From positions 1 through 64,000 of the forward strand of contig NZ_BCTL01000034.1 in NCBI RefSeq assembly GCF_001571265.1: a stretch of DNA of 64,000 nt. The letters are read 5' to 3'. The translations under genes and the position numbers were made by a program. Below the pieces are notes generated by a model, which saw only the letters and a program-made list of their open reading frames with translations, did not search any database and was not told the origin of the DNA. Below, in pieces: positions 1-64,000 of this stretch. Position 1 is the stretch's first letter; the number at the start of each line of letters is the position of its first letter. This DNA comes from Cedecea neteri NBRC 105707 = ATCC 33855 (lineage in GTDB: Bacteria > Pseudomonadota > Gammaproteobacteria > Enterobacterales > Enterobacteriaceae).

Positions 1-154
1 GGACACGTTCACCGTTTTCGGAACGTGCAGGGAAAACAGGATTAGGGGTGAACGGAACAATTGAGGAGCAAAAAATATCTCCCGGTAGATTTTGAAAGGA
101 AAATGTGACTAAGCCCCCCTGAGATAGAGAAAGAAAACCGCTCCCTCTTTTAAT

Positions 155-191
155 CCCCTCTCCACTTTGGGGAGAGGGTTAGGGTGAGGGG
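155..191. repeat. Intergenic palindromic repeat (CCCTCACCCTAACCC family)
   Basis: An imperfect inverted repeat: a CCCCTCTCC arm, a short ACTTT loop, then GGGGAGAGG and a GTTAGGGTGAGGGG tail. It lies directly beyond the 3' end of mak. The same sequence type recurs at 6850-6885, 6915-6952, 62946-62980 and 63065-63100, always in intergenic DNA beyond stop codons. It may fold as an mRNA 3'-end hairpin or be a REP-like dispersed element. Confidence 0.7.
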
Positions 192-195
192 CGAT

Positions 196-1107
196 TTACT
201 TCTCCAAAGGCCAAAGCCACGCCGCACCGCGAACGCCGCTGGAATCGCCGTGTACCGCTTTACGAACGGGTGTTTCACACTCGCCGCCAAACACCCACGG
301 TTTAATCAACTGCGGCACCGTCCGGTATAAGCGCTCCACGTTACTCATTCCGCCGCCCAGTACGATCACATCCGGATCCAGAATGTTGACGATGTGCGCC
401 AGCGACTTCGCCAGACGAGTCTCGTAGCGGCTGATGGCCAGCTCTGCCAGCGGATCCTGCTGCTCTGCCAGGCTAATAATCTCATGCCCTTTCAGCGTTT
501 TTCCGCTCAGGCGCTGGTAGTCCGTGCCGAAGCCGGTGCCGGAAATAAAGGTCTCAATACATCCCTGCTTGCCGCAGTAGCACGGCACTTCTTCCCGAAA
601 ACGCAGCTCGTCTTCGTCCATCCACGGTAGCGGGTTATGCCCCCACTCGCCCGCCGTGCCGTTGCCGCCGATCAGGCTGCGACCATTGATCGCTACGCCC
701 GCCCCGCAGCCGGTGCCGATGATCACCGCAAAGACGATCGGTGCCCCTGCGGCCGCGCCGTCGATAGCTTCCGACACTGCCAGGCAGTTAGCATCGTTAG
801 CCAGCCTGACCTCACGCTTGAGCGCCAGGCTCAGATCCTTGTCAAAAGGCTGCCCGTTCAGCCAGGTTGAGTTCGCATTCTTCACGACTCGGGTATAAGG
901 GGAAATCGACCCCGGGATCCCGAGCCCTACCGTACCGGTCTCGCCCGTGGCTTCTTCCGCCAGCCGCACCAGCTCAACGATGTTTTTGATGGTGGCCTGG
1001 TAGTCGTTTTTAGGCGTTGGCAAACGGTGGCGGTAAAGCTGTTTACCGTCGTCTGCCAGCGCGATTACTTCTGTTTTAGTCCCACCGAGATCGATACCTA
1101 TGCGCAC
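196..1107 (-). CDS. mak: Fructokinase / manno(fructo)kinase, ROK family
   Basis: A sugar kinase of the ROK family that phosphorylates fructose (and mannose) with ATP in the cytoplasm, giving the 6-phosphate. Visible features are the N-terminal phosphate-binding motif DLGGTKTE (residues 6-13), a catalytic Asp in NDAN (Asp105), and the ROK zinc signature with His157 and Cys176, Cys178 and Cys183 in [10 protein letters not shown]. The length of 303 aa fits E. coli Mak (302 aa). It is transcribed away from rdgC, with a 125-bp divergent gap, as in E. coli. A palindromic repeat follows its stop codon. Nothing in the frame is broken. Confidence 0.95.
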
Positions 1108-1232
1108 AAGAACTTCCTCATTTGGTGATAATTATCAACAACATAAAATACAGCCTAAGCAAAGGCAATGAAACGAGGCCGTCAATTCGTTATCATGCCC
1201 GCTGCGTTTAACTGACAACCTGGGACAGAATC

Positions 1233-2144
1233 ATGCTGTGGTTTAAAAATTTAATGGTTTACCGTTTAAGCCGTGACATCACGCTGACGGCGGATGCAAT
1301 GGAAAAACAGTTAGCCGCCTTCACCTTCACCCCTTGCGGCAGCCAGGATATGGCCAAAACCGGCTGGGTGTCGCCGATGGGCTCGCACAGCGATGCATTA
1401 ACCCATGTTGCCAACGGCCAGATTGTGATTTGCGCCCGTAAAGAAGAAAAAATTCTGCCCGCTCCGGTCATCAAACAGGCTCTTGAGGCCAAAATCAATA
1501 AGCTCGAAGCGGAACAGGCTCGCAAGCTGAAAAAGACCGAGAAAGACTCCCTGAAAGACGAAGTGCTGCACTCGCTGCTGCCTCGCGCTTTCAGTCGCTT
1601 TAGCCAGACAATGATGTGGATAGACACCGTCAATGGCCTGATCATGGTTGACTGCGCCAGCGCCAAAAAAGCGGAAGATACGCTGGCCCTGCTGCGTAAA
1701 AGCCTGGGTTCTCTGCCGGTGGTACCGCTGGCGCTGGAAAACCCTATCGAACTGACGCTGACCGAGTGGGTGCGTTCAGGAGATGTTCCGGCAGGCTTTG
1801 CGCTGATGGACGAAGCTGAACTCAAGGCAATCCTTGAAGGCGGCGGCGTGATCCGCTGCAAACAGCAGGAGCTGGTGTGTGATGAAATCGCTGCGCACAT
1901 TGAAACCGGTAAAGTGGTCACCAAGCTGGCGTTGGACTGGCAGGAGCGTATTCAGTTCGTACTGGCCGACGACGGCTCCATCAAACGCCTGAAGTTTGCC
2001 GATATCCTGCGCGAACAGAACGACGATATCGACCGGGAAGATTTTGGCGGACGTTTCGATGCCGATTTCATCCTGATGACCGGTGAACTGTCTGCGCTGG
2101 TGACTAATCTGGTGGAAGCGCTGGGCGGCGAAGCGCAGCGTTAA
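1233..2144 (+). CDS. rdgC: Recombination-associated protein RdgC
   Basis: RdgC is a nucleoid-associated protein that forms a ring around double-stranded DNA and restrains RecA-dependent recombination. The 303-aa product starts [14 protein letters not shown] and is collinear with the E. coli protein of the same length. No enzyme motif is expected. The start ATG at 1233 has GGGA a few bases upstream. It is divergent from mak and convergent with ppnP. A strong GC-rich hairpin at 2168-2194 lies between rdgC and ppnP. Confidence 0.95.
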
Positions 2145-2167
2145 TTAAGCGGCTGAGTCGTGAGAGA

Positions 2168-2194
2168 TAGCCCCTCGCCGTAAGCGAGGGGCTA
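2168..2194. terminator. Hairpin between convergent rdgC and ppnP
   Basis: A perfect 11-bp inverted repeat, TAGCCCCTCGC with its complement, and a 5-base loop CGTAA. It sits between two converging genes. On the + strand the stem is followed by A residues rather than a T run, so it is a transcript-end hairpin but not a textbook intrinsic terminator on either strand. Confidence 0.6.
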
Positions 2195-2204
2195 AAAAAT
2201 TCAG

Positions 2205-2558
<354 letters not shown>

Positions 2559-2580
2559 TCACGCAAATTGTTAATTCCGC

Positions 2581-3258
2581 TCAGATAAGCAATTCTGCGG
2601 CCAACCTGGCCACCAGTACGTTGGATAACAGTACCGGCACATCCAGCTGCTTTTGCAGTAAATCCCGGTGTTTTTGATGGTAGCCGAGGCAATCAAGGAC
2701 CAGAACATCCGCGCCTTCAGCCATCAGCTTTCTTCCGGCCTCAAGCAAGTCAGCTTCGTTGCCGTGCACCGGATTCGCGAGAGCATAAAGCGGCGGATGG
2801 GTCAGCTTGCGCCACTTCAGCTCCTGAAACTTAATCATGTCGGCGACCGGCAAAATGATCCCCACCTGATGACCGTCCACAATCGAAGCCACCAGCGGCG
2901 GAATAATACGCTCAGGCTCCAGCAGGATGGCATTACGGGCGCTGAGCCCCGTCAGCGGCATCGTGCTCATCAGCAGGATCACTTCGTAGCCCTGGTTATC
3001 CAGCTGTTCGATAATGCCCTGCATCGCAATGGAGATTTTGTCGCGCCCGACCGAAGTAATGGTGTTGTCCGCCAGCAAAGTGAGCAAAGACTCTTCTCCG
3101 GGCGAAAGGGAAAACTGGTGCCGGACCTCATCAGGAGAGAGGTTGCCCAACAGGCTGACCTGCGAGATTTGTTGCTCAGAGATATGTTCGGTTAAAAATG
3201 GCAAAACCTCACTGACTGACACTTTGCCGACGGTGAGAATGGCTACAGTTGGTTTCAT
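2581..3258 (-). CDS. aroM: AroM family protein
   Basis: AroM is a conserved protein of unresolved biochemical function, cotranscribed with shikimate kinase II in E. coli (aroL-yaiA-aroM). The 225-aa length equals the E. coli protein. The sequence begins MKPTVAILTVGK and looks like an Asp/Glu racemase-type alpha/beta fold, with conserved GADVLVLDCLGYHQKHR near the C-terminus. It lies downstream of yaiA on the same strand after a 256-bp gap. That gap is longer than usual inside an operon, so a separate promoter is possible. No frameshift is seen. Confidence 0.92.
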   Translation of the reverse strand: MKPTVAILTVGKVSVSEVLPFLTEHISEQQISQVSLLGNLSPDEVRHQFSLSPGEESLLTLLADNTITSVGRDKISIAMQGIIEQLDNQGYEVILLMSTMPLTGLSARNAILLEPERIIPPLVASIVDGHQVGIILPVADMIKFQELKWRKLTHPPLYALANPVHGNEADLLEAGRKLMAEGADVLVLDCLGYHQKHRDLLQKQLDVPVLLSNVLVARLAAELLI

Positions 3259-3514
3259 GCTTCGCTCCGCTATTACTCAGTCACCGCCCTTTTCGCTGCA
3301 CTGCTCCACGTCCGCTATGAAATAACTCCGCCGGGGTCGATCGTTTTTTGCTCGCCGTAATCCGCAGCATACAACCAGAGTGATACCGAAATCCTTAACG
3401 AAACATCAACTACTGAGCAACATATATAAATAGATATATTTTAGCTAAATGAACGAGATAAAAGCTTCTCTGATCAAAAATGAAACATTCATGGCGCGAG
3501 CCTGAAGAGAACGA

Positions 3515-3706
3515 TCAGGATTTATTTGGATCTTCATAGCGCTGTTTTGCGTCCAGAGCTTCCTGATGCGTTTGGTGTTCGCTGATCAGCGTGTTCTGGT
3601 GAGGGTGATCCGCCCGCAGCTGGTACCAGGTGACGGCTGAACCCGGCACGCCTTTCTGCACTTCAACAATTCGGGCTTCACGGGGGTAAGGAGGTTGAGT
3701 TGCCAT
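3515..3706 (-). CDS. yaiA: YaiA family small protein
   Basis: A 63-aa protein of the YaiA family, found between aroL and aroM in Enterobacteriaceae. Its function is unknown. The sequence [19 protein letters not shown] and the C-terminal [14 protein letters not shown] segment are soluble and charged, without signal peptide or membrane helix. It sits 41 bp downstream of aroL on the same strand, consistent with cotranscription from the TrpR/TyrR-controlled aroL promoter. Recognition rests on both sequence and position. Confidence 0.9.
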
Positions 3707-3747
3707 CGCTCGTCCTTCATTTCTTATGGATGAGCGTTAAGTATAGG

Positions 3748-4272
3748 CTAACTGGCGCGAGCCATTTGTAATGCGCTGAGGATAGCTTCCACCACCGCAT
3801 CCGGTGTGCGGGTGGCGTCCACAATGTGCCGGGCGACCTGCCGATAGAGCCCTTCGCGAGCGGCGAGGACGTCCACAATTTCGTCGGTAACGCCTTTTCC
3901 GGTCAACGTTGGGCGCTGCCCTTCTTCCGGCGAGGCGGTCAGGCGCGAAGCCAGTACCTGCGCAGGGGCATGTAACCAAACGGGGATACCATTTTCCTGC
4001 ATAAACTGACGGTTGCCTTCAGCCAGCACCATGCCGCCACCGGTCGCCACCACGGTCGCCGGGGCCGTCACGCGCTGAAGCGCATCGGATTCACGAGCAC
4101 GAAACCCTTCCCAGCCCTCTTCAGCCACAATCTCCGCCACGCTATTACCGGTATGGTTTAGCAGAAAACTATCGGTATCGACAAAGGCGTAACCCAGCTT
4201 TCTCGCCAATGCGTGACCAACGGTCGTCTTACCACAGCCGCGCGCGCCGACTAAGAATAGGGGTTGAGTCAT
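3748..4272 (-). CDS. aroL: Shikimate kinase II
   Basis: Catalyses ATP-dependent phosphorylation of shikimate to shikimate 3-phosphate in the common aromatic amino acid pathway. The 174-aa protein starts [17 protein letters not shown], with the Walker A motif at residues 9-17, followed by the shikimate-binding DTD, the FRARE segment and the ATGGG motif. The ATG at 4272 is preferred over an upstream in-frame codon at 4308, because AGGATT precedes it and its length equals E. coli AroL. The upstream region holds a TrpR-like operator (4341-4359) and TyrR-like boxes, as in E. coli. Confidence 0.95.
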
Positions 4273-4340
4273 CAAAGATAATCCTCGGAAATGCGGGCCT
4301 GAGGCCACAAAGGGGCAAAAGCAGGAAAACAGAATGCGAT

Positions 4341-4359
4341 AATACCATTAAACTAGTAC
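4341..4359 (-). promoter_or_regulatory. TrpR operator of aroL
   Basis: Read on the - strand this is GTACTAGTTTAATGGTATT, which carries the CTAG core and flanks of the known trp operator family (consensus GTACTAGTT and so on). It lies about 70 bp upstream of the aroL start, as in E. coli, where TrpR represses aroL. I infer tryptophan-dependent repression of aroL-yaiA. Confidence 0.8.
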
Positions 4360-4367
4360 ACGACAAG

Positions 4368-4385
4368 TGTAAACTTTTAATTACA
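4368..4385. promoter_or_regulatory. TyrR box (strong) upstream of aroL
   Basis: The 18-bp sequence TGTAAACTTTTAATTACA fits the TyrR consensus TGTAAA-N6-TTTACA with one mismatch. It lies next to the TrpR operator, the arrangement known at E. coli aroL. Binding of TyrR with tyrosine would repress the promoter. Confidence 0.75.
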
Positions 4386-4443
4386 AAAGTGAAATCTATC
4401 GCTTAGAACCCAGCTATAACGGCATTAACTGATACGTAACAAG

Positions 4444-4461
4444 TGTAAACTAAATCCACCA
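4444..4461. promoter_or_regulatory. Possible weak TyrR box
   Basis: A second TGTAAA half-site at the correct phase, whose right half (CCACCA) is degenerate. E. coli aroL has several TyrR boxes, the weaker ones filled cooperatively. This one is a candidate only. Confidence 0.35.
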
Positions 4462-4623
4462 CCTGCTAACTGCGCCACAATACTTTAAACGCCAGGCCAA
4501 TGACAACCCTTAATCTGAGATTCGGTAACACATTTATGGTTAGCTTTACGATTAAGGCGTTTCACCTACGCTGAATTTGATCCAGACTCGTTTTAAGACT
4601 TCATCATGACAGAGGTATGAACC

Positions 4624-5391
4624 ATGCAATCTGAAGAGCAGCGTCTTATTGACGGGCTTTTTGACCGTCTGAAACAGGCCGAAAGCCAAAGTGCCACCCG
4701 CGATGCGGCCGCAGAACAGCGGATTGCGCAACACCTCAGCCAGCAGCCGGGTGCCGCTTATTACATGACGCAGACGATCCTTATCCAGGAAGCGGCCATG
4801 AAGCAGCTGAATGGCAAAATTCAGGCCCTGGAAGCACAGGTGAGCGAGCTGGAGCAGAAGTCCCGCCAGCAGCAAAGCAGCGGCGGTTTCCTTGCCGGAT
4901 TATTCGGCGGCGGCGGCAACAGTAGCAGCAGCAATAACAGCTCTCGCGGCTCCGATCCGATTCCGGGCAGCCAGAACTACGGTACCTCTTCTGCACCAGG
5001 CTACGGCGCCCCCCAACAGGGCGGATACAGCGCACCTGCCGGGTATGGTGCGCCACAGCAGCAGGCAGCCCCTGCCAGCGCTCCGCGTGCCGGAGGCGGT
5101 TTCCTGTCAGGCGCGCTGCAAACCGCAGCGGGCGTAGCCGGTGGCGTCGTGGTGGCAGAAATGCTGACCAGCATGTTCCACCGCAGCCAGCCGGAAGAGA
5201 TTGTCAATATTATCAATGAACCGGCGCCCACCTTCGACAACAGTTCATTCGACTCGGTCAACGACTACAATCAGGTCGACGATCGTCAGTTCCTGAACCA
5301 GGGAGGCTGGCAGTCGCAGGACAATACCGATTACGGTAACGATGATTTTGGCGGCGACGATTACGGCGACGACGACGATAGCTTTATCTAA
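4624..5391 (+). CDS. DUF2076 domain-containing protein
   Basis: A 255-aa member of the DUF2076 family, whose function is not established. Residues 1-85 are helical, with a likely coiled coil ([20 protein letters not shown]). A low-complexity Gly/Ser/Gln/Pro stretch follows to about residue 155. Next is a Gly/Ala-rich hydrophobic segment ([20 protein letters not shown]) that could insert in a membrane. The tail is very rich in Asp, with repeated GDDYGDDD. There is no N-terminal signal peptide. It interrupts the E. coli-like aroL-yaiI order, and its stop overlaps the stop of convergent yaiI. Confidence 0.8.
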
Positions 5392-5849
5392 GACTTTTGC
5401 GCCCGCGCGACCTTCAGCAGCCATTTTTCCAGCTCATTGGCAAACTGCTGGCGGTCGCGCTGGCTCAGACTGTCCGGCCCGCCGGTTTGCACGCCGCTGG
5501 CGCGCAGGGTATCCATAAAGTCACGCATCGTCAGGCGTTCACGAATGGTAGCAGGGGTATATAGCTCGCCCCGGGGATTCAGCGCCACCGCTCCTTTCTC
5601 CAGCACATCCGCTGCCAGAGGGATATCAGCGGTGATCACCAGATCGTCTTTCTCACAGCGACGCACAATTTCGTTATCCGCCACGTCAAACCCAGAGGCA
5701 ACCTGAAGGCTGCGAATGAAGCGCGACGGCGGTGTTTTCATCCCCTGGTTTGCTACCAGCGTGACCATAACCTGAGCACGATCTGCCGCACGAAACAGCA
5801 CCTCTTTGATGACTTTTGGACACGCATCGGCATCCACCCAAATTTGCAT
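5388..5849 (-). CDS. yaiI: YaiI/YqxD family protein (UPF0178)
   Basis: A 153-aa UPF0178 protein with a PIN-like/Toprim-type N-terminus [15 protein letters not shown]. The biochemical role is unknown. The conserved stretch [17 protein letters not shown] and the following [13 protein letters not shown] are typical of the family. The frame is open upstream to 5957, but the ATG at 5849 is chosen because it aligns with E. coli YaiI (152 aa) and has CAGGAG upstream. It is divergent from proC and overlaps the end of the DUF2076 gene by 4 bases, tail to tail. Confidence 0.92.
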
Positions 5850-6028
5850 TATGGCTCCTGACATTCGGTGGGAATGGGGGCGATTTTGCCGTGCTTTTGC
5901 CGAATGGCAAAATTTATCTGTTTCAGCCCCCGGCCGAGCCTGAATGAGTGCAAACATAGCCTAAGCGGTAAAAAGCGCGTTAAGCTATTACCATCAAATA
6001 ACAAAACACATCACCATGGAGTAACGCT

Positions 6029-6838
6029 ATGGATAAGAAAATTGGCTTTATTGGCTGCGGTAACATGGGCAAGGCGATCCTCGGCGGCCTGATTTCCAGC
6101 GGCCTTGTGCCTGCGGGCAATATCTGGGTTTATACCCCGTCGCCGGACAAGGTTCAGGCCTTGTGCGAAGAATACGGCATTAATCCGGCGCAGAGCGCGC
6201 AGGAAGTCGCGCAGATAGCCGACATCGTCTTTGGTGCGGTGAAGCCAAACATCATGCTTAAGGTGCTGAGCGAAGTTAGTTCCGACCTGAACAAAGACAC
6301 CGTTATTATCTCTATTGCCGCAGGTATCACTCTGGAAACCCTGGCCAAAGTGCTGGGCCACGACCGTAAAATTATTCGTGCGATGCCGAATACCCCTGCG
6401 CTGGTGAATGCGGGCATGACGTCGGTAACGCCAAACGCGCTGGTCACACCTGAAGACATTGCCGATGCGGTAAGTATTTTCCGCAGCTTTGGTCAGGCCG
6501 AAGTGGTAAGCGAAGCGATGATCCACCCGGTGGTGGGCGTCAGCGGCTCTGCCCCGGCCTACGTCTTTATGTTTATCGAAGCCATGGCCGACGCAGCCGT
6601 GCTGGGCGGTATGCCGCGGAAACAGTCCTACCAGTTTGCCGCTCAGGCGGTGATGGGATCGGCGAAGATGGTGTTGGAAACCGGGAAGCATCCGGGCGAG
6701 CTAAAAGACATGGTCTGCTCCCCTGGCGGTACCACCATTGAGGCAGTCAAAGTGCTGGAAGAAAAAGGTTTTCGCGCGGCCGTGATGGAAGCGATGGTGA
6801 AATGTATGGCGAAGTCGGAGCTGCTCGGGAAGTCCTGA
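6029..6838 (+). CDS. proC: Pyrroline-5-carboxylate reductase
   Basis: Catalyses the last step of proline synthesis, NAD(P)H-dependent reduction of 1-pyrroline-5-carboxylate to proline, in the cytoplasm. The Rossmann motif GCGNMG is at residues 9-14, and the signature around MVCSPGGTTIEAVKVLEEKGFR is complete. The length of 269 aa equals E. coli ProC. GGAG lies just upstream of the ATG. In E. coli the next gene is adrA/dgcC, but here proC is followed only by a palindromic repeat and then convergent psiF. Confidence 0.97.
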   Translation: MDKKIGFIGCGNMGKAILGGLISSGLVPAGNIWVYTPSPDKVQALCEEYGINPAQSAQEVAQIADIVFGAVKPNIMLKVLSEVSSDLNKDTVIISIAAGITLETLAKVLGHDRKIIRAMPNTPALVNAGMTSVTPNALVTPEDIADAVSIFRSFGQAEVVSEAMIHPVVGVSGSAPAYVFMFIEAMADAAVLGGMPRKQSYQFAAQAVMGSAKMVLETGKHPGELKDMVCSPGGTTIEAVKVLEEKGFRAAVMEAMVKCMAKSELLGKS

Positions 6839-6849
6839 TTTCGGAATAG

Positions 6850-6885
6850 CCCCTCACCCTAACCCTCTCCCCACAGGGGAGAGGG
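6850..6885. repeat. Intergenic palindromic repeat, copy at 3' end of proC
   Basis: CCCCTCACCCTAACCCTCTCC followed after a short ACA loop by GGGGAGAGGG. It lies 11 bp past the proC stop and belongs to the same family as 155-191 and 62946-63100. Confidence 0.7.
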
Positions 6886-6914
6886 AACTGAATCGAGCAT
6901 TAATCTTCGATTTT

Positions 6915-6952
6915 CCCCCTCGCCATTTTAGGGAGAAAGCCGGGGTGAGGGT
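6915..6952. repeat. Intergenic palindromic repeat, copy at 3' end of psiF
   Basis: A degenerate copy in opposite orientation to the preceding one (CCCCCTCGCC ... GGGAGAAAGCCGGGGTGAGGG). With 6850-6885 it forms a pair in the 127 bp between the convergent proC and psiF genes. Confidence 0.6.
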
Positions 6953-6965
6953 CATTCAGAGCGAC

Positions 6966-7277
6966 TTACTTTTTCTTCAGACAGTTGCTCATAAAGGTTT
7001 TTCTGGCGTCGCCCTTCAGCGATTGCTTCGCGGCATCTGCATTACAATCCTTCATTTTTTGCTGCTGAGGCGTCAGGGTTTTCCCTGCTGCGGCAGGCGC
7101 TTCCCCTTTCAGACAGCTGCTCATATAGCTCTTACGCTGATCCCCTTTCAGGGACTGCGAAGCCGCCTGCTGATTACAGCTTGTCATGCGCTGCTGCTGC
7201 GGCGTCATCGTTTTATCCGCCGCCGTTGCTGACCCAACCAGCCCTACCAGTAACACCGCTAATAATGAAAATTTCAT
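6966..7277 (-). CDS. psiF: Phosphate starvation-inducible protein PsiF
   Basis: A small secreted protein induced with alkaline phosphatase on phosphate starvation; its molecular role is unknown. The 103-aa precursor has a signal peptide (MKFSLLAVLLVGLVGSATAA). Two PsiF repeats follow, each with TPQQQ(R/K)M, a Cys-Asn pair, QSLKGD and a second Cys in the SSCLK/SNCLKK segment. It lies 102 bp downstream of phoA on the same strand, separated by a hairpin with A/T flanks (7323-7354), so part of its expression probably comes from read-through of the Pho promoter. Confidence 0.93.
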   Translation of the reverse strand: MKFSLLAVLLVGLVGSATAADKTMTPQQQRMTSCNQQAASQSLKGDQRKSYMSSCLKGEAPAAAGKTLTPQQQKMKDCNADAAKQSLKGDARKTFMSNCLKKK

Positions 7278-7322
7278 ACCTTATTCCTTTTTTATAGTGA
7301 CGTTTAAAGTCTGGCCCAAGGC

Positions 7323-7354
7323 AAAAAAAATGCGACGTTTCCGCCGCATTTTTT
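7323..7354 (-). terminator. Terminator/attenuator between phoA and psiF
   Basis: On the - strand the sequence reads a run of A, TGCGGCG, loop GAAA, CGTCGCA, then a run of T. The single non-Watson-Crick position is a G-U pair on this strand only, which points to a role in phoA mRNA. It probably reduces, but does not abolish, transcription into psiF. Confidence 0.75.
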
Positions 7355-7379
7355 TCTTACCTGTTACGTATGCACGCCT

Positions 7380-8798
7380 TTACTTCAGCGCCATCGCCGA
7401 TTTCATGGTGTAGAACAGATCGGTCTGGTCGGTCAGCCCCACCACATTAGCTGCATGCGGGCCATAAGCCGCCACGCGCAGCTGGGTGCCGGTGTGCTCC
7501 TGAGATTCCCCCTCAGAGTTACCGTAGCTGATGACCATCACCGCGCCGTCTTTGGTATTCAGCGCCTGAGTCAGACCTGGCGCTTTGGTATCCGGTGCCA
7601 CAATCTGGCTGGAATGGGCGTGGTCGGCGGTAACGATAACCAGGGTATTGCCGTCTTTACGGGCAAACTCCAGCGCTTTCTGCACGGCTTCATCGAGATC
7701 GACCGTCTCACCAATCTGCCCACAAGGGTTAGCGGCGTGATCTTGCTTATCAATAGAGGCGCCCTCAACCTGCAGGAAGAAACCTTTTTCGTTGCCTTTC
7801 AGCAGATCGATAGCTTTTTCGGTCATCTGCGCCAGGGTCGGCACGCTGCTATCACGCTTAGGATTTGCCGTACAGGTGACGGCCGGTTGATCGATATTGC
7901 CGTGGTAGGTAGCCTTCGGGCCTTCCCAGCGCACCGGCATGTTGCCGTCCGCGAACATACCAATCAACGGTTTCTGCTGGTTAGCCTCTGTCACCGCCGC
8001 AAGACCCGCCGCGTTGTCGACCCACTGATAACCGCGGGCATCCGCCTGCTCGCGCAGCGTTTTCCCGTTCCATTCACCGGCTTTTGCCGCTTCGCTGAAC
8101 GTTTTTGCCCCGCCGCCAAGCGTGACGTCGGCTCGGGTATTCAGCAGTTGCTCGGTAATCGAGCCTTTGCCGCCGTTCTCCAGCGCGTTGGTCGAGCATT
8201 TTTCACTGGTCGTGTTAGGGCCATAACATTTACGCCCGGTGACGTGGGAAACCAGCGCCGCTGGCGTAGCATCCTGAATTTCTGCGGTTGAAACATTGCC
8301 CGTAGCCTTCCCGGCCGCCTTCGCCAGCTCGAGAATGGTCACGTGGTCTTTGCCGTTAACGTCCACGCCGAGCGCGCCGTTATAGGTTTTTACCCCGGTG
8401 CTCCACGCCGTCGCGGAAGCAGCTGAGTCGGTCACGTAATCCGGCTTTTTCGTTTTTTTGTCTAAAGAATAATGGGTGTATTGCCCGGTCAGAGGTAAAG
8501 CATCAATCCCCTTAAAGAAGCCACCGGCGCCTTCGGCATAGTTTCTGGCGGCGGTAATTTCCGAATCGCCCATACCGTCACCAATTAGCAGAATAACGTT
8601 CTTTGCTGTTTTATTGTTGAGCGAGGCACGAATCGCTTCAGTTTGATCGCCAGTAATACGGCGAGCACCGCCCGGCTGAGTTAAATCTCCCTGAGCGGCG
8701 CGATTTTCCAGAGAGGAAGAAGATGTTTCTTGTGATTTTGAGGGGGCGCTGACAAGCAGCAAAGGCAGCAGGCTGGCGATAATTACGCTCTGTTTCAC
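7380..8798 (-). CDS. phoA: Periplasmic alkaline phosphatase
   Basis: A zinc/magnesium phosphomonoesterase that releases inorganic phosphate from organic esters in the periplasm. The 472-aa precursor has a signal peptide. The first metal ligand is in [10 protein letters not shown] (Asp74), and the catalytic Ser125 (precursor numbering) is in [11 protein letters not shown]. Four Cys residues form the two expected disulfides. The C-terminal half has the metal-binding VTADHAHS and EHTG motifs. Its promoter carries a PhoB box (8863-8880) and a -10 at 8847-8852. The gene order iraP-phoA-psiF is as in E. coli. Confidence 0.97.
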
Positions 8799-8846
8799 TT
8801 TATTTTCTCCATGTAGAAACTACTGAATATAAATAAAAACAGAGCG

Positions 8847-8852
8847 AGTATA
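8847..8852 (-). promoter_or_regulatory. phoA -10 element
   Basis: On the - strand the hexamer is TATACT, 10 bases downstream of the Pho box, the spacing expected when PhoB replaces a -35 element. Confidence 0.7.
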
Positions 8853-8862
8853 AAAATGACTT

Positions 8863-8880
8863 ATGACACTAATATGACAG
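8863..8880 (-). promoter_or_regulatory. Pho box of phoA
   Basis: On the - strand it reads CTGTCATATTAGTGTCAT: two direct CTGTCAT-like 7-mers with a 4-base spacer, close to the PhoB consensus. Together with the -10 at 8847-8852 this indicates PhoB-dependent induction under phosphate limitation. Confidence 0.85.
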
Positions 8881-8891
8881 CGAATTTTGAT

Positions 8892-9152
8892 TCAACTACG
8901 GGGATGGATAAGGAGCTTTTTTAAATATTGACGGAGTAATTCGGTATCCTGAACCGGCACTACAGTCTTTGGGGAGGCATCATCTAACGCCCCTTCAATA
9001 CTGGCAACTAATGCCGAACGCTCTCCTTGTTCAAGCCGTCTCAATAAGGCAGTCACCACTATTTCAAGGGCTTCCACCTGAGCGACCAACTCTTTTGACT
9101 CTTCTTCCTTTTCGGCGAGTTTAACCAATAACTCTGCAATAAGATTTTTCAT
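8892..9152 (-). CDS. iraP: Anti-adaptor protein IraP
   Basis: Binds the adaptor RssB and so protects the stationary-phase sigma factor RpoS from ClpXP during phosphate starvation. The 86-aa product begins [22 protein letters not shown], predicted coiled coil, and ends [17 protein letters not shown]; it has the same length as E. coli IraP. The frame extends upstream to 9191, but the ATG at 9152 aligns with the family start. It lies upstream of phoA on the same strand. No clear regulator site was recognised in the 275 bp before it. Confidence 0.92.
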
Positions 9153-9427
9153 TTTCTCAGTCCCTGCGGGGTTAGGATATGACGTTAACACTCAGATCCA
9201 CCTGAGAGCAATATGCCGGGTTAAATATGTGTGGGATAGCAAATAGCGGCGAGATTAAAACGATTCAGTCTGATAATAATCCCGGATGAGAATTTTTCGC
9301 ACTACAAAAAAAGAATAATGGAATATTATTCGCTAAGTCACAGGCTGCCGATCGAATGAAAAATAAGTCGAAATCAATCTTCATATTTCACTCATTAATA
9401 TAACCAGCGGCCCTAAAAAGACCGCCC

Positions 9428-10645
9428 TTACGTTTTTCTGTCGAGTATCTGCTGCCGTGCATTTTTACGTTTGAGGGCGACCGCAAGCTGCCAGACATTG
9501 AGCAGCACAACCACGGCGGTTGCCGCAAAAACGTAACGAAAACCAACCATTGCGGATACCCCTGCCCCCATTAAAGGCCCGGCGACATTCCCTAAATACA
9601 TAAACGACTGGTTATAACCGAAGATGCGCCCGGTGACCTGGTCGCTGCAGTATTTGAGTAAAAGCGTTTGCACCGCCGGCAGCATCGCCCCGTCAGCAAA
9701 GCCCAGCAAAAAGCGCAAAATGCCGAGCTGCACCGGCGAGGTCACAAAAGACATGGCCAGGAATAACACCACGGCACACGTCAGGGTGGCCATCAAAATA
9801 CGTTCTGTGCCAATCCGATCGCCCAGTTTGCCCAATTTAGGCGCGGCAAACAGCGCGGAAATCCCCGGTAATGCGGCGATAAATCCACTCATAAAAGCAA
9901 TATTGTTGCTGTCCGGCGACAGTTGTTTAATAAACAGCGCCAGAATGGGACCAATCGAGCCGTTGCACAGCTGGATCACAAGCGTGGTGATAAACAGACT
10001 GAGGATCAGCCAGGGATAAGGCAGCGTGGCGAACACTTCTTTCCCGGTCAGGCGCTCATCTTTGCTGATTTTCGGGCGGGCTCCCTCTTTAATCAGTAAC
10101 AGCGTCACCAGGAAACTGACCATCAGCAGCCCGGCCGTTGCAAAGAAAACCGGCCTTAGCCCAAGATGATCCGCCATAAAACCGCCGAGCAATGGGCCCA
10201 CGATCACGCCGCTGATTTGCCCGGTAGACAGCGTACTGATAGCCCAGCCGCTGCGTTCGCGTGGCACCTGAGAGGCAATCAGCGCCATAGCATTAGGGAT
10301 GTAGCCCGAGGTTAACCCCATCACCGCCCGCAGCAAAAAGAGCTGCCAGACGTTGGTCGCAAAGGCCTGCAGAAGAATCGCCACCGCCATACCGAACGAA
10401 GCGCGAAGCAACATCAGCTTGCGCCCTTTGCGGTCGGCCAGGCTGCCCCACATAGGTGAAACAATGGCCGAAACCAAAAAGGTAACGCTGAACGTCAGGC
10501 CAGACCAAAGGGAAAGCGCTTCGTGGGAAGTGACGCCAAGCTGCTCAACATAGAGCGGAAGAAAAGGCAAAATTTGGCTGATCGCAAGGCCGGTAAAAAA
10601 ACACCCGAACCAGACCGAAATGAGATTGACCTTCCAGGACTCCAT
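9428..10645 (-). CDS. MdtG-like major facilitator efflux transporter
   Basis: A 12-helix MFS drug/H+ antiporter of the DHA1 type. It resembles E. coli MdtG over the whole length (LPFLPLYVEQLGVT, the GSLADRKGRKLMLLR motif A loop, GRIFGYNQSF), but many positions differ, so it may be a paralogue rather than the orthologue. The ATG at 10645 (MESWKVNL) is preferred; a TTG at 10660 in the same frame is possible. It lies alone between iraP and ddlA, where E. coli has no gene. Its substrates cannot be told from sequence. Confidence 0.85.
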   Translation of the reverse strand: MESWKVNLISVWFGCFFTGLAISQILPFLPLYVEQLGVTSHEALSLWSGLTFSVTFLVSAIVSPMWGSLADRKGRKLMLLRASFGMAVAILLQAFATNVWQLFLLRAVMGLTSGYIPNAMALIASQVPRERSGWAISTLSTGQISGVIVGPLLGGFMADHLGLRPVFFATAGLLMVSFLVTLLLIKEGARPKISKDERLTGKEVFATLPYPWLILSLFITTLVIQLCNGSIGPILALFIKQLSPDSNNIAFMSGFIAALPGISALFAAPKLGKLGDRIGTERILMATLTCAVVLFLAMSFVTSPVQLGILRFLLGFADGAMLPAVQTLLLKYCSDQVTGRIFGYNQSFMYLGNVAGPLMGAGVSAMVGFRYVFAATAVVVLLNVWQLAVALKRKNARQQILDRKT

Positions 10646-10877
10646 AGCGCGCTTTTTCAAGGGGGATGCAACCAGAATAGAACGATTTCTGGAAAGCTTA
10701 TCACACTAATGAATATTGCCGTCAGCGCCCCGGCGCCGCCATTACGATCCGGAAATGATTGCTTACTAAAGCACATATCCTGCCCGACCGGACAGGTTGT
10801 TGCAGGAACCACATGAATCCCCGGAATGAGCGTGCTATGTTGTCCCCTTTCGTAAAGTTTATGGGTGGATTAAAGGC

Positions 10878-11978
10878 ATGGCAAAACTGCGGGTTGGTAT
10901 CGTGTTTGGTGGAAAATCGGCAGAACACGAGGTGTCGCTGCAGTCGGCAAAAAATATTGTCGACGCCATTGATAAGTCGAAGTTTGATGTTGTGCTGCTG
11001 GGCATTGATAAACAGGGCCAGTGGCATATCAACGATGCGTCCAGCTACCTGCTGAACGCCAATAACCCGGCGCTTATCGCCCTGAACCGGTCAGAGAAAA
11101 ATGTGGCGCTGGTCCCCGGCCAGACCGAACACCAGCTGATTGAAACCAGCACTGCAGAACAGCTGTCCCAAATCGACGTGATTTTCCCGATTGTGCACGG
11201 CACGCTGGGCGAAGACGGTTCCCTGCAGGGCATGCTCCGCGTCGCCAATCTGCCGTTTGTTGGCTCCGGCGTACTGGGCTCAGCGGTCAGCATGGATAAA
11301 GACGTAGCCAAACGCCTGCTGCGCGACGCGGGCCTGAATGTCGCCCCGTTCATTACGTTAACTCGCGCTAACCGTACCAAAATCAGCTTCGCAGAGGTTG
11401 AAAAACAGCTGGGTCTGCCGCTATTTGTGAAGCCGGCCAACCAGGGCTCCTCCGTCGGCGTCAGCAAAGCCAGCACCGAAGAGCAGTATCACGCGGCAGT
11501 GGCGTTAGCCTTTGAGTTTGACCATAAAGTGGTGGTCGAGACCGGCATTAAAGGCCGTGAAATCGAATGTGCGGTGTTGGGGAACGATTACCCGCAGGCC
11601 AGCACCTGCGGCGAGATCGTGGTCAACAGCGAGTTCTACTCTTACGACACCAAGTACATCGATGAGCAGGCCGCGCAGGTTGTCGTCCCGGCGGCGCTCG
11701 ACGCCGACGTAAACGACAAAATCCGTAAAATTGCGGTTCGTGCTTATCAGGCATTGGAATGCAGCGGCATGGCCCGCGTTGACGTCTTCCTGACCGAAAA
11801 TAACGACGTTATTATTAATGAGATCAACACGCTGCCGGGCTTCACCAACATCAGCATGTATCCCAAGCTGTGGCAGGCCAGCGGCATCAGCTATCAGGAG
11901 CTGATCACCCGCCTGATTGAGCTTGCCCTTGAGCGCCACCAGCAGGATTGTGCGCTGAAAAGCTCAATCACCTCGTAA
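10878..11978 (+). CDS. ddlA: D-alanine--D-alanine ligase A
   Basis: An ATP-grasp ligase that makes the D-Ala-D-Ala dipeptide for peptidoglycan precursors in the cytoplasm. At 366 aa it matches the E. coli DdlA length. The N-terminal [14 protein letters not shown] motif (residues 11-24) and the [12 protein letters not shown] segment mark the substrate site. The ATP-grasp region has [15 protein letters not shown], and the C-terminal magnesium-binding [11 protein letters not shown] is present. It has its own promoter region, divergent from the mdtG-like gene, and converges on yaiZ with 3 bp between stops. Confidence 0.96.
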
Positions 11979-11981
11979 TGC

Positions 11982-12194
11982 TTAAGGCTCCGCCGTTTCC
12001 GACTCTTCCCGGGGGCGGCGGATAATAAAGCCGGCTATCCAAAAACCGATCGCCCAGGTCACCAGCCCCACCGCGTAATTCTGCCAACCCTTCGTTTCCA
12101 GGCCCAGCAGGCCGACCACGCCATTCAGAATAAAAATCAGCCCTATCGCCACCGCATAGTAATGCCAGTCACGACGCATTTTCAGGGTTAACAT
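11982..12194 (-). CDS. yaiZ: YaiZ family inner membrane protein (DUF2754)
   Basis: A 70-aa protein with two predicted membrane helices (YAVAIGLIFILNGVVGLLGL and YAVGLVTWAIGFWIAGFII) followed by a basic, then acidic tail. Its function is unknown. The ATG at 12194 gives the family length and has GAGG upstream; an in-frame extension to 12272 has no support. It is divergent from yaiY and overlaps nothing. The match to E. coli YaiZ is strong throughout the core RRDWHYY to RRP. Confidence 0.9.
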   Translation of the reverse strand: MLTLKMRRDWHYYAVAIGLIFILNGVVGLLGLETKGWQNYAVGLVTWAIGFWIAGFIIRRPREESETAEP

Positions 12195-12316
12195 AGCCGC
12201 CTCACGCATTAAAAATAAACCTGCAGGCATTGTCGCACATCGACGGCAGAGAAACGTGCGGTTACCACGCACTCCGTCAGCATAATGTTAATGAGATTTA
12301 CCTTAAGTTACAGAAA

Positions 12317-12332
12317 TGTGAACTTGTGCATA
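12317..12332. promoter_or_regulatory. Possible CRP-like site in the yaiZ/yaiY intergenic region
   Basis: TGTGA, six bases, then GCATA: a perfect left half and a 3-of-5 right half of the CRP consensus TGTGA-N6-TCACA. It is weak and unsupported by position relative to a clear -10. Confidence 0.3.
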
Positions 12333-12465
12333 AAATGCAAATCCAGGAGGATTCTGGCCTTCAAATTACCAGCAATCTGATATTGACAATGCTTATCACC
12401 TGCCAAAATTCGCGCTATGAGATGCCACACATTCGGTTCAGATTGCGCTTTTACGGGAGGTCGTG

Positions 12466-12804
12466 ATGCCTGATATTTCATTGTCAAAAGCCGTTATTCC
12501 GGCTAACCGGGTCATAATAACTGAAAAATCAGAAAGATCGGTGCCGGGTAACATTGCCTATGCGCTGTTCGTTCTTTTTTGCTTCTGGGTGGCCACCCAA
12601 ATGCTAAATCTTATCGTGCAGGCTCCCGGCCTGCTGGAATATCTGGCTCAAGGCAACGATGCCAGCCGCCCTCGCATTGAGATGGGCCTGGCGGTCAGCA
12701 CCGTTTTCGGGCTGATCCCCTTCCTGCTTGGCGCTGTCGCCATCGGCATTGTCGCCCTGACGATACGCCTGAGAAACCGCCGCCACTCCGCCTGGTATTA
12801 CTGA
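12466..12804 (+). CDS. yaiY: YaiY family inner membrane protein (DUF2755)
   Basis: A 112-aa protein with two membrane helices, at about residues 30-50 (PGNIAYALFVLFCFWVATQM) and 75-102, separated by a loop with RPRIEMGL. Its function is unknown. ATG 12466 is chosen over the in-frame GTG at 12463, because GGGAGG at 12455-12460 is correctly spaced for it. Sequence and divergent position to yaiZ match E. coli. It converges on yaiW, and a 9-bp-stem hairpin lies between the two. Confidence 0.9.
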   Translation: MPDISLSKAVIPANRVIITEKSERSVPGNIAYALFVLFCFWVATQMLNLIVQAPGLLEYLAQGNDASRPRIEMGLAVSTVFGLIPFLLGAVAIGIVALTIRLRNRRHSAWYY

Positions 12805-12811
12805 TGAAGAA

Positions 12812-12835
12812 GGCGGAAGCTTTACCGCTTCCGCC
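12812..12835. terminator. Hairpin between convergent yaiY and yaiW
   Basis: Perfect 9-bp arms GGCGGAAGC / GCTTCCGCC around a 6-base TTTACC loop, starting 8 bp after the yaiY stop. There is no T run, so it is probably a transcript-end stabiliser or a Rho-associated end for both genes. Confidence 0.55.
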
Positions 12836-12843
12836 CGTCTACG

Positions 12844-13962
12844 CTAGCGTTGCATGCAGCTTGCCCGCCTGTCGTCCACGCGTTTTGCAAACCAGGCCGT
12901 GGTCAAATTACGAGTGATTTTAGGGCTTTCAAGCGTAATGCCCGGCAGCACCTCTTTAGGCAAAGGCTGCCCCGCCTTTTTCTCTGCTATCGCAAAAACC
13001 TGCTTGTAGAGGCTGGTTTTTTCAAACCCAATACTGTCCCCCTTTTGTAGTGCCCGGCGGATTTCGCTGTCGCTCATATCCAGCTGTTTAGACAGCTTAC
13101 GCACTGCCATCTCGGTGCTGCTCGGTTTATCACTGGTGTAGAGGATCAGGTCCCCGTCCAGCGCCAACTTCACGCCGGTAGCCTTACTCACGGCGCTCTG
13201 GAAAGCAGCATTACGGCTGGCGTACCAGCCCGCGTTGTAGTCGGCGAAGCGATAAAGAGGTTTAGTGTAGTTAGCCGGGTAATTCAGCAAATGGTAAGTC
13301 CCGAACCAAAGCCCACCGCGGCGGGTGAAAACTTCCTGGCGTACCGTGCCTTCTATTTTCCACGGATAGCCATCGGTGTGTTTCTCGGCAAAGGCCACGC
13401 TGACCTGCATTGTGCCGCCGGTTCGTACCGGGTTAAAGCTGCCGAACAGCTTCTGCCCCATCGGTACCATCGTCAGGAAGTCGTCAAAAATGGCGCTAAG
13501 CTGACCTTCGGTTTTGACGTTATCCAATCGTTCGCTATAGCTTTTGCCGTTAGGGGAGTTAATGCGCAGCGCGGTGTGCACCAGCAGCGGCGGGATATGC
13601 ATTTTCTCCGCGCGGCGGTCGATCTCTTTCCAGGCAATTTTATTCAGCCCCGGCACCGCCGGGTCGGCCTGCAGATTAGATTCCTGCAGCGCCACCGCCA
13701 GCACCGAACAAATGTTCTCTTCGCTCTGCTCAAGGTTCTGGCTCTTCAGGGTCGTTAGCAGGTCTTTTGCCAGTCCCGCCCTGTCTTTCACCCCATCAGG
13801 GATTTTGCGCTGGGCCAGGGTTTCGATATCTATTGGTTTAGCTGCCGCAGTCGTTGTTGAGGCAGGCGTGCTGCTTTTGGTTGTACACCCTGTCAATACC
13901 AACAAGGCTCCCAGAGAGAGCGCCATCAATCCATGCTGCCTGTTCAATAAAGTCATCCTCAT
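12844..13962 (-). CDS. yaiW: YaiW lipoprotein (DUF1615)
   Basis: A surface-associated lipoprotein implicated with SbmA in uptake of proline-rich antimicrobial peptides in E. coli. The 372-aa precursor has a lipobox LVLTGC. The body carries VCSVLAVALQESN-like and ADPAVPGLNKIAWKEIDRRAEKM segments and FTRRGGLWFGTYHLLNYPANY, collinear with E. coli YaiW. The start overlaps the stop of the upstream LysR gene by one base; ATG codons at residues 1 and 3 are both possible. In E. coli it directly follows sbmA, but here five genes have come between. Confidence 0.92.
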   Translation of the reverse strand: MRMTLLNRQHGLMALSLGALLVLTGCTTKSSTPASTTTAAAKPIDIETLAQRKIPDGVKDRAGLAKDLLTTLKSQNLEQSEENICSVLAVALQESNLQADPAVPGLNKIAWKEIDRRAEKMHIPPLLVHTALRINSPNGKSYSERLDNVKTEGQLSAIFDDFLTMVPMGQKLFGSFNPVRTGGTMQVSVAFAEKHTDGYPWKIEGTVRQEVFTRRGGLWFGTYHLLNYPANYTKPLYRFADYNAGWYASRNAAFQSAVSKATGVKLALDGDLILYTSDKPSSTEMAVRKLSKQLDMSDSEIRRALQKGDSIGFEKTSLYKQVFAIAEKKAGQPLPKEVLPGITLESPKITRNLTTAWFAKRVDDRRASCMQR

Positions 13963-14852
13963 TACGTTTCGTTGTGATTATTTTTCAGGGCCAGACGAAC
14001 CCAGGCCTTCACGGCCCCCTGAGTTTCATCGCGACGACTTAACAATAGCAACTCAGCCATCAGTCGCCGATCGGAAATTGGCTGATAAACCAGGTGCGGG
14101 ATAGCCATGTGGGTAAAAGAATGCGGCAGCAGCGCAATGCCAAAACCGGATGCCACCATAGCCAGCGCGCCAAGCGTGCTGGATGCCCGGTATAGCCGTT
14201 CGGGGGCTTCACTTCCCCAGCGCTCACGAACCAGCTCCAGGGCTTCGTCACCCTCGCCGGCGGCGAACTGAATATGAGGAACCTGCGCCAGCATCTCAAG
14301 CGTGATCCGCTTTTCGGCCGCCAGCGGGTTGCCTTCCGCCACCGCGACCATCATCGGCCATTCCGCAATTTTCACCGCCTCAATATCTTCGGTAAGCTCG
14401 CCCATTAGCGGTGTGTAAGCCACGTCGACAGTCCGCTGCCTGAGCGCCTCGCCGAGCGCGAGGGGGGACATTTCCTGAAGCTGAAGCTCAACCTCCGGCA
14501 GAAGCTGGCGAAAAGCGCGAACGTCATTCATTAAGCACCCGGAAACCACGGCGTTACCGGCAAAGCCAATTCTTACCAGCCCGGTTTCGCCCCGCAGCGC
14601 TCTCTGAACTATATTTTTACCGTGTTCTGCCTGTTCAAGCGTGCGTCTCGCCTCCGGCAGCAGCAATCTTCCCGCTTCCGTTAGCTCGACCTTACGGCTG
14701 GTGCGCGTAAACAGCGGCCCGCCTACTTCGTCTTCCAGCGTGCGAATCTGCATACTTAGCGCGGGCTGGACAATATGCAGCCGTGCTGCGGCCTGGCCAA
14801 AATGACCGGTTTCGGCCAGCGTCACGAAGTAGCGAAGGTGTCTTAATTCCAT
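13962..14852 (-). CDS. LysR-family transcriptional regulator
   Basis: A 296-aa LysR-type regulator. The winged helix-turn-helix is at residues 1-60 (MELRHLRYFVTLAETGHFGQAAARLHIVQPALSMQIRTLE), and the two-lobed co-inducer domain runs from about 90 to 295. It looks most like the BenM/CatM/HcaR-type aromatic-responsive group, but this is only an impression. It is divergent from the SnoaL-like gene across 104 bp containing an ATGATTAAATCAT dyad, so that gene is its probable target. Its stop overlaps the yaiW start. The effector is unknown. Confidence 0.88.
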   Translation of the reverse strand: MELRHLRYFVTLAETGHFGQAAARLHIVQPALSMQIRTLEDEVGGPLFTRTSRKVELTEAGRLLLPEARRTLEQAEHGKNIVQRALRGETGLVRIGFAGNAVVSGCLMNDVRAFRQLLPEVELQLQEMSPLALGEALRQRTVDVAYTPLMGELTEDIEAVKIAEWPMMVAVAEGNPLAAEKRITLEMLAQVPHIQFAAGEGDEALELVRERWGSEAPERLYRASSTLGALAMVASGFGIALLPHSFTHMAIPHLVYQPISDRRLMAELLLLSRRDETQGAVKAWVRLALKNNHNET

Positions 14853-14873
14853 GCCTGTTAGCCATCAATTTTA

Positions 14874-14886
14874 ATGATTAAATCAT
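14874..14886. promoter_or_regulatory. Candidate LysR-type operator
   Basis: The 13-bp dyad ATGATTAAATCAT lies midway between the divergent LysR and SnoaL-like genes. LysR-type proteins bind interrupted dyads of T-N11-A form, so this fits a shared control site. Confidence 0.45.
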
Positions 14887-14956
14887 CATATCAATATATT
14901 TCATTTATCAATAACGCGGAGCAACAATGGGCTCCTTACCTTGACAGGAGCCTTAT

Positions 14957-15541
14957 ATGAACAGTGACTATTTGCAGGACCGCCTCGCCATCAACGACTT
15001 AATCAACGGCTGGATGCACCGGGATCTTGCCCAGTGGGACAGGCTATCGGCGCTCTTCCACCCGGAAGGCACTATCGAAGTCACCTGGTTTGAGGGTCTT
15101 GCCAGTGAATTTATCCAGGGCTCGATGCGGATGGGCAAGTCCGACATCAGTACCAAACACCTGATTGGTACGCCGGTCGTCAGCTTCAATAGCACGCAAG
15201 ACAAAGCGATCTCTGAAACCAACGCCATGATTATTGGCCAAAACCACAGGTTAGAAATGGGCGCCACCTGCCATAACCGTTTCTATGACATGCTGGAAAA
15301 ACGCCAGGGCATCTGGCGAATCCTGCGCCGCCAGGTGGTTTACGATTTTGGCTCATTCGACTTCCCGTTTGGCCCCGTGGACATTGATAAAGAGGCGGCA
15401 AAACGCTACCCGGCAGCCTACGCCCCCCTCGCATATCTGCTGGAAAAATCAGGTTTTCCTGTACAGCGCGTGTTTGCAACGCAAGGCTCAGACCTCGAAA
15501 TTGCGATGAAAAAAGAGGCCCAGTCCTGGCTGGTTGGCTGA
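14957..15541 (+). CDS. SnoaL-like / NTF2-fold protein
   Basis: A 194-aa cytoplasmic protein with the SnoaL-like NTF2 fold (RLAINDLINGWMHRDLAQWDRLSALFHPEG at residues 9-38), shared by polyketide cyclases, dehydratases and small-molecule isomerases or hydroxylases. The particular reaction cannot be read from the sequence. The C-terminal third (from about 140) is an extension with many Tyr, Pro and Lys residues. AGGAG precedes the ATG. It is divergent from a LysR gene and 86 bp upstream of a MarR gene, which suggests handling of an aromatic or xenobiotic compound. Confidence 0.75.
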   Translation: MNSDYLQDRLAINDLINGWMHRDLAQWDRLSALFHPEGTIEVTWFEGLASEFIQGSMRMGKSDISTKHLIGTPVVSFNSTQDKAISETNAMIIGQNHRLEMGATCHNRFYDMLEKRQGIWRILRRQVVYDFGSFDFPFGPVDIDKEAAKRYPAAYAPLAYLLEKSGFPVQRVFATQGSDLEIAMKKEAQSWLVG

Positions 15542-15569
15542 CAAAACGTGCTCTCATCCTGACATAACG

Positions 15570-15598
15570 TTGACAATTAGATGCCTGGTCAGTAATTT
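15570..15598 (+). promoter_or_regulatory. Promoter of the MarR-emrAB operon
   Basis: TTGACA at 15570-15575, a 17-base spacer and TAATTT at 15593-15598. The left arm of the inverted repeat listed next covers the spacer and touches the -10, so a bound repressor would block RNA polymerase. Confidence 0.65.
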
Positions 15599-15621
15599 CA
15601 TTTGCAACTACTGACCAGGCA
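15582..15621. promoter_or_regulatory. Candidate MarR operator: 13-bp perfect inverted repeat
   Basis: TGCCTGGTCAGTA at 15582-15594 and its exact complement at 15609-15621, with 14 bases between. The repeat starts inside the promoter and ends 6 bp before the MarR start codon. MarR-type regulators commonly repress their own operon from such sites. Confidence 0.7.
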
Positions 15622-15627
15622 AATATC

Positions 15628-16083
15628 ATGAGTAACTCTACGGGTATCCCTCCTTCTAAACTGCACCTTGGCCTGCTGATTCACCTGTCGAACCAGTTCA
15701 AAGACCAGCTCATTACCCAGTATTTTTCGCCGATGGGCATTACCGGTGCGCAATTTAAAGTCTTGATAAGTATCTTTAAGGGCTTCAACAGCCCGGTTGA
15801 AGTCAGCAAAAATCTGGTGATGGATACCGGCGCCATGAGCCGTATGCTTGAACGAATGGTGAAGCGAGATCTGATCGTGCGAAACGTGAATCCCGAAGAT
15901 AAACGTCAGGTCATTCTGGCGCTGACCGAGAAAGGGCAAGAGCTATGTGAAGCTTTCCAGAACGACGCGCTGGCGTCGATCATCGGCACCCTTACCGAGC
16001 GCCTGACGCCTGAAGAATCAAAGCAGCTCAATGAACTGCTAATCAAAATGCTGCCGGATGAGATCACCGAGCGCCACCTCTAA
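15628..16083 (+). CDS. MarR-family transcriptional regulator
   Basis: A 151-aa winged-helix MarR protein. The DNA-binding core is at residues 40-105, with recognition helix TGAMSRMLERMVKRDLIVR and the wing containing the DKRQ motif (EDKRQVILALTEKGQEL). It heads an operon with an EmrA-like and an EmrB-like gene, the same logic as emrRAB in E. coli. I infer that it represses the exporter until a phenolic or drug-like ligand binds. A perfect 13-bp inverted repeat spans its promoter. GTAACTCT codons and base use look ordinary. Confidence 0.9.
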   Translation: MSNSTGIPPSKLHLGLLIHLSNQFKDQLITQYFSPMGITGAQFKVLISIFKGFNSPVEVSKNLVMDTGAMSRMLERMVKRDLIVRNVNPEDKRQVILALTEKGQELCEAFQNDALASIIGTLTERLTPEESKQLNELLIKMLPDEITERHL

Positions 16084-16107
16084 GCTTTCTGATTAAGGCC
16101 ACAAAAA

Positions 16108-17286
16108 ATGCAAACCTCTACCGAGCAGGTTGAACGCGCGCCGAGCAAACGCAAGCGTAACTTCGCCATCTTTCTCATCATCCTGTTGCTGATCGGCGCA
16201 GGCTGCGTGGCGTGGTACATGCTCTACGCGCGCTACTACGAAACAACCGACGACGCCTACGTCAACGGCAACCAGGTCACGCTGACGCCGCAAATCGGCG
16301 GAACGGTGACGCAGGTTAGCGTCGATGAAGGCGACTATGTCGAAAAAGGCCAACCGCTGGTGCAGCTTGACCCAAGCGATACCGAAATTGCGCTCCAGCA
16401 GGCGGAAGCCAACCTTGCCAACACCGTGCGCCAGGTACGCGGGCTCTACAGCACTGCGGATAACTACCGCGCCCAGGTTGCCGCTAAGCAGGTTGCGCTG
16501 CAAACCGCGCAAAGCGACTACGCTCGCCGCCAGAAAATCTTTGCCACCGGGGCGATTGCCGCCGAAGACTTGTCCCACTACCGTGATGCGGTCACCAGCG
16601 CGCAGAGCGACCTGATCGCCGCCCAGCAGGCGTTGCGTACTAACCTCGCAATGGTGGATGACACGGTTATCGACAGCCATCCGGAAATTAAAAGCGCGGT
16701 GGCCACGCTGCGCCAGCGCTTCCTTGATAACGCGCGCAGCACCATCGTTGCGCCAGTGAGCGGCTTTGTGGCTAAACGCGCCGTTCAGCTGGGGATGCGC
16801 GTTGATTCCGGTACCACCCTGCTGGCGATTGTGCCGCTGGACCAGGTCTGGGTAGACGCCAACTTTAAAGAGAGCCAGATGCAGGATATGCGCCTGGGGC
16901 AGAAAGTAACGCTCACCGCCGATCTCTACGGCGACGACGTCGAGTACCAGGGCACCATTGAAAGCCTCGGCATCGGCACAGGCAGCGCCTTCTCGCTGCT
17001 GCCGGCCCAGAACGCCAGCGGCAACTGGATCAAAATCGTTCAGCGCCTGCCGGTCCGCATCACGCTTGACCCGCATGACATGCAGAAGCACCCGCTCCGC
17101 GTAGGGCTGTCGATGTTTGCTCGCGTGGATATCCGCAATGCTGACGGCCACCTGCTGCCGCAAAAAACCGTCGCCGCGCCGCGCTTCACCACCGACGTTT
17201 ACCAGAACGCGCTGGATGAAGCCGACAAGCTGGTCACCAAAATCCTTCATGACAACAGCCAGCCGGTAGCGTCAGGCAACCGCTAA
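16108..17286 (+). CDS. EmrA-like HlyD-family membrane fusion protein
   Basis: A periplasmic adaptor that links an inner-membrane MFS pump to an outer-membrane channel. The 392-aa protein has one N-terminal membrane helix (residues 18-38), then TDDAYVNGNQVTLTPQIGGTV, the biotinyl-lipoyl half motifs (EGDYVEKGQPLVQLD and STIVAPVSGFVAKR), and between them a long alpha-helical hairpin rich in Ala and Gln. It begins 24 bp after the MarR gene and ends 10 bp before the EmrB-like gene. E. coli emrA lies elsewhere, so this is probably a second EmrAB-type system. Confidence 0.9.
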   Translation: MQTSTEQVERAPSKRKRNFAIFLIILLLIGAGCVAWYMLYARYYETTDDAYVNGNQVTLTPQIGGTVTQVSVDEGDYVEKGQPLVQLDPSDTEIALQQAEANLANTVRQVRGLYSTADNYRAQVAAKQVALQTAQSDYARRQKIFATGAIAAEDLSHYRDAVTSAQSDLIAAQQALRTNLAMVDDTVIDSHPEIKSAVATLRQRFLDNARSTIVAPVSGFVAKRAVQLGMRVDSGTTLLAIVPLDQVWVDANFKESQMQDMRLGQKVTLTADLYGDDVEYQGTIESLGIGTGSAFSLLPAQNASGNWIKIVQRLPVRITLDPHDMQKHPLRVGLSMFARVDIRNADGHLLPQKTVAAPRFTTDVYQNALDEADKLVTKILHDNSQPVASGNR

Positions 17287-17296
17287 GAGAGTCGTT

Positions 17297-18832
17297 ATGC
17301 AAGATAAGGCGGCGTTTACGCCCCCCAGCCTGCTGCTGGCGACCATCGCGCTGTCGCTGGCTACCTTTATGCAGGTGCTGGACTCCACCATCGCTAACGT
17401 GGCGCTGCCGACGATCGCCGGTAACCTCGGCGTCAGCGCCGATCAGGGCACCTGGGTTATCACCTCGTTCGCGGTGTGTAACGCCATTGCCCTGCCGCTG
17501 ACCGGCTGGTTTACCCGCCGGTTTGGGCAGCTCAAGCTGTTCGTCGGGTCGGTGGCGCTGTTCACTCTCACCTCGTTCCTGTGCGGTTTTGCCCACAGCA
17601 TGACCGAGCTGATTATCTTCCGCGCGCTGCAGGGCTTTTTCGCCGGGCCGATGTTTCCGATGTGCCAGACGCTGCTGCTGATAATCTTCCCGTCCAGCAA
17701 GCGAAGTATGGCGCTGGCGCTGCTGTCGATGGTGACGGTTGTTGCGCCGATTGTCGGCCCTATCACCGGCGGCTGGATCACCGATAACTATTCCTGGCCG
17801 TGGATCTTCTACATCAACGTGCCGATCGGGATTTTTGCAGCCATCGTGGTGTGGGCGCAGCTGCGTGAACGCGAAGAAACCACCACCATCGCCCCAATCG
17901 ACTACATCGGTATTGCGCTGCTGGTGCTCGGCGTCGGGCTACTTCAGGTGGTGCTGGACAAGGGGAACGATCTCGACTGGTTTGCCTCGCCGGAAATCAT
18001 CACCATGTCGGTTATCTCTGCCGTTTCGCTGGTGTCGTTTGTCATTTGGGAACTGGGTGAGCGCCATCCAATCGTTAACCTGCGGCTGTTCGCGGACCGC
18101 AACTTTGCCATCGGCACATTGTCGCTGACGCTGGGGTACGCGGCGTTCTTCGCCATCAACATTATTCTGCCGCAGTGGCTGCAAACCCAGATGGGCTACA
18201 CCGCAATCTGGGCCGGGCTGGCTGCCGCCCCGATGGGCGTGCTGCCACTATTGTTGACGCCGATTGTCGGGCGCTACGCCAACCAGGTCGATATGCGCCT
18301 GTTGGCCACGCTGTCGTTCCTGACCATGGGCGCTTCGTGCCTGCTGCGCGCGCAGTTTAACACCAGCGTAGATTTCCGCACTATTGCCGAAGTACAGCTG
18401 TTCATGGGGATTGGCGTGGCGTTCTTCTTCATGCCGATAACCACCATTGTGCTGTCGAACCTGCACGGCGTTGAGGTCGCGGAAGGCTCTGGCCTGGCGA
18501 CTTTCTTCCGCGTGCTCGGCGGATCGTTTGCTTCTTCGCTGACCACCTGGATTTGGTCACGCCGCGAGGTTTATCACCACGCCAACCTGACGGAAAGCGT
18601 GTCGGCCTATAACCCTTCGGCGATGGATTATTTGCATAAGATGGGCGGCGCAACGCAGCAGCACCTTGCCGTGGTGGATAAAACCATCGAGCAGCAGGCC
18701 TATATGATGTCGACCATCGACTACTTCTGGCTGCTGGGCTGGGGCTTTATGGCGCTGATTGTAGTGATTTGGTTTGCCCGTCCACCATTTATACGGGCAG
18801 GCGCACCGGGAGCCCCTTCCGCAGGGCACTGA
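17297..18832 (+). CDS. EmrB-like DHA2-family multidrug transporter
   Basis: A 14-helix MFS proton antiporter (DHA2) that would export hydrophobic compounds through the adjacent EmrA-like protein and a TolC-type channel. It is 511 aa, close to EmrB (512). The DHA2 signature LDSTIANVALPTIAGNLG lies in helix 1, motif A is GWFTRRFGQLKLF, and motif C in helix 5 is VAPIVGPITGGWITDNYSW. It is the last gene of the MarR operon and ends 15 bp before a perfect intrinsic terminator. No outer-membrane component is encoded here. Substrates are unknown. Confidence 0.92.
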   Translation: MQDKAAFTPPSLLLATIALSLATFMQVLDSTIANVALPTIAGNLGVSADQGTWVITSFAVCNAIALPLTGWFTRRFGQLKLFVGSVALFTLTSFLCGFAHSMTELIIFRALQGFFAGPMFPMCQTLLLIIFPSSKRSMALALLSMVTVVAPIVGPITGGWITDNYSWPWIFYINVPIGIFAAIVVWAQLREREETTTIAPIDYIGIALLVLGVGLLQVVLDKGNDLDWFASPEIITMSVISAVSLVSFVIWELGERHPIVNLRLFADRNFAIGTLSLTLGYAAFFAINIILPQWLQTQMGYTAIWAGLAAAPMGVLPLLLTPIVGRYANQVDMRLLATLSFLTMGASCLLRAQFNTSVDFRTIAEVQLFMGIGVAFFFMPITTIVLSNLHGVEVAEGSGLATFFRVLGGSFASSLTTWIWSRREVYHHANLTESVSAYNPSAMDYLHKMGGATQQHLAVVDKTIEQQAYMMSTIDYFWLLGWGFMALIVVIWFARPPFIRAGAPGAPSAGH

Positions 18833-18847
18833 TCAGTAGGGCTTAGC

Positions 18848-18876
18848 AAAAGGGATGGCACTGTGCCATCCCTTTT
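18848..18876 (+). terminator. Bidirectional terminator between emrB-like gene and sbmA
   Basis: A 13-bp perfect stem with loop CTG (AAAAGGGATGGCA / TGCCATCCCTTTT) and TCTTTT continuing on the + strand. Its A/T ends allow it to act for both converging genes. Confidence 0.85.
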
Positions 18877-18884
18877 CTTTTGCG

Positions 18885-20102
18885 TTATACGGCTTCTTCG
18901 GTGCCCGGCACCGGCACATCCTGCAGCGTTCGCTCGAAGCTGCGCAGACGTTTGTAGATAGACATCAGCTCAACCAGCGTGGTCCAGGAACTGATCAGAT
19001 ACTGGAACGAGCCGCGTACCTGGCCAAAGGCGTTGGTTATCTGCTGCATCAGGCCCAGGGTAATCGCACCTGCGGCAATCGAAGGGAATAGCAGGAACAG
19101 GCCAAACACATTGTCTATCTGGAGGTAAAGAATGCGCACGATGTTGAAATAGGTGTAGTGGAAGTAGAGCCGGAAGTAGTTATGCCGCACGTCGCCAAAC
19201 AGCGCTTTTACCGTTGGCGGAGTAGCGCGACTGGCATCGTCTTCCCCGTAAACCAGCTCTTTACGGTAGGCGGCCTCCACTTTCTGGTTATTAAACTGCA
19301 GCCCCGGCAGCTTTATCCCGACCGCAGCCAGCAGGCCGGTTCCCATCAGCGACCAGATAATCGCCGCAATCACCAGGCCATAAGGCACCGCGCCAACAAT
19401 CGGCAATTCTTTAACGTGTGGTGACAGCGCGACAAGAATAGGCAGGAAAGCAATCAGCGTCATCACCGACTGCAGCAGGCTCACGCCCATATCCTCAAGC
19501 GTGGAGGCAAAGCGCATGGTGTCTTCCTGCACACGCTGGGCCGCCCCTTCGATATGGCGCAGCTTCTGCCAGTTTTCCATGTAGTAGTCGTTCATCGCGG
19601 TACGCCAGCGGAATACGTAGTGGCTAATAAAGAAGCTATTCAGCACGCCGACGGTGACATAAATCAGCGCAATGCCGAGGAATACGCCGGTTTCGCTATA
19701 GAAGCGTTGCAAAGGGACTTTATTGGGCGAGGCTAGCGCGGTTTGGATAAGGTCAAAAAACGGGGCATACCAGGCGTTGATCGCCACGCCCAGCTCAACC
19801 ATAAACCAGGTCACAAAGACAATCAGCGACGAGCCGAGAATCGACCAACGTTGCCAGGGATGTGGACTCACCAGCGCCCACACACCGGCAAAAAGACCAA
19901 CACAGACGGCATAAAAAGCATAAAAAACAAATGCTTTTAGCGTCCAGAAGCGTGCTGCGCTAATAGGAATTTGCTGGCTGGCGCCCGCCAGGTTTTCTAA
20001 CCACAGGCCGCCGCCGGCCTGCCAAAATATGATTGCGAGTAGTCCCCATATTGCCGCCGAAAGAAAAAACAGCTTCGGCGACGGGAAAAAAGATTTAAAC
20101 AT
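18885..20102 (-). CDS. sbmA: Peptide antibiotic transporter SbmA
   Basis: An inner-membrane, proton-driven homodimeric importer of microcins B17 and J25, bleomycin and proline-rich antimicrobial peptides. The 405-aa product has the SbmA/BacA-like transmembrane domain: [29 protein letters not shown] and a C-terminal [23 protein letters not shown] helix, without any ATP-binding domain. In E. coli it is followed by yaiW. Here its upstream neighbour is an isochorismatase-like gene, and the five-gene LysR-emrB block separates it from yaiW. The ORF is intact. Confidence 0.95.
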
Positions 20103-20212
20103 TACAGCACTCCTGATACGACTTTTTGTTGTTATATCTGCTGGTTATAGCGAACGTTCTACGATAATGCTTGCTGAATGTTGTATCAAGGAGTGAGAGA
20201 GGCTTACATAAC

Positions 20213-20737
20213 TTAGCGCCAGCCGTCGAGAATGGCCTCGGTTGTTTTCACCGCCAGCGTATTGCCCGGAATCGACAGATTGGCCCAAACCTCGTTGTGG
20301 TGCTGAATAAGCGCCTCGGCGCTCACCGACGTGCGGTCGGCGGTGGTGTGCGCATCGCTGGCAACCGTTATCGCATAACCCCGGCTGACGCCGTTTTTGA
20401 CGGTGGTATCCACGCAGTAATCCGTGGCGCAGCCGCACACCACCAGCTCATTGATTTCATTTTGCTTTAACAAGGAATCCAGCGTCGTGCGGTAGAAGGC
20501 ATCGCAGGCCGTTTTGGTCACATACAGCGCCCCTGCCGGGCGATGCAGTTCGGGAATAATGTCGAACGCTTCGCTGCCTGGCTGAAGCTCTGCCTCGTGA
20601 TGCTGGATAAAAATGACTTTTTCCGCCACATCAATAAGCTGATTAATTCTGGCGGTGGTTTGTTCGCGAGCACGGCGGGGGGACTCCAGAACGCCGTTTT
20701 GCATATCGATAACCATTACAACGCGGGGGGCGGGCAT
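20213..20737 (-). CDS. Isochorismatase-family cysteine hydrolase
   Basis: A 174-aa member of the isochorismatase-like superfamily. The Asp-Lys-Cys triad is visible as Asp11 (VIDMQNG), Lys75 (VTKTACDAF) and Cys108 (GCATDYCVDTT), so it should be catalytically competent, likely as an amidohydrolase. The cis-peptide GCATDYCV motif is typical of nicotinamidase/YcaC-like members. The substrate is not predictable. It has no signal peptide and lies 110 bp upstream of sbmA on the same strand, probably unrelated in function. Confidence 0.85.
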   Translation of the reverse strand: MPAPRVVMVIDMQNGVLESPRRAREQTTARINQLIDVAEKVIFIQHHEAELQPGSEAFDIIPELHRPAGALYVTKTACDAFYRTTLDSLLKQNEINELVVCGCATDYCVDTTVKNGVSRGYAITVASDAHTTADRTSVSAEALIQHHNEVWANLSIPGNTLAVKTTEAILDGWR

Positions 20738-20790
20738 GCTGACTCTCCTAAGGCTTAAGAAGGAAAAAGCGTAGCATACCCGCTGGAAGA

Positions 20791-21717
20791 TTAAATCGTG
20801 TAGAGCCCGGCATGGCCGAACGGCCGGGTTTTAAAGCGGCGGTGCAGCCACAGATACTGCTCCGGCGCGCGCATAATTTCGTGCTCAATCTTACGGTTCA
20901 CATAGGCTGCGGCGGCCTGCTCGTCTTCGCCCGGATAATCACAAAACTCCGGCTCAATAACCAGCTGGTAACCGGAGCCTCCGGGCTTGCGAATCAATAC
21001 CGTGGTCAGGATGGCGGGTTTTGCCAGGCGAGCAATAGTAAAGGTCCCGTTGGTTGTCGCGGCCTGCTGAACAGCGAAGAAAGGTGCAAAAGAACTGCCT
21101 TTCGGGCCGTAATCCTGGTCTGGAGCAAACCACACCGCCTCGCCGGATTTCAGCGCTTTCACCATCCCTTTCAGGTTACGCCTGTCGAGCATCGCTTTGT
21201 TGGAACGCGAACGCCCGCAGGTCTGCACATACTCCATCACCTTGTTATTGTGTGGGCGGTACATTGCCATCATTGGGCGACACAGCCCCATAACGCGTCC
21301 ACCAAGCTCCAGCGACATAAAATGCACGCCGATAACCATCACGCCTTTGCCTTTGTCACAGGCGGCGTTGATGTGCTCAAGGCCGCGAACATCAAACCAC
21401 TTGCGCACGCGTTCATCTGACCAAAACCAGGCCATACCGGTTTCAATCAGCCCCATGCCGAGCGAGCCAAAGTTATTCTGCACAATAATTTCAACCTGCG
21501 CCTCGCTGTAATGCGGGAAGCAAAGATGCAGGTTTTGGCGGGCAATGGTGACCCGGCGCTTGAGAAAACGCATTGAGAAACGACCAATGAGGTCGCCCAT
21601 TTTCATCAACACCGGATAAGGGAGCTGCACCCACAGCCAAAGCACACCCAGTCCAAACCAGGTAAACCAATAGCGGGGATGTAAAAGACATTTATAAAAC
21701 AGCGGCTTATTAGACAT
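20791..21717 (-). CDS. lpxP: Lipid A biosynthesis palmitoleoyl acyltransferase
   Basis: An inner-membrane acyltransferase that adds palmitoleate to Kdo2-lipid IVA in place of laurate, in E. coli at low temperature. The 308-aa protein carries the HX4E motif GVHFMSLE (His132, Glu137) and an N-terminal membrane helix. It matches LpxP better than LpxL at diagnostic stretches (FGLGVLWLWVQLPYPVL, MMAMYRPHNN, VWFAPDQDYGPKGSSFAPFFAV). The ATG at 21717 follows AAGAAG; an in-frame ATG at 21753 would add 12 residues. The ribosome-binding site lies inside a perfect 11-bp hairpin (21724-21759). Confidence 0.9.
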   Translation of the reverse strand: MSNKPLFYKCLLHPRYWFTWFGLGVLWLWVQLPYPVLMKMGDLIGRFSMRFLKRRVTIARQNLHLCFPHYSEAQVEIIVQNNFGSLGMGLIETGMAWFWSDERVRKWFDVRGLEHINAACDKGKGVMVIGVHFMSLELGGRVMGLCRPMMAMYRPHNNKVMEYVQTCGRSRSNKAMLDRRNLKGMVKALKSGEAVWFAPDQDYGPKGSSFAPFFAVQQAATTNGTFTIARLAKPAILTTVLIRKPGGSGYQLVIEPEFCDYPGEDEQAAAAYVNRKIEHEIMRAPEQYLWLHRRFKTRPFGHAGLYTI

Positions 21718-22128
21718 ATTAACTTCTTTATGCGGGAGGGTTATGTATCGCATAAAGAACTCAATCAGTAGCGGTACGCCTGGGGCTATAACTAAGATGC
21801 TGCGTAAGGAAAATAGTTGCAGCGACGCAATAAATAACTCGCAGGATAATACGCACTTTTTGCTAAAGCAGCGTAGTGAAATTGTCAGTTTTTCTTCTTA
21901 ATTAAGATCTTTCTTTAGGGGCACTGCGTACGGCCAACGGCATCGGCTAACAAACAGGCAAAAAATGCTGCATCAGGCCCCGGCTGGCAAACTTTTGTAC
22001 GCCATCTGGTGATGTAACGCACGGTTACGCTTTTCAGGCCACAATCGCTGAATTGACGCTTTGCATAAGGGCGCAGAGTAGTATAAATACCTGCAATACC
22101 GCCTTATTTTTTTAACTGGATTTTTGCG
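21718..22128. other. Divergent lpxP/ampH intergenic region
   Basis: A 411-bp region with the promoters of both genes. It contains the hairpin at 21724-21759 and a TATAAA hexamer at about 22082 with TTTGCA 16 bases upstream, a possible weak ampH promoter. No gene or further site was recognised. Confidence 0.45.
21724..21759 (-). promoter_or_regulatory. RBS-sequestering hairpin in the lpxP leader
   Basis: A perfect 11-bp inverted repeat (TTCTTTATGCG and its complement) with a 14-base loop. In lpxP mRNA the 3' arm contains the Shine-Dalgarno AAAGAAG, 5 to 6 bases before the ATG at 21717. The structure would hide the ribosome-binding site. It could also be a DNA operator. Confidence 0.5.
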
Positions 22129-23286
22129 TTGAAAACTCGTCTTCCTCGTCTTCTTATGCTGGCCGCTGCCCTGCTTCCGGCGCTCAGTTTTGCGCAACCG
22201 TCACCGGCACCAGAATTCGCCGCCGACGTTGTCGATCGCTATGCCAACCATATCTATTACGGCAGTGGTGCAACCGGCATGGCCATCGTGGTCATCGACG
22301 GTAACCAGCGGGTATTTCGCAGCTTCGGCGACACCAGACCGGGCAATAACGTTCGCCCGCAGCTGGATTCAGTGATCCGTATCGCCTCGCTGACAAAGCT
22401 GATGACCAGCGAAATGTTGGTAAAAATGCTCGATCAGGGGAAGGTCCAGCTCAACGATCCGCTCAGCAAATATGCTCCGCCAGGCGCCAGGGTACCGACC
22501 TTTAACGGCCAGCCGATTACGCTGATTAACCTCGCCACCCACACCAGCTCCCTGCCCCGTGAACAGCCCGGTGGCGCAGCGCACCGCACGGTGTTCACCT
22601 GGCCGACGCGGGATCAGCGCTGGAACTGGCTCTCGCAGGCCACGCTTAAAGCCGCACCGGGCACCGTTGCCGCCTATTCAAACCTGGCGTTTGACCTGCT
22701 GGCCGATGCCCTGTCACGCGCAACGGGCAGGCCATATGCCGACCTGTTCGATGAGCAAATCGCCCGCCCGCTGGGCATGAAAGACACCACCTTTACCCCT
22801 TCTCCAGACCAGTGCAAGCGCCTGATGATCGCCGAGAAAGGCGCCAGCCCTTGCGATAACACGCTGGCGGCAGTGGGCAGCGGCGGCGTTTACTCTACGC
22901 CGGGCGACATGATGCGCTGGATGCAGCAGTTCCTCTCCTCCGATTTCCACCATCGCGGAAATCAGGCCGACAGAATGCAAACCCTGATTTATCAGCGCAG
23001 CCAGCTGCATAAGGTTATTGGCATGGACGTGCCGGGCAAAGCGGATGCGCTAGGTATGGGCTGGGTATGGATGTCGCCGAAAGATGGCCGTCCGGGGATT
23101 ATCCAGAAAACCGGCGGCGGCGGCGGCTTCATCACCTACATGGCAATGGTGCCGCAAAATAACGTGGGCGTTTTTGTGGTGGTCACACGCTCACCGCTGA
23201 CCCGCTTCGTCAACATGAGCGACGGTGTGAACGATTTGGTCACCGAGCTAAGCGGTAGTGCAGTCCCCGTGACGCCAGCATCCTGA
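22129..23286 (+). CDS. ampH: D-alanyl-D-alanine carboxypeptidase/endopeptidase AmpH
   Basis: A class C-type penicillin-binding protein that trims peptidoglycan peptides (DD-carboxypeptidase and DD-endopeptidase) and aids muropeptide recycling. The 385-aa precursor equals E. coli AmpH. It has a signal peptide ending near ALSFA, the SxxK motif SLTK (Ser87, Lys90), YSN (183-185) and KTGGGGG. The start is TTG at 22129, the codon that gives the correct signal peptide. In E. coli it is divergent from sbmA; here lpxP and the isochorismatase gene lie between them. Confidence 0.95.
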   Translation: MKTRLPRLLMLAAALLPALSFAQPSPAPEFAADVVDRYANHIYYGSGATGMAIVVIDGNQRVFRSFGDTRPGNNVRPQLDSVIRIASLTKLMTSEMLVKMLDQGKVQLNDPLSKYAPPGARVPTFNGQPITLINLATHTSSLPREQPGGAAHRTVFTWPTRDQRWNWLSQATLKAAPGTVAAYSNLAFDLLADALSRATGRPYADLFDEQIARPLGMKDTTFTPSPDQCKRLMIAEKGASPCDNTLAAVGSGGVYSTPGDMMRWMQQFLSSDFHHRGNQADRMQTLIYQRSQLHKVIGMDVPGKADALGMGWVWMSPKDGRPGIIQKTGGGGGFITYMAMVPQNNVGVFVVVTRSPLTRFVNMSDGVNDLVTELSGSAVPVTPAS

Positions 23287-23302
23287 AGCCTGGGCGCGAC
23301 GT

Positions 23303-24328
23303 TTAGCTTACCGTCGCGCTATTTTTACGGCGTTTCTTATCGACATACATAAGCGTATCCGCCTCGCGAAGCGCATCGTCCGGCGTTGTTATTGCCGGAT
23401 TAATAGCGATAGCGCCGATGCTTGGCCCGGCATAATCAATCACGCAGGATTTTAGTTGATATTCTCCGCTCAACAGCGCTGACAGCCTGTCGCGAAAAGC
23501 GCTGGTTGCTCGCAGGGCTTCGCTGTATTCCGTCGGCCCCGCCCCGGCAACGATAAACTCATCGCCGCCCAGGCGCCCTAACACTTCATCCCCCCTCACG
23601 CCCTCTTTCAGCCGCTTGCCGATGGCGCAAAGAAAGTCATCCCCGGTTTCGTGCCCGTGTACGTCGTTTATCTGCTTAAATCCATCCAGGTCGGCAAAGG
23701 CCACCAGCACATAGCGGGCGTCATCCTTGGCGCGAGAGAACAAACGAGGCAATTGATCGAAGACCGCTCGGCGGTTAGGCAGCCCGGTTAATTCATCGGT
23801 GTAGCTGGCGGTCGTCAACGCCACGTTGGCCAACTGCAGCTTTTTCATCAACTGCTCATTTTGGATCTGCTGGGCAATCAGCTGAGAAAACAGCTGCAAG
23901 ACCTGTTCGCTATGATCGGTCAGCACGCGCTGCTCGGAGCTGGCGGCACACAGCGTGCCGTAGAGTGAGCCATCGGCAAGGGTCACAGGCGTGCTGACGT
24001 AGGTCACAATCCCCAACGCCTTTGCCGCTTCAGAGTCACCCCAAACGCTGGCGACATCGCAGGTATAGCGGCGGCCTTCATCCAAAGCGCGTTTGCACAG
24101 CGTGTCTTCCCAGGGTACGGAGAGCCCTTCCGGGATATTCATCGCTTTCGTATTGCGGGAGAAAACAATGTGCTGCTGGCTGCCCTCCGCATCGATGCGG
24201 GTCAGGTAGGTGGATTCCATATTAGTCACCAGTTCCAGCATTTCCAGCAGCTGTCTGACCAAACCTTCCAGGGTGTATTCGGCGTCTAAGGCGGAAGAGA
24301 TACGCTCAATTAGATTATCAATCATCAC
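23303..24328 (-). CDS. GAF-GGDEF diguanylate cyclase (DgcP-like)
   Basis: Makes the second messenger c-di-GMP from two GTP. The 341-aa cytoplasmic protein has a GAF sensor domain (about residues 20-155) and a GGDEF domain (about 175-335) with an intact GGDEF active site at 254-258. The product-binding inhibitory RxxD site five residues upstream is absent. Length and layout match E. coli DgcP (YeaP), and segments such as YTDELTGLPNRRA and GTLCAASSE are shared, so a DgcP orthologue is likely. It converges on ampH with 16 bp between. Confidence 0.88.
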   Translation of the reverse strand: MMIDNLIERISSALDAEYTLEGLVRQLLEMLELVTNMESTYLTRIDAEGSQQHIVFSRNTKAMNIPEGLSVPWEDTLCKRALDEGRRYTCDVASVWGDSEAAKALGIVTYVSTPVTLADGSLYGTLCAASSEQRVLTDHSEQVLQLFSQLIAQQIQNEQLMKKLQLANVALTTASYTDELTGLPNRRAVFDQLPRLFSRAKDDARYVLVAFADLDGFKQINDVHGHETGDDFLCAIGKRLKEGVRGDEVLGRLGGDEFIVAGAGPTEYSEALRATSAFRDRLSALLSGEYQLKSCVIDYAGPSIGAIAINPAITTPDDALREADTLMYVDKKRRKNSATVS

Positions 24329-24458
24329 ACTGAAATACCTTTATCGGAGGTGCAGACTTGCGCCGGGAAGCGCACTTTTTACCGTATCACAACGGCAACT
24401 TCTACCCCTCAAAATATGATATTTCTGCCGGTAATTAAACCTTGCAAAATGTAGAGAC

Positions 24459-25361
24459 TTAGTGTGAATGCAGCTTTCCCCGGGAATCCAGAGAGATAAG
24501 CACCACCGAAGAAATAATCAGCAACGACCCCAGCCAGTCCGGCAGCGTAAAGCTAATACCCAGCAGCAATACCGACAGCAGCGCGCTGCTCAACGGCTCC
24601 GCGCAGCTGAGAATACTGGCCTTTGGCCCGCCAATCATTTGTGCCCCGGTCAGGTAGAGGCTGAAGGTGATCGCCGTGCCGACTATTACCAAATAGAAGA
24701 AGGCCAGCAGCGTGCCGCCGGTTGCGGTGAAACTGCCGATCTGGCTGGCGTAAAACGGCAGCAGAGCCGTGCCGCCAAGCAGCATACTCCAGCCCACGAT
24801 GGGTAAGGTGCCGTAACGCGCAATCAGCTTCGAGGGGTAGGTCGTGTAGAACGCAGCGGCAAACGCAGAAGCAATGCCCCAGAATAACGCGCTGCCGGAA
24901 ATCGTAATCGACGCCGGATTACCGTGAGTTACCAGCACAAACGTCCCGATTAGCGAGGTGCCAATCGCGGCATAGACCAGTTTTCCGGAACGCTTTTTAC
25001 GCACAAAGGCAAACCAGGCCACGATAATAGTTGGCGAGAGGAATTGGAGAACCGTTGCGGTTGCGGCGTTGGACTGCTCGATGGTCAGCAGGAAGGTCAG
25101 CTGCACCGTTAGCGCGCCGCATAGGGTAAAAATCAGCAGGGAAATCAGGTCGTTTCGTTGCTTAAACACGGCGAAGATTTTGTCCCCGTGCATAAACGAC
25201 AGCATCAGCAGGATCAGGCCGGAAAACAGCAGCCGCAGCATGGTCAGCGACGCCGAGGAAATATGGCTTTGCTCCATAATGTATTGCGCACACACCCCGG
25301 AACTTCCCCACAGCACCGCCGCAAACAACACATACAGCATCCCTTTCCGACTAACGCTCAT
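24459..25361 (-). CDS. yicL: DMT-superfamily EamA transporter (YicL-like)
   Basis: A 300-aa inner-membrane protein with ten predicted helices arranged as two EamA repeats (residues 8-140 and 152-290). It closely follows E. coli YicL, for example [36 protein letters not shown] and [19 protein letters not shown]. YicL is a predicted exporter of metabolites whose substrate is not known. It stands alone between the dgcP-like gene and the aerotaxis-type receptor, a position different from E. coli. No regulatory site was recognised. Confidence 0.85.
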
Positions 25362-25467
25362 CGCCCTACCCTTTCAAACTTCCGCTTAATTTAGGCCAGC
25401 ATAATAGCGTAAATCCAGGAGGATAAGGTGCCGGACATTGCTGCCGTCCACGTCCGGCATAGCAAAA

Positions 25468-27003
25468 TTAACTGCCGTAGACGTTAATCGCGCTGGTTAA
25501 GCGCCACGCACGTTGATTAAGATTTTCAACGACTGCGCCTGCCTGCACCACCATGTCAGCATTGTTCTGCGTCATGGTACTTATTTGCTCCACCGAATGG
25601 TTAATAAGCCCCAGCGCGCTGGTCTGCTCGCGGGTCGCATCGCCAATTTCTCTTATCAACCCAGCCATGCTCACGATCTCCGCCGCCATTTCGCTGATGT
25701 GCTTTTCCGCGCTTTTCACTTCGGCAACGCCCGAACTCACGCCGACTGCGTTACGATCGATCAGCGCTTTGATTTCTTTCGCCGCCGAGGCGGAATGCTG
25801 TGCCAGATTGCGCACTTCCGCAGCCACCACCGCAAAACCCCGCCCGGAAACGCCCGCCCTGGCCGCTTCCACCGCCGCATTAAGCGCGAGGATATTGGTC
25901 TGGAAAGCAATTTTGTCGATAACGCTAATTATCTCGACAATATGCTCGCTGGTCTCCGCCATCGACTCCATCATCGCCAGCGTGCGTTTCATCATCTGTT
26001 CGCCTTCCAGCGCGCTTTGGCTGGCCCTGTCTGCCATTTGTGATGTTTGCGCGGCGGAGTCCGCCGTTTGTTCGACCGCGCCGGAGATCTCCTCAATGGC
26101 CGCCGCCGTCTGCTGCAGTTGGGCGTAGGTTTCATCGGTGCGTTCGCTCATCGCCCGGCTGCTCTCAGCCAGTTGCTGGCTTATCCCGCCGATACCGCTG
26201 ACCTGGCCGCCCACATCATCCACCAGCGAGCGCAGATTAAGCCCCGACTGGTTTACCAGCCGCATCATCAGGCCTACCTCATCCACGCGATTAAGCTGAA
26301 TCAGCCCGGCCTGTTGCCCCGAGACAATTTTTTGCATTTGCCGGACGATAGTTTTTACCGGCCTGATAATTTGCTGCTGGAGAAAGCTCCCCATCGCGGC
26401 AAGCAGCAAAACGGTCAGCGCCGCCTGCCAGCCAATGTTCAAATGCGCCAGCGGCATCACGCCAACGGCCAGCGCTAACATGCCCAGCGCCCCGAAGAGC
26501 CGTTGAGACAATGAAAGGCGCTGAAAGAGCGACAGCACGCTTTTCCAGCCGCGACGGATAACCAGCCCTTTAAAGAAGCGCAGATGCCCGGCATGTTTCT
26601 CTCTGACGGCGCGATATAGCGCTTCGCTTGCCGTCACTTCCTCTCGCTCCGGCACCGTCCGTACCGAAATATACCCGGTCAGTTCGCCGCCGTGGTAAAC
26701 CGGGGTCACGTTCGCGCGGACCCAGTAAAAATCACCATTTTTCCGACGATTTTTAACCATCCCCGTCCAGCTGTCTCCCTGCTGTAAAGTAGCCCACATA
26801 TCGGCAAACGCCTCGGGCGGCATGTCGGGATGGCGAATAAGATTATGCGCCTCGCCCATTAACTCTTGTTCGGTAAAACCACAGGCTTTAATAAAAGCAG
26901 AATTGGCGTAAGTAATATGGCTGTGAATATCGGTGGTCGACATCAAAGCCTCTCCGTCCCTGAGAAGATGCTCCTGCTGCGTAACAGGGTTGTTAACTCT
27001 CAT
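25468..27003 (-). CDS. Aer-like PAS-domain methyl-accepting chemotaxis protein
   Basis: A membrane-anchored chemoreceptor. The N-terminal PAS domain (about residues 20-120) has the FAD-type motif of Aer (GEAHNLIRHPDMPPEAFADMW and NRRKNGDFYWVRANVTP), so redox or oxygen sensing is likely. A membrane hairpin lies near 165-210, followed by HAMP-like sequence and the kinase-control module, whose tip is IDKIAFQTNILALNAAVEAARAG. It differs from E. coli Aer outside PAS and the tip, so it is a paralogue-type receptor. It ends NVYGS, without a methylation-enzyme tether pentapeptide. No other che gene is nearby. Confidence 0.88.
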   Translation of the reverse strand: MRVNNPVTQQEHLLRDGEALMSTTDIHSHITYANSAFIKACGFTEQELMGEAHNLIRHPDMPPEAFADMWATLQQGDSWTGMVKNRRKNGDFYWVRANVTPVYHGGELTGYISVRTVPEREEVTASEALYRAVREKHAGHLRFFKGLVIRRGWKSVLSLFQRLSLSQRLFGALGMLALAVGVMPLAHLNIGWQAALTVLLLAAMGSFLQQQIIRPVKTIVRQMQKIVSGQQAGLIQLNRVDEVGLMMRLVNQSGLNLRSLVDDVGGQVSGIGGISQQLAESSRAMSERTDETYAQLQQTAAAIEEISGAVEQTADSAAQTSQMADRASQSALEGEQMMKRTLAMMESMAETSEHIVEIISVIDKIAFQTNILALNAAVEAARAGVSGRGFAVVAAEVRNLAQHSASAAKEIKALIDRNAVGVSSGVAEVKSAEKHISEMAAEIVSMAGLIREIGDATREQTSALGLINHSVEQISTMTQNNADMVVQAGAVVENLNQRAWRLTSAINVYGS

Positions 27004-27321
27004 ATAAATCCCAAGCTGTAAAAGAGAAGAGTGCCAGCGAACGTGGCAAAAGGTATGCGATATTTTTATTTATTGGCGCGATGCGCTGCAGTGTGCGGCA
27101 GATATATTCTGCCGAATGCGGTAAATAAGAAAGGACTATTTGATAAGCGGTGAAAATGAAAATTAATTTGTCATTAACTTAGGCGTTAATTGTAAAAGCG
27201 CTGTAGTTTATTTTGTTATGGCAGAAAGATTATATTTCCCAAAGGCAAATTAAACGGTCTTTTTAAATTTAAGATAAATAACGCCAACGGTATTAAAAAC
27301 AGTCGGCGTTATTTTTGGACT
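27004..27321. other. Gene-free, AT-rich spacer between aer-like gene and pheP
   Basis: A 318-bp region upstream of the aer-like gene and downstream of pheP. Apart from the terminator-like hairpin at 27277-27313 and AT-rich promoter-like sequence, nothing was recognised. Confidence 0.5.
27277..27313 (-). terminator. Hairpin at the 3' end of pheP
   Basis: Perfect 9-bp arms AATAACGCC / GGCGTTATT with a 19-base interval that can pair further, located just beyond the pheP stop. T runs flank it on both strands (TTTTT on the + side). Confidence 0.55.
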
Positions 27322-28716
27322 TTAGCTGGCCTTGCGACGCAGCAGCTTAAAGGCGATAAACAGGAACACTATCCAGGCCGGCAGCAGCATCGCAGACAGA
27401 CGCATGCCGTCGATGGTGCACATCAGCCCCAGCACCATCATCATAAAGGCAATACACAGATAGTTGCCGAACGGGTACAGCAGCGCCTTGAAGCTGGTTT
27501 CATGCCCCTGGCTGCGCATTGCCCGGCGGAACTTAATGTGCGCCAGCGAGATCATGATCCAGTTCAGCAGCAGCGTTGCCACCACCAGCGCCATCAGCAG
27601 GCCAAAGGCCTCATGCGGCAGCAGGTAGTTTAAAACGACAACCAGCGAAGTGATTGCGCCAGACAGCAGCAGAGAATTCACCGGCACGCCGCCACGGCTG
27701 ACTTTCGCCAGGAATTTTGGCGCATTACGCTGCACGGACAACCCGAACAACATGCGGCTGTTGGAATACACGCCGCTGTTATAAACGGACAGCGAAGCCA
27801 CTAGAATCACAAAGTTGAGCGCCGAGGCGACGACGTTGCTGTTCAGTTCGTGGAAAATCATCACGAACGGGCTGCTGCTGGACTTAATTTCCAGCCACGG
27901 ATAGAGCGAAAGCAGCACCACCAGCGAGCCGATATAAAACAGCAGAATACGGTAAACCACCTGGTTAACCGCCTTCGGGATGGTGGTTTGCGGCGAGCGC
28001 GCTTCCGCCGCCGTAATGCCGATAAGCTCCAGCCCGCCGAACGAGAACATGATGACCGCCAGCGACAGAATCAGCCCGTGCCAGCCCGTGGCGAGGAAGC
28101 CGCCATGTTGCCAGAGGTTGCTGACGCTCGCACGTTCACCGCCGTGGCCGGAGGCCAGCAGCCAGATACCGAAGCCAATCATGCCGACAATCGCCAGCAC
28201 CTTAATAAGTGCAAACCAGAATTCCATCTCGCCATACAGGCGCACGTTCACCAGGTTCGCGGCGTTAATCACCACGAAGAACAGGGCCACCCACGTCCAG
28301 GTCGGCACGTCGGGGAACCAGTACTGCATATAAATGCCGCCGGCGGTCAGCTCCGCCATGCCGACCAGCACGAACATTACCCAATAGTTCCAGCCGGACA
28401 GGAAGCCAGCAAACGGCCCCCAATATTTATAAGCAAAATGGGAAAACGAACCAGAAACCGGCTCTTCAACCACCATTTCACCGAGCTGACGCATGATCAG
28501 AAACGCGATGATCCCCGCTACGCCGTAGCCCAGCAGGACGGCAGGCCCGGCCATTTGGATCGCCGGGCCAATGCCGAGAAAAAGTCCGGTGCCAATCGCG
28601 CCGCCCAGCGCAATCAGCTGAATATGGCGGTTCTGCAAGCCACGCTGTAATTGATGGCCATCCTCCGGCCCCGCATTCTGGCCCTGTGGCTCAGATGCGA
28701 CTGACGTGTTTTTCAC
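27322..28716 (-). CDS. pheP: Phenylalanine transporter PheP
   Basis: A 12-helix amino acid-polyamine-organocation permease that imports phenylalanine (and tyrosine less well) with protons. The 464-aa protein is nearly collinear with E. coli PheP: GLQNRHIQLIALGGAIGTG, MAGPAVLLGYGVAGIIAFLI and GGLELIGITAAEARSPQ, and SVYNSGVYSNSRMLFGLSVQ are all present. It is away from its E. coli neighbours. Its 266-bp upstream region, shared with the ABC importer operon, shows no clear TyrR box. Confidence 0.93.
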   Translation of the reverse strand: MKNTSVASEPQGQNAGPEDGHQLQRGLQNRHIQLIALGGAIGTGLFLGIGPAIQMAGPAVLLGYGVAGIIAFLIMRQLGEMVVEEPVSGSFSHFAYKYWGPFAGFLSGWNYWVMFVLVGMAELTAGGIYMQYWFPDVPTWTWVALFFVVINAANLVNVRLYGEMEFWFALIKVLAIVGMIGFGIWLLASGHGGERASVSNLWQHGGFLATGWHGLILSLAVIMFSFGGLELIGITAAEARSPQTTIPKAVNQVVYRILLFYIGSLVVLLSLYPWLEIKSSSSPFVMIFHELNSNVVASALNFVILVASLSVYNSGVYSNSRMLFGLSVQRNAPKFLAKVSRGGVPVNSLLLSGAITSLVVVLNYLLPHEAFGLLMALVVATLLLNWIMISLAHIKFRRAMRSQGHETSFKALLYPFGNYLCIAFMMMVLGLMCTIDGMRLSAMLLPAWIVFLFIAFKLLRRKAS

Positions 28717-28982
28717 GCCCTGCTCCTTTGTGATTTGTCAAAGGGGCACCTTTTAACACCTGAAGCCGAGAGTGGCAAGGAATGGTTACACTTCGAAAAT
28801 CCCCCTCCAGGAGTGTCAGGCAGACTCCCGCGCGCAGAACGGCTTCAGCACAAGTCATTCTCTTCACCCACGCAAAGGAACAAATCGCTATAAGGCATAG
28901 CTTTTCATTGTTAGACAGGCAGGATCGCGGCTTTTATCTTTCGTCATGATTTGTAAATTTTACAGCAAAAAATCTTGAGGGA

Positions 28983-30692
28983 ATGCTATTGGCCAGGTTA
29001 CTTGACGCATTACAAACAAAACCCACGCGCTTTCGCCTGGCTTTACAGGCAGCCCTGATTAGCAGCGTGGTGGTTTTCTCCGGCGCAGCAGCAGCCGATG
29101 ACATTTTAAAAGAAGGCATCACGCCCGCCACCGACGCGAGCCAGATCCCTGCCACCGCTAAGCTTCGCAAAGACACGGTTGTGGCCGGGATCTCCGAGCC
29201 GCAGGGTATCTTTAACCCTTACTTCTTCGTTAACGGCTGGGATGAAAACGTCACCAACGTCATTTTCTCGCGCCTGATTGACTGGGACAGCCACGGCAAC
29301 CTGGTCCCTGGCCTCGCCGCAAGCTGGACGGTCAGCCCGGACGGCAAGGTCTACACCATCAAGCTGCGCCCTGACCTGACCTTTAGCGACGGTTCTCCGC
29401 TCACCGCCGAAGACGTCGCGTTCACCCTCACCGTACTGTATGACCCGAAATATGACGGCGATACCGACATCACGCTGGCCAACATTGCAGGCGGCGCAGA
29501 TTACAAAGCCGGGAAAGCCGACAGCGTCAGCGGCCTGAAGGTTATTGACCCGCTTACGCTGCAGGTCACCACCACCCAACCGGGCGCAACCACGCTGGGC
29601 AAGATTGGCGGCCCGGTGCTGTCGAAGGCTTACTACGGCAAAGGCTACCAGCGCGGCAATCTGGACTACCTGCGCACCCTTCACGGCAAACCGCTGGGCA
29701 ACGGCCCTTATGTTTACGAGAAGTATATTCCGGGTCAGGAAATTCGCTTCCACGCCAACACCCATTTCTACCGCGGCACGCCGCCAACGCCGCGCTTTAT
29801 CTACCGCGTGACTAACCCGTCCACCAACTTCCAGCTGTTCCAGACCGGCGAGACGGATTACGACTCCTTTACCTCACGCCCGGACGATATCGAGCAGCTG
29901 AAACTGCTGGGCTTCGCCAATATCAACCTTTACGGCTCCAGCGACTACAGCAAGGTTGAATTCAACGTTCGCCGCCCGGCGCTGCAGGACGTAAAAGTTC
30001 GCCAGGCGCTGATCTACGGTCTGGATCGCCAGAAGTTGATCGACGTGGTGTACCAGGGCTACGGCACGGTCGCCAATGAACCGATCTCGCCGATCTCCTG
30101 GGCTTATAACCCGGAGGGCGTAAATCCGTATAAATTCGATCCTACGCAGGCGAAAAAGCTGCTGGATGAAGCGGGCTGGAAACCAGGCCCGGACGGCATC
30201 CGCGTGAAGGACGGCAAACGTCTGGAGCTGACGCTGCTGGTGAGCAAAAAAGTGCTGAACGACGCGCTGATCCCTATCGCTAAAGAGAACTGGCAGCAAA
30301 TTGGCGTGCTGCTGAAGCCGCAGGTCGTCGACTTCAATGCCCTGATGGCGCAGCGTAAAGCGGGCAACTACGATCTGGCCTCCTTTAGCACCAGCACCCT
30401 GAACGATCCGCACGACGGCGTCTGGGACTTCTACAGCAATGAAGCGAAGGCCTCCGGCTACAGCAATGCACAGGTCGATAAGCTGATAAACGAAGGCAAC
30501 GCCACGCTGGATGAAGAGAAGCGGAAAGCCATCTACCACGAGCTGTATAAAGTGCTGGCTGCGGATCCACCGGCGATTCTGCTCGGCAACCGAAAAATTC
30601 TGTCCGCCAGCAGCGCCCGCGTCACCGGCTTTAAGCCGGACATCTACAACGGCCTGACCGGCAGCCTGCCGGATGTGAAAATCGTTAAGTAA
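28983..30692 (+). CDS. Peptide-type ABC transporter substrate-binding protein (SBP family 5)
   Basis: A periplasmic binding protein of the DppA/OppA family, 569 aa. An unusually long basic N-region precedes the signal peptide core (LALQAALISSVVVFSGAAAA). The family 5 signature region is LVPGLAASWTVSPDGKVYTIKLR. GAGGGA at 28977-28982 abuts the ATG at 28983; an in-frame TTG at 28989 is better spaced and may be the true start. It heads a five-gene operon (SBP, two permeases, two ATPases). A hairpin after its stop probably keeps its level above that of the membrane parts. The ligand is unknown. Confidence 0.85.
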   Translation: MLLARLLDALQTKPTRFRLALQAALISSVVVFSGAAAADDILKEGITPATDASQIPATAKLRKDTVVAGISEPQGIFNPYFFVNGWDENVTNVIFSRLIDWDSHGNLVPGLAASWTVSPDGKVYTIKLRPDLTFSDGSPLTAEDVAFTLTVLYDPKYDGDTDITLANIAGGADYKAGKADSVSGLKVIDPLTLQVTTTQPGATTLGKIGGPVLSKAYYGKGYQRGNLDYLRTLHGKPLGNGPYVYEKYIPGQEIRFHANTHFYRGTPPTPRFIYRVTNPSTNFQLFQTGETDYDSFTSRPDDIEQLKLLGFANINLYGSSDYSKVEFNVRRPALQDVKVRQALIYGLDRQKLIDVVYQGYGTVANEPISPISWAYNPEGVNPYKFDPTQAKKLLDEAGWKPGPDGIRVKDGKRLELTLLVSKKVLNDALIPIAKENWQQIGVLLKPQVVDFNALMAQRKAGNYDLASFSTSTLNDPHDGVWDFYSNEAKASGYSNAQVDKLINEGNATLDEEKRKAIYHELYKVLAADPPAILLGNRKILSASSARVTGFKPDIYNGLTGSLPDVKIVK

Positions 30693-30705
30693 TGCAGTAA
30701 ACCTC

Positions 30706-30733
30706 GCCGTCGCCCTTTTACCGGGGCGTCGGC
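30706..30733 (+). terminator. Intercistronic hairpin after the substrate-binding protein gene
   Basis: Arms GCCGTCGCCC and GGGCGTCGGC (9 of 10 paired) around TTTTACCG, in the 53-bp gap before the first permease. It has no T run. Such hairpins protect the upstream message and reduce downstream expression in binding-protein operons. Confidence 0.6.
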
Positions 30734-30745
30734 AGTGAGAACGTA

Positions 30746-31705
30746 ATGAAAAATTTTATTCTGCGCCGCCTGCTGCAAACCCTGCCGATGCTGCTGCTCG
30801 CCTCGTTTATTATCTTTATGCTGTTCGCGAAAACCCCCGGTGATTTTATCGACGGCAATATCACGCTGACAGCCGCCCGCGTCGCCGAGCTAAAGGCCAT
30901 TTACGGCCTCGACCAGCCGCTGTTCACCCGCTATATCCACTGGCTTGGTCAGCTCATGACCGGTAACTTAGGCTTCTCTTTGCAGTACCAAATTCCCGTT
31001 AGCCAGTTGCTGAACCAGTACATCTGGAACTCTTTCCTGCTGGCCTCTATCGCGCTGGTGTTTTACTGGGGCATTGGCCTAGCGGTGGGCATTGTCTCGG
31101 CCATGAAGCCCAACTCGCTTTTTGACCACCTGGTCAGCGTGCTGGTGTTCGCCGCCATGTCTTTCCCGACCTTTTTCCTCTGCCTGCTGCTGATCAAATG
31201 GTTCGCGGTGGATCTGCACTGGCTGCCGGTCGGCGGCATGACCAATACCGGCAGCGACGCCACCGGCTGGGCCTACGTAGTGCAGGTTGCCGCCCACCTG
31301 GTGCTGCCCGTACTCGCGCTGGTGATGCTGCAGGCGGGCAGCCTGACGCGCTACTTCCGCGCCAGCATGCTGGACGTGGTGAAAATGGACTTTATCCGCA
31401 CCGCCCGCGCCAAGGGGTTGCGGGAACGTACAGTGATCCTGAAGCACGCCCTGCGCAACGCACTGCTGCCGATCATCACCCTGCTGGGCTTTGAGCTGCC
31501 TGGGCTGTTTTCAGGCGCAATCATCACCGAGAAAGTCTTTAACTGGCCGGGCGCGGGCCACATTCATATTGATTCACTCGCCGCCCGTGATTACCCGGTG
31601 CTGATGGGCTTCACGCTGTTTTTGGCGGGGCTGACAATCCTCGGAAACCTGATTGCCGATGTGCTTTACGCGTGGGCCGACCCGCGCATTCGTGTGAGGT
31701 CGTGA
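30746..31705 (+). CDS. ABC transporter permease, DppB/OppB type
   Basis: An inner-membrane permease of 319 aa with six helices and the BPD-transport-1 domain. The N-terminal segment (MKNFILRRLLQTLPMLLLASFIIF) and the EAA-like loop TARAKGLRERTVILKHALRNALLPI are typical of DppB/OppB. It pairs with the next gene to form the channel. Its TGA overlaps the ATG of the following permease (TGATG), which shows translational coupling. Confidence 0.9.
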   Translation: MKNFILRRLLQTLPMLLLASFIIFMLFAKTPGDFIDGNITLTAARVAELKAIYGLDQPLFTRYIHWLGQLMTGNLGFSLQYQIPVSQLLNQYIWNSFLLASIALVFYWGIGLAVGIVSAMKPNSLFDHLVSVLVFAAMSFPTFFLCLLLIKWFAVDLHWLPVGGMTNTGSDATGWAYVVQVAAHLVLPVLALVMLQAGSLTRYFRASMLDVVKMDFIRTARAKGLRERTVILKHALRNALLPIITLLGFELPGLFSGAIITEKVFNWPGAGHIHIDSLAARDYPVLMGFTLFLAGLTILGNLIADVLYAWADPRIRVRS

Positions 31706-32652
31706 TGCTCAGTTCTCTGTTTTCTACCAACCGCCGCCTGCGCAAGGCGGAAATCCCGGCGCTGGCCCAGGTCACGCCTTCACCCTGGCGCCAGGCCTGG
31801 CAGGCGCTGAAGCGCAACCATCTGGCGATGTTCTGCCTGATTCTGTTGATTGTGATGGCGGTGTGGTGCGCGTTTGGGCCACTCTGGTCACCGTGGAAAG
31901 ACGACGCCACCGACGCCCTGATGATCAACAAACCGCCGGGCGAAATACACTGGCTGGGCACCGACTTCCTCGGACGCGACGTCTATACCCGCCTGCTGCT
32001 GGCCGGGCGCATCTCGTTAATCATCGGCCTGTTGACTATGCTGCTGTCGGTCACCCTCGGCTACCTGCTCGGTGCGGTTTCCGGCTACCTGGGCGGCTGG
32101 ACCGATAAGCTGATTATGCGCCTGGCAGATCTGGTGATGACTATTCCGAGCCTGCCGCTGCTGATCGTCGCGGGCGCGATGCTGTCAGAGCTCGACTTCT
32201 CGCCGGACTCGCGTATTTACATGGTGGTTATCATGCTCAGCCTGCTGGAGTGGCCGAAGCTGGCGCGCCTGGTGCGCGGGCAAATCCTCTCCCTGCGCGA
32301 ACGCGACTTTATGCTGGCGACTCGCGTGCTCGGCCTATCCGCCCGCCGTCGCCTGTTCGGCCACCTGCTGCCGAACACCATTCCAATTTTGGTGGTCATG
32401 GCCACCATGGCGGTGGCAAACGCTATTCTGATGGAGTCGGCGCTGAGCTACCTCGGCCTCGGCGTTGTGCCGCCCACCCCTTCCTGGGGCAATATGATGG
32501 ACAGCGCCAACAGCCTGATCGACTTCCAGCGCCGCCCTTGGCTGTGGATGCCGCCGGGAATAGCCATTTTTATCACCGTGATCGCGATTAACGTGCTGGG
32601 CGACGGCCTGCGCGATGCGCTGGATCCGAAAATGAAGCGAGGCGCGAAATGA
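31705..32652 (+). CDS. ABC transporter permease, DppC/OppC type
   Basis: A 315-aa partner permease with the DppC-type N-terminus (PWRQAWQALKRNHLAMFCLILL), the conserved GTDFLGRDVYTRLLLAGRISL segment and an EAA-like loop (ATRVLGLSARRRLFGHLLPNTIPI). ATG 31705 is chosen because it overlaps the upstream stop; an open extension to 31672 is unsupported. It overlaps the next ATPase gene by 4 bases (ATGA). It forms the channel with the preceding permease. Confidence 0.9.
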   Translation: MLSSLFSTNRRLRKAEIPALAQVTPSPWRQAWQALKRNHLAMFCLILLIVMAVWCAFGPLWSPWKDDATDALMINKPPGEIHWLGTDFLGRDVYTRLLLAGRISLIIGLLTMLLSVTLGYLLGAVSGYLGGWTDKLIMRLADLVMTIPSLPLLIVAGAMLSELDFSPDSRIYMVVIMLSLLEWPKLARLVRGQILSLRERDFMLATRVLGLSARRRLFGHLLPNTIPILVVMATMAVANAILMESALSYLGLGVVPPTPSWGNMMDSANSLIDFQRRPWLWMPPGIAIFITVIAINVLGDGLRDALDPKMKRGAK

Positions 32653-33629
32653 ACGAAGCGCTGATTGAGTTTAATAACCTCTCCCTCTCCTTTGCCGGAG
32701 AACAGGGCCGCGTGCGCGCCGTGCAGGACGTGTCGTTTACCGTTCGCGCCGGGCAAACCGTTGGCGTCGTCGGCGAGTCCGGCTGCGGCAAAAGCGTGAC
32801 CGCCATGTCGCTAATGGGCTTACTCCATCCACAGGCCGCGCGGATTGACGGCGGCGAGATCCTCTTTCAGGGGAAAAACCTGCTGGGGCTTAAGCCTGCG
32901 CAAATGGCAGATTTACGCGGCAACGAGCTGGCGATGATTTTCCAGGAGCCGATGACCGCCCTGAATCCGGTGCTGACCATCGGCGATCAGCTGTGCGAAC
33001 CGCTGATCCATCATCGCGGGGAAACGCCGAAAGCCGCCTGGCACCTGGCGACACAAATGCTGACCAACGTCGGGCTGGCGCGAGCGGAGAGCCTGATGGC
33101 CAGCTATCCGCATCAGCTTTCCGGCGGCATGTTGCAGCGGGTGATGATCGCCATGGCGCTTAGCTGCCGGCCAAAACTGCTGATTGCCGATGAGCCCACC
33201 ACGGCGCTGGACGTGACCGTTCAGGCTCAGATCCTCTGCCTGCTGCGGGATCAGGCACGCCAGCACCACATGGCGCTGATGCTGATCACCCACGATCTCG
33301 GCGTTATCGCCCAAATGGCGGAACACGTCGTGGTGATGTACGCCGGGCGCATCGTCGAGCAGGGGCCAACGGCTGAAGTACTCCGCCATCCGCTGCACCC
33401 GTATACCAAAGGGCTGATCGCTTCCCGACCAGTCCCCGGCGAGCGCCGCCGCAGGCTCTATTCGATCCCCGGCCAGGTGCCCGATTTAGCCGCCCTGCCG
33501 CCTTACTGCGCTTTTACCGATCGCTGCGAGCGCGCTACCGATCGCTGCCGCCAGGGCATTCCGGCGCTGCTCGGCCAGCAGCGACAGGCGGCCTGTTTCT
33601 ACAGTGAGTTAGCGGAGTCCGTATCGTGA
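32649..33629 (+). CDS. ABC transporter ATP-binding protein, DppD/OppD type
   Basis: A 326-aa nucleotide-binding subunit. It has Walker [10 protein letters not shown]-loop [14 protein letters not shown], signature [12 protein letters not shown], Walker [13 protein letters not shown] and the H-loop in [10 protein letters not shown]. The C-terminal oligopeptide/dipeptide extension carries Cys residues ([16 protein letters not shown]), which in the family can bind a 4Fe-4S cluster. It overlaps both neighbours by 4 bases, so the four membrane and ATPase genes are translated as a coupled unit. Confidence 0.92.
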
Positions 33630-34591
33630 ACAATCAGTACGTTATTGAAGTCGAAGGACTCAAAAAACACTTCCCGCTGCGTGACGGGCTGTTTGGCCAG
33701 CAAACCGGCGAGCTGCGCGCGGTCGACGGCGTCAGCTTTAACATTCGCCAGGGCACGATTTTCGGCCTGGTAGGCGAGTCCGGCAGCGGGAAAACCACCG
33801 TCGGGCGCACCCTGCTCGGCCTGTATGACAAAACCGCCGGCAGCGTGAAGTATCGCGGCAAAGAGCTGAGCGAGCTGAGCGCCAAAGAGTCGCAGGCGCT
33901 GCGGCCTAAAATTCAGCTCGTCTTTCAGGATCCTTATAGTTCGCTAAACCCGCGCATCCGCGTAGGAGACGCCATTGGCGAAGCGATGCTGGAGCACAAG
34001 CTTTGTACCCGCGCCGAGCTGCGGGACAAAGTGTTGGAAGTGATGAAGATTTGCGGCCTGGCGCCTCAGCATTACAACCGCTTCCCGCATGAGTTTTCCG
34101 GCGGCCAGCGCCAGCGCATTGGCATCGCACGCGCGCTGATCCTTAACCCCGATTTTATTATCGCGGACGAACCGATCTCGGCGCTCGACGTTTCCATTCA
34201 GGCGCAGATCATCAATCTGTTTTCCGATCTGCGTGACGAACGCGGCGTAACGTTCCTGTTTATCTCGCACGATCTCGGCGTGGTGGAACACCTGTGCGAC
34301 GACGTGGCGGTGATGTATCTCGGCCAGTTGGTGGAAACCGCCAGCCGCGACGTGCTATTCAGCCAGCCTCTGCACCCGTATACTCAGGCGCTGCTGGCCG
34401 CGGTCCCGACGCTGGATCCGAGCAGCGAGCCGGTGGCAGCCATTCAGGGCGAAATCCCCGATCCTTCGCGCCCACCTTCCGGCTGCCGCTTCTCCTCTCG
34501 CTGCCCGCTGGTCACCGACCGCTGCCGCCAGGAAGTCCCCGCGCTGCGTGAAGTGGGCAACGCTCACCGCGTCGCGTGCCATTTGGTTTAG
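33626..34591 (+). CDS. ABC transporter ATP-binding protein, DppF/OppF type
   Basis: The second nucleotide-binding subunit, 321 aa. Walker A is GESGSGKTT, Q-loop LVFQDPYSSLNPR, signature FSGGQRQRIGIARAL, Walker B FIIADEPISALD, with an H-loop in FISHDLGVVEH. The C-terminal Cys cluster is GCRFSSRCPLVTDRCR. It closes the operon, and its stop is 9 bp from the stop of the convergent PvdE-like gene, with no terminator between. The full set (SBP-B-C-D-F) predicts import of a peptide, opine, nickel-chelate or similar ligand. Confidence 0.92.
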   Translation: MNNQYVIEVEGLKKHFPLRDGLFGQQTGELRAVDGVSFNIRQGTIFGLVGESGSGKTTVGRTLLGLYDKTAGSVKYRGKELSELSAKESQALRPKIQLVFQDPYSSLNPRIRVGDAIGEAMLEHKLCTRAELRDKVLEVMKICGLAPQHYNRFPHEFSGGQRQRIGIARALILNPDFIIADEPISALDVSIQAQIINLFSDLRDERGVTFLFISHDLGVVEHLCDDVAVMYLGQLVETASRDVLFSQPLHPYTQALLAAVPTLDPSSEPVAAIQGEIPDPSRPPSGCRFSSRCPLVTDRCRQEVPALREVGNAHRVACHLV

Positions 34592-34600
34592 ATCTGCACT

Positions 34601-36220
34601 TCAGGCAGACAGCGGCCTGACCACGCTGTCTGCTACCACTTTCCCGGACTCCAGCTTAATTAACCTGTCCGCCAGCGGGAAATATCGGTCGTCGTGGGTA
34701 ATGGCGAGCACCGTTTTTCCCTCCGCTTTTAACATCGGCAGCAGCACTTTATAGAACACCTCTTTAAAGCCGGGATCCTGGTCCGCCGCCCACTCGTCAA
34801 ACAGATAAAAAGGCCGGTTCTCCAGCCAGGCCTGCAGCAGCGCGAGGCGTTTACGCTGCCCCTGAGAAAGCGCGGTGGTTGAGAAACGCCCGTCGCGGAA
34901 GGCCACTTTGTGGTCGAGCTTCAGCAGGTGCAGCAGTTTGTCCACCTGGCCCGCCGTGCGCTCGTGGACGTTATCCACATCATCAAACAGGAAGAAATCA
35001 TTGAACACTGCAGCGAAGTGCTGGCGGTAGATTTCACGCTGTTCCGCGGTAACCGGCATGCCGTTAAGCCTGATTTCACCGCTGTCCGGCGGGTAGAGGC
35101 CAACCAGCAAATTTGCCAGCGTGGTTTTCCCGCTGCCGTTGCCGCCCACCAAAAAGATCAGCTCGCCCTTGGTAAAGCGAAGATCAAGCGGCCCGAGGGT
35201 AAAACGTTCGCCCTCTTCGCCCTGATACTCGTAGCGAATGTCCGTCAGCTCGAGGCTGTCGAAATGGGGCGGCCTTTTCAGCGGCAGCAGCTTCTCCTGC
35301 GGCAGATCGGCTTTAAGCTGGGCGATTCGCTGGAGCGCGATACGGGCGCTGGTCAGCGTTGGTAAGGCCGAGAGCACGCCTTCGACCGGCACAATCATGT
35401 ACAGAAAAATCATCGTGTAGCCGGTCATCACCGCCGTACTGAGCGCCAGAGACTCCCGCAGCCAATAAAGCACCACGCCGATAAACGCGAAGAACAGCAC
35501 GCTGCCCCAGCTTTTCGCCAGACCATAAAACACATACCCGCGAGTGCGTTCGAGGCGAACCGCCTCGATGTTCTCGCTCAGCGGGCCGTCGACGAAATGC
35601 CGCCTGCGCGGCGGATTCAGGCGAAACTCACGCCCGCCGTCGAACAGTTTCTTACACTGGGCAATCAGCGTATCTTCCCGCTGCCGCGAGCTACGCAGCA
35701 GCCCCAGCGCTTTGTCGTGGGCGGCTCGATAGCCCATTGCGCCCAGGCCAAGCACCAGCAGCGCCAGCAGCAAAACCTGCCACGACAGCGTGCCGAGGTA
35801 GAAAAGGCAGCCGACAATCGCCGCCCCATAGATAAGCAGCCCCGGCAGGCTGACAAAAAAGACCACCAGCGTGTCGAGATCCTGCGTAAGTATCGAAACG
35901 GCCTTCGCCATGCCGGTTTTCTCCAACTGCGCCCAGGCAGTTTCACTGACGTGGTTCACCACATCTTTACGCAGTGTGGCCTTCACTTTTTGCCCGAGCC
36001 ACATAAACAGCGTTTCGGCCAGTACGCGAGTGCTCAGCATTAACGCGGCCAACAAAACAAACTTCAGAGCCACATCGGCCAGCCCGTCGGGCGGCAACGT
36101 CAGGCTATGGTTGATCACCGCCAGCAGCGAGGCGTTGCTTAACCCACTGACCACGCTGGCGAACGCCGCCAGCACCAGCCAGCCGCCCACCAGGCGGAAC
36201 AGCATCATTAACAGAGACAT
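34601..36220 (-). CDS. PvdE/SyrD-type cyclic peptide (siderophore) ABC exporter
   Basis: A 539-aa half-transporter with six membrane helices (residues 1-290) fused to an ATPase. Walker A is VGGNGSGKTT, signature LSQGQRKRLALL, Walker B FYLFDEWAADQDP. The DEWAADQDP form of Walker B is characteristic of the PvdE/SyrD/cyclic peptide exporter group. It is the last gene of the siderophore operon, 33 bp after the FhuB-like gene. It might export a recycled siderophore from the cytoplasm after iron removal. No siderophore synthetase is encoded in this window. Confidence 0.85.
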   Translation of the reverse strand: MSLLMMLFRLVGGWLVLAAFASVVSGLSNASLLAVINHSLTLPPDGLADVALKFVLLAALMLSTRVLAETLFMWLGQKVKATLRKDVVNHVSETAWAQLEKTGMAKAVSILTQDLDTLVVFFVSLPGLLIYGAAIVGCLFYLGTLSWQVLLLALLVLGLGAMGYRAAHDKALGLLRSSRQREDTLIAQCKKLFDGGREFRLNPPRRRHFVDGPLSENIEAVRLERTRGYVFYGLAKSWGSVLFFAFIGVVLYWLRESLALSTAVMTGYTMIFLYMIVPVEGVLSALPTLTSARIALQRIAQLKADLPQEKLLPLKRPPHFDSLELTDIRYEYQGEEGERFTLGPLDLRFTKGELIFLVGGNGSGKTTLANLLVGLYPPDSGEIRLNGMPVTAEQREIYRQHFAAVFNDFFLFDDVDNVHERTAGQVDKLLHLLKLDHKVAFRDGRFSTTALSQGQRKRLALLQAWLENRPFYLFDEWAADQDPGFKEVFYKVLLPMLKAEGKTVLAITHDDRYFPLADRLIKLESGKVVADSVVRPLSA

Positions 36221-36253
36221 TGTTGCTTCCTTTTCGACATTACTCTTCCGGCG

Positions 36254-38251
36254 CTATTGTTGATGTGTATGCGCCCGGCTACGAATCAGCGGCCATACCA
36301 GCAGCGGTACGCCGACCAGCGACGCCACCAGCCCCACGGGCAGCTGACGCGGATAAAGAAAATTGCGGCCCATCCAGTCCGCCAGCACCATAATCAGCGC
36401 GGACAACAGCGCGGCGGTGAACAACTGCGCCATCGGGCGTTTCGCGCCGGCTTTTCGCGCCAGATGCGGCCCCAGTAGCCCAACAAACGACACCGGCCCG
36501 ACGATCAACGTGGCAAGTCCGGTCATCAATGCGGCCAGCGCCAGTACGCTAATCCTCGCCCTGGCAACATTCACGCCGAGCGAGCCGCTCACCTGCCCAA
36601 GCGGTAACAGCAGCAGCCAGCGTCTGCAAAGTGGAGAAACCGCCAGCAGCAGCAACATGGCGAAGAACACGCCGATGGCGATGCCGTTATTAACGTAGTA
36701 GGTGCTGCCGGTCATCAGCTGCAGCAGCATCGAACTGGCCTGGCGGTTATTGAGCATCACGATACTGGCAATCGCCTGGAACAGCGCGTTCAGCGCCAGC
36801 CCGTTCAGCAGCACCCGCTGCGGGTTAAAGGCGCTCTGGCGGCTGCTCCACAGCGTTATCAGCAGGCTAATTAATGCCCCGGTGGCGCTGCTGAGGATCA
36901 TCAGCCCTGTCCCGCCCGCCGGGAATAGCAGCAGAAACGCCGTCACGCCCATCGCTGCCCCGCCGCCGATGCCGAGGATCTCCGGGCTTGCCAGCGGGTT
37001 GCCGCTAACGCGCTGCATCAATACGCCCGCGGCCGCCAGCAAAGCTCCGGCGCTTAACGCCGCCAGCAGGCGCGGCAGGCGCATCGGCAGCAGAGCGTGT
37101 TGTTCTGCAAGGGTCGTCCAGTGCCAACCGTGCAGCCCTTGCCCGACAAACAGCGACAGCACAATAGCCACCAGCAGCAACACAAAAGCAGTGCCCGCCG
37201 GGAAGCGCACGCCACACGCCTCGCCTTCGTAGGCGGAGGGCGTGGTGTCCTGCACCTGATGCCGGGCTTTGCCCGCAAGCAGAATCAGCAGCGGCCCGCC
37301 GGTTAAAGCGGTTAGCATGCCGACGGGCAGCAGTTGCCCGTCCAGCAGCGTGATACGGCTGACGCACAGATCGGTGAACCACAGCAAACCGGCGCCGATA
37401 AGCAGAGAATGGCAGAGCATTTGCCGCGTGGTGCGCGCCCCACCTAACCTGGCCAGGTGCGGGGCGGCGAGGCCGATAAAACCAATCACCCCGACGCTAT
37501 TAATGATTAGAGCGCTCATCACCAACGCCAGCGCCATCGCCGCCGAACGGATCAACAGCGGAGAAGCGCCTAAGCTGTTCACCATCGCCTCCGGCAGCCT
37601 GAGCAGCGCCAGCGGGCGAAGCAACAGCAGCAATGCCAGCAAGCACAGCCCCAGCCAGGGCAGGATCGTCGTCACGCCGCCCCAGTCCTGCTGCGCCAGC
37701 GAGCCGCCGCCCCACATCAGCACCGATAGCAGAAAACGGTCGTTGATCACCGCCATGATCATGGTCAGCGAGCCGCACCACAGGTTGACCAGCATCCCGG
37801 CCTGAATCATCACCAGCGGCGACAGGCGCTGCCGCCAGGAAAGCAGCAACACCAGCAGCAAAGCGGCAACTTCCCCGGTAATCACCACGCCGGTGCGGGC
37901 CGTCAGCAACGTGGCCGGGAACCACATCGAAGCCACGCCTAACGCCAGCGTCGCGCCGGAGGTCATGCCGAGGGTAATCGGCTCCGCCAGCGGATTGCGC
38001 AGCGCGCGCTGCATCAGCCAGCCGCAAAGCGCCAGCCCCGCGCCGCCGAGCCACGCCATCACCTGCTGCGGGAACCACATGGAATGCAGGATCACCGCCT
38101 GCGCATTCGGCATTTGCGAGCTAAAAAGCACGCTCAGACCTTGAACAAGCCCGCCGTGCTGCGCCACGCTTTGCAGCGCCATGATCAGGCTTGCCGCCCA
38201 GAGTGCGGCTATCAGCAGCCAGGAAGCCGTCGTTTTTCCCGTCTCAGCCAC
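36254..38251 (-). CDS. FhuB-like Fe(3+)-hydroxamate permease (fused double permease)
   Basis: A 665-aa permease with two fused FecCD/BtuC halves (about residues 1-325 and 345-660), the layout specific to FhuB (660 aa in E. coli). Each half has the GLAAPHLARLGG- or GLLGPHLARKAGAKR-type loop that contacts the ATPase. It overlaps the FhuD-like gene by 8 bases. The operon has no FhuC ATPase, so the protein must use an ATPase from another locus. It is a second copy relative to a normal fhuACDB locus, so I leave the symbol blank. Confidence 0.88.
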   Translation of the reverse strand: MAETGKTTASWLLIAALWAASLIMALQSVAQHGGLVQGLSVLFSSQMPNAQAVILHSMWFPQQVMAWLGGAGLALCGWLMQRALRNPLAEPITLGMTSGATLALGVASMWFPATLLTARTGVVITGEVAALLLVLLLSWRQRLSPLVMIQAGMLVNLWCGSLTMIMAVINDRFLLSVLMWGGGSLAQQDWGGVTTILPWLGLCLLALLLLLRPLALLRLPEAMVNSLGASPLLIRSAAMALALVMSALIINSVGVIGFIGLAAPHLARLGGARTTRQMLCHSLLIGAGLLWFTDLCVSRITLLDGQLLPVGMLTALTGGPLLILLAGKARHQVQDTTPSAYEGEACGVRFPAGTAFVLLLVAIVLSLFVGQGLHGWHWTTLAEQHALLPMRLPRLLAALSAGALLAAAGVLMQRVSGNPLASPEILGIGGGAAMGVTAFLLLFPAGGTGLMILSSATGALISLLITLWSSRQSAFNPQRVLLNGLALNALFQAIASIVMLNNRQASSMLLQLMTGSTYYVNNGIAIGVFFAMLLLLAVSPLCRRWLLLLPLGQVSGSLGVNVARARISVLALAALMTGLATLIVGPVSFVGLLGPHLARKAGAKRPMAQLFTAALLSALIMVLADWMGRNFLYPRQLPVGLVASLVGVPLLVWPLIRSRAHTHQQ

Positions 38252-39104
38252 GTTGCCACCCCGTCACAATCTGCCCCAATGCTTCGGCGATGCGCGTGGC
38301 CGTCACCAGCGCGCCACCGGAATTGAATTTTTGCGCCGGGAAAGCCAGTTGAGGCTGAGAAGTGAGCGGCAGGCGCTGCCACAGCAATGAACTCTGCCAG
38401 CGCTGGATCTGCGGCCATTGCCCGTCCTCCGGCAATAGAATCAGCCCGGCATTGTCTGCGCCGATGCGCGTTAACTCGACCATCGCTTCGCCCTGGGAAT
38501 TAACGCCGCCTTGCCAGGCATTGCTGAAACCACAGCGTGCCAGCACATCTCCGGCGAGGCTGCCTGTGCCGTAAAGCCGCATATGCAGCGCGTCTATCGG
38601 CGTGGCGATCAGTAGCGGGCGTTGATAAGCCGCGGCAGACTCTCGGGCATGAAGCGAAGCCTGCTCAAAGGCCGCCAACACCGCACGCGCCTGAGGTTCA
38701 CGGCGCAGCACGGTAGCCAGCTTATTGAGGGAGACTTGCCATTCGGCGAGGCTGCCGGTTGGCAGGGTAAGCGTCGGCGCGATGCGCTCCAACTGGGGCT
38801 TGAGCAGCGCATGGCCTGGCGTGATCACAATAAGATCGGGCTTCAGCGCGTACAGCGTTTCGAGGTTCGGCTGAAACAGCAGGCCAATATCCACCACGCT
38901 GGCGGGCAGCTCCGGCGTGCCAATCAGCTTGCGGTACCAGTCGGGAGCGGAAACCGACTGCGGCGTGACGCCGAGCGCCAGAATCAGCTCGGTTAGCCCC
39001 CAGTCGAGCACCGCCAGGCGCTGCGGAGGCCCGGAAACGGCACCAGCCGCCCCGATAAACGGAGCGGCCAGCGCTAAGGTCAGTAAACGTCTGCGGGAGA
39101 GCAT
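38244..39104 (-). CDS. FhuD-like siderophore-binding periplasmic protein
   Basis: A 286-aa binding protein of cluster A-II with a Tat-type signal (MLSRRRLLTLALAAPFIGAAG), like E. coli FhuD. The TroA/FhuD fold is shown by RLAVLDWGLTELILALGVTPQSVS, LLFQPNLETLYALKPDLIVI and the long central helix region. It delivers ferric hydroxamate siderophores to the FhuB-like permease. It begins 4 bp after the receptor stop and overlaps fhuB-like by 8 bases, so the three are one transcript. Confidence 0.87.
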   Translation of the reverse strand: MLSRRRLLTLALAAPFIGAAGAVSGPPQRLAVLDWGLTELILALGVTPQSVSAPDWYRKLIGTPELPASVVDIGLLFQPNLETLYALKPDLIVITPGHALLKPQLERIAPTLTLPTGSLAEWQVSLNKLATVLRREPQARAVLAAFEQASLHARESAAAYQRPLLIATPIDALHMRLYGTGSLAGDVLARCGFSNAWQGGVNSQGEAMVELTRIGADNAGLILLPEDGQWPQIQRWQSSLLWQRLPLTSQPQLAFPAQKFNSGGALVTATRIAEALGQIVTGWQRG

Positions 39105-39108
39105 TCGC

Positions 39109-41241
39109 TTACCACTGGTAGCTTAACGTGGCCACGTACTGACGCTTAACCGCGAACTCACAGCCGTTGTTCTGGCAGGCGGCGAGGTAGGTTTTGTTGG
39201 TCAGGTTGGCGGCGTTAAGAGCGACCTGCCACTGGCGATACTGCCAGCCGATGCGGGCGTCATAGACCGTGGCGCCCGGCACCTGCAGCGAGTTATCGGT
39301 GGTGGCGTAACTTGGGCCGACATAACGCACGCCGCCGACGACGGAGAAACCATCCAGCGGGCCGCTGAACGCGTACTGGCTCCAGAGCTTAGCCAGGTTG
39401 CGGGAAATGCCCGTCGGGTGTTTGCCTTCGCTGCCGTCGTTCGCCTTCATCACTTCCGGGTCGGTCAGCGAGTAAGACGCAAGGATCTGCCAGGCAGGCG
39501 TGACGTTCACCTTGCCTTCCAGCTCGATCCCACGCGAGCGGATCTCGCCGGTCTGCACGCTGTAGTTCACATGATCGGGATCCGGCGTGGCGACGTTAGT
39601 CTGGCGCAGATCGAACAGCGCCAGGGTAAACAGCGCGTCCATCCCGACCGGATCGTATTTCAGCCCGACTTCGGTCTGCTTGCCTTTGGTTGGCTTAAAC
39701 GCATTACCGTTAAAGTCGGTGCCGGCGCTTGGCACAAACGAGGTCGAGTAGCTGATGTACGGCGCAATACCGTTATCAAAGTGGTACAGCAACCCCGCGC
39801 GGCCGGTTGTCGCGTAGTCGTTGCGCGTCTGGTGAGTGTCGTTCAACAGGTTGGTGGCTTTGGTTTGCGCGCTGTCGTAGCGCCCCGCCAGGCTCATCAC
39901 CCAGTTATTCAGCGCCAGCTGATCCTGCAGATAAAGCCCCGTTTGATCCATCGTAGAATGGCTGTTGCTGGTAAACGCAGGCACTTCCACCAACGGGCTG
40001 TAGTCCGGGTGGAGGTAATTCAGCGGCGAAGCGTCGCCGTAGCCCGCCTGGCTGCGCACCGAGGAGTGCATCACATCCACGCCCAGCAGCGCAGTGTGCG
40101 ACACCGGGCCGGTATCAAAGCGGAACTCGCCCTGGTTATCTGCTGCAAAGTTACTCATCGTCTCGGTGAGGTTCATGGAGTAACGGTCAACCTGCGGCTG
40201 GGTCGGGTAAGTCCCGAACGGATAGACCATGCGGTAATCGGCACTGCTGCTGATGTAGCGCACGTTCTGGCGCAGCGTGACGTTATCGTTCAGCTCGCTG
40301 CGGAACTGATAACCGATGCTGCCCTGCCTGCGGGTGTAGGTATCAAAGCCCGGCTGGCCGCCGTAGAAGTGGGTGCCGATGTTACCGTTCGGGTTGTTCA
40401 CCAGCGTGCCCTTCATCGGCAGCATATTGTAGAAGCCGGTATCAGGATCCTGGCGCAGCTGCGCCAGCAGCGTCAGGCTGGTGCGGTCGTTTGGCTGCCA
40501 GGTGACGGACGGAGCAATGTCGTAGTGCTGGTAACGGGTGTGATCGACCTGCGTTTTGGTGTCGAAGAAGGTACCCGCCACGCGGCCCAGCCACTCTTTG
40601 CTGTCGGTCAGCGGGCCGGTCACGTCGAAGCCGGTGCCGAACTGGCTGTTATTCCCGGCGCTGACGTAAACCTGGCCGCCCGGCTGGGCCTGAGGCGTTT
40701 TGCTGACTAGGTTCACCACGCCACCGGGGTTCGCCTGGCCGTAAAGCACGGAAGCAGGCCCTTTGACCACTTCAATGCGGGAGAGCAGGAACGGATCCCA
40801 CGCCGGGCGGCTCCACCAGGCTTCACGCGGCAAACGCAGGCCGTCCAGGTATTCGTCGGCTTCAAAGCCGCGCACCATGATGGTATCAAAGCGGGTATCC
40901 GGGCCAGCATCTTCCGACGAGACGCCCGCGACGTAGCGCAGCGTCTGGGGAATATTTTTTGCCGCCATCGCCGCAATCTGTGCCTTGGTCACCACCGAAA
41001 TACTCTGCGGCGTGCGGCTAATCAGCGAGCTGGATTTGGTGCCCGCCACCGCCTCATGCGCCACCACGCTGGTTTCATCTTCCTGGCCGGAAGAAGAAGG
41101 TGCCGTGGCCGTAACGACCATCGTGCTGTCCTGTGCCGCCGGTTTGTCTGCTGCATGGGCAAAGCCCGCGCACGCCGCAAAGACCGCACAACTTAACGCC
41201 TTCAAAGGCATGTTCCCGTTTACCCATCCGCCCTGTTTCAT
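39109..41241 (-). CDS. TonB-dependent siderophore receptor
   Basis: A 710-aa outer-membrane receptor. The signal peptide ends near GFAHA, and the TonB box is STMVVTA (about residues 39-45). The plug domain has RTPQSISVVTKAQI, RGFEADEYLDGLR and IEVVKGPASVLYGQANPGGVVNLVSK. The 22-stranded barrel ends in the expected aromatic residue (SYQW). It is closest in style to FhuA/FoxA-type hydroxamate receptors, which fits the FhuD/FhuB-like partners. Starts at residue 1 or 11 are both possible. A Fur-like box lies about 30 bp upstream. Confidence 0.9.
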   Translation of the reverse strand: MKQGGWVNGNMPLKALSCAVFAACAGFAHAADKPAAQDSTMVVTATAPSSSGQEDETSVVAHEAVAGTKSSSLISRTPQSISVVTKAQIAAMAAKNIPQTLRYVAGVSSEDAGPDTRFDTIMVRGFEADEYLDGLRLPREAWWSRPAWDPFLLSRIEVVKGPASVLYGQANPGGVVNLVSKTPQAQPGGQVYVSAGNNSQFGTGFDVTGPLTDSKEWLGRVAGTFFDTKTQVDHTRYQHYDIAPSVTWQPNDRTSLTLLAQLRQDPDTGFYNMLPMKGTLVNNPNGNIGTHFYGGQPGFDTYTRRQGSIGYQFRSELNDNVTLRQNVRYISSSADYRMVYPFGTYPTQPQVDRYSMNLTETMSNFAADNQGEFRFDTGPVSHTALLGVDVMHSSVRSQAGYGDASPLNYLHPDYSPLVEVPAFTSNSHSTMDQTGLYLQDQLALNNWVMSLAGRYDSAQTKATNLLNDTHQTRNDYATTGRAGLLYHFDNGIAPYISYSTSFVPSAGTDFNGNAFKPTKGKQTEVGLKYDPVGMDALFTLALFDLRQTNVATPDPDHVNYSVQTGEIRSRGIELEGKVNVTPAWQILASYSLTDPEVMKANDGSEGKHPTGISRNLAKLWSQYAFSGPLDGFSVVGGVRYVGPSYATTDNSLQVPGATVYDARIGWQYRQWQVALNAANLTNKTYLAACQNNGCEFAVKRQYVATLSYQW

Positions 41242-41271
41242 ATCGACCGTATCATGTTATAAGAAGAGGAT

Positions 41272-41290
41272 CGAAATGATAATTATTCAC
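41272..41290. promoter_or_regulatory. Fur box upstream of the receptor operon
   Basis: A 19-bp site centred on TGATAATTATT matches 13 positions of the Fur consensus GATAATGATAATCATTATC. It lies in the receptor/AraC divergent region, 30 bp before the receptor start, and predicts repression by Fe2+-Fur. Confidence 0.7.
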
Positions 41291-41421
41291 CTTTAAAAGA
41301 GAAGAGCACCCGTGGCAGAATAGCGCGATCGGATGGGGAGATATCGCAAAGCGGACAGACATTGTCTTAACGCGCTACTGCATCATGAAATGGCGAGAAT
41401 CGGACGAACGGCAGGCAACAA

Positions 41422-42186
41422 ATGATAAAGCAATTCACACAGCAGAGTCCGCAGGAAGCGTTTCTGGAAGTACGAGAACTCCATTATAGCGCAGGAAGCC
41501 AGGAACCGTTTCACGCCCACGAACAGGGCCAGCTGATTTACCCGGTCAGCGGCGTGGCGAAGATCCGCAGCGAGCAAAACGTTTGGGTGGTCGCCCCCGG
41601 CCACGCGCTCTGGCTGCCGGGGCGCCTGCCGCACGGCCTGGAGGCCATCGGTAAAGTGGTGACCCACAACCTGTACATGACGCCCGCAGCCTCAAACGCA
41701 TTCAGCCGCCACAGCCGCAGCCTGGCCGTTACGCCGCTGTTTCAGTCTGTGACCGTCGCCGGCCTTGAAAAGCCCGCCGACCCGCAGCGAAGCCAGTTAT
41801 TGCATGATCTGCTGCACAACGAGCTTCTGCGCTTGCAGGATATTGCCCTGTGCCACATCACCCTGCCCCACGACAGGCGTATTCGCCAGCTTTGCGATGC
41901 GCTATGCAGCGACCTTTCCCAGCGGGAAACCCTGGCCTGGTGGGGCAAACAGGTAGGCGCGAGCGAAAGAACGCTGGCCAGGCTGTTCCGGGAAGAAACC
42001 CAGCTCAGCTTTACCGAATGGCGACAGCAAATGCACCTGGTGGAAGCCGTCTGCCACCTCGCGCGCGGCACCACCATCAGCAATCTCTCCAGCACGCTCG
42101 GCTACGCCAGCAGCAGCGCATTTATCGCTATGTTCCGGAAAAAACTGGGCGTTTCCCCGCAGAGGTATATTGGCCGCTATCTCTGA
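41422..42186 (+). CDS. AraC-family transcriptional regulator
   Basis: A 254-aa regulator with an N-terminal cupin ligand-binding half (HAHEQGQLIYPVSGVAKI, GHALWLPGRLPHGLE) and a C-terminal pair of helix-turn-helix motifs (WWGKQVGASERTLARLFREE and ISNLSSTLGYASSSAFIAMFRKKLG). It resembles the YeaM/NimR group. It is divergent from the siderophore receptor operon, but the Fur box is nearer the receptor. Whether it senses the siderophore or controls an unrelated gene is open. The dcuS-like gene begins 64 bp downstream. Confidence 0.87.
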   Translation: MIKQFTQQSPQEAFLEVRELHYSAGSQEPFHAHEQGQLIYPVSGVAKIRSEQNVWVVAPGHALWLPGRLPHGLEAIGKVVTHNLYMTPAASNAFSRHSRSLAVTPLFQSVTVAGLEKPADPQRSQLLHDLLHNELLRLQDIALCHITLPHDRRIRQLCDALCSDLSQRETLAWWGKQVGASERTLARLFREETQLSFTEWRQQMHLVEAVCHLARGTTISNLSSTLGYASSSAFIAMFRKKLGVSPQRYIGRYL

Positions 42187-42250
42187 CACGGCTTTTACAA
42201 TCCGGTTCCATCGGCGATAATCAGCGTTTGCGCCCCGGACCGGAACAACC

Positions 42251-43873
42251 ATGAGCGACACAAAGCCCCCGCAAACGACGGCCAAGCGCCCGATGAAACT
42301 CAGCACCTCGGTGACGCTGATGCTGTGCGCCGTTATCGGCTCGGTGCTGCTTGTGGTTTACGCCCTGTATTTTATCCAGATAAGCAACGCCACCCGCAGC
42401 GGCCTGAAAGACACCGCGCTGGCGGTGGCGAGAACCCTGGCCGACGATCCAACGATCAAGTACGGCCTGACGCAGCCCCACAGTAAAGACATCATCCCGC
42501 CCGTAGCCTCACGCGTGCAGGATCGTAACGACCTGCTGTTCGTGGTGGTGACCGACATGAACGGCATTCGCTACTCGCACCCCAAACCCGGCAATATCGG
42601 CTCGCATTTTATCGGCGACGACATTTTCCCGGCGCTGGAGGGCAAAGAGAATGTTTCTATCAACCACGGCGTGCTGGCGGAAGCCCTGCGCGTTTTTACG
42701 CCGGTCTATAACGAGCAGCATAAGCAGATAGGCGTGGTCGCCATCGGCATTTCGCTCAGCAAAGTGGATGAGCAGATCAGCAAAAGCCGCTGGAGCGTAC
42801 TCTGGACGGTGTTATTTAGCGCCCTGTTCGGCTCGCTCGGCACCTGGGTGCTGGTACGGGTACTGAAACGCATTCTGTTCGGCTTCGAGCCGTATGAAAT
42901 TTCCGCCCTGTTCGAGCAGCGCCAGGCGATGCTGCAGTCCGTCAAAGAGGGCATTATCGCCGTCGACCGCGAAGGCCGGGTGACGCTCATCAATCACGCG
43001 GCGCGCAAGCTGCTGCTCTCCCCGGATGATTTCCGCCTCGGCAAAACCGTGCCGCCGGGGCCGCTGGTGGCAACGCTGTGCGAAGTGCTTCATACCGGCA
43101 CGCCGATTCAGGACAGGCAAATCATCAGCTATGGTCGCCTGGTCTTGTGTAATGCGGTGCCAATTCGTATAAATAATCAGGTGATCGGCGCCATCAGTAC
43201 CTTCCGCGACAAGACTGAAATCAATTTGTTGACCCAGCGTGTAGACGGCATGGTGAATTATGTCGACGCGCTGCGCGAGCGCTCACACGAATTTATGAAT
43301 AAGCTGCACGTCATTCTTGGCCTGCTGCAGCTTAAACATTACGACAAGCTTGAAGAGTACATTCTGCAAACCGCCAGCAATTACCAGACGGAAATTGGCA
43401 CGCTGCAGAGCAAAATTAAGTCGCCGGTCATTGCCGGGTTCCTGATTGGCAAGATTAACCGCGCGCGGGAAGCGGGCCACCATCTGGCGCTTGCCGATGA
43501 ATGCCAGCTGCCGGACAACCCGAACGAGCTTCAGGTGATGGCGCTGATTACCGCGCTGGGCAACCTGATAGAGAACGCGCTGGACGCAATGGCAGGCCAG
43601 GCTGATGGCGAGGTGGGCGTACTACTGCACTATCAGAACGGCGTGCTGAGCGTTGAGGTCAGCGACGACGGGCCGGGCATCGATCCGGACCATATTCAGT
43701 CTATTTTTGACAAAGGCTACTCCACCAAAGGCGATCAGCGCGGCGTGGGGCTGTTCCTCGCCAGGCAGCAGCTTGAGCGGCTCGGCGGCAGTATTCAGGT
43801 GGAGTCAGAACCCGGCGTCTTCACCCAATTCTTTGTGCAGTTACCCTGGGATAGTGAAAGGAACAATGCGTGA
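42251..43873 (+). CDS. DcuS/CitA-family sensor histidine kinase
   Basis: A 540-aa inner-membrane kinase that probably senses C4-dicarboxylates or related acids. Layout: helix 1 (residues 22-43), a periplasmic PASP domain (about 45-180, with FVVVTDMNGIRYSHPKPGNIG), helix 2 (about 184-206), a cytoplasmic PAS (220-325) and the kinase core. The phosphoacceptor is His346 in RERSHEFMNKLHVILGLLQL, and the ATP site has NLIENALDA and DDGPGI. E. coli DcuS is 543 aa with His349. It overlaps the regulator gene by 4 bases. The adjacent dicarboxylate module is the likely target. Confidence 0.9.
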   Translation: MSDTKPPQTTAKRPMKLSTSVTLMLCAVIGSVLLVVYALYFIQISNATRSGLKDTALAVARTLADDPTIKYGLTQPHSKDIIPPVASRVQDRNDLLFVVVTDMNGIRYSHPKPGNIGSHFIGDDIFPALEGKENVSINHGVLAEALRVFTPVYNEQHKQIGVVAIGISLSKVDEQISKSRWSVLWTVLFSALFGSLGTWVLVRVLKRILFGFEPYEISALFEQRQAMLQSVKEGIIAVDREGRVTLINHAARKLLLSPDDFRLGKTVPPGPLVATLCEVLHTGTPIQDRQIISYGRLVLCNAVPIRINNQVIGAISTFRDKTEINLLTQRVDGMVNYVDALRERSHEFMNKLHVILGLLQLKHYDKLEEYILQTASNYQTEIGTLQSKIKSPVIAGFLIGKINRAREAGHHLALADECQLPDNPNELQVMALITALGNLIENALDAMAGQADGEVGVLLHYQNGVLSVEVSDDGPGIDPDHIQSIFDKGYSTKGDQRGVGLFLARQQLERLGGSIQVESEPGVFTQFFVQLPWDSERNNA

Positions 43874-44589
43874 TTAATGTCTTAATTGTTGATGATGATG
43901 CGATGGTCGCGGAGCTTAACCGCGCCTACGTCAGCCAAATCCCGGGCTTTACCTGCTGCGGTTCCGCCTCCACGCTGAAACAGGCGCGGGAGATGGTCAG
44001 CAACCCGGAGTTAAAAATCGATCTGATCCTGCTGGACGTTTATATGCAGCAGGACAACGGCCTGGATCTGCTGCCGACGCTACGTGAAGCGGGGAAAACC
44101 ATCGACGTGATCGTTATCTCGTCGGCGGCGGACGCGGCCACTATCCAGAAGTCGATGCACTACGGCGTGGTGGATTACCTGATTAAACCGTTCCAGTTCC
44201 CGCGCTTTGAAGAAGCGTTAACCAACTGGCGCGAAAAGAAAAACCTGATGGGCACCCACAAATATTACGAGCAGGCGGACGTTGACAGGCTGCTGCACGG
44301 TGGCTCGCCGGTGGTGGCGGACGCCAAGCGCCTGCCGAAGGGGCTGACGCCGCAAACGCTGCGCACCATTTGCCAGTGGATCGACACGCACCCGACGGAA
44401 GAGTTCTCCACCGACGAACTGGCGGCAGCGGTGAATATCTCTCGCGTTTCATGCCGTAAGTATCTGATCTGGCTTGCGCAGATCAATATTCTGTTCACCA
44501 GCATTCATTACGGCATGACCGGCCGCCCGGTGTACCGCTATCGCCTGCAGGCCGAGCAGCTTGGCCTGCTCAAGCAGTACTGCCAGTAA
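43870..44589 (+). CDS. DcuR/CitB-family response regulator
   Basis: A 239-aa two-component regulator. The receiver domain has the acidic pocket VDDD (8-10), phosphorylation site Asp56 in LILLDVYM and Lys in YLIKPFQF. The C-terminal CitB-type helix-turn-helix (FSTDELAAAVNISRVSCRKYL) is like DcuR. It is cotranscribed with the kinase (ATGA overlap). Its last 20 bases overlap the 3' end of convergent apbE. It probably activates the fumarate reductase and transporter promoters in the 48378-48996 region. Confidence 0.9.
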   Translation: MINVLIVDDDAMVAELNRAYVSQIPGFTCCGSASTLKQAREMVSNPELKIDLILLDVYMQQDNGLDLLPTLREAGKTIDVIVISSAADAATIQKSMHYGVVDYLIKPFQFPRFEEALTNWREKKNLMGTHKYYEQADVDRLLHGGSPVVADAKRLPKGLTPQTLRTICQWIDTHPTEEFSTDELAAAVNISRVSCRKYLIWLAQINILFTSIHYGMTGRPVYRYRLQAEQLGLLKQYCQ

Positions 44590-45538
44590 TCAGCTGGTAG
44601 CCGTCATCCAGTAACGTAAAGCGGAACTGGCTGGCGGAAGAGAGAATAATCTCTCGCCGTTTTGTGACAAAAATCGCCTCGATATCGGGGCGATTTGCCA
44701 GCACGGCGCAGCCCTTCTCGACGCCCATCCCGTAAATCAGCGTGGTCCAGATATCACCGTCTAAAGAGTCAGTCGACACGATCGTCACGCTATCCAGGTC
44801 GTTGTCCAGCGGATAGCCGGTACGCGGATCGAGAATATGGTGATAGCGTTTGCCGTCCAGTTCGAAATAACGCTCATAAACGCCGGACGTCACCACCGAC
44901 TTGTTTGCCACCTCAATCACGCCCAGCATCTCGTCCGGGCCGCTAAACGGCTTTTTCAGCCCGATGGACCAGCCGCCTTCCGGCGAACCCAGCGTTTGTA
45001 CGTTGCCGCCGAGGTTAATCAATCCCTGCTCCACGCCCTGACGCTTCAGGAAGTCGCGCACGCGGTCGGCAATGTAGCCCTTGGCTATCGCGCCCAGGTC
45101 GATTTCCATGCCGCTGTGCGCCAGATAAACGCTGCCTTCGGCTTCGTCCAGCACCACCTGATGTGGCTGCGTGCGCGGCAGCAGCGCGGCGATATCCTGC
45201 GCCGGCGGCACGCTGTCGCCCTTAAAACCAATCTTCCAGCGCTTCACCAGCGGGCCAATGGCCAGATTAAAAATACTGTCGGGAAACTGGCTGGCGGCTT
45301 TGGCGCATTTGATGAGTTCGAACACGGGACGGCTGACGGTGACCGGATGTTTGCCCGCGGCGTGATTGATACTCATCACCTGGGATTCGGCGCGGTTCAC
45401 GGTGAGCAGGTCTTCGTATTGTTTGATCAGGCGGAACACCTGGGAGGCGAGCGTTTCGTTGGCTTCGAACAGCTTGAGGAGAATGGGCGAGCCCATTAAA
45501 ACGGCGGAGTAGCCATAAACACCTTCGGGTTGTGACAT
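44570..45538 (-). CDS. FAD:protein FMN transferase (cytoplasmic ApbE)
   Basis: Transfers FMN from FAD to a Thr/Ser in target proteins through a phosphoester bond. The 322-aa protein starts MSQPEGVYGYS at the ATG 45538, which has AAGGAG upstream; a longer frame to 45712 is not supported. It has no signal peptide or lipobox, unlike most periplasmic ApbE proteins. Family motifs are IDLGAIAKGYIADRV, GGNVQTLGS, HHILDPRTGYP and the late Asp/Thr of DGDIWTTLIYGMG. It lies 58 bp downstream of the fumarate reductase gene, whose FMN_bind domain is its obvious substrate. Confidence 0.92.
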   Translation of the reverse strand: MSQPEGVYGYSAVLMGSPILLKLFEANETLASQVFRLIKQYEDLLTVNRAESQVMSINHAAGKHPVTVSRPVFELIKCAKAASQFPDSIFNLAIGPLVKRWKIGFKGDSVPPAQDIAALLPRTQPHQVVLDEAEGSVYLAHSGMEIDLGAIAKGYIADRVRDFLKRQGVEQGLINLGGNVQTLGSPEGGWSIGLKKPFSGPDEMLGVIEVANKSVVTSGVYERYFELDGKRYHHILDPRTGYPLDNDLDSVTIVSTDSLDGDIWTTLIYGMGVEKGCAVLANRPDIEAIFVTKRREIILSSASQFRFTLLDDGYQLITGSTA

Positions 45539-45563
45539 AGCGGACTCCTTTTGCTGAAAGGGT

Positions 45564-45589
45564 TGCGCCCCGGCAAAAGCCGGGGCGCA
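45564..45589 (-). terminator. Intercistronic hairpin between fumarate reductase and apbE
   Basis: A perfect 11-bp stem TGCGCCCCGGC / GCCGGGGCGCA with loop AAAA. It has no T run. It probably stabilises the abundant reductase message and lowers apbE expression. Confidence 0.65.
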
Positions 45590-45596
45590 GTCGGGC

Positions 45597-48377
45597 TTAG
45601 CGTTTTGCCCAGCTTGCCGCCTGATGGCCCGCCAGGGTACCAAAGACAATAATATCGGCCACTGCGTTACCGCCGATGCGGTTGCCGCCGTGAATACCAC
45701 CGGCCACTTCACCCGCCGCGAATGCGCCAGGGATAACCTGGTGCTGTTTATCCAGCACTTCGGTTTCGGCGTTGATGGTCACGCCGCCCATGGTGTGGTG
45801 CACCCCTGGGGCGATGCGGATGGCGTGGAACGGACCATCTTTAATCGGGTTACGCAGCGCGGTTTTACGACCAAAATCTTCGTCGTACTGATTTTCCACG
45901 AAGCCGTTGTAACGCTCAAGCGTGGCGAGGAAGGTGTGGTAATCCATCCCCAGTTTCTCCGCCAGTTCGCGAGGCCCTTCGGCGCTGACCACAAAGCCTT
46001 TGGCGATGTATTCATCCGCCGCTTTGTTTTTGGTGCGAACGTTCTCGTCGAACACGATGTAAGCGTATTTCTCCGGCAGCGCGATAATCTGCGCCGACAC
46101 TTTATCGCGGGTTTCCATTTCGTTAAAGAAACGGCTGCCTTTCTGGTTCACGAGGATGGCACCGCCGCCGCGAATGGACTCGGAAATCAGGTACGAAGTG
46201 GTTTGCTCCACGGTTGGGTGAATCTGAATTTCGCCCATATCCACGGTGCCTGCGCCCAGTTTTTCCAGCAGCGCGATGCCGCCACCCGTTGCGCCTTTGT
46301 GGTTAGTGGTGACAAAGCCTTCCAGATCCGGGCGGTATTTCACCACCATCGAACTGTTGGCGCTGAAGCCGCCGGTCGCCACGATCACGCTTTTCGCGTG
46401 GATGGTCAGCGCTTCGTTTTCGTCCGTCAGCAGCGCCACGCCGCTGACCGCGCCCTGGTCAAACAGGATTTCCGTTACCGCTGTTTCCATCAGCACGTCG
46501 ATGCTGCGTTTGTTGATGTTACGCAGCAGGCCGCTGATCAAGTAACCGCCAACCGCCGATCCATCACGTGGGCGGTGGGTGCGGTCAATGCTCATCCCGC
46601 CGGTGGTGGTGATGTCGTTCAGCATGATGCCGCGATCCGCCAGCCACTCAATGGCCTGCGGGGCGTTTTCCACAAAGCGATGCAGCAGCTCAGGGTTGTT
46701 TTTGTTGTAGCCGCCTTTCAGGGTTTCGGCATAGAACAGCTCTTTGCTGTCGAGAATACCTTTTACGCGCTGGAAGCGGGTTTCCGCCGCGTTCATGCCG
46801 GCAGATGCCTTGACGGTGTTCCCGCCGATGGACGGCATCTTCTCAACGATCAGGACGCTGGCACCTTCGTCATGGGCCTGAATCGCCGCCGCCAGACCGG
46901 CACCGCCGCTGCCGACCACAACCACGTCGTAGCTCTGCGGGGCGCTAACGCCGCCGCTTTCTTCAAATGCCTGCTGTTTGCTGGATTTCACCATCGCTTT
47001 AGAAACGGCTTTTTTCACCGCTTCGCTCTGGGAAGTCGCGCCGGAAATGGCATCCACAAACGGCGAGTTGGCGGTCAGGATGCGGGTACGAATTTCTTCG
47101 AAGTTAGTGGTGAATTCAACGTCGTCCTGCGGGCCAGAAGCCAGCACGATATCGGCGATGCGATCGCTGTCGAGGCTGACGTTGATCACCAGCTGATTGA
47201 CGTCATCGCTAACAGTTTCTTCGAAAATCCCCGGTTTGAATTTAGAGGCACCGCCCATGCTCATGTCGCGGATCATCGCCTCGACCAGCGAGAAGCGCCA
47301 CAGCGGCTCAGGAATAGTCAGCTCTTCACGTTTGGTGCTGTCGATAAACAGATCCAGCACTTCGCCGTTGGCGATGCGGGCAGTCCAGTCAGGGTAGGCG
47401 ATGCAGGCGCGGCCCACGGCCACCAGGTCATACCCGTGTTCCAGCGCGGTTTCCACGTCGGATGCATTGACGATGCCGCCCACGCCCATCACCGGGATCT
47501 GCGCCAGCGCGTCGGAACGCATTGCACAGTATTTGTTGATAAGCGGCGTCGGGTCACTGGTGTCGTTGATCGACGGACGCAGCGAGTAACCCAGGGAGAA
47601 GTGCAGGTAGTCCAGACCGCGCGCGGCCAGTTTTTCCAACAGATACATGGTGTCGTCGAAGCGAATGCCCGGGACTTCAAGCTCTTCCGGGGAGAAGCGA
47701 TAGCCGATGATGAACGCGTCGTCGGCGTACTGGCGCACCATCTGATGGGTGATATCCAGTACAGCGAGCGGGAACTTAGCGCGGTTATCGCGGCTGCCGC
47801 CCCATTCGTCGTCGCGCTGGTTTGAGTTCGGGGAGTAGAACTGCTGGATCAGGTAGGTATTCGCGCCGTGGATTTCCACACCGTCAAAACCTGCCTGAAT
47901 CGCACGGCGAACGGCGTCACCAAATTTGGTGACCATGCCTGCCACTTCTTCTGTGGTCAGGCCACGCGGCGTTGCGGCGCCATCACGCGGTGCAGCCAGT
48001 GCGCTAGGGCCAACCGGCGTGCGGCCACCGATGAGTTTAGGGTCAACCATGCGGCCGCCGTGGTAAATCTGCAGCAGCGCTCTGGAGCCTTCAGCCTTAA
48101 TCGCGGAGGCGATTTTCGCCAGGCCGGCAATTTTTTCGTCGGTATCTATCCCGATAGCGCCCGGGAATGCGAGGCCCAAATCGTCAATAAAGCAGCATTC
48201 CACCACGATGGTGCCGATGCTCCCGGCACGGACGCGGTAGTACTCCACCAGCTCTTCGGTCACGGTGCCATCAAAATACCCGGTGCAGGTGGTCATCGGT
48301 GCCATTAGCAGACGATTTTTTAACGCCGTACCGTTAGGTAAAGTAAATGGGCTTAACATGTGTTTGTCGGTGCTCAT
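45597..48377 (-). CDS. Soluble NADH:fumarate reductase (OYE-FMN_bind-FAD_binding_2 fusion)
   Basis: A 926-aa cytoplasmic flavoprotein with three domains. Residues about 1-370 form an Old Yellow Enzyme-type FMN barrel that should accept hydride from NADH (EIHGANTYLIQQFYSP, GVGGIV). Residues about 380-465 form an FMN_bind domain with the flavinylation motif DAISGATS, acceptor Thr448. Residues about 480-926 form a flavocytochrome c-type fumarate reductase domain with VVVVGSGGAGLAAAIQA, IHPTVEQTTSY and HTMGGVTINAETEV. The same layout is known for the Klebsiella pneumoniae soluble NADH:fumarate oxidoreductase. The neighbouring ApbE would attach its FMN. Confidence 0.9.
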   Translation of the reverse strand: MSTDKHMLSPFTLPNGTALKNRLLMAPMTTCTGYFDGTVTEELVEYYRVRAGSIGTIVVECCFIDDLGLAFPGAIGIDTDEKIAGLAKIASAIKAEGSRALLQIYHGGRMVDPKLIGGRTPVGPSALAAPRDGAATPRGLTTEEVAGMVTKFGDAVRRAIQAGFDGVEIHGANTYLIQQFYSPNSNQRDDEWGGSRDNRAKFPLAVLDITHQMVRQYADDAFIIGYRFSPEELEVPGIRFDDTMYLLEKLAARGLDYLHFSLGYSLRPSINDTSDPTPLINKYCAMRSDALAQIPVMGVGGIVNASDVETALEHGYDLVAVGRACIAYPDWTARIANGEVLDLFIDSTKREELTIPEPLWRFSLVEAMIRDMSMGGASKFKPGIFEETVSDDVNQLVINVSLDSDRIADIVLASGPQDDVEFTTNFEEIRTRILTANSPFVDAISGATSQSEAVKKAVSKAMVKSSKQQAFEESGGVSAPQSYDVVVVGSGGAGLAAAIQAHDEGASVLIVEKMPSIGGNTVKASAGMNAAETRFQRVKGILDSKELFYAETLKGGYNKNNPELLHRFVENAPQAIEWLADRGIMLNDITTTGGMSIDRTHRPRDGSAVGGYLISGLLRNINKRSIDVLMETAVTEILFDQGAVSGVALLTDENEALTIHAKSVIVATGGFSANSSMVVKYRPDLEGFVTTNHKGATGGGIALLEKLGAGTVDMGEIQIHPTVEQTTSYLISESIRGGGAILVNQKGSRFFNEMETRDKVSAQIIALPEKYAYIVFDENVRTKNKAADEYIAKGFVVSAEGPRELAEKLGMDYHTFLATLERYNGFVENQYDEDFGRKTALRNPIKDGPFHAIRIAPGVHHTMGGVTINAETEVLDKQHQVIPGAFAAGEVAGGIHGGNRIGGNAVADIIVFGTLAGHQAASWAKR

Positions 48378-48798
48378 AATGTCGACTCCAAACTTTAAAA
48401 TTTAAAACTGAGAATTGGGTTGCTGGCACTATTTTCGTTCTGGTTATTGGCCACTTCGCATATCAACAATATAAGACTATTTTTAGTTACCAAACTATTT
48501 ACGTTAGTTTAAAAATTATTGAAGAACCGTAATAACACAATTACCCACAACGTGTTATTAATTAAAATATAAAAGATAACAGCTTATTAAATTAATATAA
48601 CATTTCAGTTACCTTGGCAGAGTACCACACAGACACACGCCAGGCCTTGCGCAGAGCGGAATCGAGTCAGCTAAAACCACTAAAAATAGACTGAGAGGCG
48701 CATTTTTAATGATCAAATTGATAACTTTTTTGCGTAAATACCCCTGAAAATATGCGAACTATTATTTTTTTATAAAAGAATAAACAGAATGCTGTTTC

Positions 48799-48812
48799 TT
48801 GATCTCGATCAA
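48799..48812. promoter_or_regulatory. Perfect FNR box
   Basis: TTGATCTCGATCAA matches the FNR consensus TTGAT-N4-ATCAA at all ten defined positions. A TATAAT hexamer at 48839-48844 on the + strand places the box centre about 42 to 45 bases before the likely start point, a class II activating position for the transporter gene. Anaerobic induction is inferred. Confidence 0.85.
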
Positions 48813-48838
48813 TTGTCATATACCCCGAAAGCGCAATA

Positions 48839-48844
48839 TATAAT
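48839..48844 (+). promoter_or_regulatory. -10 element of the transporter promoter
   Basis: TATAAT, 26 bases after the FNR box. The predicted transcript leader is about 145 bases long to the ATG at 48997. Confidence 0.6.
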
Positions 48845-48996
48845 TATCCAAAGAATTTAATTCACCGCTGATAAAAAGCGATGAATGGTTATTTCCGCCA
48901 CAACCAGAAACCAACATTTAATTAATAAAGAAAGTTTAAAAACTAAAGTAAGCGGAAATAAAAACAGAATCCTTAACTCCTTATAACGGTGTCATT

Positions 48997-50508
48997 ATGA
49001 GTGTAATAACCACCAATCTACCGCCGCTCAAAGAGAGCACTAAAAAAGCAGGCAGCAACAAACGTTGGCTGATGATGGCGCTGCCCATCATTGTGGCACT
49101 GTTGTTGATGCTGGTTCCGGTCCCGGACGGCTTGCCGCCGTACGCCTGGCACTTCTTTGCTGTCTTCGTCGGCGTCATCGTAGGGCTTATCTTCGAGCCG
49201 CTGCCGGGCGCCGTTATCGGCCTGACCGGGATCGTCGTCATTTCACTTGGCAGCCAGTGGCTGCTGTTCAGCCCGGAACAAATGGCCGACCCGAAATTCA
49301 AGCTGGCGGGGGCCTCCTTTAAATGGGCGGTCAGCGGCTTCGGTAACTCCACCGTCTGGCTTATCTTCGGCGCATTTATGTTTGCTGCCGGTTACGATAA
49401 AACCCAGTTTGGCCGTCGCCTGGCGCTGATTCTGGTGAAATACCTTGGCCGCCGCAGCCTGACGCTGGGCTACGCCATTGCCTTCGCCGACCTGCTGCTG
49501 GCGCCGTTTACCCCGTCCAACACTGCACGTAGCGGCGGGACCATCTACCCGATTATCGCTAACCTGCCGCCGCTGTACGGCTCTAAACCTAACGACCCGA
49601 GCGCACGTAAAATCGGTTCTTACCTGATGTGGGTGGCTATCACCGCCGCATGTATCACCAGCTCAATGTTCCTTTCTGCTCTGGCCCCTAACCTGCTGGC
49701 GCTGGCGCTGGTGAAAAGCATCGTCGGGATCAACATCTCCTGGGGTATGTGGTTCCTCGCCTTCCTGCCGCTTGGCCTGCTGTTACTGCTGACCATGCCG
49801 CTGCTGGCCTACTGGCTCTATCCGCCTGAAGTGAAAGTGAACGACGAAGTGCCAAAATGGGCGAGCCGTGAACTGGAAAAACTGGGCAAGCTGTCCCGCA
49901 ACGAAATCCTGCTGCTGGTGTTCGTCTGCTCCGCACTGGTGATGTGGATCTTCGCGGCAAGCTGGATTGAGCCTGCGCTGGCCGCCCTTCTGGTTATCGT
50001 CCTGATGCTGTGGACCGGCGTCCTGAACTGGAACGACATCACCAATAACAAGGCGGCGTGGAATACCTTCGTCTGGTTCGCCACCCTGGTTGCCCTGGCC
50101 GATGGCCTGTCTTCTACCGGCTTCATCTCCTGGCTGGGTAAAGAAGGCGGCGCGCTGATGACCGGTATCGCCCCAGGCACCGCGACCATTGTCCTGCTGC
50201 TGGCGTTCTACCTGCTGCACTACCTGTTTGCGAGCACCACCGCGCACACCACCGCACTGCTGCCGGCGATGCTGACCATCGCCTCCACCATTCCGGGCAT
50301 GAATATGGAAGTGTTCTGTCTGCTGATGGTGACCTCGCTGGGTATCATGGGCATCATCACCCCGTACGGCACCGGCCCAAGCCCTATCTACTACGGTAGC
50401 GGCTACCTGCCAACCAAAGACTACTGGCGCCTGGGCACCATCTTCGGCGGCCTGTTCCTGGTCGCGCTGCTGGTGATTGGTTATCCGTGGATGTCCCTGA
50501 TGTTCTGA
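48997..50508 (+). CDS. DASS-family dicarboxylate transporter (CitT/TtdT-like)
   Basis: A 503-aa inner-membrane carrier of the divalent anion:sodium symporter family, CitT group, with about 12 to 14 helices. Members work as anaerobic antiporters (citrate/succinate, tartrate/succinate). The two conserved substrate loops are visible: APFTPSNTARSGGTIYPI and the C-terminal TPYGTGPSPIYYGSGY. It is divergent from the fumarate reductase gene and 55 bp upstream of the fumarase gene. That context suggests malate, fumarate or tartrate uptake in exchange for succinate. Confidence 0.9.
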   Translation: MSVITTNLPPLKESTKKAGSNKRWLMMALPIIVALLLMLVPVPDGLPPYAWHFFAVFVGVIVGLIFEPLPGAVIGLTGIVVISLGSQWLLFSPEQMADPKFKLAGASFKWAVSGFGNSTVWLIFGAFMFAAGYDKTQFGRRLALILVKYLGRRSLTLGYAIAFADLLLAPFTPSNTARSGGTIYPIIANLPPLYGSKPNDPSARKIGSYLMWVAITAACITSSMFLSALAPNLLALALVKSIVGINISWGMWFLAFLPLGLLLLLTMPLLAYWLYPPEVKVNDEVPKWASRELEKLGKLSRNEILLLVFVCSALVMWIFAASWIEPALAALLVIVLMLWTGVLNWNDITNNKAAWNTFVWFATLVALADGLSSTGFISWLGKEGGALMTGIAPGTATIVLLLAFYLLHYLFASTTAHTTALLPAMLTIASTIPGMNMEVFCLLMVTSLGIMGIITPYGTGPSPIYYGSGYLPTKDYWRLGTIFGGLFLVALLVIGYPWMSLMF

Positions 50509-50511
50509 TTT

Positions 50512-50542
50512 AAAGCCGCTGGAGGGCAACCTCCGGCGGTTT
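50512..50542 (+). terminator. Hairpin between transporter and fumarase genes
   Basis: CCGCTGGAGG pairs with CCTCCGGCGG around loop GCAA (one mismatch), followed by TTTATTTTTATGG. The T-rich tail suggests partial termination, so fumarase may be expressed below the transporter. Confidence 0.6.
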
Positions 50543-50563
50543 ATTTTTATGGAGTAACGAGCT

Positions 50564-52213
50564 ATGTCGAACAAACCTTTTGTTTACCAAAATCCCTTCC
50601 CGCTGGCGCATGACGACACCGAATATTACCTGTTAACCCGCGACCACGTTTCCGTAAGCGAATTTGAAGGCCAGTCCATTCTTAAAGTTGAGCCGCAGGC
50701 GCTGACCCTGCTGGCGCAGCAGGCGTTTCACGATGCGGCGTTTATGTTGCGCCCGGCGCATCAGCAGCAGGTGGCGAACATCCTGAGCGACCCGGAAGCC
50801 AGCGAGAACGACAAATACGTCGCGCTGCAGTTCCTGCGTAACTCCGAAATCTCGGCCAAAGGCATTCTGCCGACCTGCCAGGACACCGGCACAGCCATCA
50901 TCATGGGAAAAAAAGGCCAGCGCGTCTGGACCGGCGGCGGCGATGAAGCGGCGCTGTCTCAAGGGGTGTACAACACCTATATCGAAGATAACCTGCGTTA
51001 CTCTCAGAACGCCCCGCTGGATATGTACAAAGAGGTGAACACCGGCACCAACCTGCCAGCGCAAATTGATCTCTACAGCGTGGACGGCGACGAATACAAA
51101 TTCCTGTGCGTCGCCAAAGGCGGCGGCTCCGCCAACAAAACTTATCTCTACCAGGAAACCAAGGCTCTGATCACCCCGGCGAAGCTGAAAAATTACCTGG
51201 TTGAGAAAATGCGTACCCTGGGCACCGCGGCCTGCCCGCCGTACCACGTGGCGTTTGTTATCGGCGGCACCTCCGCTGAATCTACGCTTAAAACCGTGAA
51301 GCTGGCGTCTACCCACTACTACGACGGCCTGCCAACCGAAGGCAACGAGCACGGCCAGGCATTCCGCGACGTGCAGCTTGAGCAGGAACTGCTGGAAGAA
51401 GCGCAGAAGCTCGGCCTGGGCACACAGTTTGGCGGTAAATACTTCGCCCACGACATCCGCGTCGTTCGCCTGCCGCGTCACGGCGCATCCTGCCCGATCG
51501 GCATGGGCGTTTCCTGCTCTGCGGACCGCAACATCAAGGCCAAAATCAACAAAGACGGCATCTGGATTGAGAAACTGGAAAGCAACCCGGGTAAATACAT
51601 CCCGGAAGAGCTGCGTCAGGCCGGTGAAGGCGAAGCGGTGAAAGTGAACCTGAACCGCCCGATGAAAGAGATCCTCGCTCAGCTGTCCGGGTTCCCTGTT
51701 TCCACCCGCCTGTCGCTCAGCGGCACCATCATCGTGGCGCGTGACATCGCCCATGCGAAGCTGAAAGAGCGTCTCGATAACGGCGAAGCGCTGCCTCAGT
51801 ACGTGAAAGATCACCCGATCTACTACGCTGGCCCGGCCAAAACCCCAGAGGGTTACGCTTCCGGCTCCTTAGGCCCAACCACCGCAGGCCGCATGGACTC
51901 CTACGTGGATCAGCTGCAGGCCAACGGCGGCAGCATGATCATGCTGGCCAAAGGTAACCGCAGCCAGCAGGTGACGGACGCCTGCCACAAACACGGTGGG
52001 TTCTATCTCGGCAGCATCGGCGGCCCGGCTGCCGTGCTGGCGCAAAACAGCATCAAGAGCCTTGAACTGGTGGAATACCCTGAGCTGGGCATGGAAGCCA
52101 TCTGGAAAATTGAAGTGGAAGACTTCCCGGCGTTTATCCTGGTGGATGACAAAGGCAACGACTTCTTCCAGCAGATCCAGAACAAACAGTGCGCAGGCTG
52201 TAACAAGCACTGA
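50564..52213 (+). CDS. Class I fumarate hydratase (FumA/FumB type)
   Basis: An oxygen-sensitive [4Fe-4S] enzyme that interconverts malate and fumarate. At 549 aa it compares with 548 for E. coli FumA and FumB. The cluster Cys residues are in [11 protein letters not shown] (Cys105), [12 protein letters not shown] and [14 protein letters not shown]. The C-terminal beta domain includes [19 protein letters not shown] precedes the ATG. In this operon it would feed fumarate to the divergent fumarate reductase, so the FumB (anaerobic) role is likely even if the sequence cannot separate FumA from FumB. Confidence 0.94.
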
Positions 52214-52235
52214 TTGTTCTAAAAGCTGAACTGAG

Positions 52236-52263
52236 GCGGGCGCTGCGGTGCCCGCTTTTTTTT
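52236..52263 (+). terminator. Intrinsic terminator after fumarase
   Basis: GCGGGC, an 8-base loop, GCCCGC, then eight T residues, 22 bp past the fumarase stop. A textbook Rho-independent terminator that closes the transporter-fumarase operon. Confidence 0.9.
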
Positions 52264-52325
52264 GCCTAAAAGTTACTCCATACTGAAGCCCATATTTTCA
52301 GCCGTCGCCGACCAAAGGACTTCGC

Positions 52326-53654
52326 ATGTTAAGGATAATCAGCTGGCTATTGCTCACGCTGCTTAGCTGCGCAGGGCTTGGCGCCTGGTTTTTACAGCAG
52401 CAATACCAAGACAAATCCGCCGACTTCCGCATTCTTTATCGCGAAATTACGGTCAAGCTGTCCCAGCACGATGCCATTATCCCGCTTCTGCCAGCCAGTC
52501 AGGATGCCGGTGAAGTACAAAAGATCCTGCCGCAGATAGTCCTGTGGCGGCGGCATAACAACCTTGAGCCTCGCCTGGCGATTGTGCCGGAATCAAATGG
52601 CCGCTACTGGCTGAACCGCCCTAACCTCTCGCTGCTGATTGATCTCCCGACGCTGCTCGACACCCTGGGGGAGAAAAAGACTTTTCAACACCTCAGCATC
52701 AGCTGGAATAACACAATTCTTTGCGAACAGGGCAACGCCAACGCGGGCTACTGGCGGTGGGACAAAGCCGTCGCCAGCCCGACGCAACCGTTTTTAGTGT
52801 CGGCAAGCGACAGCCCGGAATGGGCGGAACTGCCCTGGTGGCTTATCGTTTCTCCGGCGATTTTCTGGGCGCTGGCACTCTATTTACTGACGCAATATCA
52901 GGCGAACAAACGCCGCCGGGACATTGCCGACCTGCGCGCCCGCTATGCCGAACTGACGCGGCTGAATACGATGGGAGAGCTGGCGGCCGGCATGATGCAT
53001 GAACTAAACCAGCCGCTAACCGCCATCATGAGCTACAACCAGGCGGCAGTACGGCTAATTAAGCAGGAGAACCCGGCCCAGGTTCCTGACCTGCTGGACG
53101 CCGCCGTGCTGCAAATAAAGCGTATCGATGCCCTGCTAAGTCAGTTCCGCCAGAAGCTCACCAGCGAGCGAGCCGAGTACCAACGGGTCGATCTCCCGCC
53201 GCTCTGGCAGCGCGTATGCAGACTGCTGGATAACGAACTGAGCAGCGGAAAAATCCGCGCCACCAGCCAGTTTGCCGACGACCTGCCGCCGCTGTTTGCC
53301 CCGCCGCTGTGGGTGGAGCAAATCCTGCATAACATCGCCAGCAACGCGATTCAGGCACAGACCAGCGGCGCGGGCTGGATACATCTGGACGCGACAATTG
53401 AAAATCAGGGTATCGCGCTGACGCTGACCGACGGCGGGCCGGGGCTTTCCCCGGAAGCGCTGGAACAGGTCTTTATCCCGTTCTTCACCACCCGTGCGCA
53501 GGGTGTTGGGCTGGGGATGGCACTCGCCGATACGCTGGTACAGCGCCTGAACGGTACCATTGAAGTCAGCAACATGCCGGGGGGCGGAGCCTGTTTCCGC
53601 CTTTGGTTCCCGCTACGGGATGAGGAGAAATTATGGAACCGTGCATCTGGCTGA
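52326..53654 (+). CDS. Sensor histidine kinase (DctB/FixL-type core)
   Basis: A 442-aa membrane kinase. Helix 1 is at residues 2-24, a roughly 150-residue periplasmic domain of no recognised family follows, and helix 2 is at about 175-198 (WWLIVSPAIFWALALYLLTQ). The phosphoacceptor is His225 in AAGMMHELNQPLTAIMSY, a HisKA type found in DctB/FixL-like kinases. The ATPase has NIASNAIQAQ, LTDGGPGL and GVGLGMALA. AAAGGA precedes the start. It overlaps the response regulator gene by 22 bases. The downstream secreted HbpS-like gene suggests haem or redox sensing. Confidence 0.88.
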   Translation: MLRIISWLLLTLLSCAGLGAWFLQQQYQDKSADFRILYREITVKLSQHDAIIPLLPASQDAGEVQKILPQIVLWRRHNNLEPRLAIVPESNGRYWLNRPNLSLLIDLPTLLDTLGEKKTFQHLSISWNNTILCEQGNANAGYWRWDKAVASPTQPFLVSASDSPEWAELPWWLIVSPAIFWALALYLLTQYQANKRRRDIADLRARYAELTRLNTMGELAAGMMHELNQPLTAIMSYNQAAVRLIKQENPAQVPDLLDAAVLQIKRIDALLSQFRQKLTSERAEYQRVDLPPLWQRVCRLLDNELSSGKIRATSQFADDLPPLFAPPLWVEQILHNIASNAIQAQTSGAGWIHLDATIENQGIALTLTDGGPGLSPEALEQVFIPFFTTRAQGVGLGMALADTLVQRLNGTIEVSNMPGGGACFRLWFPLRDEEKLWNRASG

Positions 53655-54250
53655 TTGATGACGACGCCGCCATTCGCGACTCGCTGAGCCTCCTGCTCGC
53701 CACCGTCGGCTGGCAAACTCACGTTTTTGACGGCGCCCAGGCTTTTCAGCAAAACGCCGGTGACTTCAGCCAGCTCAGCGGCTGCATGCTGCTGGACATC
53801 CGAATGCCGGGAAAAACCGGGCTGACGCTGCTGGAGGAGTGGACGCAGCAAGGCCTGACGCTGCCGGTGATTATCATGACCGGGCACGGCAACATTGACC
53901 TGTGCCGCCGGGCTTTTAAAAACGGTGCCTTTGAGTTTCTTACCAAGCCCGTTGATGCCGACCTGCTGTTCGAAGTCGTTGGTGCGGCGATGGAACAGCA
54001 GAAAGCGAAAGCCGAAGCCCGGCAGCAATGGCTGCCGCTGCAGGAGAAACTGGCGACGCTTACCGCGCGCGAAAAAGAGATGCTGGAGCAGCTGATTCAG
54101 GGCTATTCCAGCAAGGAGATCGCGCAGCTGTGCTCGCTTTCTCCTCGCACCGTGGAAGCGCATCGCGCTAACATTTTCGCCAAGCTGGAAGTAAATTCCC
54201 TGCCTAAGCTGCTAAAAACCTACGGCGGCATCGCCAAAGAGACTAAGTAA
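53633..54250 (+). CDS. FixJ/NarL-type response regulator
   Basis: A 205-aa regulator with a FixJ-like receiver (acidic pair in LIDDDAAIRDSL, phosphorylation site Asp55 in CMLLDIRMPG, Lys in FLTKPVDADLL) and a LuxR-type helix-turn-helix (LTAREKEMLEQLIQGYSSKEIAQLCSLSPRTVEAHRANI). The start ATG at 53633 lies inside the kinase gene, so the two are translationally coupled. The likely targets are the next two genes, which follow on the same strand after a 92-bp gap. Confidence 0.9.
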   Translation: MEPCIWLIDDDAAIRDSLSLLLATVGWQTHVFDGAQAFQQNAGDFSQLSGCMLLDIRMPGKTGLTLLEEWTQQGLTLPVIIMTGHGNIDLCRRAFKNGAFEFLTKPVDADLLFEVVGAAMEQQKAKAEARQQWLPLQEKLATLTAREKEMLEQLIQGYSSKEIAQLCSLSPRTVEAHRANIFAKLEVNSLPKLLKTYGGIAKETK

Positions 54251-54342
54251 AACTACCTGGAAAGTTAGGTGTTCGCGCCAATTTCCCGCCTGTGACTCGT
54301 TGCATAGTATTGCTCCATAACCAACAACTCTGGAGCAACATC

Positions 54343-54840
54343 ATGAAACGTCTTCTGTTAAGCGCCCTGCTGCTGGGCGGCATCGTCTCTACCGCCAGCG
54401 CCGCCACCGGCGTGCTGAGCCAGAAAAACCTCTCCCTTGAGCTTGCCGATAAGCTGGCACAAAGCGTTCTTCAGGTGTGCGCCAAAGATAACTACAACGT
54501 GGCGGTCACCGTGGTTGATCGTTCAGGCACGCCGCTGGTGATGAAACGCATGGACAACGCCGGGCCGCATACCGTGGAAGCCAGCCGCATGAAAGCTTTC
54601 ACCTCGCTGACCACCAAAAACCCAACCGACAACGTAATGAAAGGCTCTCAGTCCAACGCCGGCGCGGCCAATATGCGTGATATCCCTGGCTTCCTGCTGC
54701 TGGCGGGCGGCGTGCCGGTGAAGTCCGGTGAACAGGTGATTGGCGCAGTCGGCGTCGGCGGCGCACCGGGTGGACATCTGGATCAGGCCTGTGCGCTGGA
54801 AGGCTTAAAAAGCATTGAGAAAGAATTGAACGCGGGCTAA
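54343..54840 (+). CDS. Secreted HbpS/GlcG-family (DUF336) protein
   Basis: A 165-aa protein with a signal peptide (MKRLLLSALLLGGIVSTASA) and a GlcG/HbpS domain: NVAVTVVDRSGTPLVMKRMDNAGPHTVEAS, then LLAGGVPVKSGEQVIGAVGVGGAPGGHLDQACA. HbpS of Streptomyces binds haem and tunes the SenS/SenR two-component system. The ATG at 54343 has GGAG upstream; an upstream in-frame extension to 54292 lacks support and would bury the signal peptide. It lies between the kinase/regulator pair and an outer-membrane protein gene, 19 bp from the latter. Confidence 0.85.
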   Translation: MKRLLLSALLLGGIVSTASAATGVLSQKNLSLELADKLAQSVLQVCAKDNYNVAVTVVDRSGTPLVMKRMDNAGPHTVEASRMKAFTSLTTKNPTDNVMKGSQSNAGAANMRDIPGFLLLAGGVPVKSGEQVIGAVGVGGAPGGHLDQACALEGLKSIEKELNAG

Positions 54841-54859
54841 CACGGCAAGGAGCCAAAAC

Positions 54860-55543
54860 ATGAATCACAAGAAAAACATACTCACGCTGGCGGTTTTGCT
54901 GAGCGCGGGCCATGCCGCCGCAGCCACCAGCGATGAAGGCTATTACGCTTCGGCAAAATACGTGCACAGCGAGCAGCGCGCCAGCGACCAGGATACCAGC
55001 AGCCGTCCTGGCGTCGGCCAGTTTGTTGACGGCAAAGAAAAAGACAGGCTCGGCGGCGCTTCGCTGGCGGCAGGCTATCAGTACGGCAATGGCTGGCGTA
55101 CCGAAGGGGAATACACCTTCCGCCAGAAAACCGAGTTTACCAGCGGCTCCACCGTCTTCCCGACTAGCTTCAACCACCTGAAGCTGAACACCGAGCGGCT
55201 GATGCTGAACGTCTATCGCGATTACAATATTGGCTATGGGGTGTCGCTGTTTGGCACCGCTGGCGTGGGCATTGCGAAAGTGAAAGCCGGCGGCTGGCAG
55301 GGCAACACCGCCCGTGAATACGCCGACAGCACGCAAAACAATCTCGCTTATTCGCTGGGCGCGGGCATTAGCTACTCACCGATCGATCGCCTGAACTTCG
55401 ACGTGGGCTATCGCTACGTAGATATGGGGAAAGTGGAAAGCGGCTATAACACCTTTGGGAACGTACGCGGCCTGAAGGACGAGCAGATGAAGGCCCGTCT
55501 GGCCTCCAGCGAGTTCACTCTGGGTACTCGCTACCTGTTCTAA
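54860..55543 (+). CDS. Outer-membrane beta-barrel protein (OmpX/Opa-like)
   Basis: A 227-aa precursor with a signal peptide (ending near GHAAA) and alternating-residue strands: GYYASAKYVHSEQ, GGASLAAGYQYGNGWRTEGEYTF, LMLNVYRDYNI, AYSLGAGISYSPIDRLNFDVGYRYVDMG. The terminal strand TLGTRYLF ends in Phe, the outer-membrane insertion signal. An eight-stranded OmpX/Opa-type barrel is likely; its role is unknown. It forms an operon with the HbpS-like gene and ends before a hairpin at 55551-55568 shared with convergent zinT. Confidence 0.85.
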   Translation: MNHKKNILTLAVLLSAGHAAAATSDEGYYASAKYVHSEQRASDQDTSSRPGVGQFVDGKEKDRLGGASLAAGYQYGNGWRTEGEYTFRQKTEFTSGSTVFPTSFNHLKLNTERLMLNVYRDYNIGYGVSLFGTAGVGIAKVKAGGWQGNTAREYADSTQNNLAYSLGAGISYSPIDRLNFDVGYRYVDMGKVESGYNTFGNVRGLKDEQMKARLASSEFTLGTRYLF

Positions 55544-55550
55544 ATACTAA

Positions 55551-55568
55551 GGCGGCCACCGGGCCGCC
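55551..55568. terminator. Bidirectional terminator between beta-barrel gene and zinT
   Basis: GGCGGCC / GGCCGCC with loop ACCG, followed by CTTTT on the + strand, 7 bp beyond the barrel gene stop. Confidence 0.75.
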
Positions 55569-55579
55569 CTTTTACTGTG

Positions 55580-56224
55580 TTAGTGATGCAGCATCTCGTC
55601 GACAACCTGCGCTTTGGTCATGTTGTACGGGTAATACGTCGGCCAGTTATCCATCTCTTTCAGCAAAGCATCCTGTGATTCACTGCCCATAAAGATGTGG
55701 AAATGCTGCGACTGGCGCGGGGCGATGATGTGGTCGCTAAACTGCACGAACTTTGGCGCTTTGGACTGCGCGTCTTTGCACTCAAACAGGTAGCGAACGC
55801 CCTTCTTTCCCGAGGTGTAGGTCAGGATTTTGTGCCCGGCATAGTCGTAATGACAACTTTGCACCTCTTTGCCGACATGAAATTCGATGACGTTATTCTC
55901 AATCCCAATCATCTCCACGTTTGTCGCATAGCCTTTTTGATAATACGCACGATATTCCGCCAGGCTTTTGCCGCTCTTTTTGGCTTTTTTCTCCAGCACC
56001 GGATCGAGGTCGCCGCTTAGCAGTAAAGGATTGACCGACTGCCAGACGCCGTCCCAGTCGGACAGCGCGCGATCTTTCACGTTAACGTCGTCAAAGATCC
56101 CCTCGCTCGCCTTTTGTTCCACTTCCGTGAGCGGTTTGCCGTGATGATGGCCGTGCGCCAACGCCTGATGGCTCGCCAGTAACACGCCCATGCCCAGAAT
56201 AAACGCCGATTTTTTCATGATCAT
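55580..56224 (-). CDS. zinT: Periplasmic metal-binding protein ZinT
   Basis: A periplasmic zinc (and cadmium) chaperone that passes zinc to ZnuA under zinc limitation. The 214-aa precursor has a signal peptide and an N-terminal His cluster (AHGHHHGK). The lipocalin-like domain follows, with the metal-site His residues visible in [21 protein letters not shown]. ATGs at residues 1 and 3 are both possible. A Zur-like box 35 bp upstream predicts induction on zinc starvation. It converges on the beta-barrel gene. Confidence 0.93.
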
Positions 56225-56259
56225 ACTGTTCCCCTGTGTATTCCTTACACGAAAAAAAA

Positions 56260-56282
56260 CAAACGTTATAACATAACAAATA
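56260..56282. promoter_or_regulatory. Zur box upstream of zinT
   Basis: The palindromic core GTTATAACATAAC matches 12 of 13 core positions of the enterobacterial Zur consensus (GTTATAATATAAC), and 17 of 23 over the full site. It lies 35 bp before zinT and is diagnostic for Zn-Zur repression. Confidence 0.75.
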
Positions 56283-56438
56283 AAACATCAATCAGGTTTT
56301 CAGCGGGAATGAATATTCAGGATGGAGAGGAAATGGGGTTAGTTTCAATACAGACAGGTAAGGAAAATCTAAGGGGAAAATTGAATGCCCGAAGAAATTA
56401 TCCAGGCATTCTTTTTAAAGCGCTTACTTTTTTCGCCA

Positions 56439-57143
56439 TTAAAGGAAGGCATTCGCCTTTGTAGTAAATTTAGCGAGACAGCTATCCAACACCTGCTGTG
56501 TCACTTCATTCACTTTGGCATAGTTATTGGCCTGCCATTGTGGGAGGGTATATTCCGGCGTCGTTTCGGTAGAAACGCACTCCATAAACATGTAGTTGTC
56601 TTTCCCTGTTTTGTCTGTGGCATTGCGACTGAGCGTCGTTTTCATCACTAACGTATAATTGTCGTCACCGCCCGCCAGGTTTTTATACATCAGCTTCCAG
56701 GTTGTGGGCTTGATGATCAGCGGGCTGTTGTATTTTCTCATCGGCTGCCGATCCATCTCATTTTTCATGATGTCGCTCACGCGCGGCGTCAGGTAAGTAA
56801 TGGAAGGGTTCATAACGCCCGGCACCTGAGTCCCTTTCAAATCTTCCTTGCTAAAACCGTTGACCTGCCCGCCTCCCGCAAAGGCCAGGGCCACGAACTG
56901 CAGCGTTTTCAGCGCCGCGGTTTTCGAGGTATCGCCCTGAGTCACGTAACGCAACTGAGTGTCCGTTGGGCGGCTAATACTGGTCTCGATATCCTCCCAA
57001 CTTTCAACAATAAGCTGTGACTGATTCGTCGAAGTTATCGTCTGCATCGCCACACGTTTTTCGGTGTCAGGCAAAGGTTTTGAGGCACATCCCGCCAACA
57101 ATAACGCCGCTGCCAGCACAGAGAAATTTAATTTTTGCAGCAT
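56439..57143 (-). CDS. Lipoprotein of unknown function
   Basis: A 234-aa precursor with a clear lipobox ([21 protein letters not shown]), cleaved before Cys19. Position +2 is Ala, so outer-membrane sorting is predicted. The mature protein has two further Cys residues (MECVSTE and DSCLAKF) that could pair. I do not recognise the family. It stands alone between zinT and the PLD-type nuclease gene, all on the - strand, with gaps of 214 bp and 91 bp. No regulatory site is evident. Confidence 0.75.
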   Translation of the reverse strand: MLQKLNFSVLAAALLLAGCASKPLPDTEKRVAMQTITSTNQSQLIVESWEDIETSISRPTDTQLRYVTQGDTSKTAALKTLQFVALAFAGGGQVNGFSKEDLKGTQVPGVMNPSITYLTPRVSDIMKNEMDRQPMRKYNSPLIIKPTTWKLMYKNLAGGDDNYTLVMKTTLSRNATDKTGKDNYMFMECVSTETTPEYTLPQWQANNYAKVNEVTQQVLDSCLAKFTTKANAFL

Positions 57144-57234
57144 TTTCTATCCTTAAAGCATCATCCCGGAAGCGGATGACATCGGCAGGGCTGTTCAAAA
57201 CTTTACCTACCAAATTTAAGGAAGATGAGGTCAT

Positions 57235-57765
57235 TCAGGGGGATATCTGGAATTGCACGCCCAGCGCCCAGCGGCTTTCCCAGTGGGCAACATACTGGCT
57301 GGCGATGTCCGGCATATCGCTGAGCACGACCACGTTTTCACTGTTTTCAGTTTCGGCGGAAGGGGCGTAATTAAACGAACCGGTTTCAACGGTTTGATCA
57401 TCCACAACGATCGTTTTGTCATGCTGGATGTGATAATGCCCGTCGATGCGCAGCTGTACGCCGTTTGCCACGGCAAAATTCATCGCTTTCAGGCTGGCCT
57501 TGTTCTGATTGCGCTTTTTATCGACCACCACACGCACCTCAACGCCCCGCTTTTTCGCGTCCACCAGCGCCTGAACAATATCGGGTGCCTGGAACGAATA
57601 ACCTATCATGCGGATAGACTTCTTCGCCCCGGCAAGCGTCTGCAGCACTAGCGTCCGGGCCGAGCCTTCCGGCGAAAAGCCCACCTGAACGTTTGGTGTG
57701 GCCATCGCGGCGACAGGCAGGCTAATTGCGGCAATTAAAAAAGCAGACAGAAGACCTGGTTTCAT
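57235..57765 (-). CDS. Secreted phospholipase D-like nuclease (Nuc family)
   Basis: A 176-aa precursor with a signal peptide (MKPGLLSAFLIAAISLPVAAMA). It has a single PLD half-site HxKx4D: HDKTIVVD, followed by GSFN. One HKD motif per chain and this length match the Nuc endonuclease of Salmonella/pKM101, which acts as a dimer in the periplasm. The ATG at 57765 is preferred over upstream 57846, which lies inside the acetyltransferase gene. It begins 5 bp after that gene, so the two are probably cotranscribed. Confidence 0.87.
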   Translation of the reverse strand: MKPGLLSAFLIAAISLPVAAMATPNVQVGFSPEGSARTLVLQTLAGAKKSIRMIGYSFQAPDIVQALVDAKKRGVEVRVVVDKKRNQNKASLKAMNFAVANGVQLRIDGHYHIQHDKTIVVDDQTVETGSFNYAPSAETENSENVVVLSDMPDIASQYVAHWESRWALGVQFQISP

Positions 57766-57770
57766 GATGT

Positions 57771-58283
57771 TTAAAGACTCTTGCCGAGAATATGTATGGT
57801 GCTGGTTTGCGTGGCGCTGGAAAACGTTTCGCTGGTTAAGTGGCACATGCCCTGGGCCGCGTAAAAGCGCCGCGCGCCCTCGTTCCCCTCCAGCACTTCC
57901 AGCCAGAAGTAATTCTGCTCTCGCTGCTGCGCCAGTTGGAGCATTTCGTCGAAAATCAGCTGGCCATAATTTTTACCCGTCTCGCCGGGTGCAAGGTAGA
58001 GTTTGTTAAGCAGAGCGCCTGAAAACGTCTGCTCAGGCACCGGGCGGTTCCAGCTAATTTTGGCAAACCCCACTGGCTTTCCAGCCTCGGCAATAAACCA
58101 GCTAACCGTCGGATCGGCCAGGCTTTCAGTTAGCGTATCCTGAGCGTATTCCTGCTCAATAAAGGCCTGCAGTTCTTCACCGGAAACCCAATGCCGTTCA
58201 AAGTGATAGCGATAACTTGTGCTCCCCAGCACCGTTAAAAGCGGCACATCTTCCGGCTTTGCTCTACGTATTTTCAAACTCAT
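57771..58283 (-). CDS. GNAT-family N-acetyltransferase
   Basis: A 170-aa acetyl-CoA-dependent acetyltransferase. The fold is shown by LKIRRAKPEDVPLL at the start, VSWFIAEAGKPVGFAKISWN in strands 3-4, and the acetyl-CoA loop LYLAPGETGKNYGQLIFDEM. FWLEVLEGNEGARRFYAAQGM follows. The loop is a variant of the usual Q/RxxGxG/A. The substrate is unknown. ATG 58283 is chosen because the 55 codons upstream to 58448 are hydrophobic and out of keeping with the family. It is upstream of the PLD-type nuclease gene. Confidence 0.85.
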   Translation of the reverse strand: MSLKIRRAKPEDVPLLTVLGSTSYRYHFERHWVSGEELQAFIEQEYAQDTLTESLADPTVSWFIAEAGKPVGFAKISWNRPVPEQTFSGALLNKLYLAPGETGKNYGQLIFDEMLQLAQQREQNYFWLEVLEGNEGARRFYAAQGMCHLTSETFSSATQTSTIHILGKSL

Positions 58284-58636
58284 GGCATTCACTCGCGGCG
58301 AAGGTTTCAGGTAACTGATGGCAGACAGGATAAGCATATTGCGCTTCCAGCCGGGAAAATGCAGCTTTATTTTATTTATCCCTTCCGCGACAGAGAGCCG
58401 GGGCATCATGAAAATAAAACCCAATAAAATCAACACCATTAATAACACTCAAAGCATCGGTATATTAAATTAACCTTAAGAATTTATTTTATTTACCAAT
58501 ATTTAAAATATTACTCAACAAAATCACTCATAAACAAACAATTAAGTTCCTTCGCTCGTGAAAAAGTTATTTTGTCATTCCTTGTTATCCGCCGGGCATC
58601 GATTGTCTCTTTCATAAATCGGTACAGGAAAGATCG

Positions 58637-58653
58637 ACAACCTGACATAAACC
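58637..58653 (-). promoter_or_regulatory. Candidate PhoP box 1 upstream of dltD
   Basis: On the - strand GGTTTA-TGTCA-GGTTGT: one perfect and one 4-of-6 hexamer of the PhoP direct repeat (T/G)GTTTA-N5-(T/G)GTTTA. It overlaps the left arm of an inverted repeat. Confidence 0.3.
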
Positions 58654-58689
58654 ATCGTCAAAACCCCCACAGTCCGCCCAGGTTTATGT
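58645..58689. repeat. Inverted repeat upstream of dltD
   Basis: ACATAAACC at 58645-58653 and its exact complement GGTTTATGT at 58681-58689, 27 bases apart. It may be a regulator-binding site. Confidence 0.4.
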
Positions 58690-58824
58690 TGACAGAACGC
58701 CGCAAATTATTATTACCACGCGAAGTTCATTGTACATACCGTTACACAGCAACGCTCATCATCAAGGGGGAGGCTGGTATATAGTGCAGCGATACACAGG
58801 GATGATTTGTTGTGTTGAGACAAA

Positions 58825-58841
58825 ATAACAAATTTTAAACA
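58825..58841 (-). promoter_or_regulatory. Candidate PhoP box 2 upstream of dltD
   Basis: On the - strand TGTTTA-AAATT-TGTTAT: a perfect first hexamer and a 4-of-6 second hexamer, with the correct 5-base spacer. It lies 29 bp before the dltD start. The orientation is opposite to the operon, and AT richness makes chance matches likely. Confidence 0.3.
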
Positions 58842-58870
58842 AATGGTCGTTATGTAACCTTACATTAATA

Positions 58871-60010
58871 ATGAAAATCAAAAATACTCTCTGCCTACAT
58901 ATCCTGATGGCGCTGCTTGCCGTTCTGGTCTTATGCGTTCCGGCCCTGGTGACGGGCTTGTCCACGCCGCTAACATTCCAGCCGTTGATTAAATCGATGG
59001 AAGGCACGGCGAAAGAACAAAAAGAGAAAATTGCGACAATTTCCCATGCATTACAAGGCAATGCATTATTTTTCCTCGGCGCTTCTGAGGTTTCGACATC
59101 CGAAGATGAACATTACGCTGTATATAATTACTTTAATAAGCAATTACATCAGCCGGTGGTGGCCTACGGGGATAGTTATGTCGATAACATCACACAGTTC
59201 CTGCTGCTCTCACGTTTTAAAAACGATATAAACGCAAACAGTAAAATTGTTCTGCTGTTTGCCCCGGACAGCTTTTATTTTGACACAATTCCTCCGGCTA
59301 TTTTTGCCGATCATTTCCCGGCGGCTATTTTTAACCCGCTGATAGCGGATGAAAAAGCGCGTCCGTTCCTGGTCAATTACTTACATCATATTGATGAAGA
59401 GGACATTAGTCATTTAACCCTGGGTGAAATGAAAATATACGGCTGGCAGCCAAAAGTTATTTGGCAGTCCGTTAATTATGAGTTTGCTAACTTCTGCACC
59501 CTGGTAAAAAACCACTGGCTGGCGCGGCTGCGCATTGCGCCTGAACCTCATCGCCCGTGGCCGGCTCCCGCAGAAAAGTACGCCGCCCCGGACTGGAACG
59601 AACAGCTGGCCCATGCCCGCGTATTGAACCAGGTTCGTCAGGAAAGCGCCGCCACATTGTGGATGGACAAAAGCGTTTACGAAGACGGGAAAACGGCGGA
59701 AGAGTGGTATGAAACGCCGGTAGTAAACCGCCAGATGGAAGCCTTCAAGGCCAGCATCGATCTGCTTAAATCTCGCCACGCCCAGTTTGTGGTCATCGTC
59801 GATCCGCTTAACCCGTGGGCGCTGAAAAATACGCAAAAGTTCCAGCCCGTTGACCGCCAGATCAGGGCATACCTGGAGCAAAACCAGGTGCGTTATTTCG
59901 ATATGTACGCCCAGCCTTACCAAAACGGCTGGAACTGGGATCGCCTGCATCCTACCGAGCTGGCGTGGGTTGCCATGGACCGCTTTATTGCCGAGAGCTT
60001 TACACGATGA
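58871..60010 (+). CDS. dltD: DltD-like D-alanyl transfer protein
   Basis: Transfers D-alanine to the final acceptor on the outer face of the inner membrane in dlt systems. The 379-aa protein has one N-terminal signal anchor (residues 7-30). An SGNH-hydrolase fold follows, with the nucleophile Ser72 in FFLGASEVSTS (family GSSE) and Asp357/His360 in DRLHPTELAW. The complete catalytic set suggests activity. It is the first gene of dltD-X-B-A-C, whereas Gram-positive operons usually place dltD last. The start has a poor Shine-Dalgarno. The acceptor in this Gram-negative is unknown. Confidence 0.87.
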   Translation: MKIKNTLCLHILMALLAVLVLCVPALVTGLSTPLTFQPLIKSMEGTAKEQKEKIATISHALQGNALFFLGASEVSTSEDEHYAVYNYFNKQLHQPVVAYGDSYVDNITQFLLLSRFKNDINANSKIVLLFAPDSFYFDTIPPAIFADHFPAAIFNPLIADEKARPFLVNYLHHIDEEDISHLTLGEMKIYGWQPKVIWQSVNYEFANFCTLVKNHWLARLRIAPEPHRPWPAPAEKYAAPDWNEQLAHARVLNQVRQESAATLWMDKSVYEDGKTAEEWYETPVVNRQMEAFKASIDLLKSRHAQFVVIVDPLNPWALKNTQKFQPVDRQIRAYLEQNQVRYFDMYAQPYQNGWNWDRLHPTELAWVAMDRFIAESFTR

Positions 60011-60126
60011 AAACTGCCGTTCGCCTGTTTGTGCTTTACCTCTTGCTGGCAATCACCGTGGTGGCGTGGTCTTCCGTGGACGACAGCATGAGTATCAAAG
60101 TGCATTTTGAATATCAAAAATTCTGA
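60007..60126 (+). CDS. dltX: DltX-like small membrane protein
   Basis: A 39-aa protein encoded between dltD and dltB and overlapping the dltD stop by 4 bases (ATGA). Residues 5-21 form one membrane helix (VRLFVLYLLLAITVVAW). The C-terminus FEYQKF (34-39) is exactly the FxYxxF motif conserved at the end of DltX proteins, whose Tyr is needed for D-alanine transfer. Position, size, single helix and motif agree, so this is almost certainly DltX, although its length lets gene finders miss it. AAGGA of the next gene overlaps its end. Confidence 0.85.
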   Translation: MKTAVRLFVLYLLLAITVVAWSSVDDSMSIKVHFEYQKF

Positions 60127-60136
60127 AGGATGAATG

Positions 60137-61255
60137 ATGTATAGCTCAGGGGCATTTTTTTTCTTTCTGTTTTCATCGGCACTGCTGTTTGCGCTGGTTA
60201 ACCGCGTATTGCATTACCGGCTTACCTATTTAGCCGCATTCTCCGTGCTCGCGGCGTTGGCCTGGGGATATATCTTCCAGGGTGATTATCTGGTTCCGGT
60301 AGCGGTATTCTTTGCGTTTTATCTTCTTGTCACGCTGAAAGAGAAAGGCTGGCTAAAAACCTGGCAAGCAGTCAGCCTGACGCTGCTGCCGCTATTACTG
60401 GTGAAGTTACACCTGAATAATCACTGGGGCATGATTGGCCTGTCGTTTATGACTTTCCGCGCCATTGACGTGCTGCTTTACCGCAGCAAAAAAGATGGCC
60501 AGAACTTTTTGCATTATTTCTGCTATCTGTTTATGCCGTTTATTATTCTCGCGGGCCCGATGTACCGCTGGAGAACCTGGGTCGGCGATATTAATAAGCC
60601 GGTATTCAGGCTCACCCGCGAACAGTTTTTATTGGCCGTGGAGCAAATCGTCACCGGCGTCGTACAGAAGTTTTTATTTGCGATGCTGATCGACAACCTG
60701 GTGATTGAGTCCTGGAGTCACCGACCGTTCACCCTCACCGTCGGCGTGGTGATGTCGATAGCCTACAGCGCCTATCTCTATTTTGATTTTGCGGGCTACA
60801 GCAACATGGCCATCGGCGCCGGACGGCTGTTTGGTCTGAATATTCCGGCTAACTTCAATATGCCGATTCTGGCCAAAAACCCGCAGGACTTCTGGCGCCG
60901 CTTCCACATCAGCCTGTCTGAGTGGCTGCGCGACGTGGTCTTTATGCCGATTTACATGAATCTGATGAAGCTCGATTTCTTCCGTCAAAATAAAACCCTG
61001 GCACAGAACGTGGGCATCTTCTGCACGCTCTTTTGCATGGGGGCCTGGAACGGGCTTGAACGACACTACGTCATCAGCGGCGCGCTTTTCGGCGCCATTT
61101 CCGTTGCCCACAACATGCTGCTTTGGTTCGCCAAACGCAGCCCGGCCTTGAGTAACGGGTTACGCCATCCGGTTATCGCGTTTTTTGGACGAATTCTGAC
61201 GCTGGCAAGCGCCGCGGTCTCCCTCTACATCTTTAGTGGAATGTCACCTCTATGA
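60137..61255 (+). CDS. dltB: DltB-like MBOAT O-acyltransferase
   Basis: Moves D-alanine from the DltC carrier across the inner membrane. A protein of about 372 aa with about 11 helices and the MBOAT core FWRRFHISLSEWLRDVVFMP. Start at 60137 (spaced 6 from AAGGA) or 60134; numbering here counts from 60134. His258 of RRFHIS is kept, but the usual WHG catalytic motif reads GAWNGLERH, so the conserved His is Asn306 (codon AAC, one base from CAC). A His follows at 311. Whether it is active, shifted or degenerate is open. It overlaps dltA by 4 bases. Confidence 0.87.
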   Translation: MYSSGAFFFFLFSSALLFALVNRVLHYRLTYLAAFSVLAALAWGYIFQGDYLVPVAVFFAFYLLVTLKEKGWLKTWQAVSLTLLPLLLVKLHLNNHWGMIGLSFMTFRAIDVLLYRSKKDGQNFLHYFCYLFMPFIILAGPMYRWRTWVGDINKPVFRLTREQFLLAVEQIVTGVVQKFLFAMLIDNLVIESWSHRPFTLTVGVVMSIAYSAYLYFDFAGYSNMAIGAGRLFGLNIPANFNMPILAKNPQDFWRRFHISLSEWLRDVVFMPIYMNLMKLDFFRQNKTLAQNVGIFCTLFCMGAWNGLERHYVISGALFGAISVAHNMLLWFAKRSPALSNGLRHPVIAFFGRILTLASAAVSLYIFSGMSPL

Positions 61256-62685
61256 ACCTTCATCCAGAGCTTCAGGAACTGCAGGATTTTCTGCGCGCGG
61301 CATTACTAGACCCCGCGCGCCCAAACCAGTTAGCCATCAGCGGCAGCGATACCGCCCTGACCTGGCAACAGCTTTCCGTCGCCGCAACCGACTGGGCACA
61401 GCGCTACGCGAAGTGCGAACAGCCCGCCGGCACGCCGGTGGTTTTATACGGGCATCAGCAGGCCGAATTTGCCGTGGCAATTTACAGCTGCCTGCTGCAC
61501 AACATCCCTTATATTCCGGTGGACTGCATCTATCCGCAGGAGCGGCTGAAAGAGATTTGTCAGCTTGCCAGCGCGCCCTACTATTACGACGTCGTGGCAA
61601 AACAGTTTGTGGCGACCGGCGAAACCGCCAGCGTGCTGGCCGAGCCCGATCTTGCCTATATCATGTTTACTTCTGGCAGCACCGGGAAACCGAAAGGCGT
61701 GCAGATTGGCCGCGAGAGCCTGTGGCACTTCATGAAGTGGGTGCGCGAGGACTTTGCGCTGCCGGACGTGCCGGTGTTAATGAACCACGCGGTGTTCAGC
61801 TTTGACCTTTCCCTTATTCCTCTGCTGGCGAACCTCGCCACCGGCGGGCACATTGTGCTGAACGCCAAGGAAGATATAGCCGCTGAAAACTGGCTTGAAC
61901 GCCTGAAAAGCAACGAGGTTTCGGCCTGGGTTTCCACGCCTTCTTTTGCTTATCAGAAGCTGCTTTCCCCGCAGTTCAGCGCTGAGTATTTGCCCGCGCT
62001 GAGCGTGTTTGTGTTCATTGGCGAAGTGCTGAATAAGGCGCTGGTAAAACAGCTGCGCCGCCGCTTCCCGCAGGCCAAAATCCTGAATTCCTATGGCCCG
62101 ACGGAGGCGACTATCGCCACCACGGTGATTGAAATCACCGACGAGATCCTGCACAGCGAAAACGACGTGCTGCCGGTGGGCACCATGATGCCGGAGTCCA
62201 GAATGGAAGTGACCTCAGAAGGTGAGCTGATTATCTGGGGGAAAAACGTCATGCGTGGTTACCTCGGCCTGCCGCAGGAAAACGCCGCGAAATTGCTGCG
62301 TCGCGAAAGCGAGCAATATCGGGGCTACCGGACCGGCGATCTCGGCTACGAAGACGGGCTGCTGTATTGCCAGGGCCGTAACGACAGCCAGATCAAGCTG
62401 AACGGCTACCGCATTGAAATCAACGAAATTGAAAACCGCCTGCTGGCGATGTCCGGCATTAGCGAAGCCGTAGTGCTGCCGCTGATGAAATCCGGCGGCG
62501 GCGTGCTGCGCATTGCGGCGTTCTGCGTCACCGGCCTGGCGCCGGAGGCTATCAAAACGTCACTCGCGAAAGTGATCCCGCCTTATATGGTGCCTTCGCA
62601 AATCATTATTAAAGACGCTTTGCCGCTGAACCCTAACGGCAAAATCGACCGCAAGCTGCTGGATACCCAGGCTCGCACGAATTAA
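61252..62685 (+). CDS. dltA: DltA-like D-alanine:carrier ligase
   Basis: Activates D-alanine with ATP and loads it on the phosphopantetheine of DltC. The 477-aa AMP-binding protein has the phosphate loop FTSGSTGKPKGVQ, the A5 motif NSYGPTEATIATT, the A7/A8 motifs YRTGDLG and GRNDSQIKLNGYRIEINEIE, and the C-terminal catalytic Lys in NPNGKIDRKLL. It is collinear with Gram-positive DltA (about 500 aa), slightly shorter. D-Ala specificity is inferred from family and context; other small amino acids cannot be excluded. Start and stop overlap both neighbours (ATGA before, TAATG after). Confidence 0.88.
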   Translation: MNLHPELQELQDFLRAALLDPARPNQLAISGSDTALTWQQLSVAATDWAQRYAKCEQPAGTPVVLYGHQQAEFAVAIYSCLLHNIPYIPVDCIYPQERLKEICQLASAPYYYDVVAKQFVATGETASVLAEPDLAYIMFTSGSTGKPKGVQIGRESLWHFMKWVREDFALPDVPVLMNHAVFSFDLSLIPLLANLATGGHIVLNAKEDIAAENWLERLKSNEVSAWVSTPSFAYQKLLSPQFSAEYLPALSVFVFIGEVLNKALVKQLRRRFPQAKILNSYGPTEATIATTVIEITDEILHSENDVLPVGTMMPESRMEVTSEGELIIWGKNVMRGYLGLPQENAAKLLRRESEQYRGYRTGDLGYEDGLLYCQGRNDSQIKLNGYRIEINEIENRLLAMSGISEAVVLPLMKSGGGVLRIAAFCVTGLAPEAIKTSLAKVIPPYMVPSQIIIKDALPLNPNGKIDRKLLDTQARTN

Positions 62686-62702
62686 TGACCCAGGAAAAAA
62701 AG

Positions 62703-62921
62703 ATGGAACAAGAAATTCTCGCCCTGTTTGAAAAAGTGTTATCCCGCAAGGTCGGCTTTAACGATGAGCTGATCGAGTCCGACATTCTCGACTCTATTTT
62801 GGCCGTTGATTTGGTACTGGAAGTGCAGGACGTGTACGGCTGCATGATCCCGCCGACGGAAGTCGCCACGGTGCTGAAAACCCCGGCGGATCTGGCACGT
62901 TATATTGAAGAGAACCGCTAA
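62703..62921 (+). CDS. dltC: DltC-like D-alanyl carrier protein
   Basis: A small acyl-carrier-type protein that receives D-alanine from DltA on a phosphopantetheine arm. The product is 72 aa from the ATG at 62703, which has AGGA seven bases upstream; an in-frame ATG at 62685 overlaps the dltA stop and would give 78 aa. The attachment Ser is in ILDSILAVDLVLEVQ (Ser31 from 62703, Ser37 from 62685), within the DSI/L motif typical of DltC. Acidic helices flank it. It closes the operon and is followed by palindromic repeats. Confidence 0.88.
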   Translation: MEQEILALFEKVLSRKVGFNDELIESDILDSILAVDLVLEVQDVYGCMIPPTEVATVLKTPADLARYIEENR

Positions 62922-62945
62922 TCCCAACATTCGGGAATCGTTCTG

Positions 62946-62980
62946 CCCCTCACCCCGGCCCTCTCCCAAAGGGGAGAGGG
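62946..62980. repeat. Intergenic palindromic repeat, 3' of dltC, copy 1
   Basis: CCCCTCACCCCGGCCCTCTCC, AAA loop, GGGGAGAGGG. The same family as 155-191 and 6850-6885. Confidence 0.7.
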
Positions 62981-63064
62981 AGAAAGGAGTAGGCAGGGAA
63001 CACGATTTATCCCTCGCCCCCTTCAAAGCTAGAGGGAAAAGAAGCAGCGCAAAACGCTTTTTAT

Positions 63065-63100
63065 CCCCTCTCCCTTTCAGGGAGAGGGTTAGGGTGAGGG
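63065..63100. repeat. Intergenic palindromic repeat, 3' of the EAL gene, copy 2
   Basis: CCCCTCTCCCTTTCAGGGAGAGG followed by GTTAGGGTGAGGG, in inverse orientation to 62946-62980. A degenerate CCCTCGCCCCC segment at 63012-63040 lies between the two copies. Confidence 0.7.
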
Positions 63101-63114
63101 TAAAAAGTGCGGAT

Positions 63115-63999
63115 TCAGGCTATAGGCTGCACCGTTTCTCTTTTCTTCAAAGCCGCAATCATTTGCCGCAGTTCAAACTTGAAAACAGGCTGAGAGATAC
63201 TGTACCCCTGAAAGAGATGTACCCCGGACGCCAGAAGCAGCCTTAATTTCTCACGGCTATCGATGCCCTCAGCAACGCAGTAACTTCCCGTTAATTCACA
63301 GTAATAGGCCAGGCTTTTGATCAGCGCCAGCGCATGAGGTTCATACTGCGCGTCCTCCACGACTTTGCGATCCAGTTTGTAATCGTTAAACCGCACCGCC
63401 CGCACCGGGAAGTAAACGCTGCTCTGCGAAAAACAATCATCAAGCATCACCCGGTATCCCTGGTGCTGGAGCTGGGTAATGAAGAACCGGCTTTCCTGAT
63501 GCTGTTGCAAATTCAGGTCTTCTGAGATTTCCAGCACCAGCCTGTCCGTCCAGAACGGGTTTATCAGCCGGGTGCTCAGCTGTTTAATGATGCCGAACAG
63601 ACTTTCGCTGTTTGAAATCGCGGCCGGAATATTGACGGCAAAATAATACTCCCCCTGATACTGATTAATGCCGCCCACTGCCTCTTGCAGCATAAAGGCC
63701 GTTAACAACCGCCATGTATAGCTGGAGCGGATCTGCGGCAGAAACTCGGCGGGCTGCATGGTTTGCCCGTTTCGCTGCCAGCGGGCCAGAATCTCTAGCC
63801 CTTTAAGCTGTAGTCCACCATTCACAATCGGCTGGAACACCGGGTAAATCTGGCGGTTGTGGATGGCATACCCCAACTCCCTTTCGAAGGGGGAAAGGGT
63901 CGTAGTCATCCCGGCCGAGGCACTTTTTTTCTGCTGATGGCTCGCCACCGGCGCTTTCTCATGCAGCAGCGGATGGGCCATTTTCTTTAGCCCGGACAT
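63115..63999 (-). CDS. EAL-domain protein (possible c-di-GMP phosphodiesterase)
   Basis: A 294-aa cytoplasmic protein with one EAL domain (about residues 45-285) after a short basic N-terminus. Several catalytic residues are visible: Glu in GLEILAR (ExLxR), Asn in VNIPA, Glu in LEISED, the LDD pair, Lys in NDYKLDR and Glu in VAEGID. However, loop 6, normally DDFGTG, reads LDDCFSQ, so phosphodiesterase activity or dimer control may be altered. The ATG at 63999 is one base from the window end, so a longer N-terminus outside cannot be excluded. It converges on the dlt-like operon. Confidence 0.82.
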   Translation of the reverse strand: MSGLKKMAHPLLHEKAPVASHQQKKSASAGMTTTLSPFERELGYAIHNRQIYPVFQPIVNGGLQLKGLEILARWQRNGQTMQPAEFLPQIRSSYTWRLLTAFMLQEAVGGINQYQGEYYFAVNIPAAISNSESLFGIIKQLSTRLINPFWTDRLVLEISEDLNLQQHQESRFFITQLQHQGYRVMLDDCFSQSSVYFPVRAVRFNDYKLDRKVVEDAQYEPHALALIKSLAYYCELTGSYCVAEGIDSREKLRLLLASGVHLFQGYSISQPVFKFELRQMIAALKKRETVQPIA

Positions 64000-64000
64000 T

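Follow-up and report, generated by a model that had tools for sequence, protein, structure and literature searches.

Many Gram-positive bacteria attach small amino acids to their envelope and in this way resist antimicrobial peptides. The AlmEFG system of Vibrio cholerae comprises an adenylating enzyme, a carrier, and AlmG, an acyltransferase of a different type. AlmEFG places glycine on lipid A, and almEFG, an LPS aminoacylation operon, is controlled by the RstA-like protein CarR (PMC9178039). For the Dlt pathway, published work describes how DltX and DltD shuttle the acyl group and what the FxYxxF motif does in this; the same source states that the catalytic histidine is required in DltB and PatA and is universally conserved, in all MBOAT proteins (PMC12148441). 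PatA uses acetyl-CoA and has its own FxYxxF tail. In PatA–PatB and other MBOAT–SGNH pairs, the MBOAT protein hands an acyl group to its SGNH partner by way of a tyrosine (PMC12148441). Among enterobacteria, the dlt genes of Dickeya have been published; a dltB mutant is polymyxin-sensitive, with 99% mortality in polymyxin (PMC3544676), and a dltD mutant is as resistant as the wild type (Pandin 2016, as cited in PMC5541007).

The window, which is the whole 64,000-nucleotide stretch of Cedecea neteri DNA that was analysed, contains an intact dltD-dltX-dltB-dltA-dltC operon of five forward-strand genes (58871–62921), as read from the open reading frames of this Cedecea-type genome. dltD (58871–60010) encodes a 379-aa protein of the SGNH transferase type with Ser72, Asp357, and His360 (Pfam DltD, 6.8e-21), and dltX (60007–60126, start ATG at 60007) encodes a 39-aa microprotein with the C-terminal sequence FEYQKF, which is an FxYxxF acyl-shuttle motif containing Tyr36. 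dltB (60134–61255) encodes a 373-aa protein of the MBOAT type with His258 and Asn306 (TIGR04091, 7.4e-58), dltA (61252–62685) a 477-aa protein of the amino-acid adenylating ligase type with Asp185, Lys464, and Ile256 (NF003417, 1.8e-114), and dltC (62685–62921) a 78-aa protein of the carrier type with the phosphopantetheine serine, Ser37, in LDSI (PF00550, 6.8e-9; also NF003464, 8.7e-6). The original prediction of a complete Dlt-type set for activation, carriage, export, and transfer in an enterobacterium, in the order D-X-B-A-C, is borne out, as all five parts are recognised by profile or motif and the open reading frames have that order. The genes had also been described as tightly overlapping, which is true of three of the four junctions (D/X and B/A, 4 nt each; A/C, 1 nt), as 7 nt separate dltX from dltB.

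Profile searches name Dlt families for DltD, DltB, DltA, and DltC. However, the NCBIfam cut-offs are missed by DltB (197 of 375 bits), DltA (383 of 476 and 373 of 560), DltC (26 of 68), and DltD (50 of 150), and the set is therefore a divergent one. A Pfam scan of the DltB protein returned no family; in a genome-wide search with the Pfam model for MBOAT, DltB was matched at 3.3e-9, above the cut-off of the model. DltX, queried as a 53-aa frame, has no match in the Pfam or NCBIfam library and is recognised by its position and FxYxxF end. The dN/dS values of the five genes against locus L036 range from 0.026 to 0.109, dltB having the lowest (0.026), and the operon genes are under strong purifying selection.

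The operon is already in print for Dickeya and Pectobacterium and is not unique to Cedecea. In those genera dltDXBAC has the same five genes in the same order, DltB is 86–92% identical in the best segments, and the loci examined have the exact promoter box, Asn306, and the DltA pocket type of the window (see below); no essential difference was found, and the chromosomal neighbours differ. dltD is present in 8 of 8 genomes searched of the genus (the present one included) and in 37 of 392 of the family, and the operon in D-X-B-A-C order is also found in Pectobacterium, Dickeya, Kosakonia, Phytobacter, Buttiauxella, and others. The mapping of profiles across the group that had been proposed thus reveals an operon spread in the family rather than an isolated oddity. 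The order is constant in the intact relatives examined, except in two genomes (G1071 and G1013) termed Photorhabdus-like here, a genus label inferred from a strong LuxE match. These share the DltB Asn of the window and fall in one clade with enterobacterial DltB, but have the order C-D-X-B-A, a DltB that is 48% identical, and a Gram-positive-like DltA pocket with Cys. A close-match search found no match among 20,395 E. coli records. Between genera, gene-cluster comparison shows that the chromosomal neighbours of the operon differ. Within the genus, such comparison suggested separate sites in the window and in Enterobacter sp. Ag1, as for a mobile cassette; DNA comparison argues against this, since flanks are shared by several of the other genomes of the genus (7 compared). 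On plasmids of Klebsiella and Enterobacter, a nearly identical Phytobacter-type operon is flanked by insertion sequences. Recent import from Gram-positives is not supported, because the enterobacterial DltB proteins form one deep clade and all of the proteins are far below the Gram-positive-based cut-offs.

Gram-positive dltXABCD operons have the same parts as the Cedecea operon, with the DltD triad, DltC serine, DltX FxYxxF, and DltA core in common, but differ in gene order, in having His where the Cedecea DltB has Asn, and in having Cys where its DltA has Ile. Teichoic acids are not expected in the Cedecea host. AlmEFG likewise puts an amino acid on the envelope under RstA-like control (PMC9178039), but through an AlmG-type acyltransferase, which Pfam and NCBIfam do not find among the five proteins, whereas Cedecea has MBOAT, DltX, and SGNH proteins. 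PatA–PatB shares the route from MBOAT through a tyrosine to SGNH (PMC12148441); in Cedecea, however, it is DltX that bears the tail, and Asn stands in place of the DltB His. The DltB C-terminus, LYIFSGMSPL, is without an FxYxxF tail, so this PatAB-type trait is missing.

In DltD, Ser72, Asp357, and His360 align with the catalytic residues of four Gram-positive DltD proteins. A sequence search of the PDB returned no match for DltD; with a predicted structure (pLDDT 78), all 12 PDB matches at E ≤ 0.001 are DltD crystal structures (TM about 0.5). The FxYxxF motif of DltX is conserved in all 50 aligned enterobacterial rows (the window included) and in both Gram-positive DltX proteins compared, with Phe34, Tyr36, and Phe39 common to the two groups. 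Asp36 and Ser37 of DltC are found in at least 95% of enterobacterial rows and in 4 of 4 Gram-positive DltC proteins.

DltB departs from this pattern of retention. Asn306 aligns with the catalytic His336 of S. thermophilus DltB (alignment to 6bug), and Asn occupies this position in all 39 of the other genomes selected through DltD (36 and 3 genomes from two selections, some contigs being identical to loci of the named-genus scan) and in all 50 enterobacterial rows aligned, including the window. One of the two patterns of the named-genus scan was the peptide FCMGAWN, which favours Asn306; the count is therefore based on loci chosen by DltD. His is present at the same position in 5 of 5 Gram-positive DltB proteins (one of them, L099, from a lone dltB adjoining a bacteriocin gene) and in 23 of 23 other MBOATs, namely one plasmid MBOAT and 22 of 30 loci fetched from MBOAT matches in 88 genomes, the remaining 8 being Dlt-type and left out. 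The second active-site histidine (S. thermophilus His289) corresponds to His258 and is retained in every row aligned, enterobacterial (50 of 50) and Gram-positive (5 of 5) alike; Phe219, Tyr222, Trp254, and Trp305 of the active site are also common to Gram-positive DltB. Three further residues of the S. thermophilus aromatic cluster are changed (Phe247 to Tyr216, Trp288 to Phe257, and Tyr345 to Ser315). The predicted DltB structure (pLDDT 54) is too poor for use, and Asn306 is therefore assigned from alignments. In the DltB tree, 19 enterobacterial and 5 Gram-positive DltB proteins cluster apart from the 23 other MBOATs (branch support 100/99, with a long-branch warning). No source treating DltX, DltB, MBOAT, and histidine together was found in the literature searched.

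DltA retains Asp185, Leu186, and Lys464, and its best PDB match is B. cereus DltA (3fcc). With the pocket residues mapped onto what we take to be the NRPS code positions, the code is DLIS(V/I)I(S/A)(I/V)AK in the window and the D-X-B-A-C rows, DLM(S/G)(L/V)CTVAK in four Gram-positive DltA proteins, and DLYSLCTVAK in the two Photorhabdus-like genomes. The D-Ala-selecting Cys (268/269), described as the enantiomer-selecting residue of DltA (PMC8972799, PMC4176424), is thus Ile256 here, and adjoining pocket residues are also changed.

Upstream of the operon, an RstA-box-like operator, TACATACCGTTACA, with tandem TACA (58733–58746, forward strand), lies 124 nt from the dltD start, and a probable extended −10 element, TGGTATATA (58775–58783, forward strand), proposed from the sequence, lies 31 nt past the box. 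TACATNNNGTTACA is exact in 34 of 37 D-X-B-A-C loci (L135–L171) and has one mismatch in the other three. TGGTATATA occurs in most of 28 aligned upstream stretches, being missing from the Buttiauxella-like and g12 stretches, and a consensus promoter scan did not return it as a −10. Scanning the same 28 stretches (about 220 nt each) with patterns taken to represent PhoP and PmrA boxes gave neither box. The RstA box consensus is TACATNTNGTTACA, and asr is a known RstA target, although the K. pneumoniae asr is without a classic RstA box (PMC4117788). The window box matches 11 of 12 fixed positions of this consensus, with both TACA half-sites exact and C in place of T at position 7. Genome-wide, a relaxed box pattern is matched exactly at two places, the dlt site and a site upstream of asr; as both deviate at position 7, nothing in the genome fits the strict consensus exactly. 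By our estimate, chance would yield about 1–2.5 relaxed-pattern matches in 5.2 Mb, and the match count alone therefore carries no weight. Of 35 D-X-B-A-C genomes, 34 have rstA, in one case with an inner stop; the remaining genome, G208, has the box but lacks an rstA match at E ≤ 1e-90. The two Photorhabdus-like genomes have neither an rstA match at that threshold nor, in the 400 nt preceding dltC, an RstA-like box. The dlt operon is, on these sequence comparisons, probably under RstA control through this candidate box. No link between RstA and this operon was found in the literature searched; the papers that mention both RstA and a dlt operon bear titles on Enterococcus and Clostridioides. The original prediction was silent on both the promoter element and the His-to-Asn change in DltB.

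Taken together, the five genes likely specify a Dlt-type pathway, Gram-negative and divergent, by which an aminoacyl ester is added to the envelope, with a proposed RstA-box promoter in control. DltA would activate a small amino acid, most probably D-alanine, with ATP and transfer it to the phosphopantetheine of DltC Ser37. DltB, an MBOAT protein of the inner membrane, would then move the amino acid along its tunnel onto Tyr36 in the tail of DltX; lacking the usual catalytic His, it would probably act through His258. From DltX the amino acid would move to Ser72 of DltD and then form an ester on a hydroxyl of an envelope molecule, which may be LPS or a different glycan or lipid that faces the periplasm, and the added positive charge would reduce the binding of cationic peptides. 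The order of these steps and the peptide-resistance phenotype are carried over from Gram-positive and Dickeya work. Transcription would proceed from the RstA-box promoter, and the operon should therefore answer PhoPQ–RstBA signals (low Mg2+, acid, and perhaps peptides). The retention of the catalytic residues of DltD, DltC, DltA, and DltX, together with the purifying selection, the constant gene order, and the grouping of DltB with its Gram-positive counterparts, argues for this pathway, whereas the missing His and three other changed active-site residues of DltB, and Ile for Cys in DltA, argue against it. An obligatory DltD step also fits poorly with the resistant Dickeya dltD mutant (PMC5541007), and the dltB insertion studied in Dickeya may have polar effects on dltA and dltC.

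The changes in DltB could alternatively mean that the protein has no acyltransferase chemistry and serves only as a channel or scaffold, DltX being loaded without MBOAT catalysis or the operon doing something else. Asn306 at an otherwise invariant catalytic position throughout the 39 loci chosen by DltD, the requirement for this His in PatA and DltB (PMC12148441), and Phe257 and Ser315 in place of Trp288 and Tyr345 all point that way; we nevertheless judge it improbable, as His258 and the four active-site aromatic residues shared with Gram-positive DltB, DltX Tyr36, and DltD Ser72 are retained, dltB has the lowest dN/dS of the five genes, and the Dickeya dltB mutant has a phenotype, though possibly a polar one (PMC3544676). 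A pathway that is unchanged but carries an amino acid other than D-alanine is somewhat easier to entertain, if still doubtful. The remodelled pocket, whose code differs from both the Gram-positive and the Photorhabdus-like codes and in which the enantiomer-selecting Cys is lost (PMC8972799, PMC4176424), might take another small residue, for example glycine, as AlmEFG does (PMC9178039). On the other hand, the top profile and PDB matches remain DltA of D-alanine and Asp185, Leu186, and Lys464 are kept. Residue lists are, moreover, poor predictors of substrate, and the correspondence with NRPS code positions is a presumed one. The "D-alanylation" originally proposed is thus favoured by the DltA matches and weakened by Ile256 and its changed surroundings, and D-Ala is the likely, not the certain, amino acid.

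RstA control, too, has a competitor, in which the promoter element is a site of ArcA or of another OmpR-family regulator. In the 2016 Dickeya study by Pandin, dltB is reportedly under ArcA and induced by polymyxin through an unidentified regulator; C for T at box position 7 and the box of G208, which has no rstA match, fit such a regulator as well. We regard this as unlikely, given the 11 of 12 matching consensus positions with exact TACA half-sites, the location of the sole other relaxed-pattern match before asr, an RstA target, and the joint lack of box and rstA in the Photorhabdus-like genomes. As to the acceptor, the original prediction left it open among envelope molecules including a glycerophosphate polymer. 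Glycerophosphate made by OpgB is not a general answer. Phosphoglycerol put by OpgB on osmoregulated periplasmic glucans would be chemically near the glycerophosphate of teichoic acids, and opgB is present in this genome (NF003000, 1330 bits) and above the cut-off in 21 of 37 dlt-positive genomes. However, 15 of the 37 have no opgB match and one more is below the cut-off, and these include all four Dickeya-genus and all four Pectobacterium-genus genomes examined; 7 of 10 dlt-negative genomes also have opgB, and there is therefore no opgB–dlt association. This distribution largely refutes OpgB phosphoglycerol as the general acceptor, which makes it a very improbable one.

What is added here to the published account of the Dickeya and Pectobacterium operons is DltB Asn306, the remodelled DltA pocket, and the RstA-box-like site; the available parts of the Dickeya papers do not mention the box, the DltB Asn, or the pocket change (PMC3544676, PMC5541007). 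A more far-reaching possibility, which we hold tentatively, is that this Gram-negative Dlt branch dispenses with the MBOAT histidine described as universal and that the D-X-B-A-C lineage has also switched amino acid, placing a non-canonical aminoacyl ester on an envelope molecule under RstA, in parallel to AlmEFG. Every MBOAT protein is said to contain this histidine (PMC12148441); the His-to-Asn change in DltB contradicts that statement and provides a natural setting in which to test MBOAT chemistry. An RstA-like box that dlt shares with asr in this genome would place envelope aminoacylation in the acid and Mg2+ response. For the soft-rot enterobacteria, the gaps concerning what is attached to what, and which peptide-responsive regulator acts, become directly testable.

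All five genes lie on the forward strand where the original prediction had placed them, positions now confirmed by open frames: dltD (58871–60010; Pfam DltD, 6.8e-21), dltX (60007–60126; start codon read from the sequence, C-terminal FxYxxF tail), dltB (60134–61255; NCBIfam, 7.4e-58), dltA (61252–62685; NCBIfam, 1.8e-114), and dltC (62685–62921; NCBIfam, 8.7e-6). Three of the junctions overlap, and dltX and dltB are separated by 7 nt. The proteins are divergent, as none attains its cut-off in the NCBIfam profile scan. By sequence, window DltD matched no solved structure in the PDB; for its predicted model (pLDDT 78), all 12 PDB matches at E ≤ 0.001 are DltD crystal structures. Comparison with a relative (L036) gives dN/dS values of 0.026–0.109, and purifying selection acts on all five genes. 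Downstream of dltC lies a palindromic CCCTCTCCC/GGGAGAGGG intergenic repeat (62940–63110), many copies of which are scattered in genomes of the genus.

Residues were regarded as kept if present in all Gram-positive rows of the alignment (five for DltB; four each for DltA, DltC, and DltD; two for DltX) and in at least 95% of enterobacterial rows. These include DltD Ser72, Asp357, and His360; DltC Asp36 and Ser37; DltA Asp185 and Lys464; DltB His258; and DltX Phe34, Tyr36, and Phe39, the FxYxxF tail being the acyl-shuttle motif of DltX and PatA (PMC12148441). Every station of the Gram-positive relay therefore has a counterpart.

The catalytic His of DltB departs from this pattern. In a gapless stretch, MGAWNG of window DltB stands opposite MGFWHG of Streptococcus thermophilus DltB (6bug), so that His336 is replaced by Asn306. 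According to PMC12148441, this His is universally conserved among MBOAT proteins, and both PatA and DltB require it; PMC11035591 terms it invariant. Asn occupies position 306 in 50/50 enterobacterial DltB rows of a first set (the window, two copies from plasmids, and 47 loci of the named scan; L034, L082, and L083 were omitted as partial or broken), and His occupies it in 5/5 Gram-positive rows. Because this set had been selected in part with an Asn-containing peptide, the count was repeated on loci chosen by DltD alone: W-N-G is present in 39/39 (36 genomes of the family search and three of the genus search), including one broken copy and two Photorhabdus-like genomes whose DltB is 48% identical. 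The latter (L133, L134), so called from a strong LuxE match in their genomes, represent a second dlt lineage in the family, with the order C-D-X-B-A. Non-Dlt MBOATs have His in 23/23 cases (22 from 30 loci of an order-wide search, and one from a plasmid). Of the active-site aromatic cluster defined in PMC11035591, the alignments indicate that Phe219, Tyr222, Trp254, His258, and Trp305 are kept, and that S. thermophilus Phe247, Trp288, His336, and Tyr345 correspond to Tyr216, Phe257, Asn306, and Ser315. Judged from these sequences, the Asn change is old and is fixed among the Dlt-type loci of the family that were inspected.

The DltA pocket is also altered. In Bacillus cereus DltA, the methyl group of D-alanine is held by a Leu, Met200, and Cys268, and Cys268 (numbered 269 in PMC4176424) selects the enantiomer (PMC8972799). 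The window counterparts are Leu186, Ile189, and Ile256. The ten-position code, onto which we take these residues to map, reads DLISVISIAK in window DltA and DLIS(V/I)I(S/A)(I/V)AK in other D-X-B-A-C rows (48 + 35 rows, in overlapping sets); four Gram-positive DltA proteins have DLM(S/G)(L/V)CTVAK. The two Photorhabdus-like DltA proteins (DLYSLCTVAK) differ from window DltA in having a Gram-positive-like pocket, whereas their DltB shares the Asn. Since only the DltB change is common to both enterobacterial lineages and the pocket change is confined to D-X-B-A-C, the two changes probably arose as separate events. As for the D-alanylation originally predicted, overall similarity still makes D-alanine the most likely DltA substrate, but the pocket, with Ile256 for Cys268, no longer vouches for it.

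Across genera, dlt upstream sequences have little in common except a block from 58732 to about 58784. It opens with TACATACCGTTACA, which agrees at 11 of 12 fixed positions with the RstA box TACATNTNGTTACA (the SELEX consensus quoted by PMC4117788), and a likely extended −10 stands 31 nt after the box. Of the 37 D-X-B-A-C loci chosen by DltD (L135–L171), 34 match the pattern TACATNNNGTTACA exactly (33 plus L166, which has a broken dltD), and three differ from it at one position. The whole 5.2 Mb genome contains two exact matches (reversed control pattern, 0), both departing from the RstA consensus at position 7; the second lies upstream of the gene for Asr (Pfam, 1.2e-31). As the estimated chance expectation, 1–2.5 matches per genome, is about the same, the weight of the box rests on the asr location and between-genus conservation rather than on the count. 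In PMC4117788, asr is an established RstA target, and Klebsiella pneumoniae asr is without a classic RstA box. The rstA gene is present in 34/35 D-X-B-A-C genomes (one with an inner stop), but its presence alone says little because 9/10 dlt-negative genomes also carry it. One genome (G208) has the RstA-like box with no rstA detected; in the two Photorhabdus-like genomes rstA was not found, and the box is absent within 400 nt upstream of dltC. Vibrio cholerae almEFG is controlled by the RstA-like CarR (PMC9178039). Titles of the literature naming RstA together with a dlt operon make no link between them apparent.

The dltD gene is present in 8/8 genomes of the genus (the window's own included) and in 37/392 of the family, spread over 12/154 genera. 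All six genomes above the cut-off in a phylum sample of 398 belong to the same family; a seventh, weak match adjoins an ordinary MBOAT with His. The 49 loci of the named scan come from Pectobacterium, Dickeya, Kosakonia, Phytobacter, Buttiauxella, Cedecea, and Symbiopectobacterium, among others, with some Enterobacter and Lelliottia and a few other taxa, and the intact ones keep the D-X-B-A-C order. No near match to the operon was found in 20,395 Escherichia coli records searched. Genes are broken in L066, L079 (dltA), L082, L083, and L166 (dltD); broken genes occur in Symbiopectobacterium-type genomes and Enterobacter sp. EA-1, and in Pectobacterium sp. PL152 for dltA only. Neighboring genes vary from genus to genus; inside the genus the flanks are partly common (a downstream EAL gene in 4/7 other genomes, the directly upstream stretch in 3/7). 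Klebsiella and Enterobacter plasmids (L032, L033, and L034, the last cut by the record start) carry copies flanked by insertion sequences; the DNA of these copies matches the chromosome of Phytobacter diazotrophicus at 98.6–99.2% identity. A repeat of about 125 bp (L169:4655–4780), ERIC-like in appearance, is inserted at the dltD end in one genome of the genus, G395, and L133 has a similar stretch upstream of its dltC. The record L069, titled Chryseobacterium sp. 18061, contains an enterobacterial dlt operon with enterobacterial neighbors and is probably a mislabeled or mixed genome.

Teichoic acids are not expected in Gram-negatives. The closest chemical stand-in is the phosphoglycerol that OpgB places on periplasmic glucans. 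LPS is the acceptor guessed in the literature (PMC5541007, citing Pandin 2016). OpgB phosphoglycerol fails as a general acceptor: of 37 dlt-positive genomes, 21 have an opgB match above the cut-off, one has a match that falls short of it, and 15 have no match; none of the four genomes of the genus Dickeya has opgB, and 7/10 dlt-negative genomes do.

The name dltDXBAC and a link to ArcA reportedly come from Pandin 2016. In Dickeya, a dltB mutant is sensitive to polymyxin, and dltBAC is induced in aphids (PMC3544676). Such work means that neither the operon nor its likely part in resistance to peptides is new; the literature searched yielded no report of the Asn in DltB, the altered DltA pocket, or the RstA-like box. 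The window operon would function like Dlt, but formally it departs from Dlt at two residues that define the pathway and its proteins score below the NCBIfam cut-offs; it is therefore classed as a Gram-negative Dlt variant.
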